A DNA stretch of 64,000 nt from Deltaproteobacteria bacterium (GTDB lineage Bacteria; SAR324; XYD2-FULL-50-16): positions 1 to 64,000 of the forward strand of contig JABHWU010000096.1 in assembly GCA_018657625.1 (NCBI GenBank). Direction: 5' to 3'. Made by a program: the position numbers and the translations under genes. The notes below the pieces were generated by a model, which saw only the letters and a list, made by a program, of their open reading frames with translations, was not told the DNA's origin and did not search any database. Shown here piece by piece: positions 1 through 64,000 of the stretch. Position 1 is the first letter of the stretch. The number at the start of each line of letters is the position of its first letter.

Positions 1-159
1 AAAAACTGCTTTTAAGCCCGGTATACTCCAGTCTGATATTTCTGAAAAACTCAGCTGGATAATTCTAAATAATGGGAAAAAATAAAATATTGCCATAAAG
101 ATTAATGGCAATATAATTAGCAGTTTTCCAATATTTATCGAATAACGACTTCGGTCCAT
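1..159 (-). CDS. thiP: Thiamine ABC transporter permease, N-terminal part (runs off window)
   Basis: Only the first 53 codons are visible. The ATG at 159 lies inside the end of thiB in another frame, a 25-base overlap typical of translational coupling. The visible protein has a short basic start, a strongly hydrophobic helix (ILPLIFMAIFYFFPLF) and then IIQLSFSE, which matches the first membrane segment of Fe/thiamine-type ABC permeases. ThiP would form the inner-membrane channel for thiamine delivered by ThiB. The assignment leans on the neighbouring binding protein and the riboswitch; a permease is clear, the substrate is inferred. Confidence 0.72.
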   Translation of the reverse strand, partial: MDRSRYSINIGKLLIILPLIFMAIFYFFPLFRIIQLSFSEISDWSIPGLKAVF

Positions 160-1175
160 TGCTCAATCCATTTTTCCCGATTTTCTGCTATTGCTGTTGA
201 ACTGACAATAGCCGGTTTGTCGGCTATAACAGCATGATCTTTAAATACCTGAGGATATTTTACTTTATTATTGACCGGAAACACAAACATTTGCAGCGGC
301 AGGTCTTCCTGAAACTCCTGACCCAGCATAAAATCAACAAATAGTTTTGCTTCTTTGATGTTTTGAGATTTCTTAAAAATCCCGACAAACTCAACTTGTC
401 TAAAGGCAGATCCTTCGCTAACTACTGCAGCTGTTGGTGACTCCTTAATTGGCGTTTCAGAGTAGTAAACAGTAGCCGGAGGGCTACTGGCATAGCTGAC
501 AACAATGGGTCGTTTTCCTTTAGAGGCAGCTGTGAACTCACCCCAATAAGCACTATTCCAACCATTTGTGACCAATACATTATTTTCTCTCAGGGCTTTC
601 CAGTATTTTAGAAATCCCTTTTCTCCATACTTACTGATGGTTGCCAATAAAAAAGCTAGTCCCGGTGATGAAGTAGCAGGATTCTCAACCACTGTTAAGT
701 CTTTATATTCAGGAAGAATTAGATCATCCAGGTTTTCGGGGGGTGCCAGGCCTTTTTCCTTAAACCAATTTTTATCATAATTCAGACAAACATCGCCAAA
801 ATCCACTGGAAGTAGGGTATTATTTGGGTCTAACTGATATTGTTTATCAATGTTTTTCAGTTCAGGAGAAGCGTAGCTCAAAAACATATCTGCTTTTAAA
901 GCTCTTGTCAGATAAGTATTATCAATCCCATAAAATACATCTGCCAGCGGGTTAGCTTTACTCAAAATAGCCTGATTCAAAGCTGCACCGGCATCACCGG
1001 CTTTTAAAAACTTAAGTTTGATACTCGAATTGTTTTCAAAATCTTGGATAATTTTTTTACTGACACTAAAACTATCATGTGTCATAACCAGCAATTCCAC
1101 TTTGTCTTCAGAACCGAAACAAACACCGCTAAATAGCGCCATTATTAAAAAAGTCGATAGTATTTTTAATTTCAT
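135..1175 (-). CDS. thiB: Periplasmic thiamine-binding protein of an ABC transporter
   Basis: A periplasmic binding protein of 346 residues that should capture thiamine and its phosphates for ThiPQ. An N-terminal signal peptide (MKLKILSTFLIMALFSGVCFG) is followed by LLVMTHDSFSVSK, the usual opening of ThiB proteins, then the ADVFYGIDNTYL segment and a C-terminal EWIEQWTEVV-like end. I chose the ATG at 1175 because a GAGG ribosome-binding site sits 8 bases upstream; a TTG two codons earlier is less likely. A TPP riboswitch and terminator lie in the leader, and thiP overlaps the 3' end. Family and context agree, so the substrate call is strong. Confidence 0.9.
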   Translation of the reverse strand: MKLKILSTFLIMALFSGVCFGSEDKVELLVMTHDSFSVSKKIIQDFENNSSIKLKFLKAGDAGAALNQAILSKANPLADVFYGIDNTYLTRALKADMFLSYASPELKNIDKQYQLDPNNTLLPVDFGDVCLNYDKNWFKEKGLAPPENLDDLILPEYKDLTVVENPATSSPGLAFLLATISKYGEKGFLKYWKALRENNVLVTNGWNSAYWGEFTAASKGKRPIVVSYASSPPATVYYSETPIKESPTAAVVSEGSAFRQVEFVGIFKKSQNIKEAKLFVDFMLGQEFQEDLPLQMFVFPVNNKVKYPQVFKDHAVIADKPAIVSSTAIAENREKWIEQWTEVVIR

Positions 1176-1201
1176 AAGCAATACCTCAATGAATTTTTGA
1201 C

Positions 1202-1235
1202 AAAAAAAAAGCCGTCCCTTGGAATTAAGACGGCT
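1202..1235 (-). terminator. Rho-independent terminator in the thi leader
   Basis: On the minus strand AGCCGTC (1229-1235) pairs with GACGGCT (1210-1216), followed by a run of nine T residues. It lies between the TPP aptamer and the thiB start, where an expression platform is expected. It probably ends transcription when TPP is bound. Confidence 0.88.
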
Positions 1236-1250
1236 TCTCGTTTATCACTT

Positions 1251-1326
1251 TTCCTCCACCGGCATTATCCGGATCAGGTTCAACGGTCGGATCTAAATCC
1301 CTCTCAGCCCTTTTTTGAGCTCCCGA
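1251..1326 (-). promoter_or_regulatory. TPP riboswitch (THI element)
   Basis: The minus strand carries the two conserved THI-box blocks: CTGAGA (complement of 1302-1307), and an ACCTGATC run leading into the CCGG(N)CCGG-like helix (complement of 1259-1279). A GGGAGCTC arm at 1318-1325 closes the structure. The aptamer sits upstream of a terminator and thiB, so thiamine pyrophosphate likely represses the thiBP transport operon by premature termination. Confidence 0.93.
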
Positions 1327-1496
1327 AAACAAAATCATTTTCTGATTCATAGGTAGGCTTGCTATAAACCTTTGTCAAGGAATTTTTAGGACACTATAAA
1401 CGATTAAAATTCAAATTATCATTCGATTTGTTATTTTTTAAAAGGATATCCATTTCTTAAGATATCAAAGCGTTAATCTATTCCTATGTATTGTTG

Positions 1497-1571
1497 TTAG
1501 TTAGTATCTGGACGAGAATACCATTATTTGCTGTCAATCCGGTAATTCGGACTCTCACTACGAGTCTCGTG
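1497..1571. repeat. Diverged copy of a modular repeat, with a terminal hairpin
   Basis: The first 55 bases resemble the left part of the inverted-repeat element at 35569-35714: both share CCATTATT and CCGGTAATT blocks in the same order and spacing, after a GACGA/AACGA block. The right part differs: here it is a hairpin (GGACTC 1549-1554 with GAGTCT 1562-1567) just past the LysR stop, which may act as a terminator for that gene. The rest of the 1327-1586 gap shows nothing else. Confidence 0.5.
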
Positions 1572-1586
1572 TTTTATTTTTGGTAA

Positions 1587-2540
1587 TCAAAATCTTTTAG
1601 ATATCTGGTGAATGATATTTCGAAACCATTTATGGGGGGGATCGTTGTGATGTCGTTCATGCCAGTATTGAGTCATCTCCAGTTTAGGCATTTCAAAGGG
1701 AACGGGTAGTATTTTGATATTCCGGTTTTCAGCAAAATTTATCGCCAAGCGTTTGACCACCACACCGATGAGATCAGTTCTGGAAATAATATCCAGCATT
1801 GCCATCGTATTAGAAACCCTTAGCTTAATTTTTCTTTTTAGTTTTTGTTCCATCAGCACTTTTTCAACAACACCAACCTCATTCATACTTTGATGAGGCG
1901 CGAAATGGATGTGGTCACATTGTAAAAATTGTTTGGTCGTTAAGGCATTGGAGATTTTAGGGTGATCTTTTCTAACGACACATACTTCTTGTTCATCAAA
2001 AAGCTTTTGCTGGTACAAATCGGTTTTACTGGTAAATTGAATATTAAATTTATCGTTACCTTCCTTATGTTTTGGATAATGACTATAAATTGCTAAATCC
2101 ATTTTCCCGGATTCCAGAAGTTTATGACGTTCTTCGCGATTAGAGTGAAATACAGCAATATTTACCTTTGGGGCCTCCTGTCTTAATCGCTCAATGATTC
2201 TGGATAACAATAAAGTTTCTGAAAAATCGGTCATGGATAGCCAAAAAGTCCGATCACAATTTGCAGGAATAAACTCTTTTTCAATATTAATGATGTTATT
2301 GAGATCCAAGAGGACTCTTTTGATCGGTTCTGCCAACTCCTCAGCCTTTAATGTTGGCAGCATACCTTGGGATGTGCGGACAAACAGAGGATCATTAAAC
2401 AGTTCTCTAAGCCGATTTAACGCATTACTGACGGCTGGCTGGCTGATGTTCAATTTTTCACCGGCTTTGGTCAGATTCTTTTTTTTATAGATAATATCAA
2501 ATACCACCAGTAAATTTAAATCAATCCGGTTGAAATTCAT
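1587..2540 (-). CDS. LysR-family transcriptional regulator
   Basis: A DNA-binding regulator of 317 residues. Residues 1-60 form the LysR winged helix-turn-helix (NLLVVFDIIYKKKNLTKAG, then LNISQPAVSNALNRLRELF); FNDPLFVRTSQGMLPT is the typical helix-to-hinge stretch of the NodD/PcpR-like branch. Residues 90-310 are the co-inducer-binding domain. LysR proteins usually control a neighbouring or divergent gene in response to a small molecule. Here the upstream neighbour is a kinase on the same strand, so no target can be named. The ligand is unknown. Confidence 0.88.
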   Translation of the reverse strand: MNFNRIDLNLLVVFDIIYKKKNLTKAGEKLNISQPAVSNALNRLRELFNDPLFVRTSQGMLPTLKAEELAEPIKRVLLDLNNIINIEKEFIPANCDRTFWLSMTDFSETLLLSRIIERLRQEAPKVNIAVFHSNREERHKLLESGKMDLAIYSHYPKHKEGNDKFNIQFTSKTDLYQQKLFDEQEVCVVRKDHPKISNALTTKQFLQCDHIHFAPHQSMNEVGVVEKVLMEQKLKRKIKLRVSNTMAMLDIISRTDLIGVVVKRLAINFAENRNIKILPVPFEMPKLEMTQYWHERHHNDPPHKWFRNIIHQISKRF

Positions 2541-2589
2541 AGATATTTATATTTTATAGAGTTAATTCTAAAAACCTGCTGGCATTGTA

Positions 2590-5500
2590 TCACAATATCG
2601 ATTTTAATCGCATTAGCGACAATTCTAAGTTTTCACGATAAGCGGTAGCCTCCTCACAATTGGCTAGAACAAACTCAGCAGTTTGAATGACTAATTTTCT
2701 CCTTGGATTTTTAGGTAATGTCTCTGTTTCCAGATATTTATCCATCGTTTGAGCTCTTTCCCATCCATCACGATTGGTATAAACTTTCCAAATACCGGAA
2801 CTTTGAGCTAATTCGATTTTACTGGTCTTTGTTTCTTCTACCCAATAATCGATTGTTAGATTCATAATTTCTACCAGTAAGATGCGGATCGTTTTTAGTT
2901 TTTCCTTTTCCTCCCGTATTTCTTGAGAATCACTAATTAAGATATCTGCCACTTTTTGTCGTTCTGATACTTCCATATGATCATCTAATACAATTGAGGA
3001 TAAATCCCACTGAGAAGATTCTTTTAATTGCGCTTTAATTAGTTCCGCATCCAGTTTTTTCAATAATTCATTTTGTTCATATAATTCACTTAAACTGGCA
3101 TCTTCTAACTTATTGAAAGCTGAATAATCCGAAACGATTAGCATAATCATTTTTTCATCTTCAAAATCAATCAAAGTCCAGGCAACATGTTGGGTAAATG
3201 TGGTTCCGTCGGCATCAATAAAATCAAGATGATTACATTCATATTCATTTAAGGCCTCCCCTTTTACCATAATTCGTTCAAGCAATTCATCTACAAATGA
3301 CAATCCGCTTTTATGAAATAAGACTTCAAAAGAATGACCCAACATCAATTGGGACGCTTGTCCGATTAAATCACTAAAGCTTTTATTACAAAAGCTGATT
3401 TCTAAATTCTCATTAATTCCAATCAAAGCTTCTTCTATATGGTCCAGTATTTTAGAAAGCTTATATTGAATTCTGCGAAGTTCCAATTCTGTTTTTCTTC
3501 TGCTTTCCAACTCGTTTTTTAAATTCGTATTCTCTAAAAGCGTTTCATAAGCTTCTTTCAGCAATAATTGATTTTTGACACGAACTATTAGTTCTTCTCT
3601 TGTAAATGGTTTAGTAAGATAATCATTGGCACCTAATTTAAACGCCTGAACCATATCAGAGATATTGTTTTTAGCAGATAAAATTATAATCGGTAATTCA
3701 GATGGTGAAAAATCCACCCTAATTTTTTCACACAACTCAAAACCGCTTAACCCCGGCATCATGATGTCTAAAAGTATCAAGTCTGGAATTTTGCCTATTG
3801 AAAGCATATTTAATGCGTCACTGCCACATAAGGCTGTGGTTACATTATAATTCTCAACAGAGAGGTGATTCACTGCTACCTGTAGATTAATCATCTCATC
3901 ATCAACAACTAATATATTACTGGTGACGCAGGGCGGGTTGGTTTCAATCGTTTTTAATTGAGTAACATTTGAAACAAGCGGTTGACTTTTTAAGGCTGTA
4001 TTTATTTCTATGTCAGGAATTTCGACTTGATTCTCCAAATCAGACTCCTGAAGGAGAGGGATTTTTATTATAAACGTTGTCCCCTTACCTAATACCGATT
4101 GAACGCTAATTGTCCCATTGTGTAGCGATACTAATTGACTGGTAATGCTCAAACCCAGTCCGGTTCCCCCGAAATTAAATGATGATTCCGGATGAATCTG
4201 TTCATATGAGTGAAAAACTGAATTCCATTTATCTTCTGGAATCCCAATACCTGTATCTTTAATCTGGACTTGCAAAAAATTACCATCTTCTTCGGCATGT
4301 ATGGAAATACTACCTGCTTCGGTAAATTTAATGGCGTTATCAATCAGGTTGTAAAAAATCTGCTGCAATCGATTTTCATCAGCAAGTACTAGTGGTGTTT
4401 GATCTGAAAGATCATGCGTTAAAATCAATTTTTTTAATTTAATGGGGTCTCTAAAAAACAAGCAAACAATATCAACAACTGAATTAATAGCAACTGGTTT
4501 TAAATCGACTTTCAGCTCATTTTGTTTCAACTTTGCCAGATCGAGAATATCACCTACTAAAGTGGTTAGTCGTAAGCTACTGGATCTTATGAGATCGATG
4601 TTTTTAATCATTTTATCCGATAGTTTTCCAAAAGTTCCATTCATCAGTGATTCTGCTATCCCAATAATACCATTTAACGGGGATTGTAATTCATGGGAAG
4701 TGTTAATCAAAAAATCATCTTTTAATTTATCAATTTCTTGTATTTTTTGATTTTTTTCCTTTAATTCTGCCGATAAGGATTCAATTCTTTTATAAACATT
4801 GGAAAAATTAAAAGACATAAAAAAAGATAAACTGAGTGCAAATAAAAACAATCCTAAGGGTGTTAAATAAACAGAGTAAATCAATCGATTGGAGAACAGA
4901 ATATCATTAGCAATAGTAAGTGATAGAAACAGAAATCCAACCAATATGAACCAAACCTGGGGATTCCCTTTTATCATAGCTTTTAATAAATCTTTAGTCA
5001 TAACTATCAATATGAAAAAAAGCAATATTTGAAAAGGGATCACTAAATGACTGGAATAACTCATTGGTAAAATTAAAACTGCAATAGATAGGATAATTGA
5101 TACCCCGTATGCATATTTTTGAAAAATTGGAGTTTTATTCAAGCTAAGAATATGGTGCATAAATCGGATAAACAAGGGTAGCGCCAAAAAAAGTACCAGT
5201 ACTTCAATTTTATAGGTAGTTTGTCCTGGGAAGTCAGGGAATAGGTAAGTAAAAAATCTTCCACCAATTCCAGCAAATAAAATTCGAATTGAAATCAGAA
5301 AGCATAATAAACTAAAATAGAGCGTTGCAATATTTCTTCTTAAGATAAAGTAATAAATCAAATGGTAAAGTACCATGATTATAAGACTACCGAATAAGAA
5401 CAGATCAATTCCCCATTTTTTATTTTGAGATAAGGCAATTTGTGATTCTGTTCCCAGTAAAATTGGATTCCAGGCCCCTCCTTTTCTATGGCTATAGTTG

Positions 5501-6042
5501 GACACCTGTAAAACAAAATCTAGCTGGTTCTTATCAATTACAAAAGATTTTACTTGGGTAACAAATCCAGGTTTGGATAAATGGCCATTATTCCCAACGG
5601 TACCATTGGTAGCCAATAATTTTCCATTAACCCAAAGACGATAAGCAGATGAGGTCTCTCTAAGTTGTATTGCCAGGGTTTGATATAAATAGTCAGGATT
5701 TATCTTCACTTTGAGATGAAAGGTTGCATATCCTTGTCCGTCCAGTTTTATTTTTGCATGGGGGTAACCATTCCAAACACCAGGAATTTTGATATATTCA
5801 AAAGTCCGATCCCCGGTGTTCTCTTGCAGGGTTTTTAAAGTCAGTAATTGGTTCCAGTAAAAAGCCCACCTGCCATTCAATTCAACAATACCCTGATCTT
5901 CAAAGTCCCAGGTAGACAGATCCAAATTTCCTTTTACCGCTGTTAATTCTTCATTAGATCCACCGCAAGAGCTTACAAAAACTGAAATAATTATTGCAAA
6001 TATAGTGATATATAATGACGGGTGTAGCATAATAATTTTCAA
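2590..6042 (-). CDS. Lipoprotein-type 7TMR-DISM hybrid histidine kinase with receiver and PAS domains
   Basis: An inner-membrane hybrid sensor kinase of 1150 residues. The start carries a lipoprotein-like signal with cysteine in VSSCGG near residue 26. A periplasmic beta-sandwich follows (about 40-200, 7TMR-DISM type 2, with LSTWDFEDQGIVELNGRWAF), then seven hydrophobic helices (about 205-415) and a coiled coil. HisKA has its phosphoacceptor in NTSHELQSPLNG near residue 450. The ATPase domain has NLIDNAIKF near 566 and GGTGLGLSI near 630. A receiver (about 710-825, LILLDIMMPG, aspartate near 757) and a PAS domain (about 870-985) follow; the end is helical. No HPt domain is seen, so phosphate may leave to a separate protein. 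An in-frame ATG four codons later is possible. Ligand unknown, perhaps a carbohydrate. Confidence 0.87.
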   Translation of the reverse strand: MKIIMLHPSLYITIFAIIISVFVSSCGGSNEELTAVKGNLDLSTWDFEDQGIVELNGRWAFYWNQLLTLKTLQENTGDRTFEYIKIPGVWNGYPHAKIKLDGQGYATFHLKVKINPDYLYQTLAIQLRETSSAYRLWVNGKLLATNGTVGNNGHLSKPGFVTQVKSFVIDKNQLDFVLQVSNYSHRKGGAWNPILLGTESQIALSQNKKWGIDLFLFGSLIIMVLYHLIYYFILRRNIATLYFSLLCFLISIRILFAGIGGRFFTYLFPDFPGQTTYKIEVLVLFLALPLFIRFMHHILSLNKTPIFQKYAYGVSIILSIAVLILPMSYSSHLVIPFQILLFFILIVMTKDLLKAMIKGNPQVWFILVGFLFLSLTIANDILFSNRLIYSVYLTPLGLFLFALSLSFFMSFNFSNVYKRIESLSAELKEKNQKIQEIDKLKDDFLINTSHELQSPLNGIIGIAESLMNGTFGKLSDKMIKNIDLIRSSSLRLTTLVGDILDLAKLKQNELKVDLKPVAINSVVDIVCLFFRDPIKLKKLILTHDLSDQTPLVLADENRLQQIFYNLIDNAIKFTEAGSISIHAEEDGNFLQVQIKDTGIGIPEDKWNSVFHSYEQIHPESSFNFGGTGLGLSITSQLVSLHNGTISVQSVLGKGTTFIIKIPLLQESDLENQVEIPDIEINTALKSQPLVSNVTQLKTIETNPPCVTSNILVVDDEMINLQVAVNHLSVENYNVTTALCGSDALNMLSIGKIPDLILLDIMMPGLSGFELCEKIRVDFSPSELPIIILSAKNNISDMVQAFKLGANDYLTKPFTREELIVRVKNQLLLKEAYETLLENTNLKNELESRRKTELELRRIQYKLSKILDHIEEALIGINENLEISFCNKSFSDLIGQASQLMLGHSFEVLFHKSGLSFVDELLERIMVKGEALNEYECNHLDFIDADGTTFTQHVAWTLIDFEDEKMIMLIVSDYSAFNKLEDASLSELYEQNELLKKLDAELIKAQLKESSQWDLSSIVLDDHMEVSERQKVADILISDSQEIREEKEKLKTIRILLVEIMNLTIDYWVEETKTSKIELAQSSGIWKVYTNRDGWERAQTMDKYLETETLPKNPRRKLVIQTAEFVLANCEEATAYRENLELSLMRLKSIL

Positions 6043-6341
6043 GTAAATGGATAGGAAAATTTAGAAAAAAACCTCTGAGATTGAATCTTTATAAGCTATT
6101 CTTTGAGAATCTGCATAGTAAATTAATCAAAAACCTGTATCGAGCTGATAAAACCTGTTCTTTTTTAAATATAATACTAGCCAAAGTTTTTTTTTAGGAT
6201 AATACTAAGAGATATTTTCTAAATGTGGACAGATTTGATTGATTGCAACCACAGAAAAACAATGCTAAAACAAATTCCTTTTCTGCAATCCACTCAATCA
6301 ACTTTCCTATTATTTCAAAATCTTTTTGAAAGAGTATTTAA
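6043..6341. promoter_or_regulatory. Divergent intergenic region between the hybrid kinase and metK
   Basis: A consensus TATAAT lies at 6170-6175 facing metK, but the expected upstream hexamer is poor. ATAATACTA occurs twice in direct orientation, near 6171 and 6198. No SAM riboswitch signature was recognised. GAAAGAG ten or so bases before the metK ATG may serve as its ribosome-binding site. Confidence 0.35.
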
Positions 6342-7604
6342 ATGGGATACTATTTTACCTCTGAATCCGTGTCTGAAGGACATCCGGATAAAATTGCCGA
6401 TCAAATATCTGATGCTTTATTAGATGAATTTTTGCGTTATGATGCAAAATCTAAAGTTGCCTGCGAAACCTTTGTTACCACGGGTTTAGTCGTATTGGGT
6501 GGAGAAGTTAAAACTACCGGTTATGTGGATGTCCAAAAAATTGCACGTCGGGTGATTAATCGAATCGGATATACCAAGGCTGAATACATGTTTGACGGGA
6601 ACTCCTGTGGCGTTATTTCCTCTATCCATGAGCAGTCACCAGATATTAACCAGGGTGTAGTAAGAACTTCTGATGAAGACCAGGGAGCCGGAGATCAGGG
6701 AATGATGTTTGGATATGCCTGTAAAGAAACAGATGACTATATGCCGCTGGCGATTGACCTGTCACATATTATTTTACAGGAATTGACAGCTATTCGAAGA
6801 GAGAACAAAGAAATGGTTTATCTTAGACCTGATTCTAAGTCTCAGGTGACCATCGAGTATAATGACGATGATCAACCCCAAAAAATTCATACCATTGTTT
6901 TATCAACACAGCATGATGATTTTGATGAAGAAGTAAAAATGCTTCAGAAAATCAAAGATGACGTCAAGCAAATACTTTTACCCAGGGTCATTGCTCGTTT
7001 ACCTGAAAGAGTTCAAAAATTATTTAGTGATGAAATCATTTTACATGTTAATCCAACCGGGAAATTTGTTATCGGTGGTCCCCATGGAGATACCGGTCTA
7101 ACCGGTCGAAAAATCATCGTAGACACCTATGGTGGAAAAGGCGCACATGGTGGTGGTGCTTTTTCAGGAAAAGACTCATCAAAAGTTGATCGCTCCGCTG
7201 CTTATGCAACACGACATATTGCTAAAAATCTCGTTGCAGCCGGCGTTGCTGAAGAAGTTTTGGTTCAGGTAGCGTATGCCATTGGTGTTGCAAAACCAGT
7301 TGGTTTATATGTAAACACCTATAATTCATCTAATGTTCAGATTTCTGATGGTGAAATTGCTCAAAGAATTAGCACTATTTTTGATATGCGCCCCAGTGCA
7401 ATTGTGAAGCGTTTTGGCTTAACGAATCCGATCTTCGAAGAAACTGCTGCTTATGGCCATATGGGACGGACACCATACAAAAAAAAGGTGGAAGTTTATC
7501 CAAAAGGCAATGGTAATGGACAATCGGAATTCAAAGAAGTAGAATTTTTCAGTTGGGAAAAACTGGATTATGTTGAAAAATTGAAACAGGAATTTGGTTT
7601 GTAA
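6342..7604 (+). CDS. metK: S-adenosylmethionine synthetase
   Basis: Makes S-adenosylmethionine from methionine and ATP in the cytoplasm, supplying methyl groups for rlmL and cofactor for the radical SAM gene seen here. The 420-residue protein shows all three family blocks: [20 protein letters not shown] at the start, [12 protein letters not shown] near residue 120, and [20 protein letters not shown] near 270. Length is a little above the usual 380-400, mostly from a longer middle and tail. It stands alone, divergent from the kinase, and ends 2 bases before a perfect 34-base palindrome. Confidence 0.97.
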
Positions 7605-7606
7605 TA

Positions 7607-7640
7607 AATTGACAAGGGGTAGGCCTACCCCTTGTCAATT
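7607..7640. terminator. Perfect 34-base palindrome between convergent genes
   Basis: Two 17-base arms are exactly complementary with no spacer: AATTGACAAGGGGTAGG then CCTACCCCTTGTCAATT. It sits between the 3' ends of metK (+) and the small membrane protein gene (-), so a bidirectional terminator is likely, although neither side has a long T run. A binding site for a dimeric protein is an alternative. Confidence 0.6.
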
Positions 7641-7654
7641 GATAACCCCCAAAA

Positions 7655-7852
7655 TTAATCAAAAGCACTATTCATAACATCTTTCGCTTTATCAAGCCCT
7701 TTCTCAAATATATTCATTGGTTCTTCACCAATAATAGTCAGAATTTCACTGGGTAAATTTTCTTTGGCCATGTCATTTACTTCAGGGACTAGCTTAATAG
7801 CAGCAATGCAAGCTATTAAAACTATTACCATTAAAAAAATCAATTTCTTCAT
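7655..7852 (-). CDS. Small membrane or secreted protein, 65 residues
   Basis: I do not recognise a family. An N-terminal MKK followed by about 16 hydrophobic residues (LIFLMVIVLIACIAAI) could be a membrane anchor or an uncleaved signal. The remaining 45 residues are polar and mildly acidic and look helical. An AGGAGAAGAG ribosome-binding site lies directly before the ATG, which supports expression. It is convergent with metK. Confidence 0.65.
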   Translation of the reverse strand: MKKLIFLMVIVLIACIAAIKLVPEVNDMAKENLPSEILTIIGEEPMNIFEKGLDKAKDVMNSAFD

Positions 7853-8082
7853 TTCTCTTCTCCTTGATTTACTAAATTATTGAACATCATTGTTAAGCTG
7901 GAAAACAATTTTTATTAAAACTTTTCCTGTGTGAAACTACCCGGGTGGTTCTAAAGAGGTATAATTTACATGTTACTTATATTTCAACTTTACTTAATCA
8001 TTCGCAATAAAATAGTTGAGGGCTAAAAATTAATCAATATTTTTTTACTCTGAATCAAAATGATATTAATTTATCAGACCAT

Positions 8083-8112
8083 TTTACAAATTGTTCCATT
8101 ATAGTTTATAAT
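8083..8112 (+). promoter_or_regulatory. Sigma-70-like promoter for the ybgC-type gene
   Basis: TTTACA at 8083-8088 and TATAAT at 8107-8112 are 18 bases apart, about 54 bases before the thioesterase ATG. The 314-base gap from 7853 to 8165 otherwise holds only a short near-palindrome around CCCGGG near 7940. Confidence 0.5.
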
Positions 8113-8165
8113 CATTCTTATTCTATATCCAATCAATAATTTGTAACCTCTAGCTACTAAGCTTT

Positions 8166-8564
8166 ATGAAATCAGAAATTTTCGAGTTCTCAGTACAAAT
8201 ATATTATGAAGATACTGATCATTCAGGTGTTGTTTATCACTCTAATTATTTAAAATATTTTGAAAGAGCCAGGGAAGATGTTATCGGAATTGAAAATCTA
8301 GTTGAGCTCTGGAAAAAGAATAATCTGGGTTTTGCTGTTTATAAAGTAGATATTGTCTATCATGAAGGTGCCGAGTTTGGTGATAAGCTCAAAATTATCA
8401 GTCAGTATGAGTTTGACGGCAAATACAGGCTCATCTGGAATCAAACCGCCTGGCGACCTAACTCCAAAAAACCGGCCGTCGATGCTATTATTCACTTAGT
8501 TTGCATCAATAAAAATAAACAATTAGTACCAATACCGGAAGTAAAACTCCCTTTACATAGCTAA
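8166..8564 (+). CDS. ybgC: YbgC/FadM-like acyl-CoA thioesterase (4HBT hot-dog fold)
   Basis: A 132-residue hot-dog-fold thioesterase that should hydrolyse acyl-CoA or acyl-ACP. The signature is YYEDTDHSGVVYHSNYLKYF near residues 14-33, with the catalytic aspartate in EDTDHSGVVYH; ERAREDVI follows as in YbgC. In many Gram-negatives ybgC precedes tolQRAB, but no tol genes lie here, so a role in envelope assembly is only suggested. It appears monocistronic; the next gene faces the other way. Confidence 0.85.
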   Translation: MKSEIFEFSVQIYYEDTDHSGVVYHSNYLKYFERAREDVIGIENLVELWKKNNLGFAVYKVDIVYHEGAEFGDKLKIISQYEFDGKYRLIWNQTAWRPNSKKPAVDAIIHLVCINKNKQLVPIPEVKLPLHS

Positions 8565-8730
8565 ACATAAAAAGGAAATAAATAGAATTAATTGTATTAT
8601 ATCAAAGATAAAGAAGAAATATTCCAGGCGGACAAACCTGATATAAGCTACCAGATAAGAAAAAGTGCCAGAGAAAAAGGTTTCAGTTAAGCCGCCAATA
8701 TAAAGTTTTTATAGTGAGTAATCATTGGTT

Positions 8731-9327
8731 TTATAATAAATTCGAAAACCCAAGTTTACGTAATATTGAAGTCAGCAAATTTCCAGGAATGCCAATAATG
8801 GTATGTAAATCATTAATATTAACAGATTCAAATAATGCCGCACCTAATGATTCTATTTTATATGATCCTGCACAATTGAAAGGTTGGTCAATGTTAAGAT
8901 AATTGATAATTTCCTGGTTTTCTAAATATCGCATTTTTATCTTGGCGATTTCAACATCCTTAAAAACTTGATTTTGATGGATCACGCACACTGCACAAAT
9001 CAATTGATGTACCTTACCATTCATTTTTGATAATTGAGCGTATGCGCGTTCGAAATTACCAGGTTTCCCTAAAACTTCATCTTCCAGTTCAATTAGTTGA
9101 TCTGCAGCGATAATGATGTGATCAGGAAACAGTTTTTGAATAGAAAGTGCTTTTTCAACAGCGATATTTGATACAAATTCAACTAAATTTCCTCCTGAGA
9201 ACCTAGGTTCGTCATATCTATGATTAAAGCATTTGTGAGGTATATGCAGTTGATTTAAAATATCACTTCTCCATTTTGCTTCTGAAGCAAGTACTATTTT
9301 CTGTTTTGATAATGATTTCAATTTCAT
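8731..9327 (-). CDS. Maf-like nucleoside triphosphate pyrophosphatase
   Basis: A 198-residue cytoplasmic protein of the Maf/YhdE family, which hydrolyses non-canonical or modified nucleoside triphosphates. The start IVLASEAKWRSDILNQL corresponds to the Maf loop usually written SxSPRRxELL, but is diverged. The second half keeps IIAADQLIELEDEVLGKPG, including the catalytic aspartate region, and AYAQLSKMNGKVHQLICAV, the typical L..M.GK.H motif. The diverged first loop suggests a subfamily with a different base preference. No operon partner is seen. Confidence 0.82.
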   Translation of the reverse strand: MKLKSLSKQKIVLASEAKWRSDILNQLHIPHKCFNHRYDEPRFSGGNLVEFVSNIAVEKALSIQKLFPDHIIIAADQLIELEDEVLGKPGNFERAYAQLSKMNGKVHQLICAVCVIHQNQVFKDVEIAKIKMRYLENQEIINYLNIDQPFNCAGSYKIESLGAALFESVNINDLHTIIGIPGNLLTSILRKLGFSNLL

Positions 9328-9504
9328 AAAATATGATTTTCCTGTGTTATATAGCGATAGTCATGTTAAGATCTGTTCTGGGAACACCATATCCCCCAAT
9401 TTCAGCTAGATTAATTGCAACCGTCCATCGTTGACATAACACTAGGAAAAGCGTTTTAATGTTAATCAAAATTATAGAAGCGACAATGAAATTTGATCGG
9501 AGGC

Positions 9505-9520
9505 TAACCAGAAATGGTTA
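9505..9520. repeat. Small hairpin with GAAA tetraloop
   Basis: TAACCA and TGGTTA flank a GAAA loop on the plus strand, in the 240-base gap between maf and the selenoprotein gene. It could be RNA-stabilising or chance. The rest of 9328-9533 holds nothing I can name. Confidence 0.3.
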
Positions 9521-9533
9521 ATCATGGTGGGAG

Positions 9534-9563
9534 AACGGAGAATCTTTATCAGAATTCTCCGTT
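9534..9563 (-). terminator. Hairpin after the HesB-like selenoprotein gene
   Basis: AACGGAGAAT and ATTCTCCGTT form a perfect 10-base stem with a 10-base loop, 6 bases past the stop codon. There is no clear T run after it, so it may be a Rho-independent terminator of the weak kind or a 3'-end stabiliser. Confidence 0.5.
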
Positions 9564-9569
9564 GACTAG

Positions 9570-9872
9570 TCAGCAGCAATTTGAAGGATATTGTGGATTT
9601 GCAGATACCGAAAATCCACCTCTAAACGCATCTTCAAGATAATCGATACTACAACGTTCCAGATAAGGCGCATCTCCTGTTTTAAACAATAGCTTTATTC
9701 CGGAAATTTCAACTTGTTCATCATTTTCATTTAACTCGTCCAGAGTTAATCCAAATCTTGGTCCCCCTCAACCAATTCCTTGGATTGAAATCCTGAGATA
9801 TTTATTTTCATTGTCATTTAACAATGTCGCAATTTTTTTTTGAGCAGAATCCGTAATAGTGATATCTGGCAT
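9570..9872 (-). CDS. HesB/IscA-like selenoprotein with an in-frame UGA (Sec35)
   Basis: Conventional gene finding misses this gene because codon 35 is UGA (9768-9770). Reading through gives 100 residues. ATG at 9872 follows AGGAGATT. The UGA lies in QGIGUGGPRFGLTLDE, where selenocysteine replaces the first conserved cysteine of the HesB fold; the frame continues with a second cysteine in YLERCSIDYL, then GFSVSANP and a terminal NCC. HesB-like proteins with Sec in this GxGUGGP context are an established bacterial selenoprotein family, related to IscA Fe-S proteins; their substrate is not settled. A SECIS-like hairpin follows the UGA and selA lies 13 kb away. The gene begins 23 bases after a radical SAM gene on the same strand, likely one operon. 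A nonsense pseudogene is the alternative, but the conserved downstream frame argues against it. Confidence 0.9.
9731..9749 (-). promoter_or_regulatory. Bacterial SECIS-like hairpin
   Basis: TTAACTC (9749-9743) and GAGTTAA (9737-9731) make a perfect 7-base stem around the loop TGGAC. The loop starts 25 bases past the UGA and has G as its second base. This fits the relaxed bacterial SECIS rule: loop 16-37 bases after UGA and a G within its first two bases. SelB would bind it to direct Sec insertion. Confidence 0.72.
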
Positions 9873-9895
9873 AATCTCCTTTTTCTTCTAAATTA

Positions 9896-10765
9896 TTATA
9901 AAGCCCGTAACCATTCCGGCTTTAGTTTAATATTCCCATCTATCGCTTGCTTCAAAACACCTAAAACCTGATTTTTATCTCGGGGTAGTCTGGCTCTGAT
10001 GGGTAGGTAATTAGAGGCATGGTTTGCTAAAAACAGCCCCTGGTGTAATTCTGTACAACGAATCATTTCATATAATTCCAATAACATTTGTTTTTGATCT
10101 GGTAAATTGAAATCACCATTTTTATGTTCATTGTAAAGCGGTGTTCCAGGTACCAACATCAAAGTCAAAGCGCCAATGTAATTTGGGTTCATTCGACTAA
10201 GTACTTCACCGGTTTTTCGGGCATGAATTAATGATTTTTCAACCCCTCCCAATCCCAATAAAACAGTAACAGAGAGTTTTATACCGGCTGTCTTAACTTT
10301 AAGTCCCTGCTCAATCAAATCGCTGGAAGTTGCTTTTTTATTTACCTGTAGTAATATCTCATCATCACCAGACTCAACCCCCATATAAATAATTCCTATT
10401 CCATTTTCCTTTAGGGCTATAAGTTCCTCTAATGATTTTCGTTTCAAACTTTTCGCATTGGCATAAATACCAACCCGATTGATCCAGGGAAGCTTCTCTT
10501 TGATCTGTTTTAGAATCCAAAGTAATTTTTCCTGCTTAATAATTAAGGCATCACCATCACAAAGAAACAGTCTTTTTTGCTCTTTGTAATAATTAGAAGC
10601 ATATTCAATATCCGTTTCAATGATAGGATTGTCTTTTATTTTAAATCGCTCCCCTTTGTAAGCGCCACAAAAAGTGCATTTATTATGGGAACATCCAACT
10701 GTTACCTGCAATAAAATACTATTCGCCTCGCTAGGAGGGCGTATGATATGACCTTCGTAATGCAT
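9896..10765 (-). CDS. Radical SAM protein with Cx4Cx2C cluster motif
   Basis: A 289-residue radical SAM enzyme. VTVGCSHNKCTFCGAYKG at residues 21-38 holds the [4Fe-4S] cysteines 25, 30 and 33, spaced Cx4Cx2C rather than the common Cx3Cx2C; this spacing is usual in the uncharacterised GCSHN-KCTFC group. FLCDGDALII supplies an acidic SAM-binding strand, and GVESGDDEIL and VLLGLGG match Elp3/HemN-type barrels. The C-terminus ends in a short helical part without a TRAM or second cluster motif. The reaction is unknown. It lies directly upstream of the HesB-like selenoprotein gene and probably shares its transcript, so the two may act together, for example in cluster supply or repair; that link is inference. 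Confidence 0.85.
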   Translation of the reverse strand: MHYEGHIIRPPSEANSILLQVTVGCSHNKCTFCGAYKGERFKIKDNPIIETDIEYASNYYKEQKRLFLCDGDALIIKQEKLLWILKQIKEKLPWINRVGIYANAKSLKRKSLEELIALKENGIGIIYMGVESGDDEILLQVNKKATSSDLIEQGLKVKTAGIKLSVTVLLGLGGVEKSLIHARKTGEVLSRMNPNYIGALTLMLVPGTPLYNEHKNGDFNLPDQKQMLLELYEMIRCTELHQGLFLANHASNYLPIRARLPRDKNQVLGVLKQAIDGNIKLKPEWLRAL

Positions 10766-10814
10766 GAATATGATTCTGAATTATTGAAAAGTTTTTTTGT
10801 ATGATTAGCTATTT

Positions 10815-12107
10815 TTAAAAGAAAGCAGTCATCTTTTTTGGAAGTTTTACCACAAATAAGGAACCCGGACCATCTGAGTTATTCTCTGCCCAGATTTTAC
10901 CTTTATGATCATTGATAATATTTTTAGTAATGGGTAATCCAAGACCGGTACCTATTGTGGTCGATTTTGTTTTGCTACTTTGGATATATTTATCAAATAT
11001 TCCATCTAATTCATCCTCTGGAACGCCACAACCTCGATCTTTTACAGTAAGGATCATATATTTTTCATCATCTTCTAACTTGACCAATATATCCTGACCT
11101 GATTCGGAAAACTTAATCGCATTTGACATCAGATTGATAACTACCTGAGCTATCTTACTGGAGTCAATTGATATCTTTGCTTCATCAGGTAGTGAATCAA
11201 ATATAATATTCACTCCTTTTTCTTTAGCAAAGGCACTTAATTCACTAATAATCATGTTCACAATGCTACTGACTTTCGTATCATAAAATTCGTATACAAC
11301 TTTGCCAGCTTCTAGTTTTGCCAAATCCAATAAGTCATTAACCATTGCTAATAGTCTTTGTCCACTATCTCTAATTTTTGTAAAGTATCTTAGCAGCTTT
11401 TCCCGATCTGTATCTAAATATTTCTCAATACCAAACGTCGCAAAGCTCAGTATACCGGTCATGGGTGTCCTGAATTCGTGACTCATATTCGATAAAAATT
11501 CAGACTTGGCCCGATTTGCTTTTTCTGCAGATTTGACAGCTTCATGTAACTCTTCTGTTCTTTTTTCTACCAGTTTCTCCAGACCCTGTTGGTATTTTTT
11601 GAGTTCTTTTTCTGCTGCAATTCGTTGATCGATTTCAGATTTCAAAGAAGAAGCAAGATTAAAGGAACGAACTGCCGTTATAACAGCACTGAAAAGTTTT
11701 TGAGCGGTTAATTCCAGTTTATCCAAATAATTGTTAATATTGTATTTAGTGATAACCCCTTTTTCCGGTGCGTGCCCAGGCTGCCCGGTCCTGATAATAA
11801 TCTGAGTCAGACTATTTTGAAGCTCTTCACGAATGAAGCTTATCAGTTGTAAACCGGAATCATCACTCTCCATTACAACATCTAATATAATAACCGCTAT
11901 TTCCTTATTTTGCTCCAGTAAGTTTTTTGTCTCAAATCCGGAATATGCGTGAATAAATTGTAGTGGACGTCCATCAAAAGAAGAATCATTTAAAATCCGA
12001 ACAGTGGTTTCATGAACTTCCGCTTCGTCATCAGCAATTAAAATAATCCAAGGATCCTGTTTTGCTAGCTTGTCAATCTCTTTGTATTCTTCCTTGGCAA
12101 ATTTCAT
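10815..12107 (-). CDS. Response receiver-histidine kinase
   Basis: A cytoplasmic 430-residue protein with the order receiver, coiled coil, HisKA, ATPase. The receiver (about 18-150) keeps the DDE acidic pocket and an aspartate near residue 73 in VIILDVVMESDDSG; IIRTGQPG replaces the usual threonine region and LDKLELT supplies the lysine. This receiver style is common in GTGQPG-type proteins fused to cyclases or phosphodiesterases. HisKA shows SNMSHEFRTPMTGIL (His near 209); the ATPase has NLMSNAIKFSE and GTGLGLPITKNII. With no transmembrane segment it likely relays phosphate from another kinase. It starts about 50 bases upstream of the radical SAM gene but with no clear tie to it. Confidence 0.88.
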   Translation of the reverse strand: MKFAKEEYKEIDKLAKQDPWIILIADDEAEVHETTVRILNDSSFDGRPLQFIHAYSGFETKNLLEQNKEIAVIILDVVMESDDSGLQLISFIREELQNSLTQIIIRTGQPGHAPEKGVITKYNINNYLDKLELTAQKLFSAVITAVRSFNLASSLKSEIDQRIAAEKELKKYQQGLEKLVEKRTEELHEAVKSAEKANRAKSEFLSNMSHEFRTPMTGILSFATFGIEKYLDTDREKLLRYFTKIRDSGQRLLAMVNDLLDLAKLEAGKVVYEFYDTKVSSIVNMIISELSAFAKEKGVNIIFDSLPDEAKISIDSSKIAQVVINLMSNAIKFSESGQDILVKLEDDEKYMILTVKDRGCGVPEDELDGIFDKYIQSSKTKSTTIGTGLGLPITKNIINDHKGKIWAENNSDGPGSLFVVKLPKKMTAFF

Positions 12108-12256
12108 TAATAGTATGGTTTTGGATTTTATTTGATTTTGTAACTATAATTAATCAAAAGGGTAAGACAAGTCTAATACAATATATTTAAAAAGGGAAGT
12201 TTTGGCTGAAGAGTGGTACAAAAAGATAAATAAATTTACTCAGTTGATCAACTCCA

Positions 12257-13864
12257 TTAGGCAGATTCCACATTTTTATAATGATTTAGCAGATGTGTCA
12301 TCATTTTTAAGTTATTATTTTTTCGATAAATATCAAGTAAAAACATAAAAGTATCTTTATTCCATTTTTTATTCAAGGCTTGAGACAATAATTCTGTGGC
12401 AGGTTTGACCTGATTTTTCTTCAATTTTAGTTTGGCTTGGGCAACCAACAATTGATGGCGAATTTTAGACTGTTCTTCTGTTTTAACCTTTATTATCTCA
12501 CGATATTCATCCAACAGCCTTCGTGCTTCTTTTTCTTTTTTTAACTTCAAATAAATACTGGCCGTTTTTTCGATCGTTTTAGGAAATCTAAATGCAGAAA
12601 GTGCATTTTCAAAAAAAATCGATGCTGCCAGGAAATTTTGACCATTTTCTTTTTGTTCACCGCTCGTAAACAAGTAATCATGAATTTCAATTAAGCGTTC
12701 TTTAGCTATTTTAACATAATTATCGCATTTTAATAGTTTCTTGTATGATTGAATAGCTAAATCATCATAATGTAGAATCCGGTAAATATCACCAATGCTC
12801 GATATGACATATCCTGAATTTCTTTCAGCTGAAATTAATTTGAAAAGAAAAAGTGCTTTTTTCAAATTACCAGACTCAAACTCCGAATCTGCTTTGTTCA
12901 AAATTTCTGAATATTGATACATCCCACCTGTTTTTTCAAGCAGATAGGCACTTACTAATTCAAATGGCAGCGCTTCATCACGTTTATTGATACTTTTAAG
13001 AATCAGGCTGATATTAAAAGAAAAAAGAATATTTTGTGGATTAGATTTATAGATTTTTTTAAATGAATGAATGGCTTTATTAGGCTTAGAATTATAAAAA
13101 TTGATTAAGGCTAATAACATATCCAAATAATAAAATTGAAATGGAAAAGTGTTAATTAACGAAAAACATTTTCCACTTAAAGAGATTGATTTGAGTTTCA
13201 ATGCAGCCAAGCCTATATTGTAAATTTCAGATAAAATAGGCTCTACATCCATATCTTTAGCCTTGATCAATAATGCTTTCAGCTCAAAAAAACGAATAGA
13301 CAGTTCATCTAAAGAATATCGATTCGTATTTCTGGTAAAAGAGAGTTTTTGACAAAACTGACCAGGCTGAATATTTTCTGAAGTAGGTAAAAATTCAGGT
13401 AATAAAAAACTCTCTATTTGACCGGTAATGCTCAATAAGTTAATAATATCCCTATCAAAACGATGTAACTTTGCAGTATTAGCAGCAATACTCGTTAAAA
13501 TCATTTCATTATCCGGTTCCAATCTCAAAGCTTTCTGATACAGGTATTCTGCATATTTATGATCTTTTGCTTTGCGGGCACAATTACCTAAATCCACCAA
13601 AAACTGCCAGGTTACATTGGAATACTTCAGCAATAAGGAACCTATCGTCAATGTTGATAGAAAAAGGCTCTCAGAATGATATTGTTTGTATAGTTGCTTT
13701 AAACGAAGGGTACTTTGTTCATGATTTTTCTTAATTGCTTCTTCAAATTGATCATATGCCCCGTTTCGATCATTATTTCTCAATAATTTAACACCCGTGG
13801 CAATATTATCACTAACAGAATGCTTTGATTTACTCTCTAATATTTTTGCAAATGAAATCAGCAT
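12257..13864 (-). CDS. Tetratricopeptide-repeat protein
   Basis: A 535-residue protein built of TPR-like helix pairs. Clear units include GNCARKAKDHKYAEYLYQKA with ALRLEPDNEM near residues 100-130, AIHSFKKIYKSNPQNILFSF near 270, and SIGDIYRILHYDDLAIQSYK near 360, with more diverged repeats to the end. TPR proteins are scaffolds, so no reaction is expected. I chose the ATG at 13864 because GGAG lies 7 bases upstream; a start 13 codons earlier is possible. There is no clear signal peptide. It stands divergent from the LPS-permease gene. Partner unknown. Confidence 0.8.
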   Translation of the reverse strand: MLISFAKILESKSKHSVSDNIATGVKLLRNNDRNGAYDQFEEAIKKNHEQSTLRLKQLYKQYHSESLFLSTLTIGSLLLKYSNVTWQFLVDLGNCARKAKDHKYAEYLYQKALRLEPDNEMILTSIAANTAKLHRFDRDIINLLSITGQIESFLLPEFLPTSENIQPGQFCQKLSFTRNTNRYSLDELSIRFFELKALLIKAKDMDVEPILSEIYNIGLAALKLKSISLSGKCFSLINTFPFQFYYLDMLLALINFYNSKPNKAIHSFKKIYKSNPQNILFSFNISLILKSINKRDEALPFELVSAYLLEKTGGMYQYSEILNKADSEFESGNLKKALFLFKLISAERNSGYVISSIGDIYRILHYDDLAIQSYKKLLKCDNYVKIAKERLIEIHDYLFTSGEQKENGQNFLAASIFFENALSAFRFPKTIEKTASIYLKLKKEKEARRLLDEYREIIKVKTEEQSKIRHQLLVAQAKLKLKKNQVKPATELLSQALNKKWNKDTFMFLLDIYRKNNNLKMMTHLLNHYKNVESA

Positions 13865-14113
13865 TAATGAACTCCAATACGCGCGATCAAATAAAAAAAA
13901 CAATTAATAACTATCAATTCTTAAGTTTTAAAAAGCAGGTTTTATACCAAGCTTAAACATAATTAATTATCAAATAGTTACATTTTACTTATTAATATTA
14001 GACTGGGAAAAAATATTTTTTTCTATTTTCAATAAAAGCTAATGACAAAATAAGTCGTCTCAAGAATGATAAAAAAAACGAAATTCAAATTTATTATCTG
14101 AAAAACCAACAAC

Positions 14114-15289
14114 ATGTTACTTTTCAAGTACTTTATTAAAGAGTTTATTTTTCCATTGATATTATCTGTCGGCGTAATATCTTCAATTTTATTAATGGAT
14201 CAAATTTATAAATTTATTCCATTTTTACAAACATCAGGATTGGAAATAAAAGCCATTTTCCAAATGATCCTATATTCCCTACCTATGATTTTAATGGTTG
14301 CAACACCCATCGGCGTTATGATAGCAGTATATGCCGGAGTCTATAGAATATCATCAGACTATGAAATCATTTCCATGCGAGCGGCAGGTATTTCACTATC
14401 TTTTTTACTAAAACCGGTTATCAGCCTATCAATAGTCGTAGCAGTATTTGTTATGGTTCAAACATTTTATCTCAGCCCAATTGGCGTCCGTAACCTAGAT
14501 CAGTTAAAGTTCAATATATTGAAAAAACAGACCCAGATAAATCTGGAAAGCGGGAAAATCAACAATTTTTTAGGCCAAAATTTAATTTATGTTAAAGAGA
14601 AAAAAGGTAAACTCTTCAAACATGTTTTTATATCAAATTGGGATCTTTCTGGTTCAGATTTTTACATTGAAGCCAGAACAGGAACCATCGAAATTAATGA
14701 GAAAACCAGAAGCATAAACATCTTATTAAAAAATGGTCGTATTCACTCATCAAACCAATCAGACGAATATCAAATTATTGATTTTAAAAACTTTCTTTAT
14801 GATCTGATTCCACCGCAAAAAGATATGAGTTCCTTTCCTCAACGATTTCGCAACTTATCGGGTAAACTTGGACAGACACATGTGGTCCTTACTATTCATC
14901 AGTTACTCAGCCAAATTAAGATTGCTAAACAATTAAAAAATAAAGATTCCTATTATGAATTCACTGAGGAGTTTCACAGTAGAATTGTGAATTTTTTATC
15001 TTGTCTCGCTTTTGGTTTATTTGCCTTGCCTATTGGGTTATTTAATCCCAGAAACCCTAAAACCGGTCGGTTTATTTATATGATCAGTATGGTGATTATT
15101 TATTTTGTAATATTTTCCCAATTAAAAGTTCTTCTTAGTGAAGGGAAAATTCCTCCCATTTTTTTATATACACCGCTATTATTAGCACTATTATTTGGTG
15201 GTTTTAGTTACTTTAAAGTCAACTACGATCTTAATTCACTTTCAGATTTCTTAATTTTTTTTAAAAAAGTAAAAAAAAGCAGGAGTTAG
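14114..15289 (+). CDS. LptF/LptG family LPS export permease
   Basis: A 391-residue inner-membrane subunit of the LptB2FG transporter, which pulls lipopolysaccharide out of the inner membrane towards the LptA/C bridge. It has the family plan: two N-terminal helices, a third near residue 100 (AAGISLSFLLKPVISLSIVV), a periplasmic beta-jellyroll (about 125-265) and three C-terminal helices (FLSCLAFGLFALPIGL onward). The segment SSDYEIISMRAAGIS is the coupling region typical of YjgP/YjgQ proteins. Only one of the usual lptF-lptG pair lies here, so which of the two it is cannot be decided. thrC begins 2 bases after it. Confidence 0.9.
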   Translation: MLLFKYFIKEFIFPLILSVGVISSILLMDQIYKFIPFLQTSGLEIKAIFQMILYSLPMILMVATPIGVMIAVYAGVYRISSDYEIISMRAAGISLSFLLKPVISLSIVVAVFVMVQTFYLSPIGVRNLDQLKFNILKKQTQINLESGKINNFLGQNLIYVKEKKGKLFKHVFISNWDLSGSDFYIEARTGTIEINEKTRSINILLKNGRIHSSNQSDEYQIIDFKNFLYDLIPPQKDMSSFPQRFRNLSGKLGQTHVVLTIHQLLSQIKIAKQLKNKDSYYEFTEEFHSRIVNFLSCLAFGLFALPIGLFNPRNPKTGRFIYMISMVIIYFVIFSQLKVLLSEGKIPPIFLYTPLLLALLFGGFSYFKVNYDLNSLSDFLIFFKKVKKSRS

Positions 15290-15290
15290 C

Positions 15291-16673
15291 ATGGATTTTA
15301 TTAGTACTCGCGGACAATACAAAAATATTGATTTTCAACAGGTTGTTTTAGAGGGATTATCCAGGGATGGCGGTTTGTTTATTCCTGCCAGCTACCCAGA
15401 TTTATCAGGTCAACTAAAAACATTAAAACAGTTACCCTATTGTGAATTAGCTTTTGAAATTTTCCGACATTTCACCGGGGAATCTATTCTTGAAAGTGAA
15501 TTAAAAAATATAATCAAAAACAGTTATTCAACTTTTCAAAGTGAACAGGTTACACCGTTAAAGCACTTAAATGAAACAACAATTTTAGAGTTATTTCATG
15601 GACCTACTTTTGCGTTTAAAGATGTGGCTTTGCAATTTTTAGGTAATTTGTTTGAATGGATACTCACCCAGAAAAACAGACAACTCAATATTTTGGGGGC
15701 TACTTCAGGAGACACTGGTAGCGCTGCGATCATGGGAGTTAAGGGGAAAAAGAATATTAATATTTTTATTCTACACCCTAAAGGTAAAATCAGCCAGATT
15801 CAGGAAAAACAAATGACAACTGTTCTGGACGAAAATGTATTTAACGTCGCTATTGAAGGAACTTTTGATGATGGTCAACGAATTATTAAGGAAGCATTTA
15901 ACGATCTCGGGTTTAAAGATCAGTACAATTTAGGAGCTATCAATTCTATCAATTTTGCCAGGGTAATGGCTCAAACAGTTTATTATTTTTATAGTGCCTT
16001 TCGGTTTAATGAAAAATATCCGGACGCACCCTTAGTTTTTTCAGTTCCAACCGGTAATTTTGGAGATATCTATGCCGGATATTTAGCAAAAAAAATGGGA
16101 CTACCTATAAAAAAATTGATACTAGCGACTAATGAGAATGATATCCTGTACCGGGTATTAACCACCGGAAAATATGAAGTTAAAGCAGTTCACCAAAGTA
16201 TCAGTCCGTCAATGGATATTCAAATTGCCAGTAATTTTGAGCGTTATTTATATGATTTATTAGATCAGAATGCAGAAAAACTTGTTCAAAAAATGGAACT
16301 TTTAAATCATACCGGTGGTTTTACAATAGACGAACAGGAAATGGCAAAGGCCTCGGAACTTTTTATACCAGCCAGAATTGAGACTGCCAGGATTGAAGAA
16401 TGTATTTTGAAGTTTGCGAAGAATGGTTATATACTTGATCCACATACAGCCATTGGTGTTGCCGCAGCTGAGGATAACAGTGAAGACAGAGTAATTTGTC
16501 TGGCCACTGCTCACCCGGGAAAATTTAAAGATACTGTCGAGGAAATCCTTAATTCAGCCATAGAGTTACCTGATGCTTTATCTTCTCTCTTTGACAAAGA
16601 GGCTAGGTGCTTAACAACCCCAGCTAAAACAGAAGCAATTTTGGATATTATTCGTTCAAACTGCAGCGTTTGA
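15291..16673 (+). CDS. thrC: Threonine synthase
   Basis: Converts O-phosphohomoserine to threonine with pyridoxal phosphate. The 460-residue protein begins FISTRGQY and GLSRDGGLFIP, both diagnostic of threonine synthase. FHGPTFAFKDVALQFLGN near residue 104 holds the PLP lysine; GATSGDTGSAA follows near 142 and SVPTGNFGD near 245 binds the phosphate of PLP. The ATG follows AGGAG at the end of the LPS permease gene, 1 base past its stop, so the two are probably cotranscribed. It is convergent with truA, only 6 bases apart. Confidence 0.96.
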   Translation: MDFISTRGQYKNIDFQQVVLEGLSRDGGLFIPASYPDLSGQLKTLKQLPYCELAFEIFRHFTGESILESELKNIIKNSYSTFQSEQVTPLKHLNETTILELFHGPTFAFKDVALQFLGNLFEWILTQKNRQLNILGATSGDTGSAAIMGVKGKKNINIFILHPKGKISQIQEKQMTTVLDENVFNVAIEGTFDDGQRIIKEAFNDLGFKDQYNLGAINSINFARVMAQTVYYFYSAFRFNEKYPDAPLVFSVPTGNFGDIYAGYLAKKMGLPIKKLILATNENDILYRVLTTGKYEVKAVHQSISPSMDIQIASNFERYLYDLLDQNAEKLVQKMELLNHTGGFTIDEQEMAKASELFIPARIETARIEECILKFAKNGYILDPHTAIGVAAAEDNSEDRVICLATAHPGKFKDTVEEILNSAIELPDALSSLFDKEARCLTTPAKTEAILDIIRSNCSV

Positions 16674-16679
16674 TTCTAC

Positions 16680-17456
16680 CTAATAAATAAAAGGATCATT
16701 CTTGAGGTAGGTCTCATTTAGCATCAAACCTTGTGGAGGGGCAGTTATACCTGCTTCTTCACGATTGCCACTAATTAAGGTTCTTTTAACAACATCTATA
16801 TCCAGCCTTCCTCGACCAACCTGAACCAGTGTTCCTACCATTATTCTTATCATGTTCCTTAAAAAACTTGATCCTGAAATAGTAAATTGAATCTCAGTTT
16901 GATGGCAGGATTTTTTTGATTCAATTTGGAGATCAAATATTTCCTTTTCGGTAACTTTTTGAACACATCCTTTTCCTTGATAAGCCGAAAAATTATGGAC
17001 ACCGATGAAATCGGAGCCAGCTAACTGCATATCAGATAATTTTAGTTCAGATTTTACCCACCAGGAAAAATCATTGTTGAGTGCATTTGGTATTTTTGAG
17101 TTATTAATCCGATAAATATACTGTTTACCACGGTTCTCGTTCTGAACCCGGTGGTTGTCTGCTACCTCAACCAAATCAACAACTGCGATATCATCAGGAA
17201 GCAATGCATTCAGGCTATTTCTGAGTTGATATATTTTTATTTCTGCGGGGATATAAATATTTGCTAACTGATGCTTGGCATGGACACCAGCATCGGTTCT
17301 GCTACTAGCCCTTATTTTTACCGGTTTTTGAAAAATGATGGCTAATACTTTTTTTATGGTGCCTTCAATGGTAACTGCATTTGGTTGTAGTTGCCATCCA
17401 TGGTAATTTGTTCCCTTATATTCAATTTTTGCAAGTAGATTGCGATAAAATGACAT
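16680..17456 (-). CDS. truA: tRNA pseudouridine(38-40) synthase
   Basis: Makes pseudouridine at positions 38-40 in the anticodon arm of many tRNAs. The 258-residue protein shows KIEYKGTNYHGWQLQP at the start, the catalytic aspartate 55 in SSRTDAGVHA, YIYRINN in the middle, and FLRNMIRIMVGTLVQVGRG near the end. I use the ATG at 17456; a TTG two codons upstream is the only alternative. No strong ribosome-binding site is visible. It lies downstream of trxA on the same strand but a hairpin separates them. Confidence 0.95.
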   Translation of the reverse strand: MSFYRNLLAKIEYKGTNYHGWQLQPNAVTIEGTIKKVLAIIFQKPVKIRASSRTDAGVHAKHQLANIYIPAEIKIYQLRNSLNALLPDDIAVVDLVEVADNHRVQNENRGKQYIYRINNSKIPNALNNDFSWWVKSELKLSDMQLAGSDFIGVHNFSAYQGKGCVQKVTEKEIFDLQIESKKSCHQTEIQFTISGSSFLRNMIRIMVGTLVQVGRGRLDIDVVKRTLISGNREEAGITAPPQGLMLNETYLKNDPFIY

Positions 17457-17517
17457 GGCCAATAGAAAAAAACAAATGAAAAGATAAGGTAGGTATCAGG
17501 AATGTAGACTCAGTAGA

Positions 17518-17547
17518 ACGCTTTAATGTGCAGACTCACTAAAGCGT
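17518..17547. repeat. Hairpin between trxA and truA
   Basis: ACGCTTTA (17518-17525) and TAAAGCGT (17540-17547) are exact complements, 14 bases apart, directly after the trxA stop. A nearby direct repeat (AGACTCA) occurs on both sides. No T run follows, so termination is only possible. Confidence 0.4.
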
Positions 17548-17555
17548 GACCTTAT

Positions 17556-17879
17556 TTAGGCACTTTCCACCATTTTTTTAATTTTAACGGGATCTGCACC
17601 AACAACCATATCAGCTTGTTCACCGTTTTTAAATAATATCAGGCAGGGGATACTCCGGACACTAAAATCAGTTGCGTATTTAGAATCTTGATCAACATTT
17701 ACTTTAGCAATAGATACTTTTCCCTTCATCTCATCAGCTAATTGGTCAAGAAACGGTCCAATCATTTTACAGGGTCCACACCATTCAGCCCAAAAATCAA
17801 CCAAAACAGGGATTTCGCTTTTTAAAACTTTTTCTTCAAAATCATTGTCTGTAACAATTAAGATGTTATCACTTGCCAC
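17556..17879 (-). CDS. trxA: Thioredoxin
   Basis: A 107-residue cytoplasmic thioredoxin that reduces protein disulfides and can supply electrons to ribonucleotide reductase. The active site is WCGPC (Trp33, Cys34, Cys37) in LVDFWAEWCGPCKMIGP; the cis-proline is in RSIPCLILFKNGE near residue 77. The extra cysteine after the cis-proline is unusual but tolerated. Length is normal and the gene is single. TrxB is not in the window. Confidence 0.96.
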   Translation of the reverse strand: MASDNILIVTDNDFEEKVLKSEIPVLVDFWAEWCGPCKMIGPFLDQLADEMKGKVSIAKVNVDQDSKYATDFSVRSIPCLILFKNGEQADMVVGADPVKIKKMVESA

Positions 17880-18304
17880 GTCACTTCCTTTTTTAAATTA
17901 TTAATGATAAAAACGACTTAAAGTATTGAAATAATTATGTCTGGATTTTATTTATTTAATTTCCAGCACTCTTCGATTAGCATATTGGATAGATATTTTT
18001 ACGTCTACTTAAAAAAAGCCCTCCATTGATCAAAAAAAAAGCTCGCAGAATACGCATCAATATTTTATAATGATACCAGTATATTTTAAAACTTTTTCAA
18101 GGGATCAATTAATTTAAGCTATTTAAACGCTGGTATCTCGCTAGGTTAATTCTCATTTTTAAATTTACTTTCTCATCCCAGCTAATAATCAATTTACAGA
18201 AACAGGTTTAAATGCAAAAAATGATTAATGACAATCATGACACTGTTTGTCTGAAACCTTGACCCGTTTTAGTTTTATCTTGCCTCTGAATTTATATTTT
18301 TGTT
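17880..18304. other. Intergenic region without a gene
   Basis: This 425-base AT-rich gap separates divergent trxA and mnmA. The only structure seen is a spaced inverted repeat, GATACCAG (about 18073-18080) and CTGGTATC (about 18131-18138), of uncertain meaning. No tRNA fold was recognised. Confidence 0.4.
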
Positions 18305-19366
18305 ATGGGATCTAAAAAAGTTGCCGTTGCTATGAGCGGTGGAGTTGACAGTTCCGTAACCGCCCATCTATTAAAAGAACAGGGTTTTGATATTTTCGGT
18401 GTCCTTATGGATTTATGGAGACCTTCTGGCCAGAATAATCAATTTAGTAAATTTCAAACCGCAAAGATTGATGCACAAAAAGTTGCCGACGAGATCGGTA
18501 TTCCGTTGGAAATTTTAGATTTTAAGGATGTCTTCAAAGAAAAAGTTGTTGAAAATTTTATTTCAACCTACCAATCCGGTCAAACCCCGAACCCTTGTGT
18601 TATTTGCAATAAGAAGATAAAATTCGGGCTACTTTTAGACTATGCACTTGCAAAAGGGGCTGATTACTTAGCAACCGGACACTATACTATTATTAACAAA
18701 ACTGAAAATATTTTCTCTCTACATAAAGGAAACGATCCTCTAAAAGATCAAAGTTATTTTTTAAGCCAATTAAATCAAACCCAGTTATCAAAAATCTTTT
18801 TCCCTCTTGGGACCTATTCCAAAGATCAAATCAGGAAAATTGCTAAATCAATTGGCCTCCATGTTGCTGAAAAAGCTGAGAGTCAGGATATTTGTTTTAT
18901 TGATGACAACAATTATCGCGGGTTTTTAAAACAATACTCGAAACATGTTATTCCTCCCGGAAACATTGTGAATTTAAAGAGAGATGTTTTGGGGAAACAT
19001 AATGGCTTATTTAACTATACTATTGGTCAACGAAGAGGGTTAGGGGTATCTTATAGTGAACCACTTTATGTGATAGATATTAACCTGGGACGCAACGAAT
19101 TGGTTGTTGGGACGCAATTAGAAAGAAACCGGAGTGAGTTAATTGCGGAACAGGTTAATTTTATTGATGGTGTCTTTCCCGAAAAGCTGGTTGATATTGA
19201 AACAAAAGTCAGATACTCTGCTAAAGCAACTTTAGCTGATTTAACAAAAATTGGTGACGATAAGTACCATGTTCATTTTCATTCTGCAATCAAAGACATT
19301 ACCCCCGGTCAATCTGTTGTTTTTTACACTGGAAATCAACTGCTGGGTGGTGGAACCATACATTAA
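18305..19366 (+). CDS. mnmA: tRNA-specific 2-thiouridylase
   Basis: Adds sulfur to uridine 34 of Lys, Glu and Gln tRNAs, using persulfide sulfur relayed from a cysteine desulfurase. The 353-residue protein has the PP-loop AMSGGVDSSVTAHLL at residue 9, the catalytic cysteines 101 (PCVICNKKIKFG) and 197 (AESQDICFIDD), LATGHY near 122, and the C-terminal IGQRRGLGV. A cysteine replaces the usual aspartate two positions before residue 100. plsY follows within 15 bases, starting an envelope-lipid run of genes (plsY, hydrolase, lnt) that ends with selA. Confidence 0.96.
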   Translation: MGSKKVAVAMSGGVDSSVTAHLLKEQGFDIFGVLMDLWRPSGQNNQFSKFQTAKIDAQKVADEIGIPLEILDFKDVFKEKVVENFISTYQSGQTPNPCVICNKKIKFGLLLDYALAKGADYLATGHYTIINKTENIFSLHKGNDPLKDQSYFLSQLNQTQLSKIFFPLGTYSKDQIRKIAKSIGLHVAEKAESQDICFIDDNNYRGFLKQYSKHVIPPGNIVNLKRDVLGKHNGLFNYTIGQRRGLGVSYSEPLYVIDINLGRNELVVGTQLERNRSELIAEQVNFIDGVFPEKLVDIETKVRYSAKATLADLTKIGDDKYHVHFHSAIKDITPGQSVVFYTGNQLLGGGTIH

Positions 19367-19379
19367 CAAAATAATACCA

Positions 19380-20012
19380 ATGGAAACATTAAATATATTG
19401 TTTGAATCTCCGCTAGGAATCGTTATTTTTATATCTGCCTATTTGTTAGGATCTATTCCTTTTGGATTTCTAATCGCAAAAATATTTTTAGGCTATGATA
19501 TCAGAACTGTTGGTAGTGGAAATATTGGAATGACTAACATGGTTAGAACTGGCGGAAAAATTCCTGGTATTGCAACGTTTGTGTTTGATGTTGGCAAAGG
19601 AAGTTTAGCTGTTTTTATAGCAATTTATTTTGTGAAATTAGAGCAACTACCGGAAATAGTGACAATCCTGGCTGCTTTCTTAGCTGTTTTTGGACATACA
19701 TGCTCTATTTTCCTTAAATTTAAAGGAGGAAAAGGTGTCGCAACAACGGTCGGTGTATTATTAATATTTAATATCAAAATGTTTTTAGCATTTGGTTTAA
19801 CCTGGTTACTGGTGTTTATTGTTAAAAGAATCTCTAGTTTATCAGCTTTGATCGCTTTATTAATTTTACCCATAGCCACCTTTTATTTTTACCACTTCAG
19901 TGGAAAATTTTATCTTAGTCTGATTTTATCGAGTTATATCATTCTCCTACATCATGAAAATATTAAACGTTTGCTACAAGGTAGTGAAAATAAATTAAAA
20001 ACTTCAAAGTAA
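19380..20012 (+). CDS. plsY: Acyl-phosphate:glycerol-3-phosphate acyltransferase
   Basis: An inner-membrane enzyme that transfers an acyl group from acyl-phosphate to glycerol 3-phosphate, the first step of phospholipid synthesis. The 210-residue protein has about five membrane segments and the three PlsY motifs: YLLGSIPFGFLIAK, GSGNIGMTNMVRTGG and GHTCSIFLKFKGGKGVATT. The ATG at 19380, 14 bases past the mnmA stop, is chosen because the motif spacing then matches the family; a longer start would overlap mnmA. The partner PlsX is not in the window. Confidence 0.95.
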   Translation: METLNILFESPLGIVIFISAYLLGSIPFGFLIAKIFLGYDIRTVGSGNIGMTNMVRTGGKIPGIATFVFDVGKGSLAVFIAIYFVKLEQLPEIVTILAAFLAVFGHTCSIFLKFKGGKGVATTVGVLLIFNIKMFLAFGLTWLLVFIVKRISSLSALIALLILPIATFYFYHFSGKFYLSLILSSYIILLHHENIKRLLQGSENKLKTSK

Positions 20013-20017
20013 AGAAA

Positions 20018-20857
20018 ATGCCTGCAAAAGCAACTATCAAATCCGGACAGTTTATTGATCATAAATATCGGAAAATTGTATTTAAATCCTGGCTGGTAAA
20101 AAAGGCCCTGGCCCAGATATATATTGTTCACGGATTTTCAGAACATATCGATAATTATCAGGACATTATTCCTTTATTGAATAAAAACGGATTTTCCTGC
20201 CATATTATGGACTTACCCGGGCATGGTTTATCTGAAGGCATTCGGGGACATATCGATGATTTTCAGGACTATATTGAAAATCTTGATCTTTTTTTTAAAT
20301 CAAACCCGTATCATCAATCAGATCTCCCTGTTTTTTTAATGGGACATTCACTCGGTGGTGCTATTGTCAACCGTTTTAGCCTGAATACCAAAGTTAATAT
20401 TAATGGTATTATTTTAACTTCTCCCCTATGTGGACTTCTGTTAAATAATAAAATATTTTCACTAGTGTTTAGGCGCTTATCCCGTAAAAGTAAAACACTG
20501 CTTTTCCCAAAGCCATTCATTTTTAAACACCTCAACCGAACAGTATCCAAAGAAAAATATTATAAGACCGACCCATTGAGACTTCACTGTATCTCTCCAG
20601 CATTGTTTCTTGAATTGGAAAAAAACATCACTAAAACGAAGATATCCGCCAGTAAACTAAAAATACCCATATTAATTTTCGCCAGTTCAAAAGATAAGGT
20701 CGTTTCTTTTGATGCTATTATACGATATTATCAAACCGTTTCCAGCAAGGACAAAAAGCTAATAACCTATGGGGAAGCAATGCACGAACTACTTCAGGAA
20801 GAAGAGCACAGCCAAATTATTAAAATTGCTTCTGATTGGATTAAAAAAAGAATTTGA
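20018..20857 (+). CDS. Alpha/beta hydrolase, monoacylglycerol lipase or lysophospholipase-like
   Basis: A 279-residue serine hydrolase of the PldB/monoglyceride-lipase type. It has IVHGFSEHIDNY (oxyanion region), MDLPGHGLSEG, the nucleophile Ser111 in FLMGHSLGGAI, an acidic residue in ASSKDKVVS and the histidine in EAMHELLQEEE near residue 254. This is the complete triad. There is no signal peptide, so it acts inside the cell or at the membrane. It starts 5 bases after plsY and is followed by lnt, which suggests a phospholipid or lipoprotein-acyl-chain role. The substrate is unproven. Confidence 0.88.
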   Translation: MPAKATIKSGQFIDHKYRKIVFKSWLVKKALAQIYIVHGFSEHIDNYQDIIPLLNKNGFSCHIMDLPGHGLSEGIRGHIDDFQDYIENLDLFFKSNPYHQSDLPVFLMGHSLGGAIVNRFSLNTKVNINGIILTSPLCGLLLNNKIFSLVFRRLSRKSKTLLFPKPFIFKHLNRTVSKEKYYKTDPLRLHCISPALFLELEKNITKTKISASKLKIPILIFASSKDKVVSFDAIIRYYQTVSSKDKKLITYGEAMHELLQEEEHSQIIKIASDWIKKRI

Positions 20858-20927
20858 ATTTAATAATCATCCATTTTCAACATTTCAAATATCCTGGCTT
20901 TCGTCTGACAATAAATATATAAAATTA

Positions 20928-22487
20928 ATGGATATCAAAAGATTCGGTTTAGCAAGTTTTTCAGGGGTATTATTAGCTTTAAGCTATCCTTCATATAATC
21001 TTTATTACTTGCAGTGGGTTGCTTTTATCCCATTACTGTTTTCTCTAAAAGATCAATCCATAAAATCAGCTTATATTCAAGGTGTTATCACTGGATTCTG
21101 GGGGATCTGTATTGGTTTTTACTGGATAGCCAATTGGTCAACGGTTGTGATGGAAATTGCTTTCCCTCTCAATTATGGGATTACAATCGCACACTCATTA
21201 GCAGTTGCTCAGATATTTGGGATTATATTTAGTTTATTTCAGTGGGTTAGGAAGCATTTTCCTGACTATAATATTTTGACACTCCCCTTAATTTTTGTAG
21301 CCATATTTACATCATTCCCAACTATCTTTAAGTTTTCTCTGGGAGATGCTCAGTCATACTTTTTACCGGCTATTCAACTTATTGAATTTACAGGTGTATA
21401 TGGATTAGACTTTATTATCATTTTGGTAAATATTGTATTGTATTCCTACTTTAACGGTATGAAAAGTCTTTTGAAAAAGATTCAAATTGTTACAGCTATT
21501 TTAATTATTTTCATTTGGTTTTTTGGTGGTTGGATGAAATTAAATACCTGGGACCAAAAAATAAAAAATTGGGATCTGGTTAAAGTTGGTATAATTCAAA
21601 CCAATTCAGCAGCTTCGATGTCGAAGTCTAAGCCTTCTCCACCCTATTCACGATCTTATCCACTGGAAATGGCACTTAGTGAAGAACTCGCCAGTCAAAA
21701 TCCGGTTGCTATCATCTGGCCGGAAGGAAATTTTTTCGGAATCACGTTCTGGTCAAGCATAAAAACAGCCTTTCTTAAACATGTTTCCAAATTAAAGATT
21801 CCTTTGATACTACACGATATCACCATTTCTCAACCAAATGGTCAGAGAAAGACTTATAATAGTTCTGTTTTTTTCCCAGGTAATGGTGAAGGAATACATT
21901 TCTATCATAAAATGATACGTGTTCCGTTTGGTGAATATGTCCCTTTTATTGATGACTTTTGGCTTTTAAAAAAACTATTGGGAAGTTTTATTACGAACCT
22001 CAATAAAGGTGAGTCACATAAAATATTTGATGTGATAAATATTCGTTTTGTCCCAAAAATATGTTACGAATCTTTGTTTCCTTCATTTGTCGCTGAATCA
22101 ATCAATCAGGACGGTCAAGGAAAAGTATTACTGGTGCAATCTCAGGATGGCTGGTACGGGGAAAGCAGCGCTGCAGAGCAGCACCTGGCTTCATCTGCCT
22201 TAAGGGCAGTTGAAAATCGTGTCCCATTAATTCATGTTATTAATAATGGTTCTTCCGGCATTATCAGTCCAAATGGTAGATATGAAGCTAAATTAAAGCC
22301 ATTCCGTCAAGTCAGCAAGGTTATCTCATTCCACTTTGACTCAAATGCCGGAGGAAGTTTCTTTTCAGCCTATCCTTATTTTTTCTTAAACAGTGTTCGC
22401 ATGTTGTTTCTAATGTTAATATTCTCAACTTATTGGATGCAATATAAAAGCAGATCTATTGAAAAATCATATGAATCCAACACATAA
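20928..22487 (+). CDS. lnt: Apolipoprotein N-acyltransferase
   Basis: Adds the third acyl chain to the N-terminus of lipoproteins in the inner membrane, needed for export to the outer membrane. The 519-residue protein has about six N-terminal helices followed by a nitrilase-like domain (from about residue 215) and a last helix. The catalytic triad is visible: Glu in AIIWPEGNFF near 265, Lys in YHKMIRVPFGEYVPF near 327, and Cys in PKICYESLFP near 378, close to the E. coli spacing. The ATG at 20928 follows the hydrolase gene by 70 bases. selA overlaps its 3' end. Substrate lipoproteins in this window include the M48 protease. Confidence 0.95.
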   Translation: MDIKRFGLASFSGVLLALSYPSYNLYYLQWVAFIPLLFSLKDQSIKSAYIQGVITGFWGICIGFYWIANWSTVVMEIAFPLNYGITIAHSLAVAQIFGIIFSLFQWVRKHFPDYNILTLPLIFVAIFTSFPTIFKFSLGDAQSYFLPAIQLIEFTGVYGLDFIIILVNIVLYSYFNGMKSLLKKIQIVTAILIIFIWFFGGWMKLNTWDQKIKNWDLVKVGIIQTNSAASMSKSKPSPPYSRSYPLEMALSEELASQNPVAIIWPEGNFFGITFWSSIKTAFLKHVSKLKIPLILHDITISQPNGQRKTYNSSVFFPGNGEGIHFYHKMIRVPFGEYVPFIDDFWLLKKLLGSFITNLNKGESHKIFDVINIRFVPKICYESLFPSFVAESINQDGQGKVLLVQSQDGWYGESSAAEQHLASSALRAVENRVPLIHVINNGSSGIISPNGRYEAKLKPFRQVSKVISFHFDSNAGGSFFSAYPYFFLNSVRMLFLMLIFSTYWMQYKSRSIEKSYESNT

Positions 22488-23850
22488 CCTGTATTCTAAA
22501 TTGCCATCAATCAAACAAATTGATGAATATATGGCACAAAAATCTTTGCCTTTCGGTAAGGAGATTCGGAACCAGGTCAATCAAGTTCTTAAAAATATCC
22601 GCCAGGATAAAGAATATTTGGAGTCTGAGAACCTGACACGACCGGATATATTATACAGGATTGAATCAGAATTAAAAACCCGATCAAATTTGATGATATC
22701 TGTCATTAATGGCACCGGAGCAATTATCCATACCAATTTGGGACGATCGGTTTTATCGGAAGCAATTTTTGAAGAAATTAAAACGCTGGCTTCGACTTAT
22801 ACTAACCTGGAATTTTCTTTGGAAACCGGAAAAAGAGGGACCCGACTAAATAGTGTTGGTGATTTGTTAAAAACATTAACAGTTGCTGAAGAAGCCGTCG
22901 TTGTCAATAATAACGCTGCCGCAGTTTTATTAACCCTGACGGCATTAGCTCAATCAAAAGAGGTGATAATATCAAGGGGCGAACTCGTTGAAATCGGGGG
23001 CTCTTTTCGAATACCGGAAGTCATTGCAGTTTCAGGTGCAGTATTAAAGGAAGTTGGGTCTACCAATCGCACCCGCCTGGATGATTACCATAAAGCGATT
23101 ACTGATAATACAGCGGTATTACTTAAAGCACATACCTCCAATTACGAGATTACCGGATTTACCGAATCAGTTAAAACCAGTCAATTAGCAGGGTTAAAGG
23201 CAAAAACCAACACCATTTTAGTTGAAGACATCGGTAGCGGGGCGCTTGAGCTTTTTGAACATAGTCAGCTAAATTCAGATCCACTGGTGCCACTGGTGCT
23301 GAAAGATGGTGCCGATATTGTTACGATTAGTGGAGATAAGCTTATCGGTGGCCCACAATGCGGAATTATTTTAGGCAAGAAACATTTGCTGGATCAAATA
23401 AAAGAACATCCCCTTTACCGGGCATTAAGATGTGATAAAATAACCATGCTCTTACTCGAAAAAACATTGATCGCCTATAGCAGAGGACAGCATCGATCAC
23501 AAATTCCAACCCAGCGGATGCTTAATGAATCAGATTATCAGGTAAAAGTTCGAGCAAAAGAAATTCTTGATAAATTACCGCAACAGGATTGTTACCGCTT
23601 AGTCCCCTGTAACTCAACACCTGGTGGGGGATCTTTACCTGGGAAAAAAATTAAAAGCTGGGGAATAGAACTGCATTCGAATCATCATTCAGAAGGTAAA
23701 ATCATGGATTTACTGAGATCGCAGTCTCCCCCAGTTATTGGAAGAATTCAAAATAATAAGGTTGTTTTGGATTGCAGAACAATTCTGCCTCAGCAAATGA
23801 ATCAGGTTTCGGAGATTTTAAAGAAAATAGAACTGGAATTACTCGGTTAA
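22471..23850 (+). CDS. selA: L-seryl-tRNA(Sec) selenium transferase (selenocysteine synthase)
   Basis: Converts seryl-tRNA(Sec) to selenocysteinyl-tRNA(Sec) using selenophosphate and PLP. The 459-residue protein shows INGTGAIIHTNLGRS near residue 75, NNNAAAVLLTL, ISRGELVEIGGSFRIPEV, VEDIGSGAL and the PLP lysine near 289 in SGDKLIGGPQCGII. LYRALRCDKITMLLLE is also typical. I use the ATG at 22471, which overlaps lnt by 17 bases; a TTG at 22459 is an alternative. Its presence supports the UGA-containing HesB-like gene. selB and the selC tRNA are not found in the window, an unusual separation because selB often follows selA. Confidence 0.96.
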   Translation: MNPTHNLYSKLPSIKQIDEYMAQKSLPFGKEIRNQVNQVLKNIRQDKEYLESENLTRPDILYRIESELKTRSNLMISVINGTGAIIHTNLGRSVLSEAIFEEIKTLASTYTNLEFSLETGKRGTRLNSVGDLLKTLTVAEEAVVVNNNAAAVLLTLTALAQSKEVIISRGELVEIGGSFRIPEVIAVSGAVLKEVGSTNRTRLDDYHKAITDNTAVLLKAHTSNYEITGFTESVKTSQLAGLKAKTNTILVEDIGSGALELFEHSQLNSDPLVPLVLKDGADIVTISGDKLIGGPQCGIILGKKHLLDQIKEHPLYRALRCDKITMLLLEKTLIAYSRGQHRSQIPTQRMLNESDYQVKVRAKEILDKLPQQDCYRLVPCNSTPGGGSLPGKKIKSWGIELHSNHHSEGKIMDLLRSQSPPVIGRIQNNKVVLDCRTILPQQMNQVSEILKKIELELLG

Positions 23851-24241
23851 ATACGCTTACTTAGCACACTTTTTTCACTGGATTTAATAAGCGTAACCCT
23901 TATGTCCATTTCAACCCGGGTTTAATTTGATTACTTGCCCATTGTGTTAGATAAGAATTTTTAAAAAGTTTTGATATGAAACCCCGGTTTCTTTTGCCAA
24001 GCCCTTAACGCACTTAATTGTTTATGCCTCGATATAAATTACAATCTACTTATAAATAATCTCATCACCCCTTTTATATATAAGATCATAATCAATATTA
24101 AACCTAAATTTTTTGGAATTTTAACTACTTGATCTTAACCTTTTTTTCCTTTCTAAGATAAGTAAAATGAAAATCTGTCTATAAATAGTTCTGTTTGTAT
24201 AGATTTAAACAGGTTGAATTTGGACTATTACCTATTTTTTA
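23851..24241. other. Intergenic region without a recognised gene
   Basis: About 390 AT-rich bases between selA and the toxin-antitoxin pair. I looked for selC, selB and a terminator and saw none. No reading frame of note. Confidence 0.4.
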
Positions 24242-24270
24242 TTGACTTCAGATTAGATAGGATTTAATAT
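24242..24270 (+). promoter_or_regulatory. Sigma-70 promoter of the vapBC pair
   Basis: TTGACT at 24242-24247 and TAATAT at 24265-24270 are 17 bases apart, near consensus. The antitoxin ATG lies about 50 bases downstream. Confidence 0.7.
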
Positions 24271-24271
24271 T

Positions 24272-24301
24272 ATGTACGCGTATATATAACAAGACGTACA
24301 T
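24272..24301. promoter_or_regulatory. Palindromic operator for antitoxin autorepression
   Basis: ATGTACG (24272-24278) and CGTACAT (24295-24301) are exact complements 16 bases apart. They start directly after the -10 box and so cover the transcription start. Toxin-antitoxin pairs normally repress themselves through such sites. Confidence 0.65.
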
Positions 24302-24321
24302 GTTCATATCAGGAGGTCAAT

Positions 24322-24549
24322 ATGATAAAAGTGTCTGCAACTAAATTAAGAAATCATTTATTCGAATATCTCGATAAAGCTTCAGATGGTGAAACCATAA
24401 TCATACAACGCAATAATCAAGATGTTGCTCATATTATTCCGACTAATAAAATGAATTGGCGGGAGAAAATGAGTATTGAACCCAAAGTACTCGTTTCTAC
24501 GGAAGAGTTAATCGAACCTATTGCAGATATATGGGAGAATTACCTATGA
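24322..24549 (+). CDS. Phd/YefM-family antitoxin
   Basis: A 75-residue antitoxin. The start IKVSATKLRNHLFEYLDKA followed by GETIIIQRNNQDVAHIIP is the Phd/YefM DNA-binding fold; the tail (about 45-75) is the toxin-wrapping part. It binds its PIN partner and the palindrome upstream. AGGAGG lies 6 bases before the ATG. The stop overlaps the toxin ATG by 4 bases (ATGA), so translation is coupled. Confidence 0.88.
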   Translation: MIKVSATKLRNHLFEYLDKASDGETIIIQRNNQDVAHIIPTNKMNWREKMSIEPKVLVSTEELIEPIADIWENYL

Positions 24550-24944
24550 CAAAGAATTTATATTTATTTGATACGCATGCACTAATTTTTTGGCATAATA
24601 AAAAAAATGTATCTGAAGACTTTGTTAAGTTTTTTGATCAGGAAGCAGAAAAGGGAACAATTTACGTTTCATCAATATCATTTTGGGAAATAGCATTGCT
24701 TGTGAAAAAAGGTCGAATTGAAATCCCTGATGTCCACCTGTGGAAAAACGAAATTCTGCAAAACTCGAATTTACAGGAAATTAATCCAACAACATCTGAG
24801 ATGATTGATTCTACTATTTTACCTGATATTCACAAAGATCCATTTGATCGATTGCTCATCTCTCAGTCTAATCAAAATAAACTTACACTGGTCACAAAAG
24901 ACAAAATTATTCCTAAATACGATGTAAAAATTTTATGGTTATAA
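24546..24944 (+). CDS. PIN-domain toxin, VapC-like ribonuclease
   Basis: A 132-residue PIN nuclease predicted to cleave RNA, perhaps tRNA, when free of antitoxin. Acidic residues of the metal site are visible: Asp in YLFDTHALIFWHN near residue 9, Glu in SISFWEIALLVKKG near 45, and Asp in HKDPFDRLLISQS near 99. This DTHALIFW group pairs with Phd-type antitoxins. The start follows CTATG, overlapping the antitoxin stop. Genes on both sides are unrelated, so it is an isolated two-gene cassette. Confidence 0.88.
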   Translation: MTKNLYLFDTHALIFWHNKKNVSEDFVKFFDQEAEKGTIYVSSISFWEIALLVKKGRIEIPDVHLWKNEILQNSNLQEINPTTSEMIDSTILPDIHKDPFDRLLISQSNQNKLTLVTKDKIIPKYDVKILWL

Positions 24945-25113
24945 TTGCATTTAAAGTATCATGCATTCAGTACTGGAATCATCATGCTGAAAAGTTATTA
25001 TCAAACTAAACATTTTTACTTGTAAGAATCAGCGAAAACAGTCTCAAATTGCACCAGTGGAAATGAACTTGAATTATTAGCATATGGTTACAATGAGTTA
25101 CAAAAATTCGTAG

Positions 25114-25162
25114 GTCGGATCAAGCACTGAATTGCGAAACTCGCAGCAAGAATAGATCCGGC
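25114..25162. repeat. REP-like nested hairpin
   Basis: GTCGGATC (25114-25121) pairs with GATCCGGC (25155-25162) allowing one G-T pair, and inside it TTGCGA pairs with TCGCAG around AAC. The GTAGGTCGGATC arm is like REP sequences scattered in many proteobacterial genomes. It lies between the toxin and the sigma-54 activator gene, both of whose 3' ends face it, so a terminator role is also possible. Confidence 0.55.
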
Positions 25163-25187
25163 AAATCTTTTCAGATTTTCAAAAAGG

Positions 25188-26678
25188 CTATTTAGGTTCA
25201 TTAATTTTTCTTCTGATCGTGCGTAATCCAATTCCCAATAATTTAGCTGCTTTTGTTCGGTTGCCTTTGGTAAAGTGTAAAGTTGCTTTTATCAGCAAAT
25301 CCTCTGCATCACGCATGGATGTCCCTAATGGAATATTAATACTTTCATTTTCATCATGATGATAACTTTTGACTTCAATAATATTAGGGTCCTGATCTGT
25401 ATTCACAATTTCCTGGTAATCAGCCGTTTTAATATTCTTAAAACTTGTTTGAAAATGACCACTGGGTTGAATGACTTTCTCAGGGAAATACGCGGCTAAA
25501 TAATCTGGTGTAATTTGAGAGGTATTCAGTGGCAATAATACTGCTAGTCGGGTGATCATATTTCGTAATTCCCTGACATTTCCTTTCCACTCCAGCTGTT
25601 TTAAGATATGAATCGTCTCTCTGGATAAACTTGGATACGGTTTTCTTCTATTAATTTCAGCAAAGGCTCGTTCCAAAAAGTGCCAGGCAAGTAAAGGAAT
25701 GTCATCCGTTCTTTCCCGAAGCGCAGGTATATGAACCCTTAATATATTTAGTCGATAATATAAATCTTCCCGAAACAACCCGTTTTCAACTGCTTTTTCA
25801 AGTTCAACCTGTGTTGCGGCAACGATTCGAACATTAACATCTATCGGTTTTTCACCACCGACCCGATAAAACTGTTTTTCCTCCAGTACTCTTAGCAGGC
25901 GTGCTTGAAGCAATAAGGGCATTTCTCCCATCTCATCCAACAATAATGTCCCATCCTGAGCCAACTCAAACTTCCCTTTTTTAGTCGCCAATGCGCCCGT
26001 AAAAGCACCCTTTTCATGTCCAAACAATTCACCTTCAATTAAATTCTCAGGTATGGCTCCACAGTTTAAAGCGATAAAAGGCCCCTGATTATATCCACTT
26101 AATCCATGAATTGCTCTGGCAACCATTTCTTTACCGGTACCTGTCTCCCCTGTTATTAAAATACTATGAGCCGTTGAGGCCATTCGGGGTAACATCATCA
26201 GTCTTTGACGCATCACCGGGGATCTGAATATTAAATATGGACGCAACAGCGTTGTTAGCGGATCCAATGTGCTAACTGATTTATCATCAGTATTAACAGG
26301 TGGTTTTAAAGCCGTTGAAAATGTGGAGATATTTACCGGCTTCTTAAAAACCTGATTAACTGCCTGTTCTTTTGCCTCAGATTTTATATTTTCTGAGACA
26401 TTTTCTGCCATTAAAAAAAATAAACCATTTGGATGTTTGCTCCTAAACCTTTTTAATAAGTCATAAACATTCCCTTGTTTCAATTCAGTTTCTGATAAAA
26501 TTGCATGAAGATATTCCTGGTTGATCAGTTGGTAAGCATCCGCAATAGAATTAACAACAAATACATTCGCCTGTAGTTTTTGAAGCGATCTTTTGATGCT
26601 TCTTAAAACTGACAAATCCTGATCAAAAACCAGGATATTTATATTACTTAAATCCGCAAAATGAATCGATTCGGTCAT
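25188..26678 (-). CDS. Sigma-54-dependent transcriptional activator (NtrC-like) with degenerate receiver
   Basis: A 496-residue activator of sigma-54 RNA polymerase. Residues 12-120 have a receiver fold (NINILVFDQDLSVLRSI), but the phosphoacceptor position reads AILSETELKQG with glutamate instead of aspartate near residue 58, so it may act without phosphorylation. The AAA+ domain (about 150-385) has GETGTGKE near 176 and the sigma-54 contact loop GAFTGA near 225, both intact, and VRELRNM for DNA coupling. The C-terminus (about 455-495) is a Fis-type helix-turn-helix, RTKAAKLLGIGLRTIRRKI. No -24/-12 promoter was recognised near it, so targets are unknown. Confidence 0.9.
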   Translation of the reverse strand: MTESIHFADLSNINILVFDQDLSVLRSIKRSLQKLQANVFVVNSIADAYQLINQEYLHAILSETELKQGNVYDLLKRFRSKHPNGLFFLMAENVSENIKSEAKEQAVNQVFKKPVNISTFSTALKPPVNTDDKSVSTLDPLTTLLRPYLIFRSPVMRQRLMMLPRMASTAHSILITGETGTGKEMVARAIHGLSGYNQGPFIALNCGAIPENLIEGELFGHEKGAFTGALATKKGKFELAQDGTLLLDEMGEMPLLLQARLLRVLEEKQFYRVGGEKPIDVNVRIVAATQVELEKAVENGLFREDLYYRLNILRVHIPALRERTDDIPLLAWHFLERAFAEINRRKPYPSLSRETIHILKQLEWKGNVRELRNMITRLAVLLPLNTSQITPDYLAAYFPEKVIQPSGHFQTSFKNIKTADYQEIVNTDQDPNIIEVKSYHHDENESINIPLGTSMRDAEDLLIKATLHFTKGNRTKAAKLLGIGLRTIRRKINEPK

Positions 26679-26781
26679 AGCTCATTAGAAAATGATTAAG
26701 TATTACACACCTTATTTTTGTATTACTGGGCTGAATTTTATTACGGGAGGCTTAATTAATCAAGCAGTAGTATTAAAATCT

Positions 26782-26813
26782 GGGGACACGTAACACAAAA
26801 AGTACATGTCCCC
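26782..26813. repeat. GGGGACA-type inverted repeat
   Basis: GGGGACACGTAAC and GTACATGTCCCC are near-exact complements, with a short spacer, between the sigma-54 activator and the OmpL47-like gene. The same two arms occur inside the element at 35569-35714. Such GGGGACA/TGTCCCC ends are reminiscent of RAYT (IS200-like) transposase surroundings; no transposase is seen. Confidence 0.6.
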
Positions 26814-26841
26814 CGATATAAATAACGGGCTTTTTGGAGAA

Positions 26842-28560
26842 TTAGAATTTTCTGACTTCAAAATTCACGATTTTTCGGGAAGTATTGGCCACGTTATCGA
26901 TACTTTCAATTTCAACTCTATATTGACCTGGCTTTTTAAACAGGACAGCGGCTGATTTATAAGTAACAGCTTTACCATCATTAATGCGATAGGTTATCTT
27001 TCGAATTCCGGACTGTTTATCTGTTGAAGCCAGATATAATAAAACTTTCGGAGGATAAATTTCCAGGCCCGGTTCGTTTTGAGCCACGCTGAAATGATGA
27101 AAGATCCGAGGTGGTTGCTCATCAACAAACAAACTCATTTTCTTAGCAGCCGTTTTGTTATTCACATTATCCATTGCTTCGTAACTAACTTCATGAAGTC
27201 CTTCTGCCAGAATATTAAATGATTTATTTTCCATAACCGGCATTTGGGCATCGAGGGTATAAGACATACTTTTCACGTCTGATAGGTTATCTTTAAGATT
27301 AAACATTATTTCAGTCATCATCCGAATATAGTGGATTCTTCTACTGAAATAATGTTCCCCTTTAAAGACCGGTTTCATTGTTGGCGAACTAATATCAACA
27401 ATAACTTCCTTAGTGGTTATTTTACTGATATTAATCACGCGATCACTGGCAGCATAACGGAATATAGTTTTACCATTTCGTTTGGGGAACCCAAAAGGAA
27501 TTTCAAAAATACTACCGGCTTTATCTTTCTTACCCAGATAATATCTAATTCTTCGAACACCAGCTTTGTTATCCGTGGCCGATAAATCGATGGTTGTCCT
27601 GCCTGAAACGAACAAATCTTTATCTTTTCTAAATTTATCCCCAACAACGAAGTAACGGGTTTTGGGTGGAATTTTATCCAGATAAAAATTATAAGTGACA
27701 TTGTCTTCTAAATTTAGAACTCTATCTACAGCGCCATAAACGATACTATGTTGACCATCTTCAAGACCATTCATATTCAAAGGCACGTTTTTATAAACCT
27801 GTTTTTTACCTTTAAATCTAAAGTTAATTTTATCCACCCCTGCTTTTTCATCGTGACTCTCTAATTTAATGATTGCTCTGGGAGATAAAATATCCTGATA
27901 ATGTGGTCCACCTAGTATATGGCTTGTTTTAGGAGCAGTGAAATCTAAAGCATAATATTGCTTCTTCAGTTTTGACTGATTTCCAACATTATCGAGTGCG
28001 TAATATTTAAGATCATAATCTTTTTCGATCAGGAAACGAATCGGGCTTAAATACTTTGTATTTGCTGAGGCATCAATTGTATAATAAGCTGAATGAAGTC
28101 CGGAATCTTCATCTTTAAAATTCAAAGTAACTGTTACAGGCTTTCCATAAACAACTCTTTTTCCACTGATAGCTTTAGGTGCCTTCGAGACAGAAACAGT
28201 GGACTTTGGAGAACGTCCATCGTCAAATATATGAAATAGATGTGGCCCCTTACGTTTTTGAATGTTCGCATGATCTTCCGGATGAATTAAAGTGTGTTCA
28301 CCATGACCTTCAAAATGAAAAGGTACGATTGGTTTTGAAGGATCCTTACTAGCATCATTCCTTAAATAGTATGACTTGGCATTTTCATCAGGAGAAACCG
28401 TCAGTTTAATATAAATGGGTTGATTACTACGGACGTAGGTTTTTCCATCCGGACTGACATATACCGGGCCGGGTCGTTTAACCCCGCTGCTTTGCGAAAA
28501 AGCAGTGAAGGGCAATATCAATAACGCTACACTTATAAATAATTTAAAAATGATTTGCAT
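26842..28560 (-). CDS. Secreted or outer-membrane OmpL47-like repeat protein
   Basis: A 572-residue exported protein. The ATG at 28560 has AGGAGG upstream and gives a clean signal peptide, MQIIFKLFISVALLILPFTAFSQ. The mature part is a series of about 100-residue immunoglobulin-like beta domains with repeated patterns such as DKIPPKTRYFVVGD, DEQPPRIFHHF and DNVANTSRKIVNFEV. This resembles OmpL47-type surface proteins and other proteins with Y-x-D-N-V/I-G-N repeats. Structural or binding role is inferred; no catalytic motif is seen. It ends before the GGGGACA inverted repeat. Confidence 0.75.
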   Translation of the reverse strand: MQIIFKLFISVALLILPFTAFSQSSGVKRPGPVYVSPDGKTYVRSNQPIYIKLTVSPDENAKSYYLRNDASKDPSKPIVPFHFEGHGEHTLIHPEDHANIQKRKGPHLFHIFDDGRSPKSTVSVSKAPKAISGKRVVYGKPVTVTLNFKDEDSGLHSAYYTIDASANTKYLSPIRFLIEKDYDLKYYALDNVGNQSKLKKQYYALDFTAPKTSHILGGPHYQDILSPRAIIKLESHDEKAGVDKINFRFKGKKQVYKNVPLNMNGLEDGQHSIVYGAVDRVLNLEDNVTYNFYLDKIPPKTRYFVVGDKFRKDKDLFVSGRTTIDLSATDNKAGVRRIRYYLGKKDKAGSIFEIPFGFPKRNGKTIFRYAASDRVINISKITTKEVIVDISSPTMKPVFKGEHYFSRRIHYIRMMTEIMFNLKDNLSDVKSMSYTLDAQMPVMENKSFNILAEGLHEVSYEAMDNVNNKTAAKKMSLFVDEQPPRIFHHFSVAQNEPGLEIYPPKVLLYLASTDKQSGIRKITYRINDGKAVTYKSAAVLFKKPGQYRVEIESIDNVANTSRKIVNFEVRKF

Positions 28561-28706
28561 CTCACCTCCTAACGGTTTTGATTTTCGAAAAAAGTTGTAG
28601 TATACCTTAAAGCCGTAACACACAAATAATAAAAAATAAACACAATTTGTTGCATATCATAGATTATATTTCAGACTGCTTCAAGGCTTCATTCATATTC
28701 TTTAAT

Positions 28707-31064
28707 TTAGCTGTCAATCCTTTTAACATCAAGTAAATTGTCCTGGTTTAGATTCAACATCAACGCTCCTTTTAAATCAGGCTCTTTTAATATTAACTTT
28801 GATAAGGGCTTAATCAACATTCGATTAAAGGCATTCTTCAAAGGACGAGCACCATATTTTAAATCAAATCCGGATTGTAAAATCCGTTCATAGAACTGTT
28901 TATTAAGCTGAATCTGCAACTCCCGATCCTGTAATTTCTCATTTAATAATTCCAACTCTCTTTCAATGAGTTGGTGAATAATTTCATTGTTTAAGTGATT
29001 AAAATATAGCACCGCATCTAAGCGACCAATCATCTCATTTTTAAAAAATATCTCATGATCCTTTAAATTGGATGTCGCCATTATGACACAGTTTTTAAAA
29101 TTAACCACCCGGCCCTGGGCATCAGTTAAACGACCATCATCAATAATTTGTAATAGGATATCACTAAAGTCCGGATGGGCTTTTTCAATTTCATCAAATA
29201 AAATGATACTATATGGGTTTCGACGAATCGCCTCTGTTAAAATACCGCCTTTTTCATACCCAACATATCCCGGAGGTGCCCCGATCAATTTTGCAACAGC
29301 ATGCCGTTCGCTGTATTCACTCAAATCAATTCTAAAAAGATGTTTCTCATCACCAAATAGAAACCTGGATAAAACTTTGGCAGTTTCTGTTTTTCCAACG
29401 CCAGAAGGTCCCATGATCAGAAAACTTCCCAAAGGACGACTCTGATCTGTTAATCCGGCATGAGCCGCAATCAGAGTATCCGAAATTTCAGCAATCGCTT
29501 CCGTTTGACCCAGTACATGACGATTTAAATAGGCTTCTAATTCTAAAAGATTTTGCTGTTGTGTTCGTAGGACACGTTCTACAGGGACACCTGTAGCTCT
29601 GGCGATCACTTCACCGATATTCTTACGGACAAGTTTCCAGGAGATATCAAATGTTTCCAATGTTTCTACCATCTTTGGAATATCACCGTATTTCAATCGC
29701 GATGCGGTTTCAAAGTCACCTTCTGTTTCTGCTTTTTGTAGGAGAAAGTTAGCTTTATCCAGCTGTTGCTTTATTTGGGCAACTTTTTTTAATTCCAGAA
29801 CTTTACCTTCCCACTCTTTTTTATCATGATTGAATTGATTTTCTAATTCAGAAATTTCAGTTTTAAGCACTTTATTTTGTGGATTGGCATTTATCAGAAT
29901 TTTTTTACTTCGTATTAAAGAATCTAATACAGCTAAATCAGGTGGCATCGAATCAGCACTTAATTTCAACCCTGCTGCTGCTTCGTCAATAATATCAATG
30001 GCTTTATCCGGTAAATATCGATCTGATATGTATTGATCTGATAAATAAACAGCACTGACAATCGCTTCTTCTGTGATTTCTATACCATGATGGATTTCCA
30101 ATTTTTCTTTTAAACCAACCAAAATTTGAATCGTGTCTTCCTTGGTCGGCTCACTAACTAAAACCTGGTGAAATCGTCGCTCAAGGGCTGAATCAGTTTC
30201 AATATATTTTTTATATTCTTCTAAAGTTGTCGCACCAATGCAATTCAGTTCCCCCCGGGCCAAAGCGGGTTTTAATAAGTTGGCTGCATCCATGGCACCA
30301 TCAGTTTTTCCGGCACCGATGATTAGATGGATTTCATCAATAAAAATAATGGCTTCTCTACCTTTCCCCTTAATGAACCTAATTAAGGCATTCATCTTTT
30401 CCTCAAATTCACCCCGGTATTTGGTCCCAGCCATTAACATCCCCATATTGAGTGTGTAAATTTGCTTACCTAAAATAATATCCGGCACCTGATTATTTTG
30501 GATTAAACCCGCTAATCCTTCAATGATAGCTGTTTTTCCCACTCCAGGTGCTCCAACCAACACCGGGTTGTTTTTAGTTCGTCGACACAAAATTTCCTGT
30601 ACTCTTCGGATCTCTGTCGCTCTGCCAATAACCGGATCCAACTTACCTTTTTCTGCTAATTCATTTAAATTGATTAAAAAATCCGGTTGCTCCGTTTCCT
30701 GATCTTCGGGTATCTCAACCTTCAATTGTGGAAAATATTTTGTAAAATTCCTTAGTAAATCCGCTTCGTTAATAGTATCCCGACCAGCTTGTATCGCTTC
30801 CGATGAAGCTAAAGTGAACCACTCAGATAAATTGGGAGAGGGTTTGATTTCAGATAAACTTATTTTCCCGACTGTTGGTAATTGATCCAACAATCCGATG
30901 AGTATTTTTTTTTCCGATTTTAATTGTTTAGATGCAATTGTATTTGGGTTCTTTATTAATCCCCATAGTAAGTGATATTCAGTTAATTCATTGTGTTTTC
31001 TTTTAATTGCTTCTGTCTGCGCTAATTCAATTGAACCGGTAACAATTGGATCAAAATTATTCAT
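28707..31064 (-). CDS. clpB: ClpB-type AAA+ disaggregase/chaperone
   Basis: A cytoplasmic hexameric unfoldase of 785 residues that rescues aggregated proteins with DnaK. A Clp N domain (about 1-120) is followed by AAA-1 (Walker A GAPGVGKTAIIEG near 173), a middle domain with EGDFETASRLKYGDIPKM, and AAA-2 (GPSGVGKTETAKV near 553, then GAPPGYVGYEKGG). The middle domain is shorter than in E. coli ClpB and the protein is about 70 residues shorter overall, so a ClpB/ClpC intermediate is possible, but the KYGDIPK segment favours ClpB. AGGAGGA precedes the ATG. A CIRCE operator lies 60 bases upstream, so HrcA probably controls it. Confidence 0.88.
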   Translation of the reverse strand: MNNFDPIVTGSIELAQTEAIKRKHNELTEYHLLWGLIKNPNTIASKQLKSEKKILIGLLDQLPTVGKISLSEIKPSPNLSEWFTLASSEAIQAGRDTINEADLLRNFTKYFPQLKVEIPEDQETEQPDFLINLNELAEKGKLDPVIGRATEIRRVQEILCRRTKNNPVLVGAPGVGKTAIIEGLAGLIQNNQVPDIILGKQIYTLNMGMLMAGTKYRGEFEEKMNALIRFIKGKGREAIIFIDEIHLIIGAGKTDGAMDAANLLKPALARGELNCIGATTLEEYKKYIETDSALERRFHQVLVSEPTKEDTIQILVGLKEKLEIHHGIEITEEAIVSAVYLSDQYISDRYLPDKAIDIIDEAAAGLKLSADSMPPDLAVLDSLIRSKKILINANPQNKVLKTEISELENQFNHDKKEWEGKVLELKKVAQIKQQLDKANFLLQKAETEGDFETASRLKYGDIPKMVETLETFDISWKLVRKNIGEVIARATGVPVERVLRTQQQNLLELEAYLNRHVLGQTEAIAEISDTLIAAHAGLTDQSRPLGSFLIMGPSGVGKTETAKVLSRFLFGDEKHLFRIDLSEYSERHAVAKLIGAPPGYVGYEKGGILTEAIRRNPYSIILFDEIEKAHPDFSDILLQIIDDGRLTDAQGRVVNFKNCVIMATSNLKDHEIFFKNEMIGRLDAVLYFNHLNNEIIHQLIERELELLNEKLQDRELQIQLNKQFYERILQSGFDLKYGARPLKNAFNRMLIKPLSKLILKEPDLKGALMLNLNQDNLLDVKRIDS

Positions 31065-31123
31065 ATATCCTCCTGCTTTTGTAAATAAAATATTGTTTAT
31101 CGTAGATTTGATTTTAAGTTTTG

Positions 31124-31150
31124 TTAGCACTCTATCACGTAGAGTGCTAA
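31124..31150. promoter_or_regulatory. CIRCE operator (HrcA-binding site)
   Basis: TTAGCACTC at 31124-31132 and GAGTGCTAA at 31142-31150 are separated by 9 bases, matching the CIRCE consensus exactly. It lies in the clpB leader. HrcA should repress clpB through it and release on heat shock. Confidence 0.95.
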
Positions 31151-31324
31151 AAATCCATTGAAAACGTTTTTTGATGATTGTTTCCTTAAAAAATCAAAAA
31201 AAAATTGTTTTACATCAATTTTAGTTGATATTATCATATATTAATGTCAAAAGTATTCTTGGATTGTTGCAGAAATCAACTGTTGTTTTTTTAACACATT
31301 ATCCATCTAAAAGAGAACCTCACT

Positions 31325-32236
31325 ATGTTAAATAAATTAATCGCTGCCATACTACCTGTTATGCCGCAAAAATTAATCTGGTTATTTTCTAAAAGATATA
31401 TTGCTGGGGAATCACTGACAACGGCTATTGAAGCCGCGAAAAAGCTAAATCAGAAAGGGGTTCTGGTAACTATTGATATTTTAGGGGAGTTTATCACCAC
31501 ACTTGATGAAGCTGCAAAAAACAGGGATGAATATTTAGACATGATTGAAACCATGGAAAAGGAGAATATCGATGGTAATTACTCCTTAAAACCAACGATG
31601 TTTGGATTATTGATTGATCAAAATATTTGTTTTGAGCATATCCGTTCTATTGTTAAAAAAGCTGCTGAATATGACAATTTTATTCGAATTGATATGGAGG
31701 ATTCCCAGTGTGTTGATTTGGAAATAGAAATTTTCAGAAAAATCAAGGCCGAATTCCCTAAGAATGTTGGCTTGGTTGTTCAGGCATACCTAAAAAGAAC
31801 ATTATCTGATTTGCAGGATATGACAGACATGCAAAGCGATAACAATCCTGTTAATTTTCGCTTATGTAAAGGCATCTACGTTGAATCTCCTGAAATAGCC
31901 TACAAGAATTATCAGGAAATCAATGAGCACTACCTGGAGGATCTGGAATACATGTTTAAAAATAACTTATATCCGGGAATTGCCACTCATGATATTCCTG
32001 TGGTAGAAGGTGCCTACCAATTAATCGAGAAGTATGCGATTCCTAAAGAAAAATATGAATTCCAGATGCTTTACGGTGTCAGGCCGGAATTAAGGCAGTC
32101 CATTCTTGACAAAGGAAACCGGGTACGGGTTTATATTCCCTATGGAAAACAATGGATGGGATATTCTGTACGCAGAATTAAAGAAAATCCCAAAATGGCT
32201 AGTTATATTTTAAAAGCGCTGCTTTTCAGAGGATAA
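31325..32236 (+). CDS. Proline dehydrogenase
   Basis: A flavoenzyme of 303 residues that oxidises proline to pyrroline-5-carboxylate. Motifs typical of the barrel are seen: LKPTMFGL near 95, NFIRIDMEDS near 118, VVQAYLKRT near 155, FRLCKGIYVE near 178, ATHD near 219, and at the end RVRVYIPYGKQWMGYSVRRIKENP, which binds substrate and FAD. It is the short single-function type; the P5C dehydrogenase partner is not in the window. The start has a weak GAGAACC upstream. It is divergent from clpB. Confidence 0.93.
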   Translation: MLNKLIAAILPVMPQKLIWLFSKRYIAGESLTTAIEAAKKLNQKGVLVTIDILGEFITTLDEAAKNRDEYLDMIETMEKENIDGNYSLKPTMFGLLIDQNICFEHIRSIVKKAAEYDNFIRIDMEDSQCVDLEIEIFRKIKAEFPKNVGLVVQAYLKRTLSDLQDMTDMQSDNNPVNFRLCKGIYVESPEIAYKNYQEINEHYLEDLEYMFKNNLYPGIATHDIPVVEGAYQLIEKYAIPKEKYEFQMLYGVRPELRQSILDKGNRVRVYIPYGKQWMGYSVRRIKENPKMASYILKALLFRG

Positions 32237-32272
32237 TCATTTTATCTGATCTGCAATATAATTTCTGATGGT

Positions 32273-34762
32273 CTAGTCGGTTTTCGACAAGGGTTTAAAA
32301 CCAATAATAGTCACATCATCTAATCGGTCATTTTTAGCCTGAAAGGTTTGAAATGCGTTTAAAATCATACCCTGTTGAACTTCAAACGGTCGGTTGGACA
32401 CCTGAAGCAGCAAATTATGCAATCTTTTTTTACCAAAATGAATCCGTTTGGGCCCGCCTAATTGATCTGTAACTCCATCTGTATACAAATAAAAGCTCAT
32501 ATCACTGCTTAGTGAAATTACGGTATTATCAAAGTGACTATCCATGGTAGATCTCTTGTAGCCAATATTTTTTCGGTTACCCTTAATGACATCAATTTGA
32601 TTATTTTCTACCTGTATCAAAGGAATTCCTGCACTGGCAAAAGTGAGCGTATTATCCGGTTGATTAACATAGCAAATTGCAGCTTCAAGTCCGTCATCTG
32701 ATAATGCATTTCCAGTATGCTGATGGAGTGCTGTTTTTATAAATACATTCAATCTTCTTAAAATTTCCGACGGGTCTTTAATATCATCATCTTTTATAAT
32801 TCCCTTTAAACCTGACGAAGCCAGCATGGTCATAAAAGCCCCCGGTACACCATGACCGGTACAATCTATGATAGACAAAATGTAACCATTTTCAAAAAAA
32901 GTGGTGAAATACATATCGCCACCGACAATGTCCCTGGGCTGCCAGATAAAAAAACTTTCAGGAATCTGTTCCTGAATATGTTTAATTTCAGGTAAAAGGG
33001 AGCTTTGTATCCGTTTCGCATATTCAATACTGGACAGAAGTTTTTGATTGGACGTTTGAACATTATCTAGAGCAGCCGACAGTTTAATGGTACGCTCTTT
33101 GACGACACTTTCTAAGTTAACATTCATCCGTTTCATTTTAGAAAGCAATTTATCTTTAGTATAATTTGCTTTGATCAAGGAAATGTTTTTTTCTTCTATT
33201 AATTCCAACATATTAACATTTTTAACTGCTGAAATCGTTAATCTGGATACAGCCAGAATAAATTCGTTATCCGATTCATTGTAGTCAATAATTGCCGGAT
33301 CTCCATATAATAACAGTGTGCCTGCTGTTTTTCCTTGATATTGCAAAGGAGCAACAAGAAAACTAAATGGTAATTCTTTTATTAAAGTGTCTTCATTGGC
33401 AGCATTTTCAATAAAAATAATTTTATTTAGACTAATCGATTGCTGAATAATTTCTTCCATCAATAAAGTAAGATCCTGTTGAGCATCAAAATCCTGTTGA
33501 GTGATATACTCTGATTCTAAACAACTGTCGTCTCCACAAAAATGTATGATTCCTCCCAGGACCTGAGTCTTTTTTTTCATTAAATCCACTACCGTTTCCA
33601 ATATCTCTTCGCCCTTTTTTGCGGTAACCAGTTTTTGCCCAGCAATATTTAAAGTTTTAAGATCCTCTATTTTCAGTTGGATAGCTTCTTTCATTTGATT
33701 AAAACTTTTGGTAAGATTACCCATTTCATCATTGCTATCGTAAACCAGATCTCCGTCGAGATTTCCTTTTGCCAGTTTTACTGCACTCTGACTGAGAGAG
33801 ATAATTGGATTCGTAATTCGACGGGAGAACAATAAGCCAAACAAAATGCTTAGAATCAAACTAATGGCTGAGATTATGAAGACCTGCGTTAAATCAAATT
33901 TAAAATTTTCATTGATTTTCAATCGAATATTTTCTTCTTCATGCCAGTAACTTTTATTAATTAATCGTGCGATTTTTCCAATCTCTGGTGCAATGGGCAG
34001 AATATCTTTTTTTATAATATGATCAATATTGTTTGTATCTTTTTTGATCTTTAAAGAAATTACCTTTAACCGTGATACATTATTAAAAATCTGCCTCCAT
34101 TCACTTTGAAAAATCTGATTCGTCCCTATATTTTGTTTTTGATAGTTAATCATTATTTTTTCAACTGATTCAATAATCTTATACATTTTATCAGCAATGA
34201 TGTTATCATTTTGTGAGTTAGGGAAAGAATTTTTTTGAGTATAAACAAGTAACTTTTGATGTGCCTTAATCAAATTATTTCTGGAATTATCAGATGGCAT
34301 CGGCAATAATACCATCGAATCCGCTGTTTTTTGTATGTTTTGTATCAAACCTGAGAATTTCTGTTTTTCCAGATCAAAACGGTTTATTAATTTTGCCAAC
34401 TTAATATAATTCTTTTGATATGGGATAATTAGTTCATGGATTTGATTAAATAAATTTAACCGCTCTTCATCCATTTCTTGAATACCGATATCAACAATCA
34501 ACTTTTGCAGCTTGGAAAGGCTTTTCAAGGATTGTTGGTTATCATCATGTTCATGCTTAAATATAAATTGATTAATAAAAAACCTTGTTTCCCACACTTT
34601 CTCAACAATTTGATCCATAATTTTTACATTTGTCGCCAGCTGCTCTGATAAATTATATTTTTGATTTAAAAGGTAAAAATGACTATAGTTAATGGCTGAA
34701 ATGATAAAAGTTGCCATGGCGATGACTAAATATCCAGACAGGATCTTCGTTCGTATCTTCAT
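32273..34762 (-). CDS. Membrane HAMP-GAF-SpoIIE protein phosphatase
   Basis: A membrane-bound receptor of about 829 residues with a PP2C-type phosphatase output. One N-terminal helix, a periplasmic four-helix-like sensor (about 35-285) and a second helix (about 290-310) are followed by HAMP (RRITNPIISLSQSAVKLAKG), a GAF-like domain (about 370-520), a coiled coil and the SpoIIE phosphatase (about 580-825). The phosphatase keeps WQPRDIVGGDMYF and IDCTGHGVPGAFMTML, with both metal aspartates. Such proteins dephosphorylate anti-sigma antagonists in partner-switching systems. No anti-sigma or antagonist gene is adjacent. The ATG at 34762 is likely; a TTG 4 codons earlier is possible. Confidence 0.88.
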   Translation of the reverse strand: MKIRTKILSGYLVIAMATFIISAINYSHFYLLNQKYNLSEQLATNVKIMDQIVEKVWETRFFINQFIFKHEHDDNQQSLKSLSKLQKLIVDIGIQEMDEERLNLFNQIHELIIPYQKNYIKLAKLINRFDLEKQKFSGLIQNIQKTADSMVLLPMPSDNSRNNLIKAHQKLLVYTQKNSFPNSQNDNIIADKMYKIIESVEKIMINYQKQNIGTNQIFQSEWRQIFNNVSRLKVISLKIKKDTNNIDHIIKKDILPIAPEIGKIARLINKSYWHEEENIRLKINENFKFDLTQVFIISAISLILSILFGLLFSRRITNPIISLSQSAVKLAKGNLDGDLVYDSNDEMGNLTKSFNQMKEAIQLKIEDLKTLNIAGQKLVTAKKGEEILETVVDLMKKKTQVLGGIIHFCGDDSCLESEYITQQDFDAQQDLTLLMEEIIQQSISLNKIIFIENAANEDTLIKELPFSFLVAPLQYQGKTAGTLLLYGDPAIIDYNESDNEFILAVSRLTISAVKNVNMLELIEEKNISLIKANYTKDKLLSKMKRMNVNLESVVKERTIKLSAALDNVQTSNQKLLSSIEYAKRIQSSLLPEIKHIQEQIPESFFIWQPRDIVGGDMYFTTFFENGYILSIIDCTGHGVPGAFMTMLASSGLKGIIKDDDIKDPSEILRRLNVFIKTALHQHTGNALSDDGLEAAICYVNQPDNTLTFASAGIPLIQVENNQIDVIKGNRKNIGYKRSTMDSHFDNTVISLSSDMSFYLYTDGVTDQLGGPKRIHFGKKRLHNLLLQVSNRPFEVQQGMILNAFQTFQAKNDRLDDVTIIGFKPLSKTD

Positions 34763-34917
34763 TGACAGGACCAATCATAAAAATGGGTTTTAAGTATATT
34801 CTGGTCTATTAAGTTCTTACATCGTATTATTTTTTACAGTACAGCAGTATAAACTCTTTTTAAGAACTAAGCAATTGTTCTCCATTTTTTAAGAATTTAG
34901 ACGATTCGTTTTCCGCA

Positions 34918-35070
34918 ATAGCAATTTTCAATTTCGTACCTTTATCTGTATGCTGAACGGAGTCGAAGCATAGTCTTAGACTACTACGGTTACCAAGCGG
35001 AGTAGAGGTATGCTCACCCTTCGACTTCGCTCAGTGTCCGAATATGTTCAATGCAAATGCAAATTGCTAT
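34918..35070. repeat. Nested inverted-repeat element (153 bases)
   Basis: The outer arms ATAGCAATTT (34918-34927) and AAATTGCTAT (35061-35070) are exact complements. Inside, CTGAACGGAGTCGAAG (34953-34968) pairs with CTTCGACTTCGCTCAG (35019-35034) with two mismatches. The CTGAGCGGAGTCGAAG theme is a repeat seen in many bacterial genomes. The unit resembles a MITE or a large REP-type element and encodes nothing. Confidence 0.7.
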
Positions 35071-35568
35071 AGTATACGAAAGTTAGATATTTGTTTTACA
35101 AGTGAATATTACCATTGAAGATGAGGTCATAAACAAATTTGAAGATTTTAATATTGATATCAATCAACCACAACTGAAAATAGGATATAAATGTAAAATC
35201 GGGGTGCTATCTGGCAAAAGAACGGATTATTTGCAGTGAAACACTGTCTATTTAATTAATGTTGATAACATCCAAAATCTTTAAAATCTGGAAAAAATAA
35301 AATAGAATCAATTTATTAATATTGCACAAAACAGTTGTGTTATTAGTTTGATAGATTAACAGGGTAGATACAAAGCTTTGCATAGATAATCGTTTCCCGT
35401 TAATAGGCAATTAAGGATGTTTAAATATTGATTTGATAACTTTAAAAAACCAATGATATTTGATTGCTGCAGAAGTATTAACGTTTTGATACCCGTGTTA
35501 TATTTTCATTTACTAATAATCTTTTGCATTATTAGCTAAATTTAGGTAAAACTTTAAAAGATTTTACT
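35071..35568. other. AT-rich intergenic stretch
   Basis: No real gene was recognised. A GTG-started frame of about 44 codons at 35104-35238 may be a decayed remnant; it has no familiar motif and no ribosome-binding site. The rest is low-complexity AT-rich DNA. Confidence 0.35.
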
Positions 35569-35714
35569 TAATTAGTGTTCGAACGAAAATGCCATTATTG
35601 GATAACAAACCGGTAATTGGGGGACACGTAACTATCGGGTATTTAATTGTTTAAGCCTTTGCTAAAAATTGTACATGTCCCCAAATTACCTACTTTTCGT
35701 TCAGACACTAATTA
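35569..35714. repeat. Composite inverted-repeat element with GGGGACA inner arms
   Basis: Outer arms TAATTAGTGT..GAACGAAAA (35569-35589) and TTTTCGTTC..ACACTAATTA (35694-35713) are complementary apart from the central two bases. Inner arms GGGGACACGTAAC (35620-35632) and GTACATGTCCCC (35671-35682) match the inverted repeat at 26782-26813. The left half also resembles 1497-1555. It ends 38 bases before the DUF1566 ATG and so may contribute its promoter or leader. Confidence 0.72.
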
Positions 35715-35751
35715 TTTGTTGTTCAACAAATTTTATTATACAAGGTTGGTT

Positions 35752-36171
35752 ATGAAAAAGATTTTCTTTATGGTACTTATCACCATGATCATAACAAATA
35801 TATTTGCGCAAGAAAATGGGGAGAATATGACATTAAAAGATCAGGCCACTGGTCTTACCTGGCAAAGCGGAGAAAATGATACCAGTAAAATGAAATATGA
35901 CTGGGCAAAATCATATTGTGAAAGTATTCAAATTGCAGGAAAAAACGGATGGCGATTGCCAACAGTAAAGGAGTTATTAACGTTAATCGATTACAAAAAG
36001 GTTGATCCAGCTACCAGCTTAGAATTTGAAACAATCTATCCCTCCTATTACTGGTCTTCAGAAGTAACGGCTTTCTATGATCAACGAATATGGGCTGTCA
36101 ATTTTAAAAATGGTGCAGTAAGTCCTTATAAAAGAAATTATTCAACACATGTCAGATGTGTTCATAAATAA
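35752..36171 (+). CDS. Secreted DUF1566 (Lcl C-terminal-like) protein
   Basis: A 139-residue exported protein: a signal peptide (MKKIFFMVLITMIITNIFA) is followed by a DUF1566 domain with LTWQSGEN, ANSYCE-like AKSYCESI, NGWRLPTVKELLTLID and SSEVTAF...AVNFKNG, ending with VRCVHK. The WRLPT motif and two cysteines are the family mark; related domains occur in surface lectin-like proteins, fold related to C-type lectins. AAGGTT lies upstream. The function here is unknown. Its leader contains the repeat element ending at 35714. Confidence 0.85.
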   Translation: MKKIFFMVLITMIITNIFAQENGENMTLKDQATGLTWQSGENDTSKMKYDWAKSYCESIQIAGKNGWRLPTVKELLTLIDYKKVDPATSLEFETIYPSYYWSSEVTAFYDQRIWAVNFKNGAVSPYKRNYSTHVRCVHK

Positions 36172-36237
36172 ATATAATATTTGTGGTGTTTACTGTGTTA
36201 TAGATGTGCATTCCAATCAATATTAATAAGGAAGTTA

Positions 36238-39204
36238 ATGTCAAATAGCGATCTGAAATTCTCCTCAAAATTTTATTTTAGCGATACACCTTTTCACCTG
36301 TTGATGAAAAATAGATTGATGAACGTACTGTTGGTTTGCAGTTTGTACGATTCATTCATGCTTGAAGAGGATGGTCGAATCGATGAGCAGTTATTTAATG
36401 AATATTCTCAATTAAGTTTACGCTATCCGCCTTTGATTATCAAGGCTTCCTCTTCAAAAATGGCATTTGAATTATTAGAGAAACGCTATTTCGATTTAAT
36501 TATTACAATGCTGAATGTCGGAGATACTGATGCCTTTCAGCTTGCTCAAAAAATTAAAGAAAAGTACCCAAATAAACCGATCGTTGTCTTAACCCATTTT
36601 TCCCGGGAAGTTGAATTAAAACTGCAATCAGAGAACCTGAAATCAATTGATTATGTTTTTTCATGGTTGGGTAACGCAAATATATTGTTGGCAATTATTA
36701 AACTTATTGAGGATAAACAGAATATTGAACACGACGTCAAAAAGGTCGGTGTTCAAACCATCATTCTGGTTGAAGACTCTATTCGCTATTATTCCAGCTA
36801 CCTGCCGGCCTTGTATACCATTTTGATTCGTGGGGCCAGAGGACTAATGGATGAAGGTCTTAATGAACACCAAAAAACAACAAGAATGAGAGGTCGTCCT
36901 AAAATTTTACTTGCTAGTAATTATGAAGAGGCGATTAGCCTATTTGATCAGTATAAAGATAATATTCAGGGAATCATCTCAGATATCACCTATCAACGGG
37001 AAGGAAAAATAGATACCCGTGCCGGTTTAAAACTTTGTGAATATATTAGAAATTACAGCCAGGATATTCCGATACTGTTGCAATCATCAAATATTGAACA
37101 AAAAGAAGAGGTTGAAGCTAAAAAAGCGGGATTTATCTATAAACATTCCAAAAATATTTTAAATGAACTCAAAGATTATATTGTTGATAATTTTGGTTTT
37201 GGGGATTTTGTATTTAAAGCACCCGACACCAATGAGGAAGTAGGCCGAGCCAAAGATTTAAAAGAATTGCAGAAAGTACTACAAGTTGTTCCTAAAGAAG
37301 CTTTAACCTACCACGGTTCAAAAAACCATATTTCTACCTGGCTCCGTAATCGCGCTTTTTTCTCTTTGGCTAACTTATTCAAACCTGTTCAAGTCACTGA
37401 AGACCGTATTGAAGAAGTGCGATTATTCCTTATTCAGAATATTAAACATTATCGAAGAACTAAAAGCCGGGGAATTATCGCTATTTTCAATAAAGACAAA
37501 CATGATGAGCTCACCAGTTTTTCAAGAATCGGGGATGGTTCTTTAGGAGGAAAAGCCAGAGGATTAGCTTTTATCAACTATATTTTAAAGCAGAACCGTA
37601 TTAATTACCAATATGATGGTATTGTCGTTGCAATTCCACAAACAGTCGTACTGACAACGGATGTATTTTCTGAGTTTATGGAGATTAATCAACTATATGA
37701 TATTGCACTTTCAGACGCAGAAGATGAACTAATTCTATATCATTTTATTAATGCCGAATTGCCACCCAAGTTAACTAATAATTTAGACGCATTAGTGAAT
37801 GTGTTTAAAAAACCAATTGCTATTCGCTCATCAAGTTTGTTGGAAGATTCACATTATCAGCCATTTGCTGGTGTTTATTCCACCTTTATGATTTCCAACA
37901 ATCATGAAGATAAAGAGGTACGGTTAAAAGAATTGTGCCAGGCGATTAAATGTGTATATGCATCTACTTTCTTCCAGGCCAGTAAATCTTATATGCAGGT
38001 TACCAGTAACCTGATTGATGAAGAAAAAATGGCAGTCATTCTTCAGGAAGTTTCCGGAACTCAATATGATGATACCTTTCACCCAACTTTTTCTGGTGTT
38101 GCCAGATCCATAAATTTTTATCCGGTAGGGAAAGAGAAAACTGAGGAAGGCGTTGTTAATTTGGCAGCGGGATTAGGGAAAACAATTGTGGAAGGCGAAA
38201 CTTCTCTGATGGTATCACCCAATCATCCCAATAATGTACTTCAACTTTCAACAGTAGAACTGGCTTTAAAAGGGACCCAAACAAAATTCTACTCCCTGAA
38301 TATGGCTCCCAATAGTTTTATCCCATCAACAGATGAAGGAAAAAACCTGTTAAAACGAAGTATCCAGGAAGCCAACAAGAACGAATCCTTTAGTATGATC
38401 GCGTCAACCTATGATCACCAAAATGAAGTGATGCGTGATAATTTTTATTTACCGGGTAGTAAAGTGATCACTTTCTCCCATATATTAAAAGGTATTACTT
38501 TCCCACTACTAGCAATCATCAAAGATCTGTTAAAAATCATTGAAACGTCCCTAAATAAGCCGGTTGAAATAGAGTTTGCAGTTAATTTGGATACCAGGGA
38601 TATATCAAAAATGTTTCATATGCTACAGGTTCGCCCTATCGTCAGTGGCATGGAAAGTGATGATATTGATCTGGATGATGCCGATAAGGAAAATGCGATT
38701 GTCCTGTCAAATTCCTCTTTAGGTAATGGTATTATTGATAACATCAACGATTTTATTTACATCAAACCAGGCAGTTTTGATAAAACTAAAACCTTGGAGA
38801 TGGTTCCCTTGATCAATAATCTGAACAAACAATTTCTGGAAAGAGGGGAAAATTATATATTATGTGGTCCAGGTAGATGGGGATCAAAAGATCAGTTTTT
38901 AGGAGTACCTGTTCAATGGGGACAAATTTCAGCGGCAAGAGTCATTATTGAATCCGGATTAGAGAATTTTTTCATCGAACCAAGCCAGGGGTCTCATTTT
39001 TTCCAAAACCTGACTTCTTTCAGAATTGCTTATTTTACAATCTACCCTTTTAAAAATGATGGATTTTTCGATGTTGAATATCTTGACCAATTCGAAGCCG
39101 TCTATGAAGATCAGTATTTTAGACATGTACACTTCGAAAAGCCTGTAAGTGTTAAAATAGATGGTAAAAAAAGCAAAGCAGTTATTTATAAACCTGATTT
39201 GTAA
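36238..39204 (+). CDS. Tandem-receiver protein fused to a PEP-synthase ATP-binding domain
   Basis: A 988-residue cytoplasmic protein of unusual architecture. Residues 25-135 and 170-315 are receiver-like domains: the first (FDLIITMLNVGDTD) lacks the aspartate; the second keeps VEDS and IISDITYQREG with a likely phosphoacceptor aspartate. Residues 420-800 match the pyruvate-phosphate dikinase/PEP synthase N-terminal ATP-grasp domain (IGDGSLGGKARGLAFI, AIRSSSLLEDS, MLQVRPI). There is no swivelling phosphohistidine domain and no PEP barrel; instead 190 residues of unknown fold follow, with ILCGPGRWGSKDQFLGVPV. It cannot make PEP alone, so a signal-regulated kinase or phosphotransferase is inferred. 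AAGGAAG precedes the ATG. Confidence 0.85.
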   Translation: MSNSDLKFSSKFYFSDTPFHLLMKNRLMNVLLVCSLYDSFMLEEDGRIDEQLFNEYSQLSLRYPPLIIKASSSKMAFELLEKRYFDLIITMLNVGDTDAFQLAQKIKEKYPNKPIVVLTHFSREVELKLQSENLKSIDYVFSWLGNANILLAIIKLIEDKQNIEHDVKKVGVQTIILVEDSIRYYSSYLPALYTILIRGARGLMDEGLNEHQKTTRMRGRPKILLASNYEEAISLFDQYKDNIQGIISDITYQREGKIDTRAGLKLCEYIRNYSQDIPILLQSSNIEQKEEVEAKKAGFIYKHSKNILNELKDYIVDNFGFGDFVFKAPDTNEEVGRAKDLKELQKVLQVVPKEALTYHGSKNHISTWLRNRAFFSLANLFKPVQVTEDRIEEVRLFLIQNIKHYRRTKSRGIIAIFNKDKHDELTSFSRIGDGSLGGKARGLAFINYILKQNRINYQYDGIVVAIPQTVVLTTDVFSEFMEINQLYDIALSDAEDELILYHFINAELPPKLTNNLDALVNVFKKPIAIRSSSLLEDSHYQPFAGVYSTFMISNNHEDKEVRLKELCQAIKCVYASTFFQASKSYMQVTSNLIDEEKMAVILQEVSGTQYDDTFHPTFSGVARSINFYPVGKEKTEEGVVNLAAGLGKTIVEGETSLMVSPNHPNNVLQLSTVELALKGTQTKFYSLNMAPNSFIPSTDEGKNLLKRSIQEANKNESFSMIASTYDHQNEVMRDNFYLPGSKVITFSHILKGITFPLLAIIKDLLKIIETSLNKPVEIEFAVNLDTRDISKMFHMLQVRPIVSGMESDDIDLDDADKENAIVLSNSSLGNGIIDNINDFIYIKPGSFDKTKTLEMVPLINNLNKQFLERGENYILCGPGRWGSKDQFLGVPVQWGQISAARVIIESGLENFFIEPSQGSHFFQNLTSFRIAYFTIYPFKNDGFFDVEYLDQFEAVYEDQYFRHVHFEKPVSVKIDGKKSKAVIYKPDL

Positions 39205-39238
39205 TCCCGAGTGAGTCATTTTTATTTTTTAAAAATCC

Positions 39239-39261
39239 GGGAAGCCTGATGACAGCTTCCC
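39239..39261 (-). terminator. Terminator between the receiver-PPDK gene and frr
   Basis: GGGAAGC (39239-39245) and GCTTCCC (39255-39261) form a stem with a 9-base loop. On the minus strand it is followed by GGATTTTT, so it probably ends the frr transcript; on the plus strand the T run is weaker. Confidence 0.65.
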
Positions 39262-39284
39262 TTCAAATACGAAAGGCCCGTCAA

Positions 39285-39839
39285 TTAAACCGACATTAAT
39301 TCTGTTTCCTTAGCAGCCATCACTTTATCTGATTCACCTACAAATTTATCAGTTACTTCCTGAATTTTAGTGGTATAAAGCTTTAAATCATCCTGGGATA
39401 TCTCTTTGGCTTTCTCCATTTTTTTCAATTTGTCGTTCCCATCTCTACGAACGTTTCTAATGGAAATTTTTGCATCTTCTCCCATTTTTTTAATCTGTTT
39501 AACCATTTCTTTCCGTCTTTCCTCGGTCAAAGCAGGAATCGGAAGTCGAATAATATTTCCATCGTTCTGAGGTGTCATTCCCAGATCAGATTTTAATATT
39601 TCTTTTTCGATATCCGCTAACATCTTCTTTTCCCAGGGGGTAATGACAATCATCTGGGGGTCAGGAACCGTAATATTTCCTACCTGAGATAAAGGTGTCG
39701 GGGTTCCATAATAATCTACATTAATACCATCTAATATAGCGGGATTTGCCCGACCGGTCCTTACTTTTTGAAAATCCTGTTCTAATATTTCCAAAGCACG
39801 ACTCATCTTTTTTTCAATTTCCTGCAATGTGGCTTCCAT
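39285..39839 (-). CDS. frr: Ribosome recycling factor
   Basis: Splits the post-termination ribosome together with EF-G. The 184-residue protein is the normal length. Family marks are FQKVRTGRANPAILDGINVDYYG near residue 20, TPLSQVGNI, VITPWEKKML, the NDGNIIRLPIPALTEERR stretch near 105, and the helical RNVRRDGNDKLKK near 133. frr usually follows rpsB-tsf-pyrH; those genes are not next to it here, so it has been separated from that cluster. Confidence 0.97.
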   Translation of the reverse strand: MEATLQEIEKKMSRALEILEQDFQKVRTGRANPAILDGINVDYYGTPTPLSQVGNITVPDPQMIVITPWEKKMLADIEKEILKSDLGMTPQNDGNIIRLPIPALTEERRKEMVKQIKKMGEDAKISIRNVRRDGNDKLKKMEKAKEISQDDLKLYTTKIQEVTDKFVGESDKVMAAKETELMSV

Positions 39840-40131
39840 TTTTAACTCTTATAATTGATTAATTGGTCCTTTAAATTAATAGTGAAATAAATGATCGATA
39901 TTGAAATCCGTTGATTTTAGATTGTTAATAGCTCTAGTTTTATTTCAGTATTCCTGTACCGTCAACAAAAATGAATAATTCTCATTGAATCTTTACAGAC
40001 GTTCCATTAATATCACAGATTAATACACTGATAAAAAATACAAAATGGTCTGTTACCTTGTCAGTGTACTTGGTAAATGAATAGAAAATACATTAAAGTT
40101 AAGAACTCATCAATTAAATAACAGGAGCCAT

Positions 40132-40395
40132 ATGAAAGGTTTTTTTTACGGATTAACCGCTGGATTAGCTGCAGGAGTCGTCGCACAAATGATGATTGCC
40201 AAAAATCATGAACAAATGCTTGAACTTGTTAAAAACCTGCCCAGACCATTGAAACTCACTCCAACTGATTCTTTGGAACAATTGTTGTCACAAAAAGAAA
40301 AACTGGAGGAAATGATTATAAAAAAGCAAATGGCATCATCTTCTGAAGACGAAGAAGATGATGATGATGAATTTTCAGAAGCAGAAACGGTTTAA
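40132..40395 (+). CDS. Small membrane-anchored acidic protein, 87 residues
   Basis: A short protein with an N-terminal hydrophobic glycine-rich segment (GFFYGLTAGLAAGVVAQMMIA), a helical middle and a very acidic tail (SSSEDEEDDDDEF). It resembles YtxH-like or other gas-vesicle-style anchors in shape only. AGGAG lies 6 bases upstream of the ATG. It ends just into the stop of the convergent nnr gene (overlap of 4 bases). Function unknown. Confidence 0.7.
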   Translation: MKGFFYGLTAGLAAGVVAQMMIAKNHEQMLELVKNLPRPLKLTPTDSLEQLLSQKEKLEEMIIKKQMASSSEDEEDDDDEFSEAETV

Positions 40396-41867
40396 TAAAG
40401 TTCTTTAAAAGCATTTTTTATATTTGAAATCAGGTCAGTGGCGATCAATGATTCCTGACAGTATTGATTATCAAAAATATCACCACTCCGACCATGCAGC
40501 CAAACTCCGAGTTTAGCTGCATCGACTGTATTTAACCCCTGCGCCAGTAGACCACCGATCATACCCGCTAAAACATCACCACTACCGGCTGTTGCCATTC
40601 CGGCGTTACCGGTTTCATTAATATGAACTTTATGATCCGAAGTAAAAATAATACTGGGGGCTCCCTTTAACACAAGTGTGGTAGGATATTTGCTGATAAA
40701 ATTCAATCCCTGTTCAATCCTTTCCAGGTTATTGGTTGGCTTGGGGTTGCCCGTTAGCTGAGCAAATTCACCGGGATGGGGTGTCAATACAAGCTTGTGG
40801 GGGTCTAAATCATAAAAATGTTCAATTCCAAAAAAGGCATCCGCATCCAAAACGATGGGTTTTTCAAATTTTTTAATTTTGTTGACAATGGATTTCCAAC
40901 GATTTTTATTTCTCCCCAATCCACATCCTAAGACAATACTTTGATAGTTATTTAACATAGAATCTGTCAGTGATTGTTGCGCACATGTCATTAATTCAGG
41001 TGATCTGGTTATCAAAAATGCATCATCAGTTTGGGGTAAAGCGGCTGTTACCAAACCGGTTCCCATCCTAATGGCTGCACTGGCGGCTAAAATAGCCGCA
41101 CCCTGAGTACCGGTTGCGCCACACCATACCAGTAAATGTCCAAACACATTTTTATAACTATTTGGTTCACGCTGTAATAACAGTTCCCGGGCAACCTGTT
41201 TTGTCGTCAGATAATAATGTCGATCTTCATCAAAATACTTTTCATAAATGGAAATTTTTTGACAGATTAATTCACCTGAATATGTTTTCCCGGGTTGGAG
41301 ATAGTGGCCTACTTTCTCTTTGTGAAAAGTAATACATTTATTGACCCGAATAGCGACACCGAGTTTATCACCGGTGGAAGCGCTAATTCCGGTAGGAATA
41401 TCAACTGCAATTTTCTGTCCGGAAAGTTGATCGACACATTTAACCACATCAACCATTGTTCCTCTGATTTCAGATTCTACCCCCGTCCCCATAATGGCAT
41501 CAATTAAAACATCCGTTTTTGAAGTCATCGGTAACAAATTAATAAATTCATCCCAGCTCAGTGTTTTTCCAAAATGAGTCCAGACCCTTGCATTCAACAG
41601 ACAGTCTCTGGATTTAGGTGGTTTTACAGCGACTACAATACATTGATACCCCTGATTTGATAAATTCCGGGCAATTGCATACCCATCCCCACCATTATTT
41701 CCGGCACCACAAAATAAAAAGATTTTATTACAATTATCCAGATCGGGTTTAGCTGCTTCAATCCAGCTTTTTGCAGCATTCTCCATTAATACTTTTCCAG
41801 GAACACCAATCTCTTCGATGGTATACTGATCCATTTTCTGCATTTGCAGTGCGTCAAGTATTCTCAT
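40392..41867 (-). CDS. nnr: Bifunctional NAD(P)H-hydrate epimerase/ADP-dependent dehydratase
   Basis: Repairs hydrated NAD(P)H. The 491-residue protein joins the YjeF N epimerase domain (1-210, with AGNNGGDGYAIAR near 55 and AVDIPTGI near 150) to the ribokinase-like dehydratase domain (225-490, with LDADAFFGI, LTPHPGEFAQLTG and TAGSGDVLAGMIGGLLAQG). The fused arrangement is standard in bacteria. It begins 20 bases after the adenylate cyclase frame on the same strand, so it may be in the same transcript. Confidence 0.95.
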   Translation of the reverse strand: MRILDALQMQKMDQYTIEEIGVPGKVLMENAAKSWIEAAKPDLDNCNKIFLFCGAGNNGGDGYAIARNLSNQGYQCIVVAVKPPKSRDCLLNARVWTHFGKTLSWDEFINLLPMTSKTDVLIDAIMGTGVESEIRGTMVDVVKCVDQLSGQKIAVDIPTGISASTGDKLGVAIRVNKCITFHKEKVGHYLQPGKTYSGELICQKISIYEKYFDEDRHYYLTTKQVARELLLQREPNSYKNVFGHLLVWCGATGTQGAAILAASAAIRMGTGLVTAALPQTDDAFLITRSPELMTCAQQSLTDSMLNNYQSIVLGCGLGRNKNRWKSIVNKIKKFEKPIVLDADAFFGIEHFYDLDPHKLVLTPHPGEFAQLTGNPKPTNNLERIEQGLNFISKYPTTLVLKGAPSIIFTSDHKVHINETGNAGMATAGSGDVLAGMIGGLLAQGLNTVDAAKLGVWLHGRSGDIFDNQYCQESLIATDLISNIKNAFKELY

Positions 41868-41887
41868 TACGCTTAAATTTCAATTTT

Positions 41888-43924
41888 TTAAGAGGCATGT
41901 TTTAAAATAATCTGTTTTATAAATGTTTCAGCCAGATCTGATTCTTTCGCGATCTCATTGGTTGCGGCATGAGAGGTTTCCACACTATTCGTATTTACCC
42001 AGGTTTTTAGAAGAATTTTATCGGGTTCAATTTGTCGGGTTTCAAAAAACCGCCTCAGAGTTTTGTGCAAGATGACAGATTCCAACATTGTTTTATAGGA
42101 TGAAATATATTTATCAATATTTTTATCAAAATCTTTTAAGTCAAAGGTATCAACATAAACCGTATCCAAATTATCGCGATATAAAATAGACAAACGACCA
42201 TACTTTTGTAAATTTAGAAAGATCATCGCTGAAATAATTTTTCGTTTTGTTTGAATACAGTCCATATAACTTACTTTTAGAGGAGAAAACAGTGCAATAA
42301 TTTTTTTCATTATCCTTTCTATCTGATCCGGTCTGATAAACGCTAAATGATTGTCATTCTTTGATCCAAGATTGGTATGTTGTAAATCATATTCTACATC
42401 CGTCATTGTTTCCTTTAAGGTCCCGCTCAGAAAAACGCCATAATATCCATTGATGACGCAATATGCCAAACCTTGTAAAAATTTTGCTTTTTTAAGTAGG
42501 GTCACTTGTTCAGGCAAGATATTCAGAATTGAAGATTCAAACCTTTTTCCAACCATTGCTTCTTTTTGTAATGACCGGAAAAACCAACCTTTTTGGGGCT
42601 CATATCCAATCTGAAGTCTTCCACGGGGAACCTGCAGATGATTTAAAATAGATCTTTGAATGACATTGTTCTTTGGTTTAAAATTTTGTTGATAAAAATG
42701 ATACCAGATATTGTATTCGTCCGAAGTCTTTTTATTCGTTTTAACTTGAGCCTTTTCAACTTTTTTGTGAACACGATCAATACAAGTTTGAAAAATCCAC
42801 CTAAGATCCTTTTCAAACTCGCTCACTGTTTCCACATCACCGATAAATGTTGCGACGATATTGTTACGTCGATCTGAATTTTCAGGGAAGGCCTGATCTA
42901 AAAACCTGGTTAAGACCTGATCACGAAAAGAATTTAGTAAGGGTTTCTGACCCGGTTTTTTAAATACATCTGATAAGCGGACATGAAGGGCAAAAGCAGT
43001 ATCGATATTTTTAGATATTTGAATCATATCAGAAACCTCTAATCCTGCTATAATATGCGGAACCCCATAAGCAATTTTTAAGACTTTATATCTTAACCAC
43101 CATGGATCAAATCCTAAATCAGGAAATTCTTTTTCTAATTTTACCACATCCTGGGGTGAAAATATTTTTTCCGTTTTAAATTCTTTTTCCATATTTTTCG
43201 TTGAGTAAGCCAATTTGTCCAGCAAACCAGGATTTTTAATTAATTGGATTATCGTTTTTCCAGCTTTTTTCTCTAATAAAATTTCAAACCGTAATAAATT
43301 TAGCGTTGCCTTCGGAAGATTACCATAAGAGGCTTTAAAGGCTTCCCAATAAACTGCTGAGTAGTGGTGGGCAACATAAGAAAGCTGCAAATCAGGTGTT
43401 GGCCCCTGATTAGTAACTCGACCTGACATATCATCATATATACTAATCATACCAAAGCGGAGGTATTCAATTAGCTTATCAAAATGCTCTTCAGAATTAT
43501 TAATATCATCAGGAAAGAGAAAATGGCTGGGAATAATTGGTGTAAAATAAATTCCGGGCATTAATGTTTCATAATTCAAAATAAGTTCATAGGCCCCACC
43601 TGAAGATTCTTTAGATTCTGTTGTCGAGCCAAACTGACCTTTTCGGAATTCATGCAGTGAAAATGGAAATAGATATACTTCTGCATCAGGAAACTTATCC
43701 TGAATATATGATTGGATTTTTTCAATTCTTTGCTTTAGTACCTTTTCTCTTGTCTTTATTTCATCTGATTTCCCTAAACGAGCATTTCGCTTCATTAAGT
43801 TGATTATTTCTCTAATCAAACGTGATCTTAACTTAGCCTTTTCAGGAGAAGTTTCAATTAATTTTATAATATTTGTCGTTTTAGATATCAAGTGTTTGAA
43901 CAATAGTGGGTAGTTGTCAGCCAT
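41888..43924 (-). CDS. cyaA: Class I adenylate cyclase, C-terminal part in a shifted frame
   Basis: The larger part of a class I adenylate cyclase, 678 residues from an ATG at 43924; the frame extends upstream another 12 or so codons to the A12 run. Blocks resembling E. coli CyaA follow the nucleotidyltransferase region: AEVYLFPFSLHEFRKGQFG near residue 80, SSGGAYELILNYETLMPGIY, and YWEAFKASYGNLPKATLNLLR near 195. It lacks the GSxxx-SDLD catalytic motif, which is in the preceding frame (43888-44673). It is unlikely to work alone. A -1 frameshift or slippage at 43948-43959 would join them into one protein of about 930 residues. Confidence 0.8.
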   Translation of the reverse strand: MADNYPLLFKHLISKTTNIIKLIETSPEKAKLRSRLIREIINLMKRNARLGKSDEIKTREKVLKQRIEKIQSYIQDKFPDAEVYLFPFSLHEFRKGQFGSTTESKESSGGAYELILNYETLMPGIYFTPIIPSHFLFPDDINNSEEHFDKLIEYLRFGMISIYDDMSGRVTNQGPTPDLQLSYVAHHYSAVYWEAFKASYGNLPKATLNLLRFEILLEKKAGKTIIQLIKNPGLLDKLAYSTKNMEKEFKTEKIFSPQDVVKLEKEFPDLGFDPWWLRYKVLKIAYGVPHIIAGLEVSDMIQISKNIDTAFALHVRLSDVFKKPGQKPLLNSFRDQVLTRFLDQAFPENSDRRNNIVATFIGDVETVSEFEKDLRWIFQTCIDRVHKKVEKAQVKTNKKTSDEYNIWYHFYQQNFKPKNNVIQRSILNHLQVPRGRLQIGYEPQKGWFFRSLQKEAMVGKRFESSILNILPEQVTLLKKAKFLQGLAYCVINGYYGVFLSGTLKETMTDVEYDLQHTNLGSKNDNHLAFIRPDQIERIMKKIIALFSPLKVSYMDCIQTKRKIISAMIFLNLQKYGRLSILYRDNLDTVYVDTFDLKDFDKNIDKYISSYKTMLESVILHKTLRRFFETRQIEPDKILLKTWVNTNSVETSHAATNEIAKESDLAETFIKQIILKHAS

Positions 43925-44673
43925 TCGTTTTTGGAAGAAGGTATTAATTTTTTTTTTTTGTCTCCTGAAAGGGTTTTATTTTCTCCCTTATATTTTTTAA
44001 AGCAATATCGGCTGATTAAATCTGAACACTCTTTTTGAATGGCAGCGGTTATTAAAGCATCATCCCAGGCTTTTATGTTAAAAAGAAAGGGTTCCAGATC
44101 ATATTGAACTTCCAAATCCAAATCAGAAGCAATGTTTTTATGTCCTATGGTTCCGATAGACCCAATACTATATATTCCATCAATGGGTCTTTCACTTTGA
44201 TCCATATTTAAGTTTATTTTCCTGCCAAAGGTTTTTTCGATATATCCATCGAAGTCTTCTTTAAATAACAAGGATAAACTTTCAATGCCTTTTACGCCAT
44301 ATGGAGCCTTATCGTCATATAAATTAATTATTTTTACTGATTCACTGACTTTCACCTGCCCTTTATAAGTCGGTGATTGATATTGATGAGTAGCTAAGTC
44401 TGGATAATTTTCATGCAGCAGAAATATTATTTCATAAAGTGCTTCTTTCATTCTCAGATCAAACGAATGAAAAGCTAATTGAATCCGGGTTTCATTATAT
44501 TTATTAAAAAACTTTGCACCCTCTTGTGCTTCTGAAACTAAACGTTTCGTAAAATTCTCTTTTAAATTGATACCTTCACGAAATAGGTCACATAGCTCGG
44601 TTTTCTTTTCTATTTTTTTACTGTCAATCTTTTTTTGAACCTTTTTTTTCTTAAAAATATTTTTTAAAGGCAT
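43888..44673 (-). CDS. cyaA: Class I adenylate cyclase, N-terminal catalytic part
   Basis: Makes cyclic AMP if joined to the next frame. The ATG at 44673 begins a lysine-rich 40-residue leader; the catalytic nucleotidyltransferase motif GSIGTIGHKNIASDLDLEV (about residues 169-187) resembles the GSxGSIGQ..SDLD of class I cyclases. The frame then meets 12 A residues (43948-43959, encoding DKKKK) and ends 19 residues later with a tail unlike the family. The continuing CyaA sequence lies in the -1 frame. A sequencing error, phase variation or programmed slippage are all possible. Confidence 0.8.
   Translation of the reverse strand: MPLKNIFKKKKVQKKIDSKKIEKKTELCDLFREGINLKENFTKRLVSEAQEGAKFFNKYNETRIQLAFHSFDLRMKEALYEIIFLLHENYPDLATHQYQSPTYKGQVKVSESVKIINLYDDKAPYGVKGIESLSLLFKEDFDGYIEKTFGRKINLNMDQSERPIDGIYSIGSIGTIGHKNIASDLDLEVQYDLEPFLFNIKAWDDALITAAIQKECSDLISRYCFKKYKGENKTLSGDKKKKLIPSSKNEWLTTTHYCSNT
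43948..43959 (-). other. A12 homopolymer, candidate frameshift site in cyaA
   Basis: Twelve consecutive A residues on the coding strand sit at the junction of the two cyclase frames. Slipping back one base on A AAA AAA, or an RNA with 10 or 13 A residues, puts the ribosome into the downstream frame without meeting a stop. Confidence 0.75.
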
Positions 44674-44875
44674 TATCCATTCCAAATTTATAGTGAATTG
44701 CTACTATATCGACTTTTTTATACCTTAAGAAAAAAAATTAATTCCATCCAGAAAAAAAAGGAGAAGGACGATTAGATTTTTATTGTTTGACAGGATAATT
44801 TGATGCAACTTAAACATAATATCTTATTATTAACAATAGTTTTCCAACAAGTAATCCTTATATTCTACCTCAAAT

Positions 44876-47035
44876 ATGTATAATTTATTTGTCACAGCAC
44901 CAAAGGGCATTGTCTCTATTTTAAAAGAAGAGCTGGAATCTTTTGGTATTTCTGATCTGAAAGAAAATCCGGGAGGTGTTTACTTCGAAGGCAATCTGGC
45001 CCAGGCCTATCATATTTGTCTTTGGTCACGATTAGCAAATAAAGTGTTGTTGGAACTTAAAACTTTTACCGCTGAAAACGAACAGGAATTATATGAAAAT
45101 GTGCATTCCTTTGAATGGGATAATCATCTAACCCCTGAAAAAACGCTCGCTGTCGATTTTGTTTCTACCAAAGGTGTTATTAAGCACACAAAATTTGGTG
45201 CGTTACGTGTCAAAGATGCCATTGTTGATTTCTTTAATGAAAAGCTACAGCAGCGACCGTCTGTTCAAGTGATTCAACCGGATATCAGGCTCAATGTATA
45301 CAATAAATATAACAATTTCACCCTCTATCTGGATTTATCGGGGGAGAGCCTTCATAGACGGGGATATCGATTGGAAGGCAGTCAGGCACCCCTTAAAGAA
45401 AACCTGGCAGCTGCTGTTTTGTACAGAGCCGGTTGGCAGGACCTGAGTAAAGATCAGCAGAGTATGTTTGTAGATCCCATGTGTGGATCCGGAACACTAC
45501 CCATTGAAGCAGCTCTGATCTCTGCGGATATTGCTCCCGGAATTTACCGAAAATATTATGGTTTTTTAGGATGGCTCCATCACGATGATAAATTATGGCA
45601 AAAACTTTACCTGAATGCTAAATTTAGAAAACAAAATGGTTTGGAGAAAAAGATCAGCATTATCGGATATGATGCCAGTGCCAAATCGATCAGTTATGCC
45701 ATAAATAACTTAGAAAGAGCAGATTTAAGAGGTCTGGTTCATTTTGAAAAAAAGGATTTATCCGATGTCAGACCGATTTACCAAAATACTATCGGAGGAT
45801 TAATGGTCATTAATCCCCCCTATGGACAGAGAATTGGAGAATTGGCTGAAGTCAGTCAGCTCTATGTCAGCATCGGCAATTTAGTAAAAAAGTATTTTCA
45901 GGAATGGAAACTATCCATACTGACCGGTAATATTGAATTGGGTAAAAATATTGGTATTCATGCCCATAAAAAATATCAATTGTATAACGGGCCGATTGAA
46001 TGTCGGTTATTGAATTTCCACGTCACTGAAGCTGATATTTATAAACACCAGACAAAATTATCAATCAATCAATCCGGACTTATCCTTAACCATCAAACTA
46101 AGATTGCAGCACAGTCTTTTAAAAACCGACTCAAAAAGAACCTAAAAAAACTCAAGTCATGGATTGCAAAAGAAAAAATCCAATGTTATCGGATTTATGA
46201 TCAGGATATTCCTGAATACGCTGCTGCTATTGATGTTTATGGTGAAGCCGTCCATATTCAGGAATATGCGCCTCCGGAAACAGTAAATCCGGATATAGCC
46301 AAAACTCGACTGAATGATATCATTGTTATTACCTCAGAGTTACTGTCCGTTCCAATTAATAATATTGCCATCAAACAACGAAAAAAGCAAAAAGGTAAAG
46401 CACAATACAATCGCTTTGAACTAAAAAATCAATTTATAGAAGTTGATGAATATGGCAGCCGCTTTCTAGTTAATTTGACAGATTACCTGGATACAGGACT
46501 ATTTTTAGATCACAGAATTACCAGAAAAATAGTCGGTGATTTGGCTAAAAACAGACACTTTTTGAATTTATTTGCCTATACGGGAACAGCCACAATATAT
46601 GCAATCAAAGCGGGAGCAAGGTCCACAACAACTGTTGATTCATCAAAAAAATATCTCACCTGGGCCAAACAAAATTTACAACTGAATGGATTCAGTTTTG
46701 AAAAAAATAAATTTATTCAGGTGGATTGTCTGGATTGGATCAAGAAGGAAAAACGAAAATATGACATCATATTTTTAGATCCGCCAACTTTTTCCAACTC
46801 TAAAAGTTTCAAGGAGTCATTCCAAATCCAAAGAGATCATGAACAACTCATCATTGATACCATGGACTTACTGGCCAAAGATGGCAAAATGATATTTTCC
46901 AACAATTTTAAAAAATTTAAGATGAGTGACAAAATAATGGTGCGGTATCAATTAACTAATATTACAGAAAAAACAATACCTTTGGATTTTAGTCGGAATA
47001 AAAAAATTCACAATTGCTGGTCACTTGAGTGGTGA
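44876..47035 (+). CDS. rlmL: Bifunctional 23S rRNA methyltransferase RlmKL
   Basis: Methylates 23S rRNA at G2445 (N2) and G2069 (N7). The 719-residue protein has a THUMP domain (about 45-155), the RlmL methyltransferase (160-390, VDPMCGSGTLPIEA near 200 and NPPYGQRIGE near 311) and the RlmK half (460-719, LNLFAYTGTATIYAIKAGA near 560 and FLDPPTFSNSKSF near 633). The fused form and length match the gammaproteobacterial enzyme. It stands alone, divergent from cyaA, and its 3' end meets that of accD. Confidence 0.95.
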   Translation: MYNLFVTAPKGIVSILKEELESFGISDLKENPGGVYFEGNLAQAYHICLWSRLANKVLLELKTFTAENEQELYENVHSFEWDNHLTPEKTLAVDFVSTKGVIKHTKFGALRVKDAIVDFFNEKLQQRPSVQVIQPDIRLNVYNKYNNFTLYLDLSGESLHRRGYRLEGSQAPLKENLAAAVLYRAGWQDLSKDQQSMFVDPMCGSGTLPIEAALISADIAPGIYRKYYGFLGWLHHDDKLWQKLYLNAKFRKQNGLEKKISIIGYDASAKSISYAINNLERADLRGLVHFEKKDLSDVRPIYQNTIGGLMVINPPYGQRIGELAEVSQLYVSIGNLVKKYFQEWKLSILTGNIELGKNIGIHAHKKYQLYNGPIECRLLNFHVTEADIYKHQTKLSINQSGLILNHQTKIAAQSFKNRLKKNLKKLKSWIAKEKIQCYRIYDQDIPEYAAAIDVYGEAVHIQEYAPPETVNPDIAKTRLNDIIVITSELLSVPINNIAIKQRKKQKGKAQYNRFELKNQFIEVDEYGSRFLVNLTDYLDTGLFLDHRITRKIVGDLAKNRHFLNLFAYTGTATIYAIKAGARSTTTVDSSKKYLTWAKQNLQLNGFSFEKNKFIQVDCLDWIKKEKRKYDIIFLDPPTFSNSKSFKESFQIQRDHEQLIIDTMDLLAKDGKMIFSNNFKKFKMSDKIMVRYQLTNITEKTIPLDFSRNKKIHNCWSLEW

Positions 47036-47061
47036 TTTTATTCCGAACAGGAGTATATAAT

Positions 47062-47910
47062 TTATTGCGGGTAAAGCATTTTTAGCAAATCACCGATGGT
47101 TTTTTTAAGATCTGTTCGATTCACAATCATATCAACAGTACCATGTTTTTGCAGGAATTCAGCTCTTTGAAAACCTTTCGGCAGATCTTCATTGATTGTT
47201 TCCTGAATCACACGAGCACCGGCGAAGCCGATTAAAGCATTTTTTTCAGCGATATTTATATCCCCCAGCATTGCAAAACTAGCAGATACACCACCGGTTG
47301 TCGGATCAGTTAGAATAGAAAGATAGGGGATGCCCCGGCAGGCAAGTTTTTGTAAAGCTGCCGATGTTTTTGCCATTTGCATTAAACTAATGGCACCTTC
47401 CTGCATTCTGGCACCTCCGGAGGAAGAAATAATCAGCATCGGTATTTTATGCTCGATTGAGTATTCAATCCCGCGCGTTATTTTCTCACCGACAACAGCC
47501 CCCATAGATCCCCCCATAAAGGCAAAGTCAAAAACTGCCATACAAACCGACTGTCCATTTATTTTACCAATAGCAACAGCCACAGCTTCCTCAAGGTTTG
47601 ATTTTGATCGGGAGGCTTTAATGCGATCTTTATATTTTTTAGAATCAACAAATTTCAGAGGATCTTTGGTTAAAATACCGTTATATTTCTCTTCCCAATT
47701 CCGATTATCAAATAATTGCTCAAAGCGCTCTTTGGACGATATTCGAAAATGATATTCGCAATTTAAACAGACTTTTAGATTTTTTTCCAGATCTTTATGG
47801 TATAGTGTTTCCCCACATGACGGACATTTTATCCACACACCGGCAGGAACGTTCGTCCTTTTTGAGTTGGAGATAAATTTAGGTGTAATACGTTCAAACC
47901 AAGAAGCCAT
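47062..47910 (-). CDS. accD: Acetyl-CoA carboxylase carboxyltransferase beta subunit
   Basis: Part of acetyl-CoA carboxylase, which makes malonyl-CoA for fatty acid synthesis. The 282-residue protein has the zinc ribbon CPSCGETLYH..VCLNCEYHF near residues 29-55 and the crotonase-like core with SSSGGARMQEGAISLMQMAKT near 160, LTDPTTGGVSASFA and GFAGARVIQET. The start follows GAGG. accA, accB and accC are not in the window. Confidence 0.96.
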   Translation of the reverse strand: MASWFERITPKFISNSKRTNVPAGVWIKCPSCGETLYHKDLEKNLKVCLNCEYHFRISSKERFEQLFDNRNWEEKYNGILTKDPLKFVDSKKYKDRIKASRSKSNLEEAVAVAIGKINGQSVCMAVFDFAFMGGSMGAVVGEKITRGIEYSIEHKIPMLIISSSGGARMQEGAISLMQMAKTSAALQKLACRGIPYLSILTDPTTGGVSASFAMLGDINIAEKNALIGFAGARVIQETINEDLPKGFQRAEFLQKHGTVDMIVNRTDLKKTIGDLLKMLYPQ

Positions 47911-48095
47911 GTAATCCTCTGATGATAATTTAGCAAACGATAATGATCATTAGTCCTGACCTATTTCGTTCTATATTAATCTTCCTTAATAATAAATTCA
48001 TTGTTGTTGCCAATGAACATCAGATAAAACCATAGGGTTGTTATCTTGTAAATGTTCAACTAAAATAGGTTGAAAATCATACCCCGTCAATGGGA

Positions 48096-48115
48096 GATGA
48101 TTTTCAAAAATCATC
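48096..48115. terminator. Hairpin after nrdJ
   Basis: GATGATTTT (48096-48104) and AAAATCATC (48107-48115) form a 9-base stem with a 2-base nominal loop, 1 base past the nrdJ stop. It may end the nrdJ transcript. The remaining gap to accD shows nothing else. Confidence 0.5.
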
Positions 48116-48116
48116 A

Positions 48117-50969
48117 TTAACTACAGCCCTGGCTGGCACCACAGGTTATACAAACATAACAGGTTCCTGTCCTTAAAAACTCAATTCCGCCACAATCAGG
48201 ACAGGGTGCGTGATCGTCGGTTGTGACTGCTTTTAAGGCGTCTTGCAAAGGATCATAATCTGATTTATTTGAATTCCCAACTTCCTTCAGTTTCTCAATT
48301 TCTGGTTTGATCTGCAAAAAGTCTGTTCTGCCTAGATAGGAATAACCGAGGACTCTGAAAATTGCATCAATCAGGGAGGTAGCATTCTTTAAATATGGAT
48401 GACCTTCAACACGGCCATGGGGTTCGAATTTTGTAAACGAAAATCGTTCAACCAACTTTTCTAATGGCACGCCATGCTGCAAACTAAATGAAATACTGAT
48501 AGCAAATTGATTCATTAATGCCCTGACGGTGGAACCTTCTTTATATCCCAAATCCACAAATATCTCACCCAGACTACCGTCAGTGTTTTCTCCACTTCTC
48601 AAGAACACCTTGGTTCCCGATACTTTGAATTCCCAGGTTCTTCCATATCTTTCATCAGGTAGTCGCTTTGAAATTCCCCAATCCAGAGCCTTTCTTTCCT
48701 GTTGTTTTAAATATAAATGATGCAGTTTTTCAATTTCACCTTTGAGATAATTAATGGTTTCTAAATTGGAATCTTCCTGATCAGGTGCCGTATTTAACGG
48801 TTGGGACCCTTTGGAGCCATCCCGATAGATTGCAATCGCTTTGACACCTAATTTCCATGAATCCAGATAGATGTTACGGATGTCTTCAACACTACTGTTA
48901 TTAGGAACATTAATAGTTTTGCTAATGGCACCACTAATAAAAGGTTGAATGGATGCCATCATTTTTACATGTCCCATTGGTGCAATTTCACGTCTTCCAA
49001 TACCACTGGCAATCGCGCAATCAAATATCGGTAAATGTTCTTCTTCAAGCTCAGGTGCACCTTCAATGGTCGTATTCTTTTCAACATATTTAGTGATTTT
49101 TTCAATTTGACTTTCAGAATACCCAAATCGATTCAAAACAGCGGGCACACTCTGATTAATTATAGGAATAACACCACCACCGGCCAGCTTTTTCCACATG
49201 ACCAGTGAATATGCAGGTTCAACCCCCGTCGTTGCACAGTCCATCAACAAGCCAATGGTTCCGGTTGGCGCCAGGACAGTCACTTGTGCATTACGATAAC
49301 CGAACTTCTTGCCATTCGTCATCACCTGCTTCCAAACAGCGTTGGCATCATCATTCAATTGTTGAATTAAAGCGTGATCTTCAAATTGATACTGGGGTTG
49401 CTTTATAGCCTCACGATGTTTGGCCATGACATCTAACATCACGTTTTTATTTTTGGCATATTGCTTAAATGGCGTTTTAGCTTTCGCAAATTCTGTACTA
49501 ACATCATAGGCCTGACCACTCATAATCGCGGATATTAATCCGGCAATAGCTCTTCCTTCATCACTGTCATAAGGATGTCCAATTAGCATCAATAACGTCC
49601 CTAAATTGGCAAACCCTAATCCGAGTGGTCTGAATTCATGACTATTTTTAGCAATTTCATAAGTTGGATAGCTTCCAAAATCGACTAATATCTCTTGTGC
49701 GGTTAAGAATATACGGCAAGCCGTTTTAAATTTTTCAGTATTAAATTGATCCCCTTCATAAAACTTAACCAGATTTAAACTGGAAAGATTACAGGCTGAA
49801 TCATCAACAAACATAAACTCAGAACAAGGATTAGATGCGCGAATCGGAGAAGAATTTAAACAGGTATGCCAGCTATTAATGGTAGTATCAAACTGAACGC
49901 CAGGGTCTGCACATTCCCAGGCAGCTTTACTAATTTTATCGAATAGCCAACGCGCTTTAAAGGTTTCATTCGTTGCCCCGTTTGTTCGATTAATTGTACT
50001 CCAGTCCTTATCATTTTTCACTGCTTGCATATATTCATCGCTCAGTCGGACAGAATTATTACTGTTTTGTCCACTGACAGTTCCATAAGCTTCACCATTA
50101 AAATCAGAGCTATAGCCTTTTTCTATCAAAGCTCTGGCTTTGGCTTCCTCTTTTACTTTCCAATTAATAAAATCAACTATTTCAGGGTGGTCAACATCAA
50201 GACATCTCATGACAGCAGCTCGCCGGGTTGTACCCCCGCTTTTTATGGCACCGGCCGCGCTATCCAAAACTTTTAAAAAGCTTAACAATCCAGAACTTTT
50301 GCCGCCACCACTCAGCCTTTCATCAGCACCCCTTAAATTACTCATATTAGAGCCGGTGCCACTGCCATACTTAAATAATTTGGCTTCATTTTTCATTAAT
50401 TCAAAGATATCGGCCAGATCATCATTGACACTTTGAATGAAGCAAGCACTACCTTGTGGACGTTCATATTGATTTTCTATTTTCTTAAAATCACCGTTTC
50501 CATCATAGGCATAATTTTCACCATTACCACTGATTTTGTATTGATGATAAATCCCGACATTAAAAGATACCGGACTGTTAAAGGCGCCATATTGATTAAG
50601 CAATAACCACTTCAAATCGTTTTTGTAGTTTGTGGCATCTTTTTTAGATTCAAAGTAACCATTTTCAACCCCCTGATCTGAGATAGTGTCCGCCACTCTA
50701 TTGATTAATTCTTTAACACTGGATTCATGTCCTATTTTATTAGGAATACCAGCCTTTCTGAAATATTTTGAGGCGACAATATCTGTGGCTAGTTGGCTCC
50801 ATTTAGCAGGTACCTCAACATTTTTCATTTCAAATATAATTTTTCCGTTAGCTCCGGAAATCACGGAATTCCTTTTTTCCCATTTTACGGTATCCCAAAC
50901 TGTCGGAGTCGATTTGGATTTTTTAAAAAAAGATGGGTCAAATTTAAGTCCTTTTTTCTTACTTGGCAT
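48117..50969 (-). CDS. nrdJ: Adenosylcobalamin-dependent ribonucleotide reductase (class II)
   Basis: Reduces ribonucleotides to deoxyribonucleotides with coenzyme B12, with or without oxygen. The 950-residue protein has FLKVLDSAAGAIKSGGTTRRAA near residue 230, RASNPCSEFMFVDDSACNLSSLNL near 370, and VTVLAPTGTIGLLMDCATTGVEP near 575, the active-site regions of class II enzymes. The C-terminus ends in a zinc-finger-like CPDCGGIEFLRTGTCYVCITCG. No cobalamin riboswitch was seen upstream; a 13-base inverted repeat lies in the leader region. trxA could provide reducing power. Confidence 0.96.
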   Translation of the reverse strand: MPSKKKGLKFDPSFFKKSKSTPTVWDTVKWEKRNSVISGANGKIIFEMKNVEVPAKWSQLATDIVASKYFRKAGIPNKIGHESSVKELINRVADTISDQGVENGYFESKKDATNYKNDLKWLLLNQYGAFNSPVSFNVGIYHQYKISGNGENYAYDGNGDFKKIENQYERPQGSACFIQSVNDDLADIFELMKNEAKLFKYGSGTGSNMSNLRGADERLSGGGKSSGLLSFLKVLDSAAGAIKSGGTTRRAAVMRCLDVDHPEIVDFINWKVKEEAKARALIEKGYSSDFNGEAYGTVSGQNSNNSVRLSDEYMQAVKNDKDWSTINRTNGATNETFKARWLFDKISKAAWECADPGVQFDTTINSWHTCLNSSPIRASNPCSEFMFVDDSACNLSSLNLVKFYEGDQFNTEKFKTACRIFLTAQEILVDFGSYPTYEIAKNSHEFRPLGLGFANLGTLLMLIGHPYDSDEGRAIAGLISAIMSGQAYDVSTEFAKAKTPFKQYAKNKNVMLDVMAKHREAIKQPQYQFEDHALIQQLNDDANAVWKQVMTNGKKFGYRNAQVTVLAPTGTIGLLMDCATTGVEPAYSLVMWKKLAGGGVIPIINQSVPAVLNRFGYSESQIEKITKYVEKNTTIEGAPELEEEHLPIFDCAIASGIGRREIAPMGHVKMMASIQPFISGAISKTINVPNNSSVEDIRNIYLDSWKLGVKAIAIYRDGSKGSQPLNTAPDQEDSNLETINYLKGEIEKLHHLYLKQQERKALDWGISKRLPDERYGRTWEFKVSGTKVFLRSGENTDGSLGEIFVDLGYKEGSTVRALMNQFAISISFSLQHGVPLEKLVERFSFTKFEPHGRVEGHPYLKNATSLIDAIFRVLGYSYLGRTDFLQIKPEIEKLKEVGNSNKSDYDPLQDALKAVTTDDHAPCPDCGGIEFLRTGTCYVCITCGASQGCS

Positions 50970-51003
50970 TGCAACTACCTGTTAACATCGATTTTCTAAA
51001 AAC

Positions 51004-51037
51004 AACAGGTTAATTAAAAATAGATAATTAACCTGTT
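51004..51037. promoter_or_regulatory. Inverted repeat upstream of nrdJ
   Basis: AACAGGTTAATTA (51004-51016) and TAATTAACCTGTT (51025-51037) are exact complements around 8 bases, about 35 bases before the nrdJ ATG. It may be an operator or leader hairpin. A further AACAGGT occurs at the ribosome-binding site. The rest of 51038-51464 holds nothing recognised. Confidence 0.55.
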
Positions 51038-51464
51038 TGACTGGAACAATAAAGTACTCCAAAACACTACCTTACTTTTTTTAAGGTGACTGCTTCCACC
51101 AATAACGTATTCTTAGATTTCATGCAAATTGAAATTAATTTAAAAAAGGCTTTGAATTTCAATTTGTTAATTTTTCAACCTGGTAATTAAATGATTTTCA
51201 AGCCTGTCTAAATCAGAGCTTAGAGAAAATAAATTTTTTTATAAGTAAATTAAGATTTTCTAAAATTTTACAAAAGACTGATTACCAAACGGGAAAAAAG
51301 TATTATAAATTCTAGGAATAATAGTCAGCGATTAAATCAGAAAAATATTTTATCGTTGAAGACTTAAAAAATAATCTTTATAAATTTGTCAAAACCTTAG
51401 GATTATTATAAGTTAGCAATTGGCTATAACGATTTTAACCTAAACCTCCAGTTTGAGTGAATCA

Positions 51465-52484
51465 ATGAAAATAAAGTCTATTTTGTTTTGTCTAATTTCG
51501 CTTTTCCTTACACAGTTAGCAATGGCTGAATCTTGTTATTTATTAATTGAAAAAACCGGTAAATTTGAGCGAACAACTATATTTGAAATAACAAGCACCT
51601 TACTGGCTCAGTTTGTAGAACCTGTTGAAGAATTCCCCGCCGGAGGAGTGAACAAGCAGGATTGTTTATATAAATTATCTGTATTAGAGGATTCAAATTC
51701 ATTATCTATTGCCATTTCAGGACGATATGTGGCTGGTTTAGGACAAGCTGATCAAATAGGTATCAGTGGCCTTCAACAATCTATTTTAAGAGCCCTGTGG
51801 GGAGCTGATGCTGAAATTCAAAGTGAAATGTGTGTTGCTTATCAATCACTATTAGATAAAGAGTGTGAAGAATCAATGATTGCAGTTTCAGACGAACCGA
51901 CACAATCAAGCTCAACACCGGAGTTCTGGTTTGCAGAATATGAAGAGGACGATACCACTATTTATCTAAAATTTACAGAAAACAATACAATTGATGTTTG
52001 TATTAATGAGAAAGGTGAATACTATTTTGAAACCTTAGCGATCAAAAATCAAAAGGTCGAATGGGATCAGGAAGAATACCAAATAGAATATGAAAATGAT
52101 ATTTTGCTGCTAAAGGGTGAGGATGATTTGGATTTTGAATTTAAAGAATCCGTGCCTGAAATTTGTCAATTTTTCTTAACGCAGAAATCTTCTGCTGCTA
52201 TTGATTATGATTTATTGGAAGGTACCTGGTATGTAGAGTTCGAAGATGAAGATGCAGCACTTTATATTGTTTTTAATCAAGACGGAGAAGCAGAAATTTG
52301 TGAATTGAAAACGGGTAAAGTTGTTGATCAATTATCAGGAGTAGCAAAAAATGACAGCTTTATTTGGGGTGATGATCAACCGGTTCCAATGATGTTATCA
52401 TCAGACTATCTTTTCATCAAAGGTGAGGATTATGTCGATACGTTAGTGAAAACTGATACAACTCCTGAAGCGTGTCAGGAATAA
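51465..52484 (+). CDS. Secreted acidic protein with repeated beta-domains, unknown
   Basis: I do not recognise a family. The ATG at 51465 gives a signal peptide (MKIKSILFCLISLFLTQLAMA). The N-terminal half (about 20-150) is cysteine-bearing; the second half holds two related units (about 155-235 and 250-335) sharing the order W-x-E/D-E-D...LYxxF/LKF..ICxxKxGxYYxE..WxDxx, so a duplicated lipocalin- or META-like beta-domain is likely. Very acidic. It is convergent with the cache-domain gene. Function unknown. Confidence 0.65.
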   Translation: MKIKSILFCLISLFLTQLAMAESCYLLIEKTGKFERTTIFEITSTLLAQFVEPVEEFPAGGVNKQDCLYKLSVLEDSNSLSIAISGRYVAGLGQADQIGISGLQQSILRALWGADAEIQSEMCVAYQSLLDKECEESMIAVSDEPTQSSSTPEFWFAEYEEDDTTIYLKFTENNTIDVCINEKGEYYFETLAIKNQKVEWDQEEYQIEYENDILLLKGEDDLDFEFKESVPEICQFFLTQKSSAAIDYDLLEGTWYVEFEDEDAALYIVFNQDGEAEICELKTGKVVDQLSGVAKNDSFIWGDDQPVPMMLSSDYLFIKGEDYVDTLVKTDTTPEACQE

Positions 52485-52505
52485 ACTTGGATGGGCAAAG
52501 GTAAT

Positions 52506-53009
52506 TTACTGAGGATAGTCTGTTTTATTTAACTCATCTATTGAATGGGTAACATTGTAAATGCTGGCTGCCACCTGTAAATGTATCGCCGGAACTGTAA
52601 TCATATAAAGAATACGGCGCTTTAATCTCTTTTCCCCACTTTTTTGCCACCAATATTCAATCCAGGTTCCTGTTGTTGAATTAGTATTCTGACAAGCTTT
52701 TTTTAAAAAATAGAGCCCCTTTTTATCCTGAAAGTGTTCAAAACTGATTCCTCTAAAGGCACTGGTTTTTGGATGGGCAACAAATGTTTGTGTCTCACAA
52801 TTTAATATGAATACATAGCTATTCTTCCAACTAAATTGCCCATTTTTATCATTAAAAACCGTAATTCCTGATTGTTTCAGTTCACTTAAAAAAAAATAGG
52901 CTTCTTTCACTTTATAATATACTTCTTCAGGTTTCATTTCAGAAGCAACAGTATAAGCAGAAGCTAGTTGCAACGAAATTAGTATTAATAAAAGGAGTAG
53001 TTTTATCAT
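52506..53009 (-). CDS. Secreted single-cache-domain protein
   Basis: A 167-residue exported protein with a signal peptide (MIKLLLLLILISLQLASA) and one cache-type sensor domain. Marks are FLSELKQSGITVFNDKNGQFSWKNSYVFIL, NCETQTFVAHPKTSAFRGISF, and EYWWQKSGEKRLKRRILYM, in the order found in sCache/dCache periplasmic sensors (helix, then DGY-like strand, then HP, then WP/KxxY). It has no output domain, so it may feed a separate receptor. It is convergent with the acidic protein gene. Confidence 0.75.
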   Translation of the reverse strand: MIKLLLLLILISLQLASAYTVASEMKPEEVYYKVKEAYFFLSELKQSGITVFNDKNGQFSWKNSYVFILNCETQTFVAHPKTSAFRGISFEHFQDKKGLYFLKKACQNTNSTTGTWIEYWWQKSGEKRLKRRILYMITVPAIHLQVAASIYNVTHSIDELNKTDYPQ

Positions 53010-53340
53010 TAAATATGCGAGGAGTATAAATTAGATAACTGATTTTTTATCATATTACTCCATTCAAAATTTGCCGTCAATTTTGTAGTTGATCAGTTTA
53101 AGATCAGCCAAAGAAATATTTAAAAAATGTTCCAATTAATTATAGCGTTTTCCTATCGCATAGTAAGAATATTATCATTTTATATAAGTAGGCAGAAATT
53201 GTGAATCAACCACCTTAAGACCAATTTCAATATAAAATAGACAGCTTAAATATTTATAATGTATAGTAGCCTAAATTGTAAATTTTCTGAATAATGTCTT
53301 TAAACTAAAAATAATTACTTCATATATAAAAATAATTCCC

Positions 53341-54153
53341 ATGACGGACCATTTACCTGCTCCTGAAACACAAATTCTTTTTTTCCTGCCTTTGGTTGAA
53401 AATTACACTAAACAGCTGGAATTCGCATTTAGTAAAAAAAATAAACAAGCCAGTTCTGAGCATGAATGGCTTTTTATCATTGATGAAAATGAATCCGGAA
53501 AGTTTCCTAAACACTATGTTATTGAGAAAATCTGGAACCAGTTCATTTTATACCTAAAAAATGAATCAAAGATATATTGTTTTATTGAAGAACAAACAGC
53601 AGGCCTGGGGGTAATTAAGTCAAAATACTGGCTATTCTTCTCTCCTAAAACAGCAAATGATTTCTTTACAAGACAATTGGATAGGCCTAAGGGTTTTAGC
53701 CTGAAAAAAATAATCACTATTCCATTCATGAATATTTTAACCCCTATTCAGGAAAAAGTTAGTACAATACTCGATGATGGCAATTCAAATCCTAAGATTA
53801 AAATATCAGAAGCTTTTCAATTCTTAAATATTGCAGAATTTTATTTATTAGAAGAAGGATTAAAAGAATTTGATCAGTTTTTCCGTTCAGCCATCTCTTT
53901 CTATTTGTTGAGTGAGGTGTTGTTACTACAAAAAGATATTACTAACCCAAATTTATCTTCCGGCATTGTACAGAAAAGATTGCAGTATATTTTTAAACTT
54001 TGTTGGCGCTATTTCAGATCTGATAATGAATTGGAATCAAACTATTATAAAAAAATGATTTCGGTCACAAATAGTGAGGTAATCAAAGCTTTAAAACTGG
54101 CTGAAAAAAAAATAAAAGACTTTAGAGAAGCAACGAAAATACCTTCTCCATAA
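53341..54153 (+). CDS. Unknown protein, 270 residues
   Basis: I do not recognise this protein. It has no signal peptide or membrane segment. Residues 1-130 look alpha/beta with many aromatic residues (FLPLVENYTKQLEF, KIYCFIEEQTAGLGVIKSKY); residues 130-270 are largely helical (EAFQFLNIAEFYLLEEGLKE, QKRLQYIFKLCWRYFRS). It lies upstream of the CheX-like gene by 220 bases on the same strand, so a signalling link is possible but not shown. Confidence 0.6.
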   Translation: MTDHLPAPETQILFFLPLVENYTKQLEFAFSKKNKQASSEHEWLFIIDENESGKFPKHYVIEKIWNQFILYLKNESKIYCFIEEQTAGLGVIKSKYWLFFSPKTANDFFTRQLDRPKGFSLKKIITIPFMNILTPIQEKVSTILDDGNSNPKIKISEAFQFLNIAEFYLLEEGLKEFDQFFRSAISFYLLSEVLLLQKDITNPNLSSGIVQKRLQYIFKLCWRYFRSDNELESNYYKKMISVTNSEVIKALKLAEKKIKDFREATKIPSP

Positions 54154-54373
54154 AAGTAGTTCCAGTCACTTATTATCAGTTGGGACATTTTATATATTAT
54201 TTAAGTATTTTAGGTTTCTCTTAAAATTGAATTGCCGCTTTTACCAGATAATTCAATTGACTCTAAACATTGAATAGTAGACACTAAGCTGCAAAAAACA
54301 ACAATAAACATAACATTTCGATTGAAAATATCTGAAAACATAATAAGCGTTAGAACATCCTAACTGAGGATAT

Positions 54374-54853
54374 ATGAAAGTCGAGTACCTAAATCCTTTT
54401 ATATTCGCAACACGTAAAGTACTTAGCATGATGGCCTTCATGGAGTCCAAACCTAGAAAGCCTTCATTGAAAGCATCCGGAGACCTGAAAGCTTTGGGTG
54501 ATATCTCCGCTGTTATCCCTGTCTCGGGTGAGTGCAATGGAAGCATCGGCATTAGTTTTACTGAAAGTTGTATTTTACAGGTTGCTTATCAAATGTTTGG
54601 TGAAGAATATGACGCCATCAATGATGAAATTGTTGATATGGTAGGCGAAATTGTAAACATGGTCAGTGGTGATGCCAGAAAAGAACTTGAAAAATTGGGC
54701 TTTAATTTCCAGGCTGGTATTCCAACCATGGATCATGGTAAAGGCCACTTGTTAAATCACACTGTCACCGATCGAATCATCATCATTCCTTTTCAAACTA
54801 AAAACGGTGATTTTTTCATTGAAACCTGCTTTGATTCAGAAAAATTTCTGTAA
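54374..54853 (+). CDS. CheX-like chemotaxis phosphatase
   Basis: A 159-residue protein of the CheX/CheC family, which dephosphorylates CheY-type receivers. The catalytic signature of CheX, Glu and Asn in DMVGEIVNMVSGDARKEL, lies near residues 97-115; the glycine-rich beta strand GSIGISFTESCILQVAY precedes it. GAGG lies upstream. No cheY, cheA or receptor gene is adjacent, so its receiver may be any of the several receivers in this window, for example in the hybrid kinase. Confidence 0.88.
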   Translation: MKVEYLNPFIFATRKVLSMMAFMESKPRKPSLKASGDLKALGDISAVIPVSGECNGSIGISFTESCILQVAYQMFGEEYDAINDEIVDMVGEIVNMVSGDARKELEKLGFNFQAGIPTMDHGKGHLLNHTVTDRIIIIPFQTKNGDFFIETCFDSEKFL

Positions 54854-54939
54854 TTAAAAAATTTAATATTGATTAATAATAAATCGATCTTTCTGAGATT
54901 GAAGTTGAGATATAAAGATTTGGTGTATAAGGACAATTT

Positions 54940-55530
54940 ATGGAAACTGAAGAAAAAAAGCGTTCAATATTGAAACATCGAAGGCATGAAGTAAGTAAGG
55001 AATATGCCAGAAGAAGAGAACTGGAGACCGATAAGGGTTGGGCTTTGGATACAGATGAGGTTACCATCAGTATCGAAAACCTTCAGGACCATTTATTCTC
55101 ACTCACCAAAGATATCACCATGGAAAAGCACCAGCGACTGATTAGTGAATATAAACAGTTTTTTGATGAACTTGGTAGTGACCAGAGTATCCTTTTTGAA
55201 ATTATCAGTGTTTATAAAGAAAAAAAAGTTGTTGAAGAATTAGATGTTGACCAGAAATCAATACAGGTACTGCATGATAAAGTTAAGGGTAAAATCCCTA
55301 AAGTGCCGCCTGGAAATAACAAAGAGATAAGTATTGAAACAATAACAACACAGGATACCTGGGAAAAATTCAATGATATGGTTCATAGAACCGGACTTAA
55401 CCAAAAAGACTGCATTACGCTTTCTTTAAGGCTATTTGTTGATTATTGTACAAAAATTCTGGCTGAAGATAATCCACTTAAATCAGACGATAAAAAAACA
55501 GATAACGCCCGAATTTTTAAAAAACTATAA
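54940..55530 (+). CDS. Unknown helical protein, 196 residues
   Basis: I do not recognise this protein. It is soluble and charged, with a basic start (MEETEKKRSI-like METEEKKRSILKHRRHE) and long predicted helices (ITMEKHQRLISEYKQFFDEL). The C-terminal half includes a segment WEKFNDMVHRTGLNQKDCITLSLRLFV that could be a ribbon-helix-helix-like or helical bundle. AGGA lies upstream of the ATG. It follows the CheX-like gene by 86 bases and may share its operon. Confidence 0.55.
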   Translation: METEEKKRSILKHRRHEVSKEYARRRELETDKGWALDTDEVTISIENLQDHLFSLTKDITMEKHQRLISEYKQFFDELGSDQSILFEIISVYKEKKVVEELDVDQKSIQVLHDKVKGKIPKVPPGNNKEISIETITTQDTWEKFNDMVHRTGLNQKDCITLSLRLFVDYCTKILAEDNPLKSDDKKTDNARIFKKL

Positions 55531-55953
55531 TAAAAATAAAGCGGCCCGATTATATCAATTACTTCAATTTATATCGCAGGGATTTGAAAATTTATAAACA
55601 CTGATAAAGACAGTTAACACAAAAACAAAATCCTTGCTCAATTCTCTCTCTTTCATTAATGATACTTTTTTTAGTTTTAACATTTAGTATTTATACTCTT
55701 TAAGAAGCCTAAATTAAAAACCATAATTCTTCTTAACATCGTTAGCACTGAACATGATATATTTTAATTCCTTTGCGAGAAATGAATAATATCTTTTTAA
55801 CAAACTATTAAATTCTAAATTTATATTACCAAAAATTTTACTATTGTTATATAATCAAAAACATAAATGTTATTGAGATACTTATTGGTTCAGGCAAACC
55901 AGAATTTTGAGTTTTTCATTCTCAAATATTAATACATTTTCACTATAAAAATT
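55531..55953. other. Intergenic region without a recognised gene
   Basis: About 420 very AT-rich bases upstream of pta. I saw no open frame, no hairpin of note and no clear promoter hexamer pair. The pta ATG lacks a visible ribosome-binding site. Confidence 0.4.
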
Positions 55954-58059
55954 ATGTCTAAAAATTTATATATTTCAGCTATCGAGGCCCGATCCGGAAA
56001 ATCTTTAGTTGCCTTAGGAATTATGGAGCTAATTAAGCGAAACGTCCGTAAAGTCAGCTTTTTTAAGCCCATTATTAATATAGATGTCGGATCAAAAGAA
56101 GTCGATAATGAAATTACTCTGATTTCTAAATATTATCATTTGGATTTTAATTATGAAGAGATGTATGGTGTCACTTTCCAGGAAGCCCGGGCGTTAATCT
56201 CGTCAGGGCAAAATGAGGCGCTGCTTGAGAAAGTATTAGCCAAGTATGATGCATTGGAATCCAAATCTGATTTTGTTCTTTGTCTGGGAACTGACTATGA
56301 AGGGGTTTCCTCATCATTTGAGTTTGATATTAATGCGGAAATCGCAAACAATCTTGGAAGTCCGGTCCTGATTGTGGCAAATGCCAGTCATAAAAGTGAA
56401 CAAAATATTATTAAAACCTGCAAATTCGCAGTGAAGTCTTTTGAAGAGAGAGATTGTGAATTACTAGCTCTTATTATCAACAGAAGTGATCCGGAATTGG
56501 CGCAATCAATCGTTGAACAAAGTCGTACTGAATTGAAAGGCAAGGTTGATTTGATTTACACTCTTCCTGAAGATGAACTATTAGGTAGCCTAACAATGGG
56601 CGAGGTGGCTACGCATTTAAATGCCAATATTTTATACGGACATAAACAATTACACCGCCACATTTCAAAAATTCTCGTGTCGGCAATGCATTTGGATCAT
56701 TACTTAGAACGTGTCTCAGAAGGATCACTGATCATTACCCCTAGTGATCGCCTTGATATTATCTTCGGAAATTTGGCAGCCTTAAAATCTCAAAGTATGC
56801 CAAATATTGCAGGCATGATCCTAACCGGAAATATGGAATCTGATAAAAATTTCTATAAATTGGCTGAAGGGGTTTCTGATGTTTTTTCCATATTAAAAGT
56901 AAGAACCGATACTTTTGAAACAGCAACATCTGTATCCCATGCTCATTCACGCATCACTCCTGAAAATACTCGAAAAATTTCAGTTGCTTTGGGTCGTTTT
57001 GAAGCAAGTGTTGATACTGAAAAGCTTAGAGAGCGAATGTTGTTATACAGTTCATCTAAGATGACACCAAAAATGTTTGAATTTGGTCTGATTAGTTGGG
57101 CCAGAAAACATAAACAGCATATTGTATTACCTGAAGGTAGTGAAAAAAGAATTTTACAAGCTGCAGAAGTGCTGATCAATCGGAATGTCGTTGATATTAC
57201 ACTATTAGGTGATGAGGATGAGGTTGCCAAACAGATATCCAACTTGGGTATTAAACTGGATAATATCAATATCATTGATCCAGTCATGTCCAGCCATTTT
57301 GATGAATATGTAAAAACTTATTATGAGTTAAGAAAACACAAGGGAATTACCATGGACCATGCGCGGGATACCGTGTCCGGTGTCAGCTATTTCGGCACCA
57401 TGATGGTGCACATGGGGCATGCTGATGGTATGGTTTCAGGGGCGACACATTCAACCTTGCATACCATATTACCCTCTTTTGAAATCATCAAAACCAAACC
57501 GGATTGTTCACTGGTTTCCAGCGTTTTTTTGATGTGTTTAAAAGACCGGGTTATAGCGTATGGTGATTGTGCTGTTAACCCGAATCCCAATGCACAAGAA
57601 TTAGCCGAAATTGCCATTAGTTCAGCAGAAACCGCTCAGATATTTGGAGTCGACCCAAAAGTCGCTATGTTATCATACTCCACCGGAGCTTCAGGAAAGG
57701 GAGTCGATGTGGAAAAAGTTCGTGAAGCGGTAAAATTAGCAAAACAGAAAGCACCACACATACTTTTAGAAGGCCCCATTCAATATGATGCTGCCGTTGA
57801 TCCTGATGTCGCAAAATCAAAAATGCCTGACAGTGAAGTTGCTGGAAAAGCAACTGTTTTTATTTTTCCGGACTTAAATACCGGAAATAATACTTACAAG
57901 GCGGTGCAACGATCTGCAAAGGCTGTGGCTATCGGTCCTATTATGCAGGGAATGAACAAACCAGTTAATGATCTCAGTCGAGGATGTCTGGTTCCAGATA
58001 TTATTAATACAATCGCTATTACAGCCATTCAAGCACAAGCAGAAAAAGGACTATTGTGA
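55954..58059 (+). CDS. pta: Phosphate acetyltransferase, long form
   Basis: Transfers acetyl between CoA and phosphate, coupling acetyl-CoA to acetyl phosphate and, with AckA, to ATP. The 701-residue protein is the long form: a P-loop/BioD-like N-terminal domain (1-220, EARSGKSLVALGIMEL), a DRTGG domain (about 220-330), and the catalytic domain (about 370-695, VLPEGSEKRILQAAEVL, HMGHADGMVSGATHSTLHT, and SYSTGASGKGVD). ackA overlaps its stop by 4 bases, a coupled pair. Confidence 0.96.
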   Translation: MSKNLYISAIEARSGKSLVALGIMELIKRNVRKVSFFKPIINIDVGSKEVDNEITLISKYYHLDFNYEEMYGVTFQEARALISSGQNEALLEKVLAKYDALESKSDFVLCLGTDYEGVSSSFEFDINAEIANNLGSPVLIVANASHKSEQNIIKTCKFAVKSFEERDCELLALIINRSDPELAQSIVEQSRTELKGKVDLIYTLPEDELLGSLTMGEVATHLNANILYGHKQLHRHISKILVSAMHLDHYLERVSEGSLIITPSDRLDIIFGNLAALKSQSMPNIAGMILTGNMESDKNFYKLAEGVSDVFSILKVRTDTFETATSVSHAHSRITPENTRKISVALGRFEASVDTEKLRERMLLYSSSKMTPKMFEFGLISWARKHKQHIVLPEGSEKRILQAAEVLINRNVVDITLLGDEDEVAKQISNLGIKLDNINIIDPVMSSHFDEYVKTYYELRKHKGITMDHARDTVSGVSYFGTMMVHMGHADGMVSGATHSTLHTILPSFEIIKTKPDCSLVSSVFLMCLKDRVIAYGDCAVNPNPNAQELAEIAISSAETAQIFGVDPKVAMLSYSTGASGKGVDVEKVREAVKLAKQKAPHILLEGPIQYDAAVDPDVAKSKMPDSEVAGKATVFIFPDLNTGNNTYKAVQRSAKAVAIGPIMQGMNKPVNDLSRGCLVPDIINTIAITAIQAQAEKGLL

Positions 58060-59243
58060 AAATCCTCGTTATAAATACAGGCAGTTCATCTATTAAATAT
58101 CAATTGTTCCAAATGGATGATAAAAGTGTACTTGCCAGCGGATTAATCGAGAAAATCGGAGAAACTACCAGTAAACATATATATAAAACCCAGGCAGGTA
58201 AACAGGAATTCAATAATCCTGTTCCCAGTCATGAGGATGGTTTAAAACAGGTTGTCAATTTAATTACTGATAAAGTTGTTGGTGTCATTAAAGAAAAATC
58301 AGAAATTAAAGCAATCGGCCACCGTGTTGTTCATGGAGGAGAAGTCTTCAAGAAACCTTGCATTATTGACAATGAAGTATTAAAAGCTGTCATTGAAAAT
58401 GTTCCATTGGCGCCACTTCATAATCCTGCAAATATAACCGGAATCGAAGTTGCTCAGAAAATATTCCCGGCTGCTATACAAGTCGGCGTTTTTGATACGG
58501 CTTTTCATCATACAATCCCCCCCCGGGCGTTTCATTATGCCGTACCATTGGAACTCTACCATAAACATAAAGTTCGCCGATATGGTTTTCATGGTACTTC
58601 CCATCATTATGTTGCATTACAGGCAGCTGAAACACTTGGAAAACCTTTAACAGAAACAAATCTAATTACTGTCCATATCGGTAACGGAGCTAGTATCACA
58701 GCCATTAAAAATGGCCAAAGCATTGATACTTCAATGGGATTAACGCCGTTGGAAGGTGTCATTATGGGCACTCGTTGTGGAGATATTGACCCCGCCATCC
58801 CTCATTTCCTCACAGCCCAAACAGATATGGATATTGACGATATTAATGATCTGTTAAATAAAAAAAGTGGTGTGAAAGGGATTTGTGGTATGAATGACTT
58901 CCGGGATATTCATGCTGCCAGAGAAAAGGGAGATCAAAAAGCTCAACTGGCATTTGAAATGTATGTTTACCGGATAAAAAAATATATCGGTGCATACAGT
59001 TTTGCTTTAGGACAGGTAGATGCAATTATTTTTACAGCTGGTATTGGTGAAAATGATGATGATGTTAGACGAGAAGTGTGTTTAGGATTGGATAATTTTG
59101 GAATTAAAATTGATGTAGAAAAAAATGAAGGTCGATTTTCTAAAATTACCGCTATTCATCAGCATGATTCTGAAGTTAAACTATTTATCATTCCAACCAA
59201 TGAAGAATTAATGATAGCTACTGAGACCAACAAACTGATTTAA
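58056..59243 (+). CDS. ackA: Acetate kinase
   Basis: Converts acetyl phosphate and ADP to acetate and ATP, or the reverse. The 395-residue protein shows INTGSSSIKYQLF at the start, GHRVVHGGEVF near 87, RRYGFHGTSHHYVAL near 170, VHIGNGASITAIKNG near 202 and FTAGIGENDDDVRRE near 325. It starts with GTG at 58056, overlapping the pta stop (GTGA). This pta-ackA order makes acetate production likely. A strong terminator follows. Confidence 0.97.
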   Translation: MKILVINTGSSSIKYQLFQMDDKSVLASGLIEKIGETTSKHIYKTQAGKQEFNNPVPSHEDGLKQVVNLITDKVVGVIKEKSEIKAIGHRVVHGGEVFKKPCIIDNEVLKAVIENVPLAPLHNPANITGIEVAQKIFPAAIQVGVFDTAFHHTIPPRAFHYAVPLELYHKHKVRRYGFHGTSHHYVALQAAETLGKPLTETNLITVHIGNGASITAIKNGQSIDTSMGLTPLEGVIMGTRCGDIDPAIPHFLTAQTDMDIDDINDLLNKKSGVKGICGMNDFRDIHAAREKGDQKAQLAFEMYVYRIKKYIGAYSFALGQVDAIIFTAGIGENDDDVRREVCLGLDNFGIKIDVEKNEGRFSKITAIHQHDSEVKLFIIPTNEELMIATETNKLI

Positions 59244-59274
59244 ATGAAAAAGGAGTTCAGCGCCTTTTTCATTT
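59242..59274 (+). terminator. Rho-independent terminator after ackA
   Basis: AAATGAAAAAGG (59242-59253) and CCTTTTTCATTT (59263-59274) are exact complements around a 9-base loop, followed by AATTTTT. The stem begins within the ackA stop codon and ends the pta-ackA transcript. Confidence 0.85.
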
Positions 59275-59323
59275 AATTTTTAATTTCCTGACTATTTTTA
59301 GGAAAATTAATTTAGCAATATCA

Positions 59324-59629
59324 CTATTCAATCTCATAATCAATCATACGTCTGTCATAAGTTCTGGGACGTACAGTTTTACCGGCTTTTACATGGGCGG
59401 GGTGATTTTTATAGTTTTTAAGCGCTACTTTAGATTCAAATTTTGAATAAAGTACAATATCACTCGCTGTTTTAGTATTGCTATAATCAAATCCGACTTC
59501 AGCTTGGATTAATCCTGGTACTTTTCCCACTAAACCTTCAAGGACCCTCTTTATGGCTAAAGCATCAGAACACTCTTTTAGGGGTTCCGTTTTGTTTTTT
59601 AATTTCCAGCAAACGATGTGCTTAATCAT
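59324..59629 (-). CDS. Dabb (stress-response alpha/beta-barrel) domain protein
   Basis: A 101-residue ferredoxin-like-fold protein. The start IKHIVCWKLK and the middle LVGKVPGLIQAEVGFDY, DIVLYSKFESKVALKNYKNHPAHVK match the Dabb family, which has the pattern H-x-V-x-x-K and YxxHPxHxxV. These proteins form dimeric barrels; many have no known role, some bind small aromatic molecules. AGGACA precedes the ATG. No partner gene is evident. Confidence 0.88.
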   Translation of the reverse strand: MIKHIVCWKLKNKTEPLKECSDALAIKRVLEGLVGKVPGLIQAEVGFDYSNTKTASDIVLYSKFESKVALKNYKNHPAHVKAGKTVRPRTYDRRMIDYEIE

Positions 59630-60098
59630 ATCTGTGTCCTAATTATTTGTATTTATAGTCTTTTTATGGTAAATATTGTTGATATCGCCTTCAAATTAAT
59701 ACTTTTCGCTGTGAGTACAAAAAAAGTCTGTCACACTCAAATGGTGATCCTTGAGAAGATTATCTCAGTATCATAGAAAACCTGATATTTCTAAGTATAG
59801 TTCTGACAACACCAACCATTATCAGGAAAAATTTGGATGTTTGAATTTAATTGAAGATTTGATTCCATAAAAAAACCGATTATTGACAAGCAGAAAATAA
59901 ATTTGCTGATAAAAAGAGTTTAACAGATACTATTTAACCAGAAAGAATTTTGTTATTTGTGGTATTTAACAGCTTATTGCGCAAGTTAACATTTACTGTG
60001 GAATGGGATTTCTAAGATATAGTACCCCTGCCCCACGTTGATCAAAGGTGGCAGGAGCATTTTGAGAGATAAAATCTTATTTGTCGAGAAGATAAGTT
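59630..60098. other. Intergenic region with one imperfect hairpin
   Basis: No gene recognised. CCTGCC..CAC (60027-60036) can pair with GTGGCAGG (60048-60055) with a small bulge, 43 bases past the hemerythrin stop, and might help to end that transcript; no T run follows. Also AT-rich. Confidence 0.4.
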
Positions 60099-60713
60099 TT
60101 AGTCGTTATGTTTTCTGGCTTTAAAAACTTCTTCCAGTTTATCACGGTATTGAGCTCCAAATTTTTCTTTAAGAACTTCCGCCATGTCATTAACTGTTTG
60201 TTCACTCTTCTTGAACATATCTTTAGGAAATCGCTCGGCGTCTTTTTCAAATTCTGCTTCAAACTCAGCCATTTCTTCATCACTAAAAGTTTTTCGGACC
60301 ATCGGGTAAAAGACATGGTTTTCCCGATTCAGATGTTGTATTTGTAAATAATGAAAATAGCCAAGATTTTCTTCAAGATTTGCGGTAGCGATCTCTTCTT
60401 TATTAATGTATCCGGCAATAGATCTTTTAATGCTTTTTACTAATGAACGTCCTCTTTCATGTTGTTCCCTCAGCGACATTATTTGAGGATCCAAAGCCCC
60501 TGCCTTCTTTTGGGCCAATTTCATAAAAATGACATATTCTTCCTTAAAATGGTGATATTTATCCATAAAAGTTTTAGAAAAATCCACGGTTAATGTGAAG
60601 AATTTCTCAGGAACTTCCCCACCTTTTTGCATTAAATCCAAAACAACTTCAATATTGTCCAAATATCTTCTTACGAGACGATGTTCATTTTTTAGAGTAT
60701 CTAACACGGACAT
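60099..60713 (-). CDS. Hemerythrin-like HHE domain protein
   Basis: A 204-residue helical-bundle protein with a likely non-heme di-iron site. Iron ligands by family pattern: H in LKNEHRLVRRYLD near 10, H/E in HHFKEEYVIF near 55-60, E in LREQHERGRSLV near 85, and H..E in YFHYLQIQHLNRENHVFYPMV near 130-145. Such proteins bind oxygen or nitric oxide or report redox state. AAGGAGAA lies 5 bases before the ATG. It ends with an acidic helical tail not part of the domain. Confidence 0.88.
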   Translation of the reverse strand: MSVLDTLKNEHRLVRRYLDNIEVVLDLMQKGGEVPEKFFTLTVDFSKTFMDKYHHFKEEYVIFMKLAQKKAGALDPQIMSLREQHERGRSLVKSIKRSIAGYINKEEIATANLEENLGYFHYLQIQHLNRENHVFYPMVRKTFSDEEMAEFEAEFEKDAERFPKDMFKKSEQTVNDMAEVLKEKFGAQYRDKLEEVFKARKHND

Positions 60714-61149
60714 TTTTTCTCCTTATATAATTTATGTAATCAAAATAAATTTCAAAAAATATTCCCCCAGATCAACAGATACAATACTTTTAGTTTTATC
60801 GAGTAAGGTAAACAGTAATTCTGTGTTAGTATTTATTATTTTATAAAGGACTATTTATGTCCAGTTATTTTTTTATAAACACTAAAAAATTTATTAAATC
60901 TATTCAATAGCCTTTATTATTAGCAGATTAAAATATTTTAAATTTTAAAAATGGGACTACTTATCAATTAATCAATTGTCAAAACAAATACACTCCAAAT
61001 TAATCATTATACAAGATCATTATAGATTTTTAAGCATGATAAATATACCCTTCCTTTAAAACAATGAGACAGCATTAGCAACTTATAACTATTTAGTAAA
61101 ACATAAATATTTTCAAATTTTTACTAAATTATATGTATTATTCAATACA
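60714..61149. other. AT-rich intergenic region before a gene remnant
   Basis: No gene, promoter pair or hairpin recognised. It leads straight into the fossil cyclase at 61150, so it may contain decayed coding sequence. Confidence 0.4.
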
Positions 61150-61419
61150 ATAGAACTCTGGACAAGTTTATTGGTGATGCTGTGATGGCTTTTTGGGGTG
61201 CGCCATTAAAAGATGTCAATAAGACCAACACTGCATTTGAGTTGTACCAATTCAAAAAATTTGAACAATCAGAAAAAATTTACCAATCTTGGCTGGAAGA
61301 TAATCCAAAAGATTTCATTTCAAAACTTTTCATAGATCGTTGTCATAAGTATACTAAAAGTAAGCTATCAGAAAACTGGGATGGGTGTTTTACTTTTGAC
61401 AAAAATAGTGGAGGGCAAA
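61150..61419 (+). pseudogene. Remnant of a class III adenylate/guanylate cyclase
   Basis: A frame with no start reads LDKFIGDAVMAFWGAP LKD at 61157 onward, the best-conserved part of class III cyclase domains (metal aspartate in GDAVMAFWGAP). An in-frame stop lies just upstream. After LKDVNKTNTA it jumps to FELYQFKKFEQSEKIYQSWL, a typical C-terminal TPR-like tail, so both the 5' part and an internal section have been lost. It cannot form a working cyclase. Its end touches the next gene. Confidence 0.75.
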
Positions 61420-61890
61420 ATGAAAAAATATCTAATGACACTGGTGATACTCATCTTTTGTTTCAATATTAATCTTTTAGCCGATACCCGGTATATTAAA
61501 AGCTTTCGGATTAAACCTACAAAAACAGCTGGTGGAAATGAAAAAATGGAACTTCTTAAAAGAGGCTTCCAGGTTGAAGTCCTTGATACAGTTAAGAACT
61601 GGAAAAAAATTGAATTCAACGGAAAAACCGGATGGGTGCATAAATTAGCGCTTTCCAAGAAAGTGCCTCGTCAGAGAATTTCGTTGCTGACAAAGAAAGT
61701 AAATATTTCATTAAAAGCCCGCAAACGTGCTTCTTCTTTTACCAGCGCCGCTGCTGCCAGAGGTCTGATGGATTCTGAGAAAAGTAATCTGGCCATCTTA
61801 GGAGCACCTAATTTTATGGCTCTATTCGAAATGATGGCACTAGCCGTTCAAATAGAAGCAGCAACCCTATATGTGAGCCTGGATGAATAA
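61420..61890 (+). CDS. Secreted SH3b-domain protein
   Basis: A 156-residue exported protein. GGAGGG precedes the ATG; the signal peptide is MKKYLMTLVILIFCFNINLLA. The bacterial SH3 domain (about 25-80) shows MELLKRGFQVEVLDTVKNWKK and GKTGWVHKLALSK, the family core of VLxxxxxWxKVxxxGxxGWVxxxYL. The rest is a helical tail with no recognised motif. It starts a four-gene run in which each gene overlaps the next. Confidence 0.85.
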   Translation: MKKYLMTLVILIFCFNINLLADTRYIKSFRIKPTKTAGGNEKMELLKRGFQVEVLDTVKNWKKIEFNGKTGWVHKLALSKKVPRQRISLLTKKVNISLKARKRASSFTSAAAARGLMDSEKSNLAILGAPNFMALFEMMALAVQIEAATLYVSLDE

Positions 61891-62086
61891 ATCTCGTCAA
61901 CAAATATTAATCGCAATTAGTTTGCTTTTAGCCAGTGTCGCAGTTTCATATGCTTCACTCGATTCTAAAACAGATGCACTTTCAAATCTGGGAAAACCTG
62001 ATTATGTCACTTTAGCCGAAGTCGAGAATCAAATCGTTGATCCGGAAGAAGCAATCCTTTTCTTAAATGAGGCGGAAAATGAATAG
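61883..62086 (+). CDS. Small secreted protein, 67 residues, unknown
   Basis: A short protein whose start overlaps the SH3b gene by 8 bases and whose end overlaps the protease gene by 8 bases (ATGAATAG). It has a signal-like segment (QQILIAISLLLASVAVSYA) and an acidic remainder. The tight overlaps on both sides support real translation. No family is recognised. Confidence 0.65.
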   Translation: MNKSRQQILIAISLLLASVAVSYASLDSKTDALSNLGKPDYVTLAEVENQIVDPEEAILFLNEAENE

Positions 62087-62906
62087 AATTTTAATCCTTT
62101 TCATTGTGTCAGTCTTTGCTCTGAATGCCTGTAGTGGCTCAAAAAAGACCTTTCGTACACGGGCACATAAAACCGATCAACAATTTAATGATGATGACAC
62201 CATCGCGGAAATCAGATTTGGGCGAAATCTGGCGGCACGTATCCTGGGTAAATATAGTCCCTGGAAGAATAAAAAAGCACTCCGTTACCTCAATTTAATC
62301 GGTAGCGGAGTGGTTGCTCAGATGGGAAGAACTGATTTGGAATTTTATTTCACTATTTTAGACACTGATGAGATTAATGCCTATGCCATCCCAGGTGGAT
62401 ATGTTTTTATCACTCGAGGTGCAATAGAATTGATGGAAAACGAAGCGCAATTAGTAGGCGCAATCGCTCACGAAATTGCTCATATTAATCAAAGACATAT
62501 TGTGAAGAAAATGAATATCCGTGGAGCAGATAATGCTTTTTTAGCCAGTATTTCAGCAGCAGCCGGAGGAGGGGCTGTTTCCGGAGTAACAGCGCTTGAC
62601 CGAAAACTGGCCCAGGCTATTGATGCACTGTTTGGAACGGGTTTGGATAAACAACTGGAAATTGACGCAGACCAGGAAGGAATACAAATGATCATGGCAT
62701 TAGGTTATAATTGGAAGAGCTACAACGATTTTTTAGTTAAAATCGATAATCAATTATATCAAAATCGAAGAAAAATTATTTCAAAAACACATCCTCCCAT
62801 TCAGGAACGTATAAAACGCTTGTATGCAATAGCAGAAGCAGAAGGAATGTTAGATTATATCGGGAAACTAAATAAAAAGAGATTCAATGACAATATCCGT
62901 AATTAG
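62079..62906 (+). CDS. M48 family metalloprotease, lipoprotein
   Basis: A 275-residue zinc protease anchored as a lipoprotein: MNRILILFIVSVFALNACSG has the lipobox NAC near residue 17. HEIAH near residue 131 is the zinc-binding HExxH; the third ligand glutamate is probably in LEIDADQEG near 198. YAIPGGYVFITRGAIELMENEAQL is also family-typical. It resembles BepA/LoiP-type envelope quality-control enzymes that help outer-membrane proteins fold. The next gene is an outer-membrane protein. Confidence 0.9.
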   Translation: MNRILILFIVSVFALNACSGSKKTFRTRAHKTDQQFNDDDTIAEIRFGRNLAARILGKYSPWKNKKALRYLNLIGSGVVAQMGRTDLEFYFTILDTDEINAYAIPGGYVFITRGAIELMENEAQLVGAIAHEIAHINQRHIVKKMNIRGADNAFLASISAAAGGGAVSGVTALDRKLAQAIDALFGTGLDKQLEIDADQEGIQMIMALGYNWKSYNDFLVKIDNQLYQNRRKIISKTHPPIQERIKRLYAIAEAEGMLDYIGKLNKKRFNDNIRN

Positions 62907-64000
62907 ACGATGTTTGGTTTTATCTGCCTTCTGCCCTTATTTTATTTGCAATATTGTTCTGGCCGATATTTCTCACTATAAAGAGGTATTAGTTTCTGAT
63001 CGAGCGACTAATATGGGCGGCGCATATGCTGCTGTTTCAGATGATGCGTCTGGTGCTTATTATAACCCTGCCGGTTTAGTATTTGGTGCGAATGATTCTA
63101 TGACCAGCTTATCGAATACAACTAACTTTGTGGGCAACAAATATGACAACTCAGTTGGTAATGAAGCCGAGGAAGAAGAAGATTGGCGATATTTAATTAA
63201 TTTTGCCGGATATATGAAACGGTTGGATGATTCAGTATATGGTATTTCTTACGCTATTGATGACTCAACTGGGGTTCAACAAGATCAGAAATTCGAAGAC
63301 GGTACTGTTATCAATAAAGTTGGTGATGACAGAACTTATAAATATGGACTTTCCTGGGCACAGCAATTAGAAGAATATTTTTCATTCGGAACAACTGTAT
63401 ATATGTATCATAGGGAATATTACCTGCAAAAAAGCAGATTGTTTGATTCCGATGATATCAATGAAACATGGTCCTTTGAAAAGCAAGAAGGGTCAGAATT
63501 AGGTTTTAACCTGATTGGCGGGATAATGTGGCTACCGGAAGATGAGTTTTCAATTGGGATGGTTGTAAAAAAGACATTTTTTTTTCATGCTGAGCACCAT
63601 TTTCAAACCCAATACAAAGCTGCCGGAGTATCAAATGTTGAACATAATACTGCCACTGACAAAAATTATCGTAAAATGCCTTTAACTGTAACATTGGGCA
63701 TTGCCTGGTTCCCTTCTCCGAATACCTTAATCACTGGTGATGTCGATTACCATAAAATTGAGGATGAAGATAAGGTCAATGTTTTAAATATTTCAACAGG
63801 TGTTGAATACTATTTGACAGAGGAATATGTCGTTCGAGGTGGACTCTATACTAATTTTGATAATGACGTTATGCCTGATTCTACAACAACGAATACTGAA
63901 AAAATCGATATGTATGGAGTAACTTTGGGTTTTTCCATCTTTAATGGATCGTCAATGATTACAGCAGGGGGGGTGTTTTCTTTAGCTGAAGGAAAAGCAC
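62887..64000 (+). CDS. Outer-membrane beta-barrel protein, FadL/TodX-like, partial
   Basis: The first 371 codons are visible; the gene runs off the window. The ATG at 62887 overlaps the protease gene by 20 bases. A signal peptide (about 1-27) is followed by ATNMGGAYAAVSDDASGAYYNPAGLVFG, the classical start of OmpP1/FadL/TodX-type proteins, with alternating strands to the end (GFNLIGGIMWLPEDEFSIGM, ITGDVDYHKIEDEDKVNVLN, YYLTEEYVVRGGLYTNF). These proteins move hydrophobic compounds across the outer membrane. The placement after an M48 protease fits assembly of this barrel. Confidence 0.85.
   Translation, partial: MTISVIRRCLVLSAFCPYFICNIVLADISHYKEVLVSDRATNMGGAYAAVSDDASGAYYNPAGLVFGANDSMTSLSNTTNFVGNKYDNSVGNEAEEEEDWRYLINFAGYMKRLDDSVYGISYAIDDSTGVQQDQKFEDGTVINKVGDDRTYKYGLSWAQQLEEYFSFGTTVYMYHREYYLQKSRLFDSDDINETWSFEKQEGSELGFNLIGGIMWLPEDEFSIGMVVKKTFFFHAEHHFQTQYKAAGVSNVEHNTATDKNYRKMPLTVTLGIAWFPSPNTLITGDVDYHKIEDEDKVNVLNISTGVEYYLTEEYVVRGGLYTNFDNDVMPDSTTTNTEKIDMYGVTLGFSIFNGSSMITAGGVFSLAEGKA

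Follow-up and report, generated by a model that had tools for sequence, protein, structure and literature searches.

We identified a gene for a HesB-like protein of 100 residues, very probably a genuine selenoprotein, in the 64,000-nucleotide stretch of SAR324 DNA analysed here (the window). Comparison with homologous genes indicates that selenocysteine (Sec) is inserted at its single in-frame UGA (9768-9770), which is codon 35 and corresponds to the first cluster-ligand Cys of IscA/HesB. The gene runs on the minus strand from ATG 9872-9870 through UGA 9770-9768 to a terminal TGA at 9572-9570, and its frame (9872-9570) reads MPDITITDSAQKKIATLLNDNENKYLRISIQGIG-U-GGPRFGLTLDELNEND...NPQYPSNCC-stop. 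The UxGP motif is present as G-U-G-G-P at codons 34-38. Standard gene calls are empty between 9327 and 9896, from a Maf-like gene (8731-9327) to a radical SAM gene (9896-10765). Both this gap and the UGA-interrupted frame, with GIGUGGPRFGLTLDE around the Sec position, had been pointed out in the initial annotation, and translation with TGA as U gives the same coordinates and sequence. The features are collected in Table 1.

Table 1. Positions of the predicted selenoprotein gene, its signals and related features; entries without a contig or locus name refer to the window
Feature	Position	Strand	Basis
HesB-like gene, 100 aa, predicted selenoprotein (Sec35, C-terminal Cys99-Cys100, terminal UGA as predicted stop)	9570..9872	-	TGA=U translation, family scores, homologues
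Predicted Sec UGA codon, at first ligand Cys of IscA/HesB	9768..9770	-	alignments and homologue table
Shine-Dalgarno-like AAGGAG, upstream of ATG	9876..9881	-	read directly from sequence
Bacterial SECIS hairpin: stem 9749-9743 / 9737-9731, loop UGGAC 9742-9738	9731..9749	-	fold, covariation, covariance model, bSECIS criteria
Strong hairpin just 3' of the HesB-like gene, without U tract	9534..9563	-	fold -14.3 kcal/mol, z=-3.1
Radical SAM protein gene, 23 nt upstream of the HesB-like gene	9896..10765	-	PF04055, neighbour tests
selA, L-seryl-tRNA(Sec) selenium transferase	22459..23850	+	TIGR00474 511.7 bits, cut-off 267.9
tRNA-Sec (selC)	C84:12399-12493		64.0 bits
selB	C14:64371-66263		372.8 bits
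selD, own in-frame UGA	C101:49176-50099		368.3 bits
UxGS/UTGI class loci	L032:3748-4041 (G000:C102:101747+), L034, L035, L037, L038, L039, L010		

Homologues were scanned with the pattern GPRxG[LM][ATV]LDE. The Sec position lies outside this pattern, therefore TGA was not selected for. In the 91 non-redundant signature homologues, which come from SAR324, Desulfobacterota-type bacteria, Spirochaetes, Firmicutes and others, the codon at position 35 is TGA in 90 and Cys in only one (Fundidesulfovibrio, L143); L076 and L002 (G008 copy) are one gene. A sense codon other than Cys/Sec at this position, which the initial annotation had named as evidence against its reading, does not occur in this set. 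The scan of named genomes found the gene in SAR324 cluster bacteria, Geobacter-type bacteria, Desulfatitalea, Myxococcota, Spirochaetes and Firmicutes, as well as in a Neomarinimicrobiota bin, a Gemmatimonadetes bin and others. A read-through search of related genomes detected UGA-containing HesB relatives within this genome's own family and a single one in another family.

Downstream of the UGA lies the hairpin UUAACUC-UGGAC-GAGUUAA (9749-9731), with a perfect 7-bp stem and a 5-nt loop. The distance from the UGA is 18 nt to the stem and 25 nt to the loop, and the RNA fold of 56 nt at the hairpin has an energy of -12.2 kcal/mol (z=-2.6). Bacterial SECIS (bSECIS) criteria include a loop of 3-9 nt, an upper stem of 4-16 bp, a G among the first two loop nucleotides, a spacing of 16-37 nt to the UGA and an MFE at or below -7.5 kcal/mol (PMC13188914). 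The hairpin agrees with all four criteria, as its loop (5 nt, G at position 2), stem, distance and folding energy are within these limits, and the 7-base stem, TGGAC loop and 18-base spacing reported earlier all hold. Folding energy alone was dropped as proof of a SECIS. A synonymous-recoding control gave only a modest shift (mean z -1.23 vs -0.29 and -0.45 in control segments), therefore the case for the SECIS rests on covariation.

The hairpin is conserved by compensatory change, beyond what the protein sequence alone explains. Across an alignment of 90 genes, base pairing is intact at 26-36 in 90, at 25-37 in 89 and at 24-38 in 88, compared with about 75, 75 and 69 in shuffles. The covariation set contains 78 distinct sequences, with the window sequence excluded, and its score is 0.418 vs 0.236 shuffled; no shuffle reaches 0.418 (0 of 500), a figure which is not a strict probability because the sequences are related. 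Cells changed on both sides number 64 vs 21 in shuffles, and 90.5% of cells are paired vs at most 46% in slid controls, where moving the partner by a single column removes half or more of the paired cells. The codon that precedes the loop is also coupled with the Glu codon after it: GTT, in the context GTT-CTG-GAY, goes with GAA in 19 of 20 genes, and GCT, ACT or TCT goes with GAG in 70 of 70. In this coupling, a base that alters the amino acid varies together with a silent one, which protein conservation cannot explain. The Leu codon of the region is CTG in 89 of 90 genes, and elsewhere in these genes CTG accounts for 192 of 530 Leu codons. In the Cys homologue (L143), the SECIS stem contains two mismatches.

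A covariance model built from 78 other genes recovers the window site with 54.3 bits (E=2.7e-14), and the next match in the window has E=0.33; this is the kind of check that had been proposed for the hairpin. In the whole genome, the top four matches of the same model are the four UGA-containing HesB paralogues, followed only by weak matches. The two best of the weak ones are regarded as chance, namely C13:7494, an ABC-ATPase Walker B stretch (ILDEPTDGLDP), and C59:6990, a histidine kinase G-box. No SECIS model was matched in Rfam scans of the window, either at gathering or at permissive thresholds, and a family-specific, strongly covarying model from 78 sequences can find such genes automatically.

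This SAR324 genome contains the full Sec-decoding set of selA, selB, selC and selD. The selA gene had been noticed before and is confirmed, and selB and tRNA-Sec, whose absence from the genome would have spoken against the selenoprotein, are both found, with selD in addition. Selenophosphate synthetase (SelD) is probably itself a selenoprotein, because its gene has an in-frame TGA. In the proposed mechanism, SelB carrying Sec-tRNA(Sec) would bind the hairpin at 9749-9731, and the ribosome would insert selenocysteine at UGA 9768-9770. The product would be a 100-residue protein of the A-type-carrier fold with Sec35 and a C-terminal Cys pair, and translation would end at the terminal UGA (9570-9572), which has no conserved SECIS.

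The internal UGA might also be a Cys codon (TGT or TGC) mutated in a pseudogene or misread as TGA, as one base change is enough and the assembly is at draft level, in 142 contigs. However, TGA stands at this codon in almost every homologue, all four paralogues of this genome included, no other stop interrupts the frame, and compensatory changes preserve the hairpin; the homologue sequences already refute this reading, whose probability is close to nil. Equally negligible is a genome-wide reassignment of UGA (codes 4 or 25) to Trp or Gly, which would account for one in-frame UGA being read through. UGA ends 6 of 39 ORFs in the window, therefore it is not globally reassigned; moreover, a specific tRNA-Sec and SelA, SelB and SelD are present, and in the general IscA/HesB family the position is Cys, not Trp or Gly. 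A different possibility concerns the terminal UGA, which could be a second Sec codon (...NCCULVNGEF..) of a double selenoprotein with the hairpin at 9563-9534 as its SECIS. This UGA directly follows the terminal Cys, HMM alignments place it opposite the last Cys of CxC, and the apical loop of the strong hairpin is about 19 nt beyond it. But the stop codon right beyond the terminal Cys region of 80 UxGP homologues is TGA (28), TAA (28) or TAG (24), possible C-terminal extensions are not conserved among them, downstream folding is alike in UGA-ending and TAA/TAG-ending genes (p=0.41), and the SECIS covariance model has no match at the 3' hairpin. A second Sec is thus very improbable, being ruled out by stop-codon usage of homologues and downstream folding. 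Judged from these comparisons, the terminal UGA is an ordinary stop, and the hairpin beyond it is most likely a 3' end or termination structure.

With C in place of U, the protein scores 67.6 bits for TIGR00049 (cut-off 58.8), and PF01521 (IscA/HesB) spans its full length with 49.1 bits (cut-off 26.3). The equivalog cut-offs of ErpA, IscA and SufA are not reached. The protein resembles IscA, ErpA and SufA in the full-length PF01521 domain and in Cys/Sec at the first ligand position, but differs from them in having Sec for Cys, no C-terminal CxC and no Isc/Suf genes in the recurrent neighbourhood. Its assignment to the HesB-like selenoprotein family, known since the mid-2000s, is well supported. 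As in TIGR01911 (HesB_rel_seleno) and NF038090 (IscA_HesB_Se), there is a UxGP motif, one Sec at the first HesB Cys, a SECIS immediately downstream and a bacterial distribution including deltaproteobacteria and Firmicutes (PMC1794560, PMC5029168, PMC13188914). In contrast to these models' families, it has a C-terminal CC and stays below both cut-offs (NF038090, 60 vs 85; TIGR01911, 48.1 vs 66.35). The Geobacter homologue is also below them (68.7 and 40.4), hence these cut-offs are narrower than the family of the literature.

HesB-like selenoproteins were catalogued in 2005-2006 (PMC1088965, PMC1794560), and a survey in 2016, whose tables include SAR324 genomes, counted 90 of them in 86 organisms (PMC5029168). 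A 2026 listing equates them with TIGR01911 and the motif UxGP (PMC13188914), so the label of a known family given in the initial annotation is right. No paper on SAR324 HesB-like selenoproteins was found in our literature search. The protein MMJJ_08070 of M. maripaludis is likewise a HesB-like selenoprotein, but it is encoded by an archaeal gene. In M. maripaludis, the SECIS and the Sec-synthesis machinery are archaeal. Mutagenesis and 75Se labelling served to identify MMJJ_08070, whose function was described as not clear (PMC11097638).

Three more UGA-containing HesB paralogues are found in the same genome (C102:82699, C102:101747 and C116:32449), two of which share contig C102. Four paralogues in one genome distinguish it from the HesB-like selenoproteins of the 2016 survey (90 in 86 organisms; PMC5029168) and go beyond the literature we found. 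Among them, L031:3700-3936 (C102:82.7k) and L033 at about 3900-4183 (C116:32.4k) are further predicted UxGP selenoprotein genes, both missed by standard gene calling; the latter closely follows a thioredoxin gene of the same orientation. The reading proposed here restores a protein dropped by standard annotation, plus three paralogues hidden likewise, in a poorly cultured marine group.

Another class of paralogues contains UKGS or UTGI in place of UGGP and a PWFxGF tail, usually without a terminal Cys, and has the same SECIS. Within one SAR324 family, 6 of the 10 genomes that were searched have this UxGS/UTGI class, which is also new relative to the literature we found; a search of 42 further genomes from the phylum gave no member. 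A response-regulator/histidine-kinase gene follows four of the seven loci. We would only tentatively suggest that HesB-like selenoproteins have expanded in this SAR324 family into two functional classes, an ancestral UxGP class with Sec and a terminal Cys, and a UxGS/UTGI class in which Sec acts without a Cys partner and might serve, for instance, as the input of a selenium, redox or metal sensor; such a division is rather doubtful.

In the UxGP proteins, a Cys is found within the last three residues in 79 of 80, IscA-type CxC is absent in 78 of 80, and no further Cys lies between Sec and the tail in 75 of 80. The window protein ends with NCC-stop and does not have the three-Cys ligand set of a carrier (the Cys35 equivalent plus CxC). 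Sec35 and one C-terminal Cys kept without the CxC of IscA is a combination beyond the literature we found, and its persistence across 80 members, with the IscA cluster motif lost, points towards thiol/selenol chemistry. On the same strand, the commonest Pfam matches of neighbours, in small raw counts, are of the thioredoxin fold (PF00085 in 6 proteins and AhpC-TSA in 5, with some overlap between the two); ArsR regulators come next, and iron superoxide dismutase occurs twice. In the tally for the opposite strand, of the same kind, pyridine-nucleotide-disulphide oxidoreductases (3) lead and rubrerythrin appears twice. Thioredoxin reductase-like genes are within two genes of the HesB-like gene at seven loci; overall, a minority of loci have neighbours from the thioredoxin system. 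Isc/Suf families are absent from the 25 listed in the tally of either strand.

Within the IscA fold, the Sec35 selenol may cooperate with the C-terminal thiol of Cys99 in one of two ways: the pair would be a thiol/selenol redox site maintained by the thioredoxin system, or it would bind a metal, an Fe-S cluster or a persulfide. We infer a redox or thiol-linked role of Sec35 and the C-terminal Cys, which we favour over a classical Fe-S carrier and to which we give an even chance. A classical A-type carrier of the IscA, ErpA or SufA kind, with Sec just standing in for the Cys ligand, is less probable and on balance unlikely. It would fit the shared fold family (matches to TIGR00049 and to ErpA/IscA models), the PDB relatives 2apn, 1nwb, 1r94 and 1s98, and Sec at the first ligand position; however, the CxC ligand pair is missing in nearly all UxGP members, the recurrent neighbours do not include Isc/Suf genes, and an M. 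maripaludis mutant with a disrupted HesB-like gene was unimpaired in nitrogen fixation (unpublished observation quoted in PMC11097638). The radical SAM gene has the same orientation and lies only 23 nt away; it is probably co-transcribed with the HesB-like gene in this genome, and the two could form a dedicated system, for example for repair or delivery of the enzyme's cluster. But no homologue of this radical SAM gene is found near any other UGA-HesB locus (flanks of 1.5-5 kb), and four orthologues in related genomes, 67-68% identical, adjoin unrelated genes with no adjacent HesB. A two-gene system is therefore highly improbable. Conserved adjacency was rejected by these neighbour tests: the pairing is local, and the partnership of interest to the initial annotation is not supported. 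In three of the four orthologue genomes, a UxGS HesB gene is present on the same contig, 12-15 kb away.

At four loci of Tissierellales-type Firmicutes (L099, L118, L127 and L155), a thioredoxin-like lipoprotein gene lies upstream of the HesB-like selenoprotein gene on the same strand, joined in three of the four by a CcdA-like membrane protein gene, also upstream and on the same strand, in what is apparently a redox operon. An ArsR-family regulator gene is located directly upstream (28-70 bp) at L107, L116, L123 and L135, which belong to several Firmicutes and a Spirochaete.

Two riboswitches were also detected in the window. A SAM-II riboswitch (6219-6278; 67.6 bits) is located upstream of the gene at 6342-7604, which is metK-like by sequence. 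On the minus strand, a TPP riboswitch (1234-1336; 61.8 bits) is upstream of the gene at 135-1181, whose product resembles a periplasmic thiamine-binding protein.
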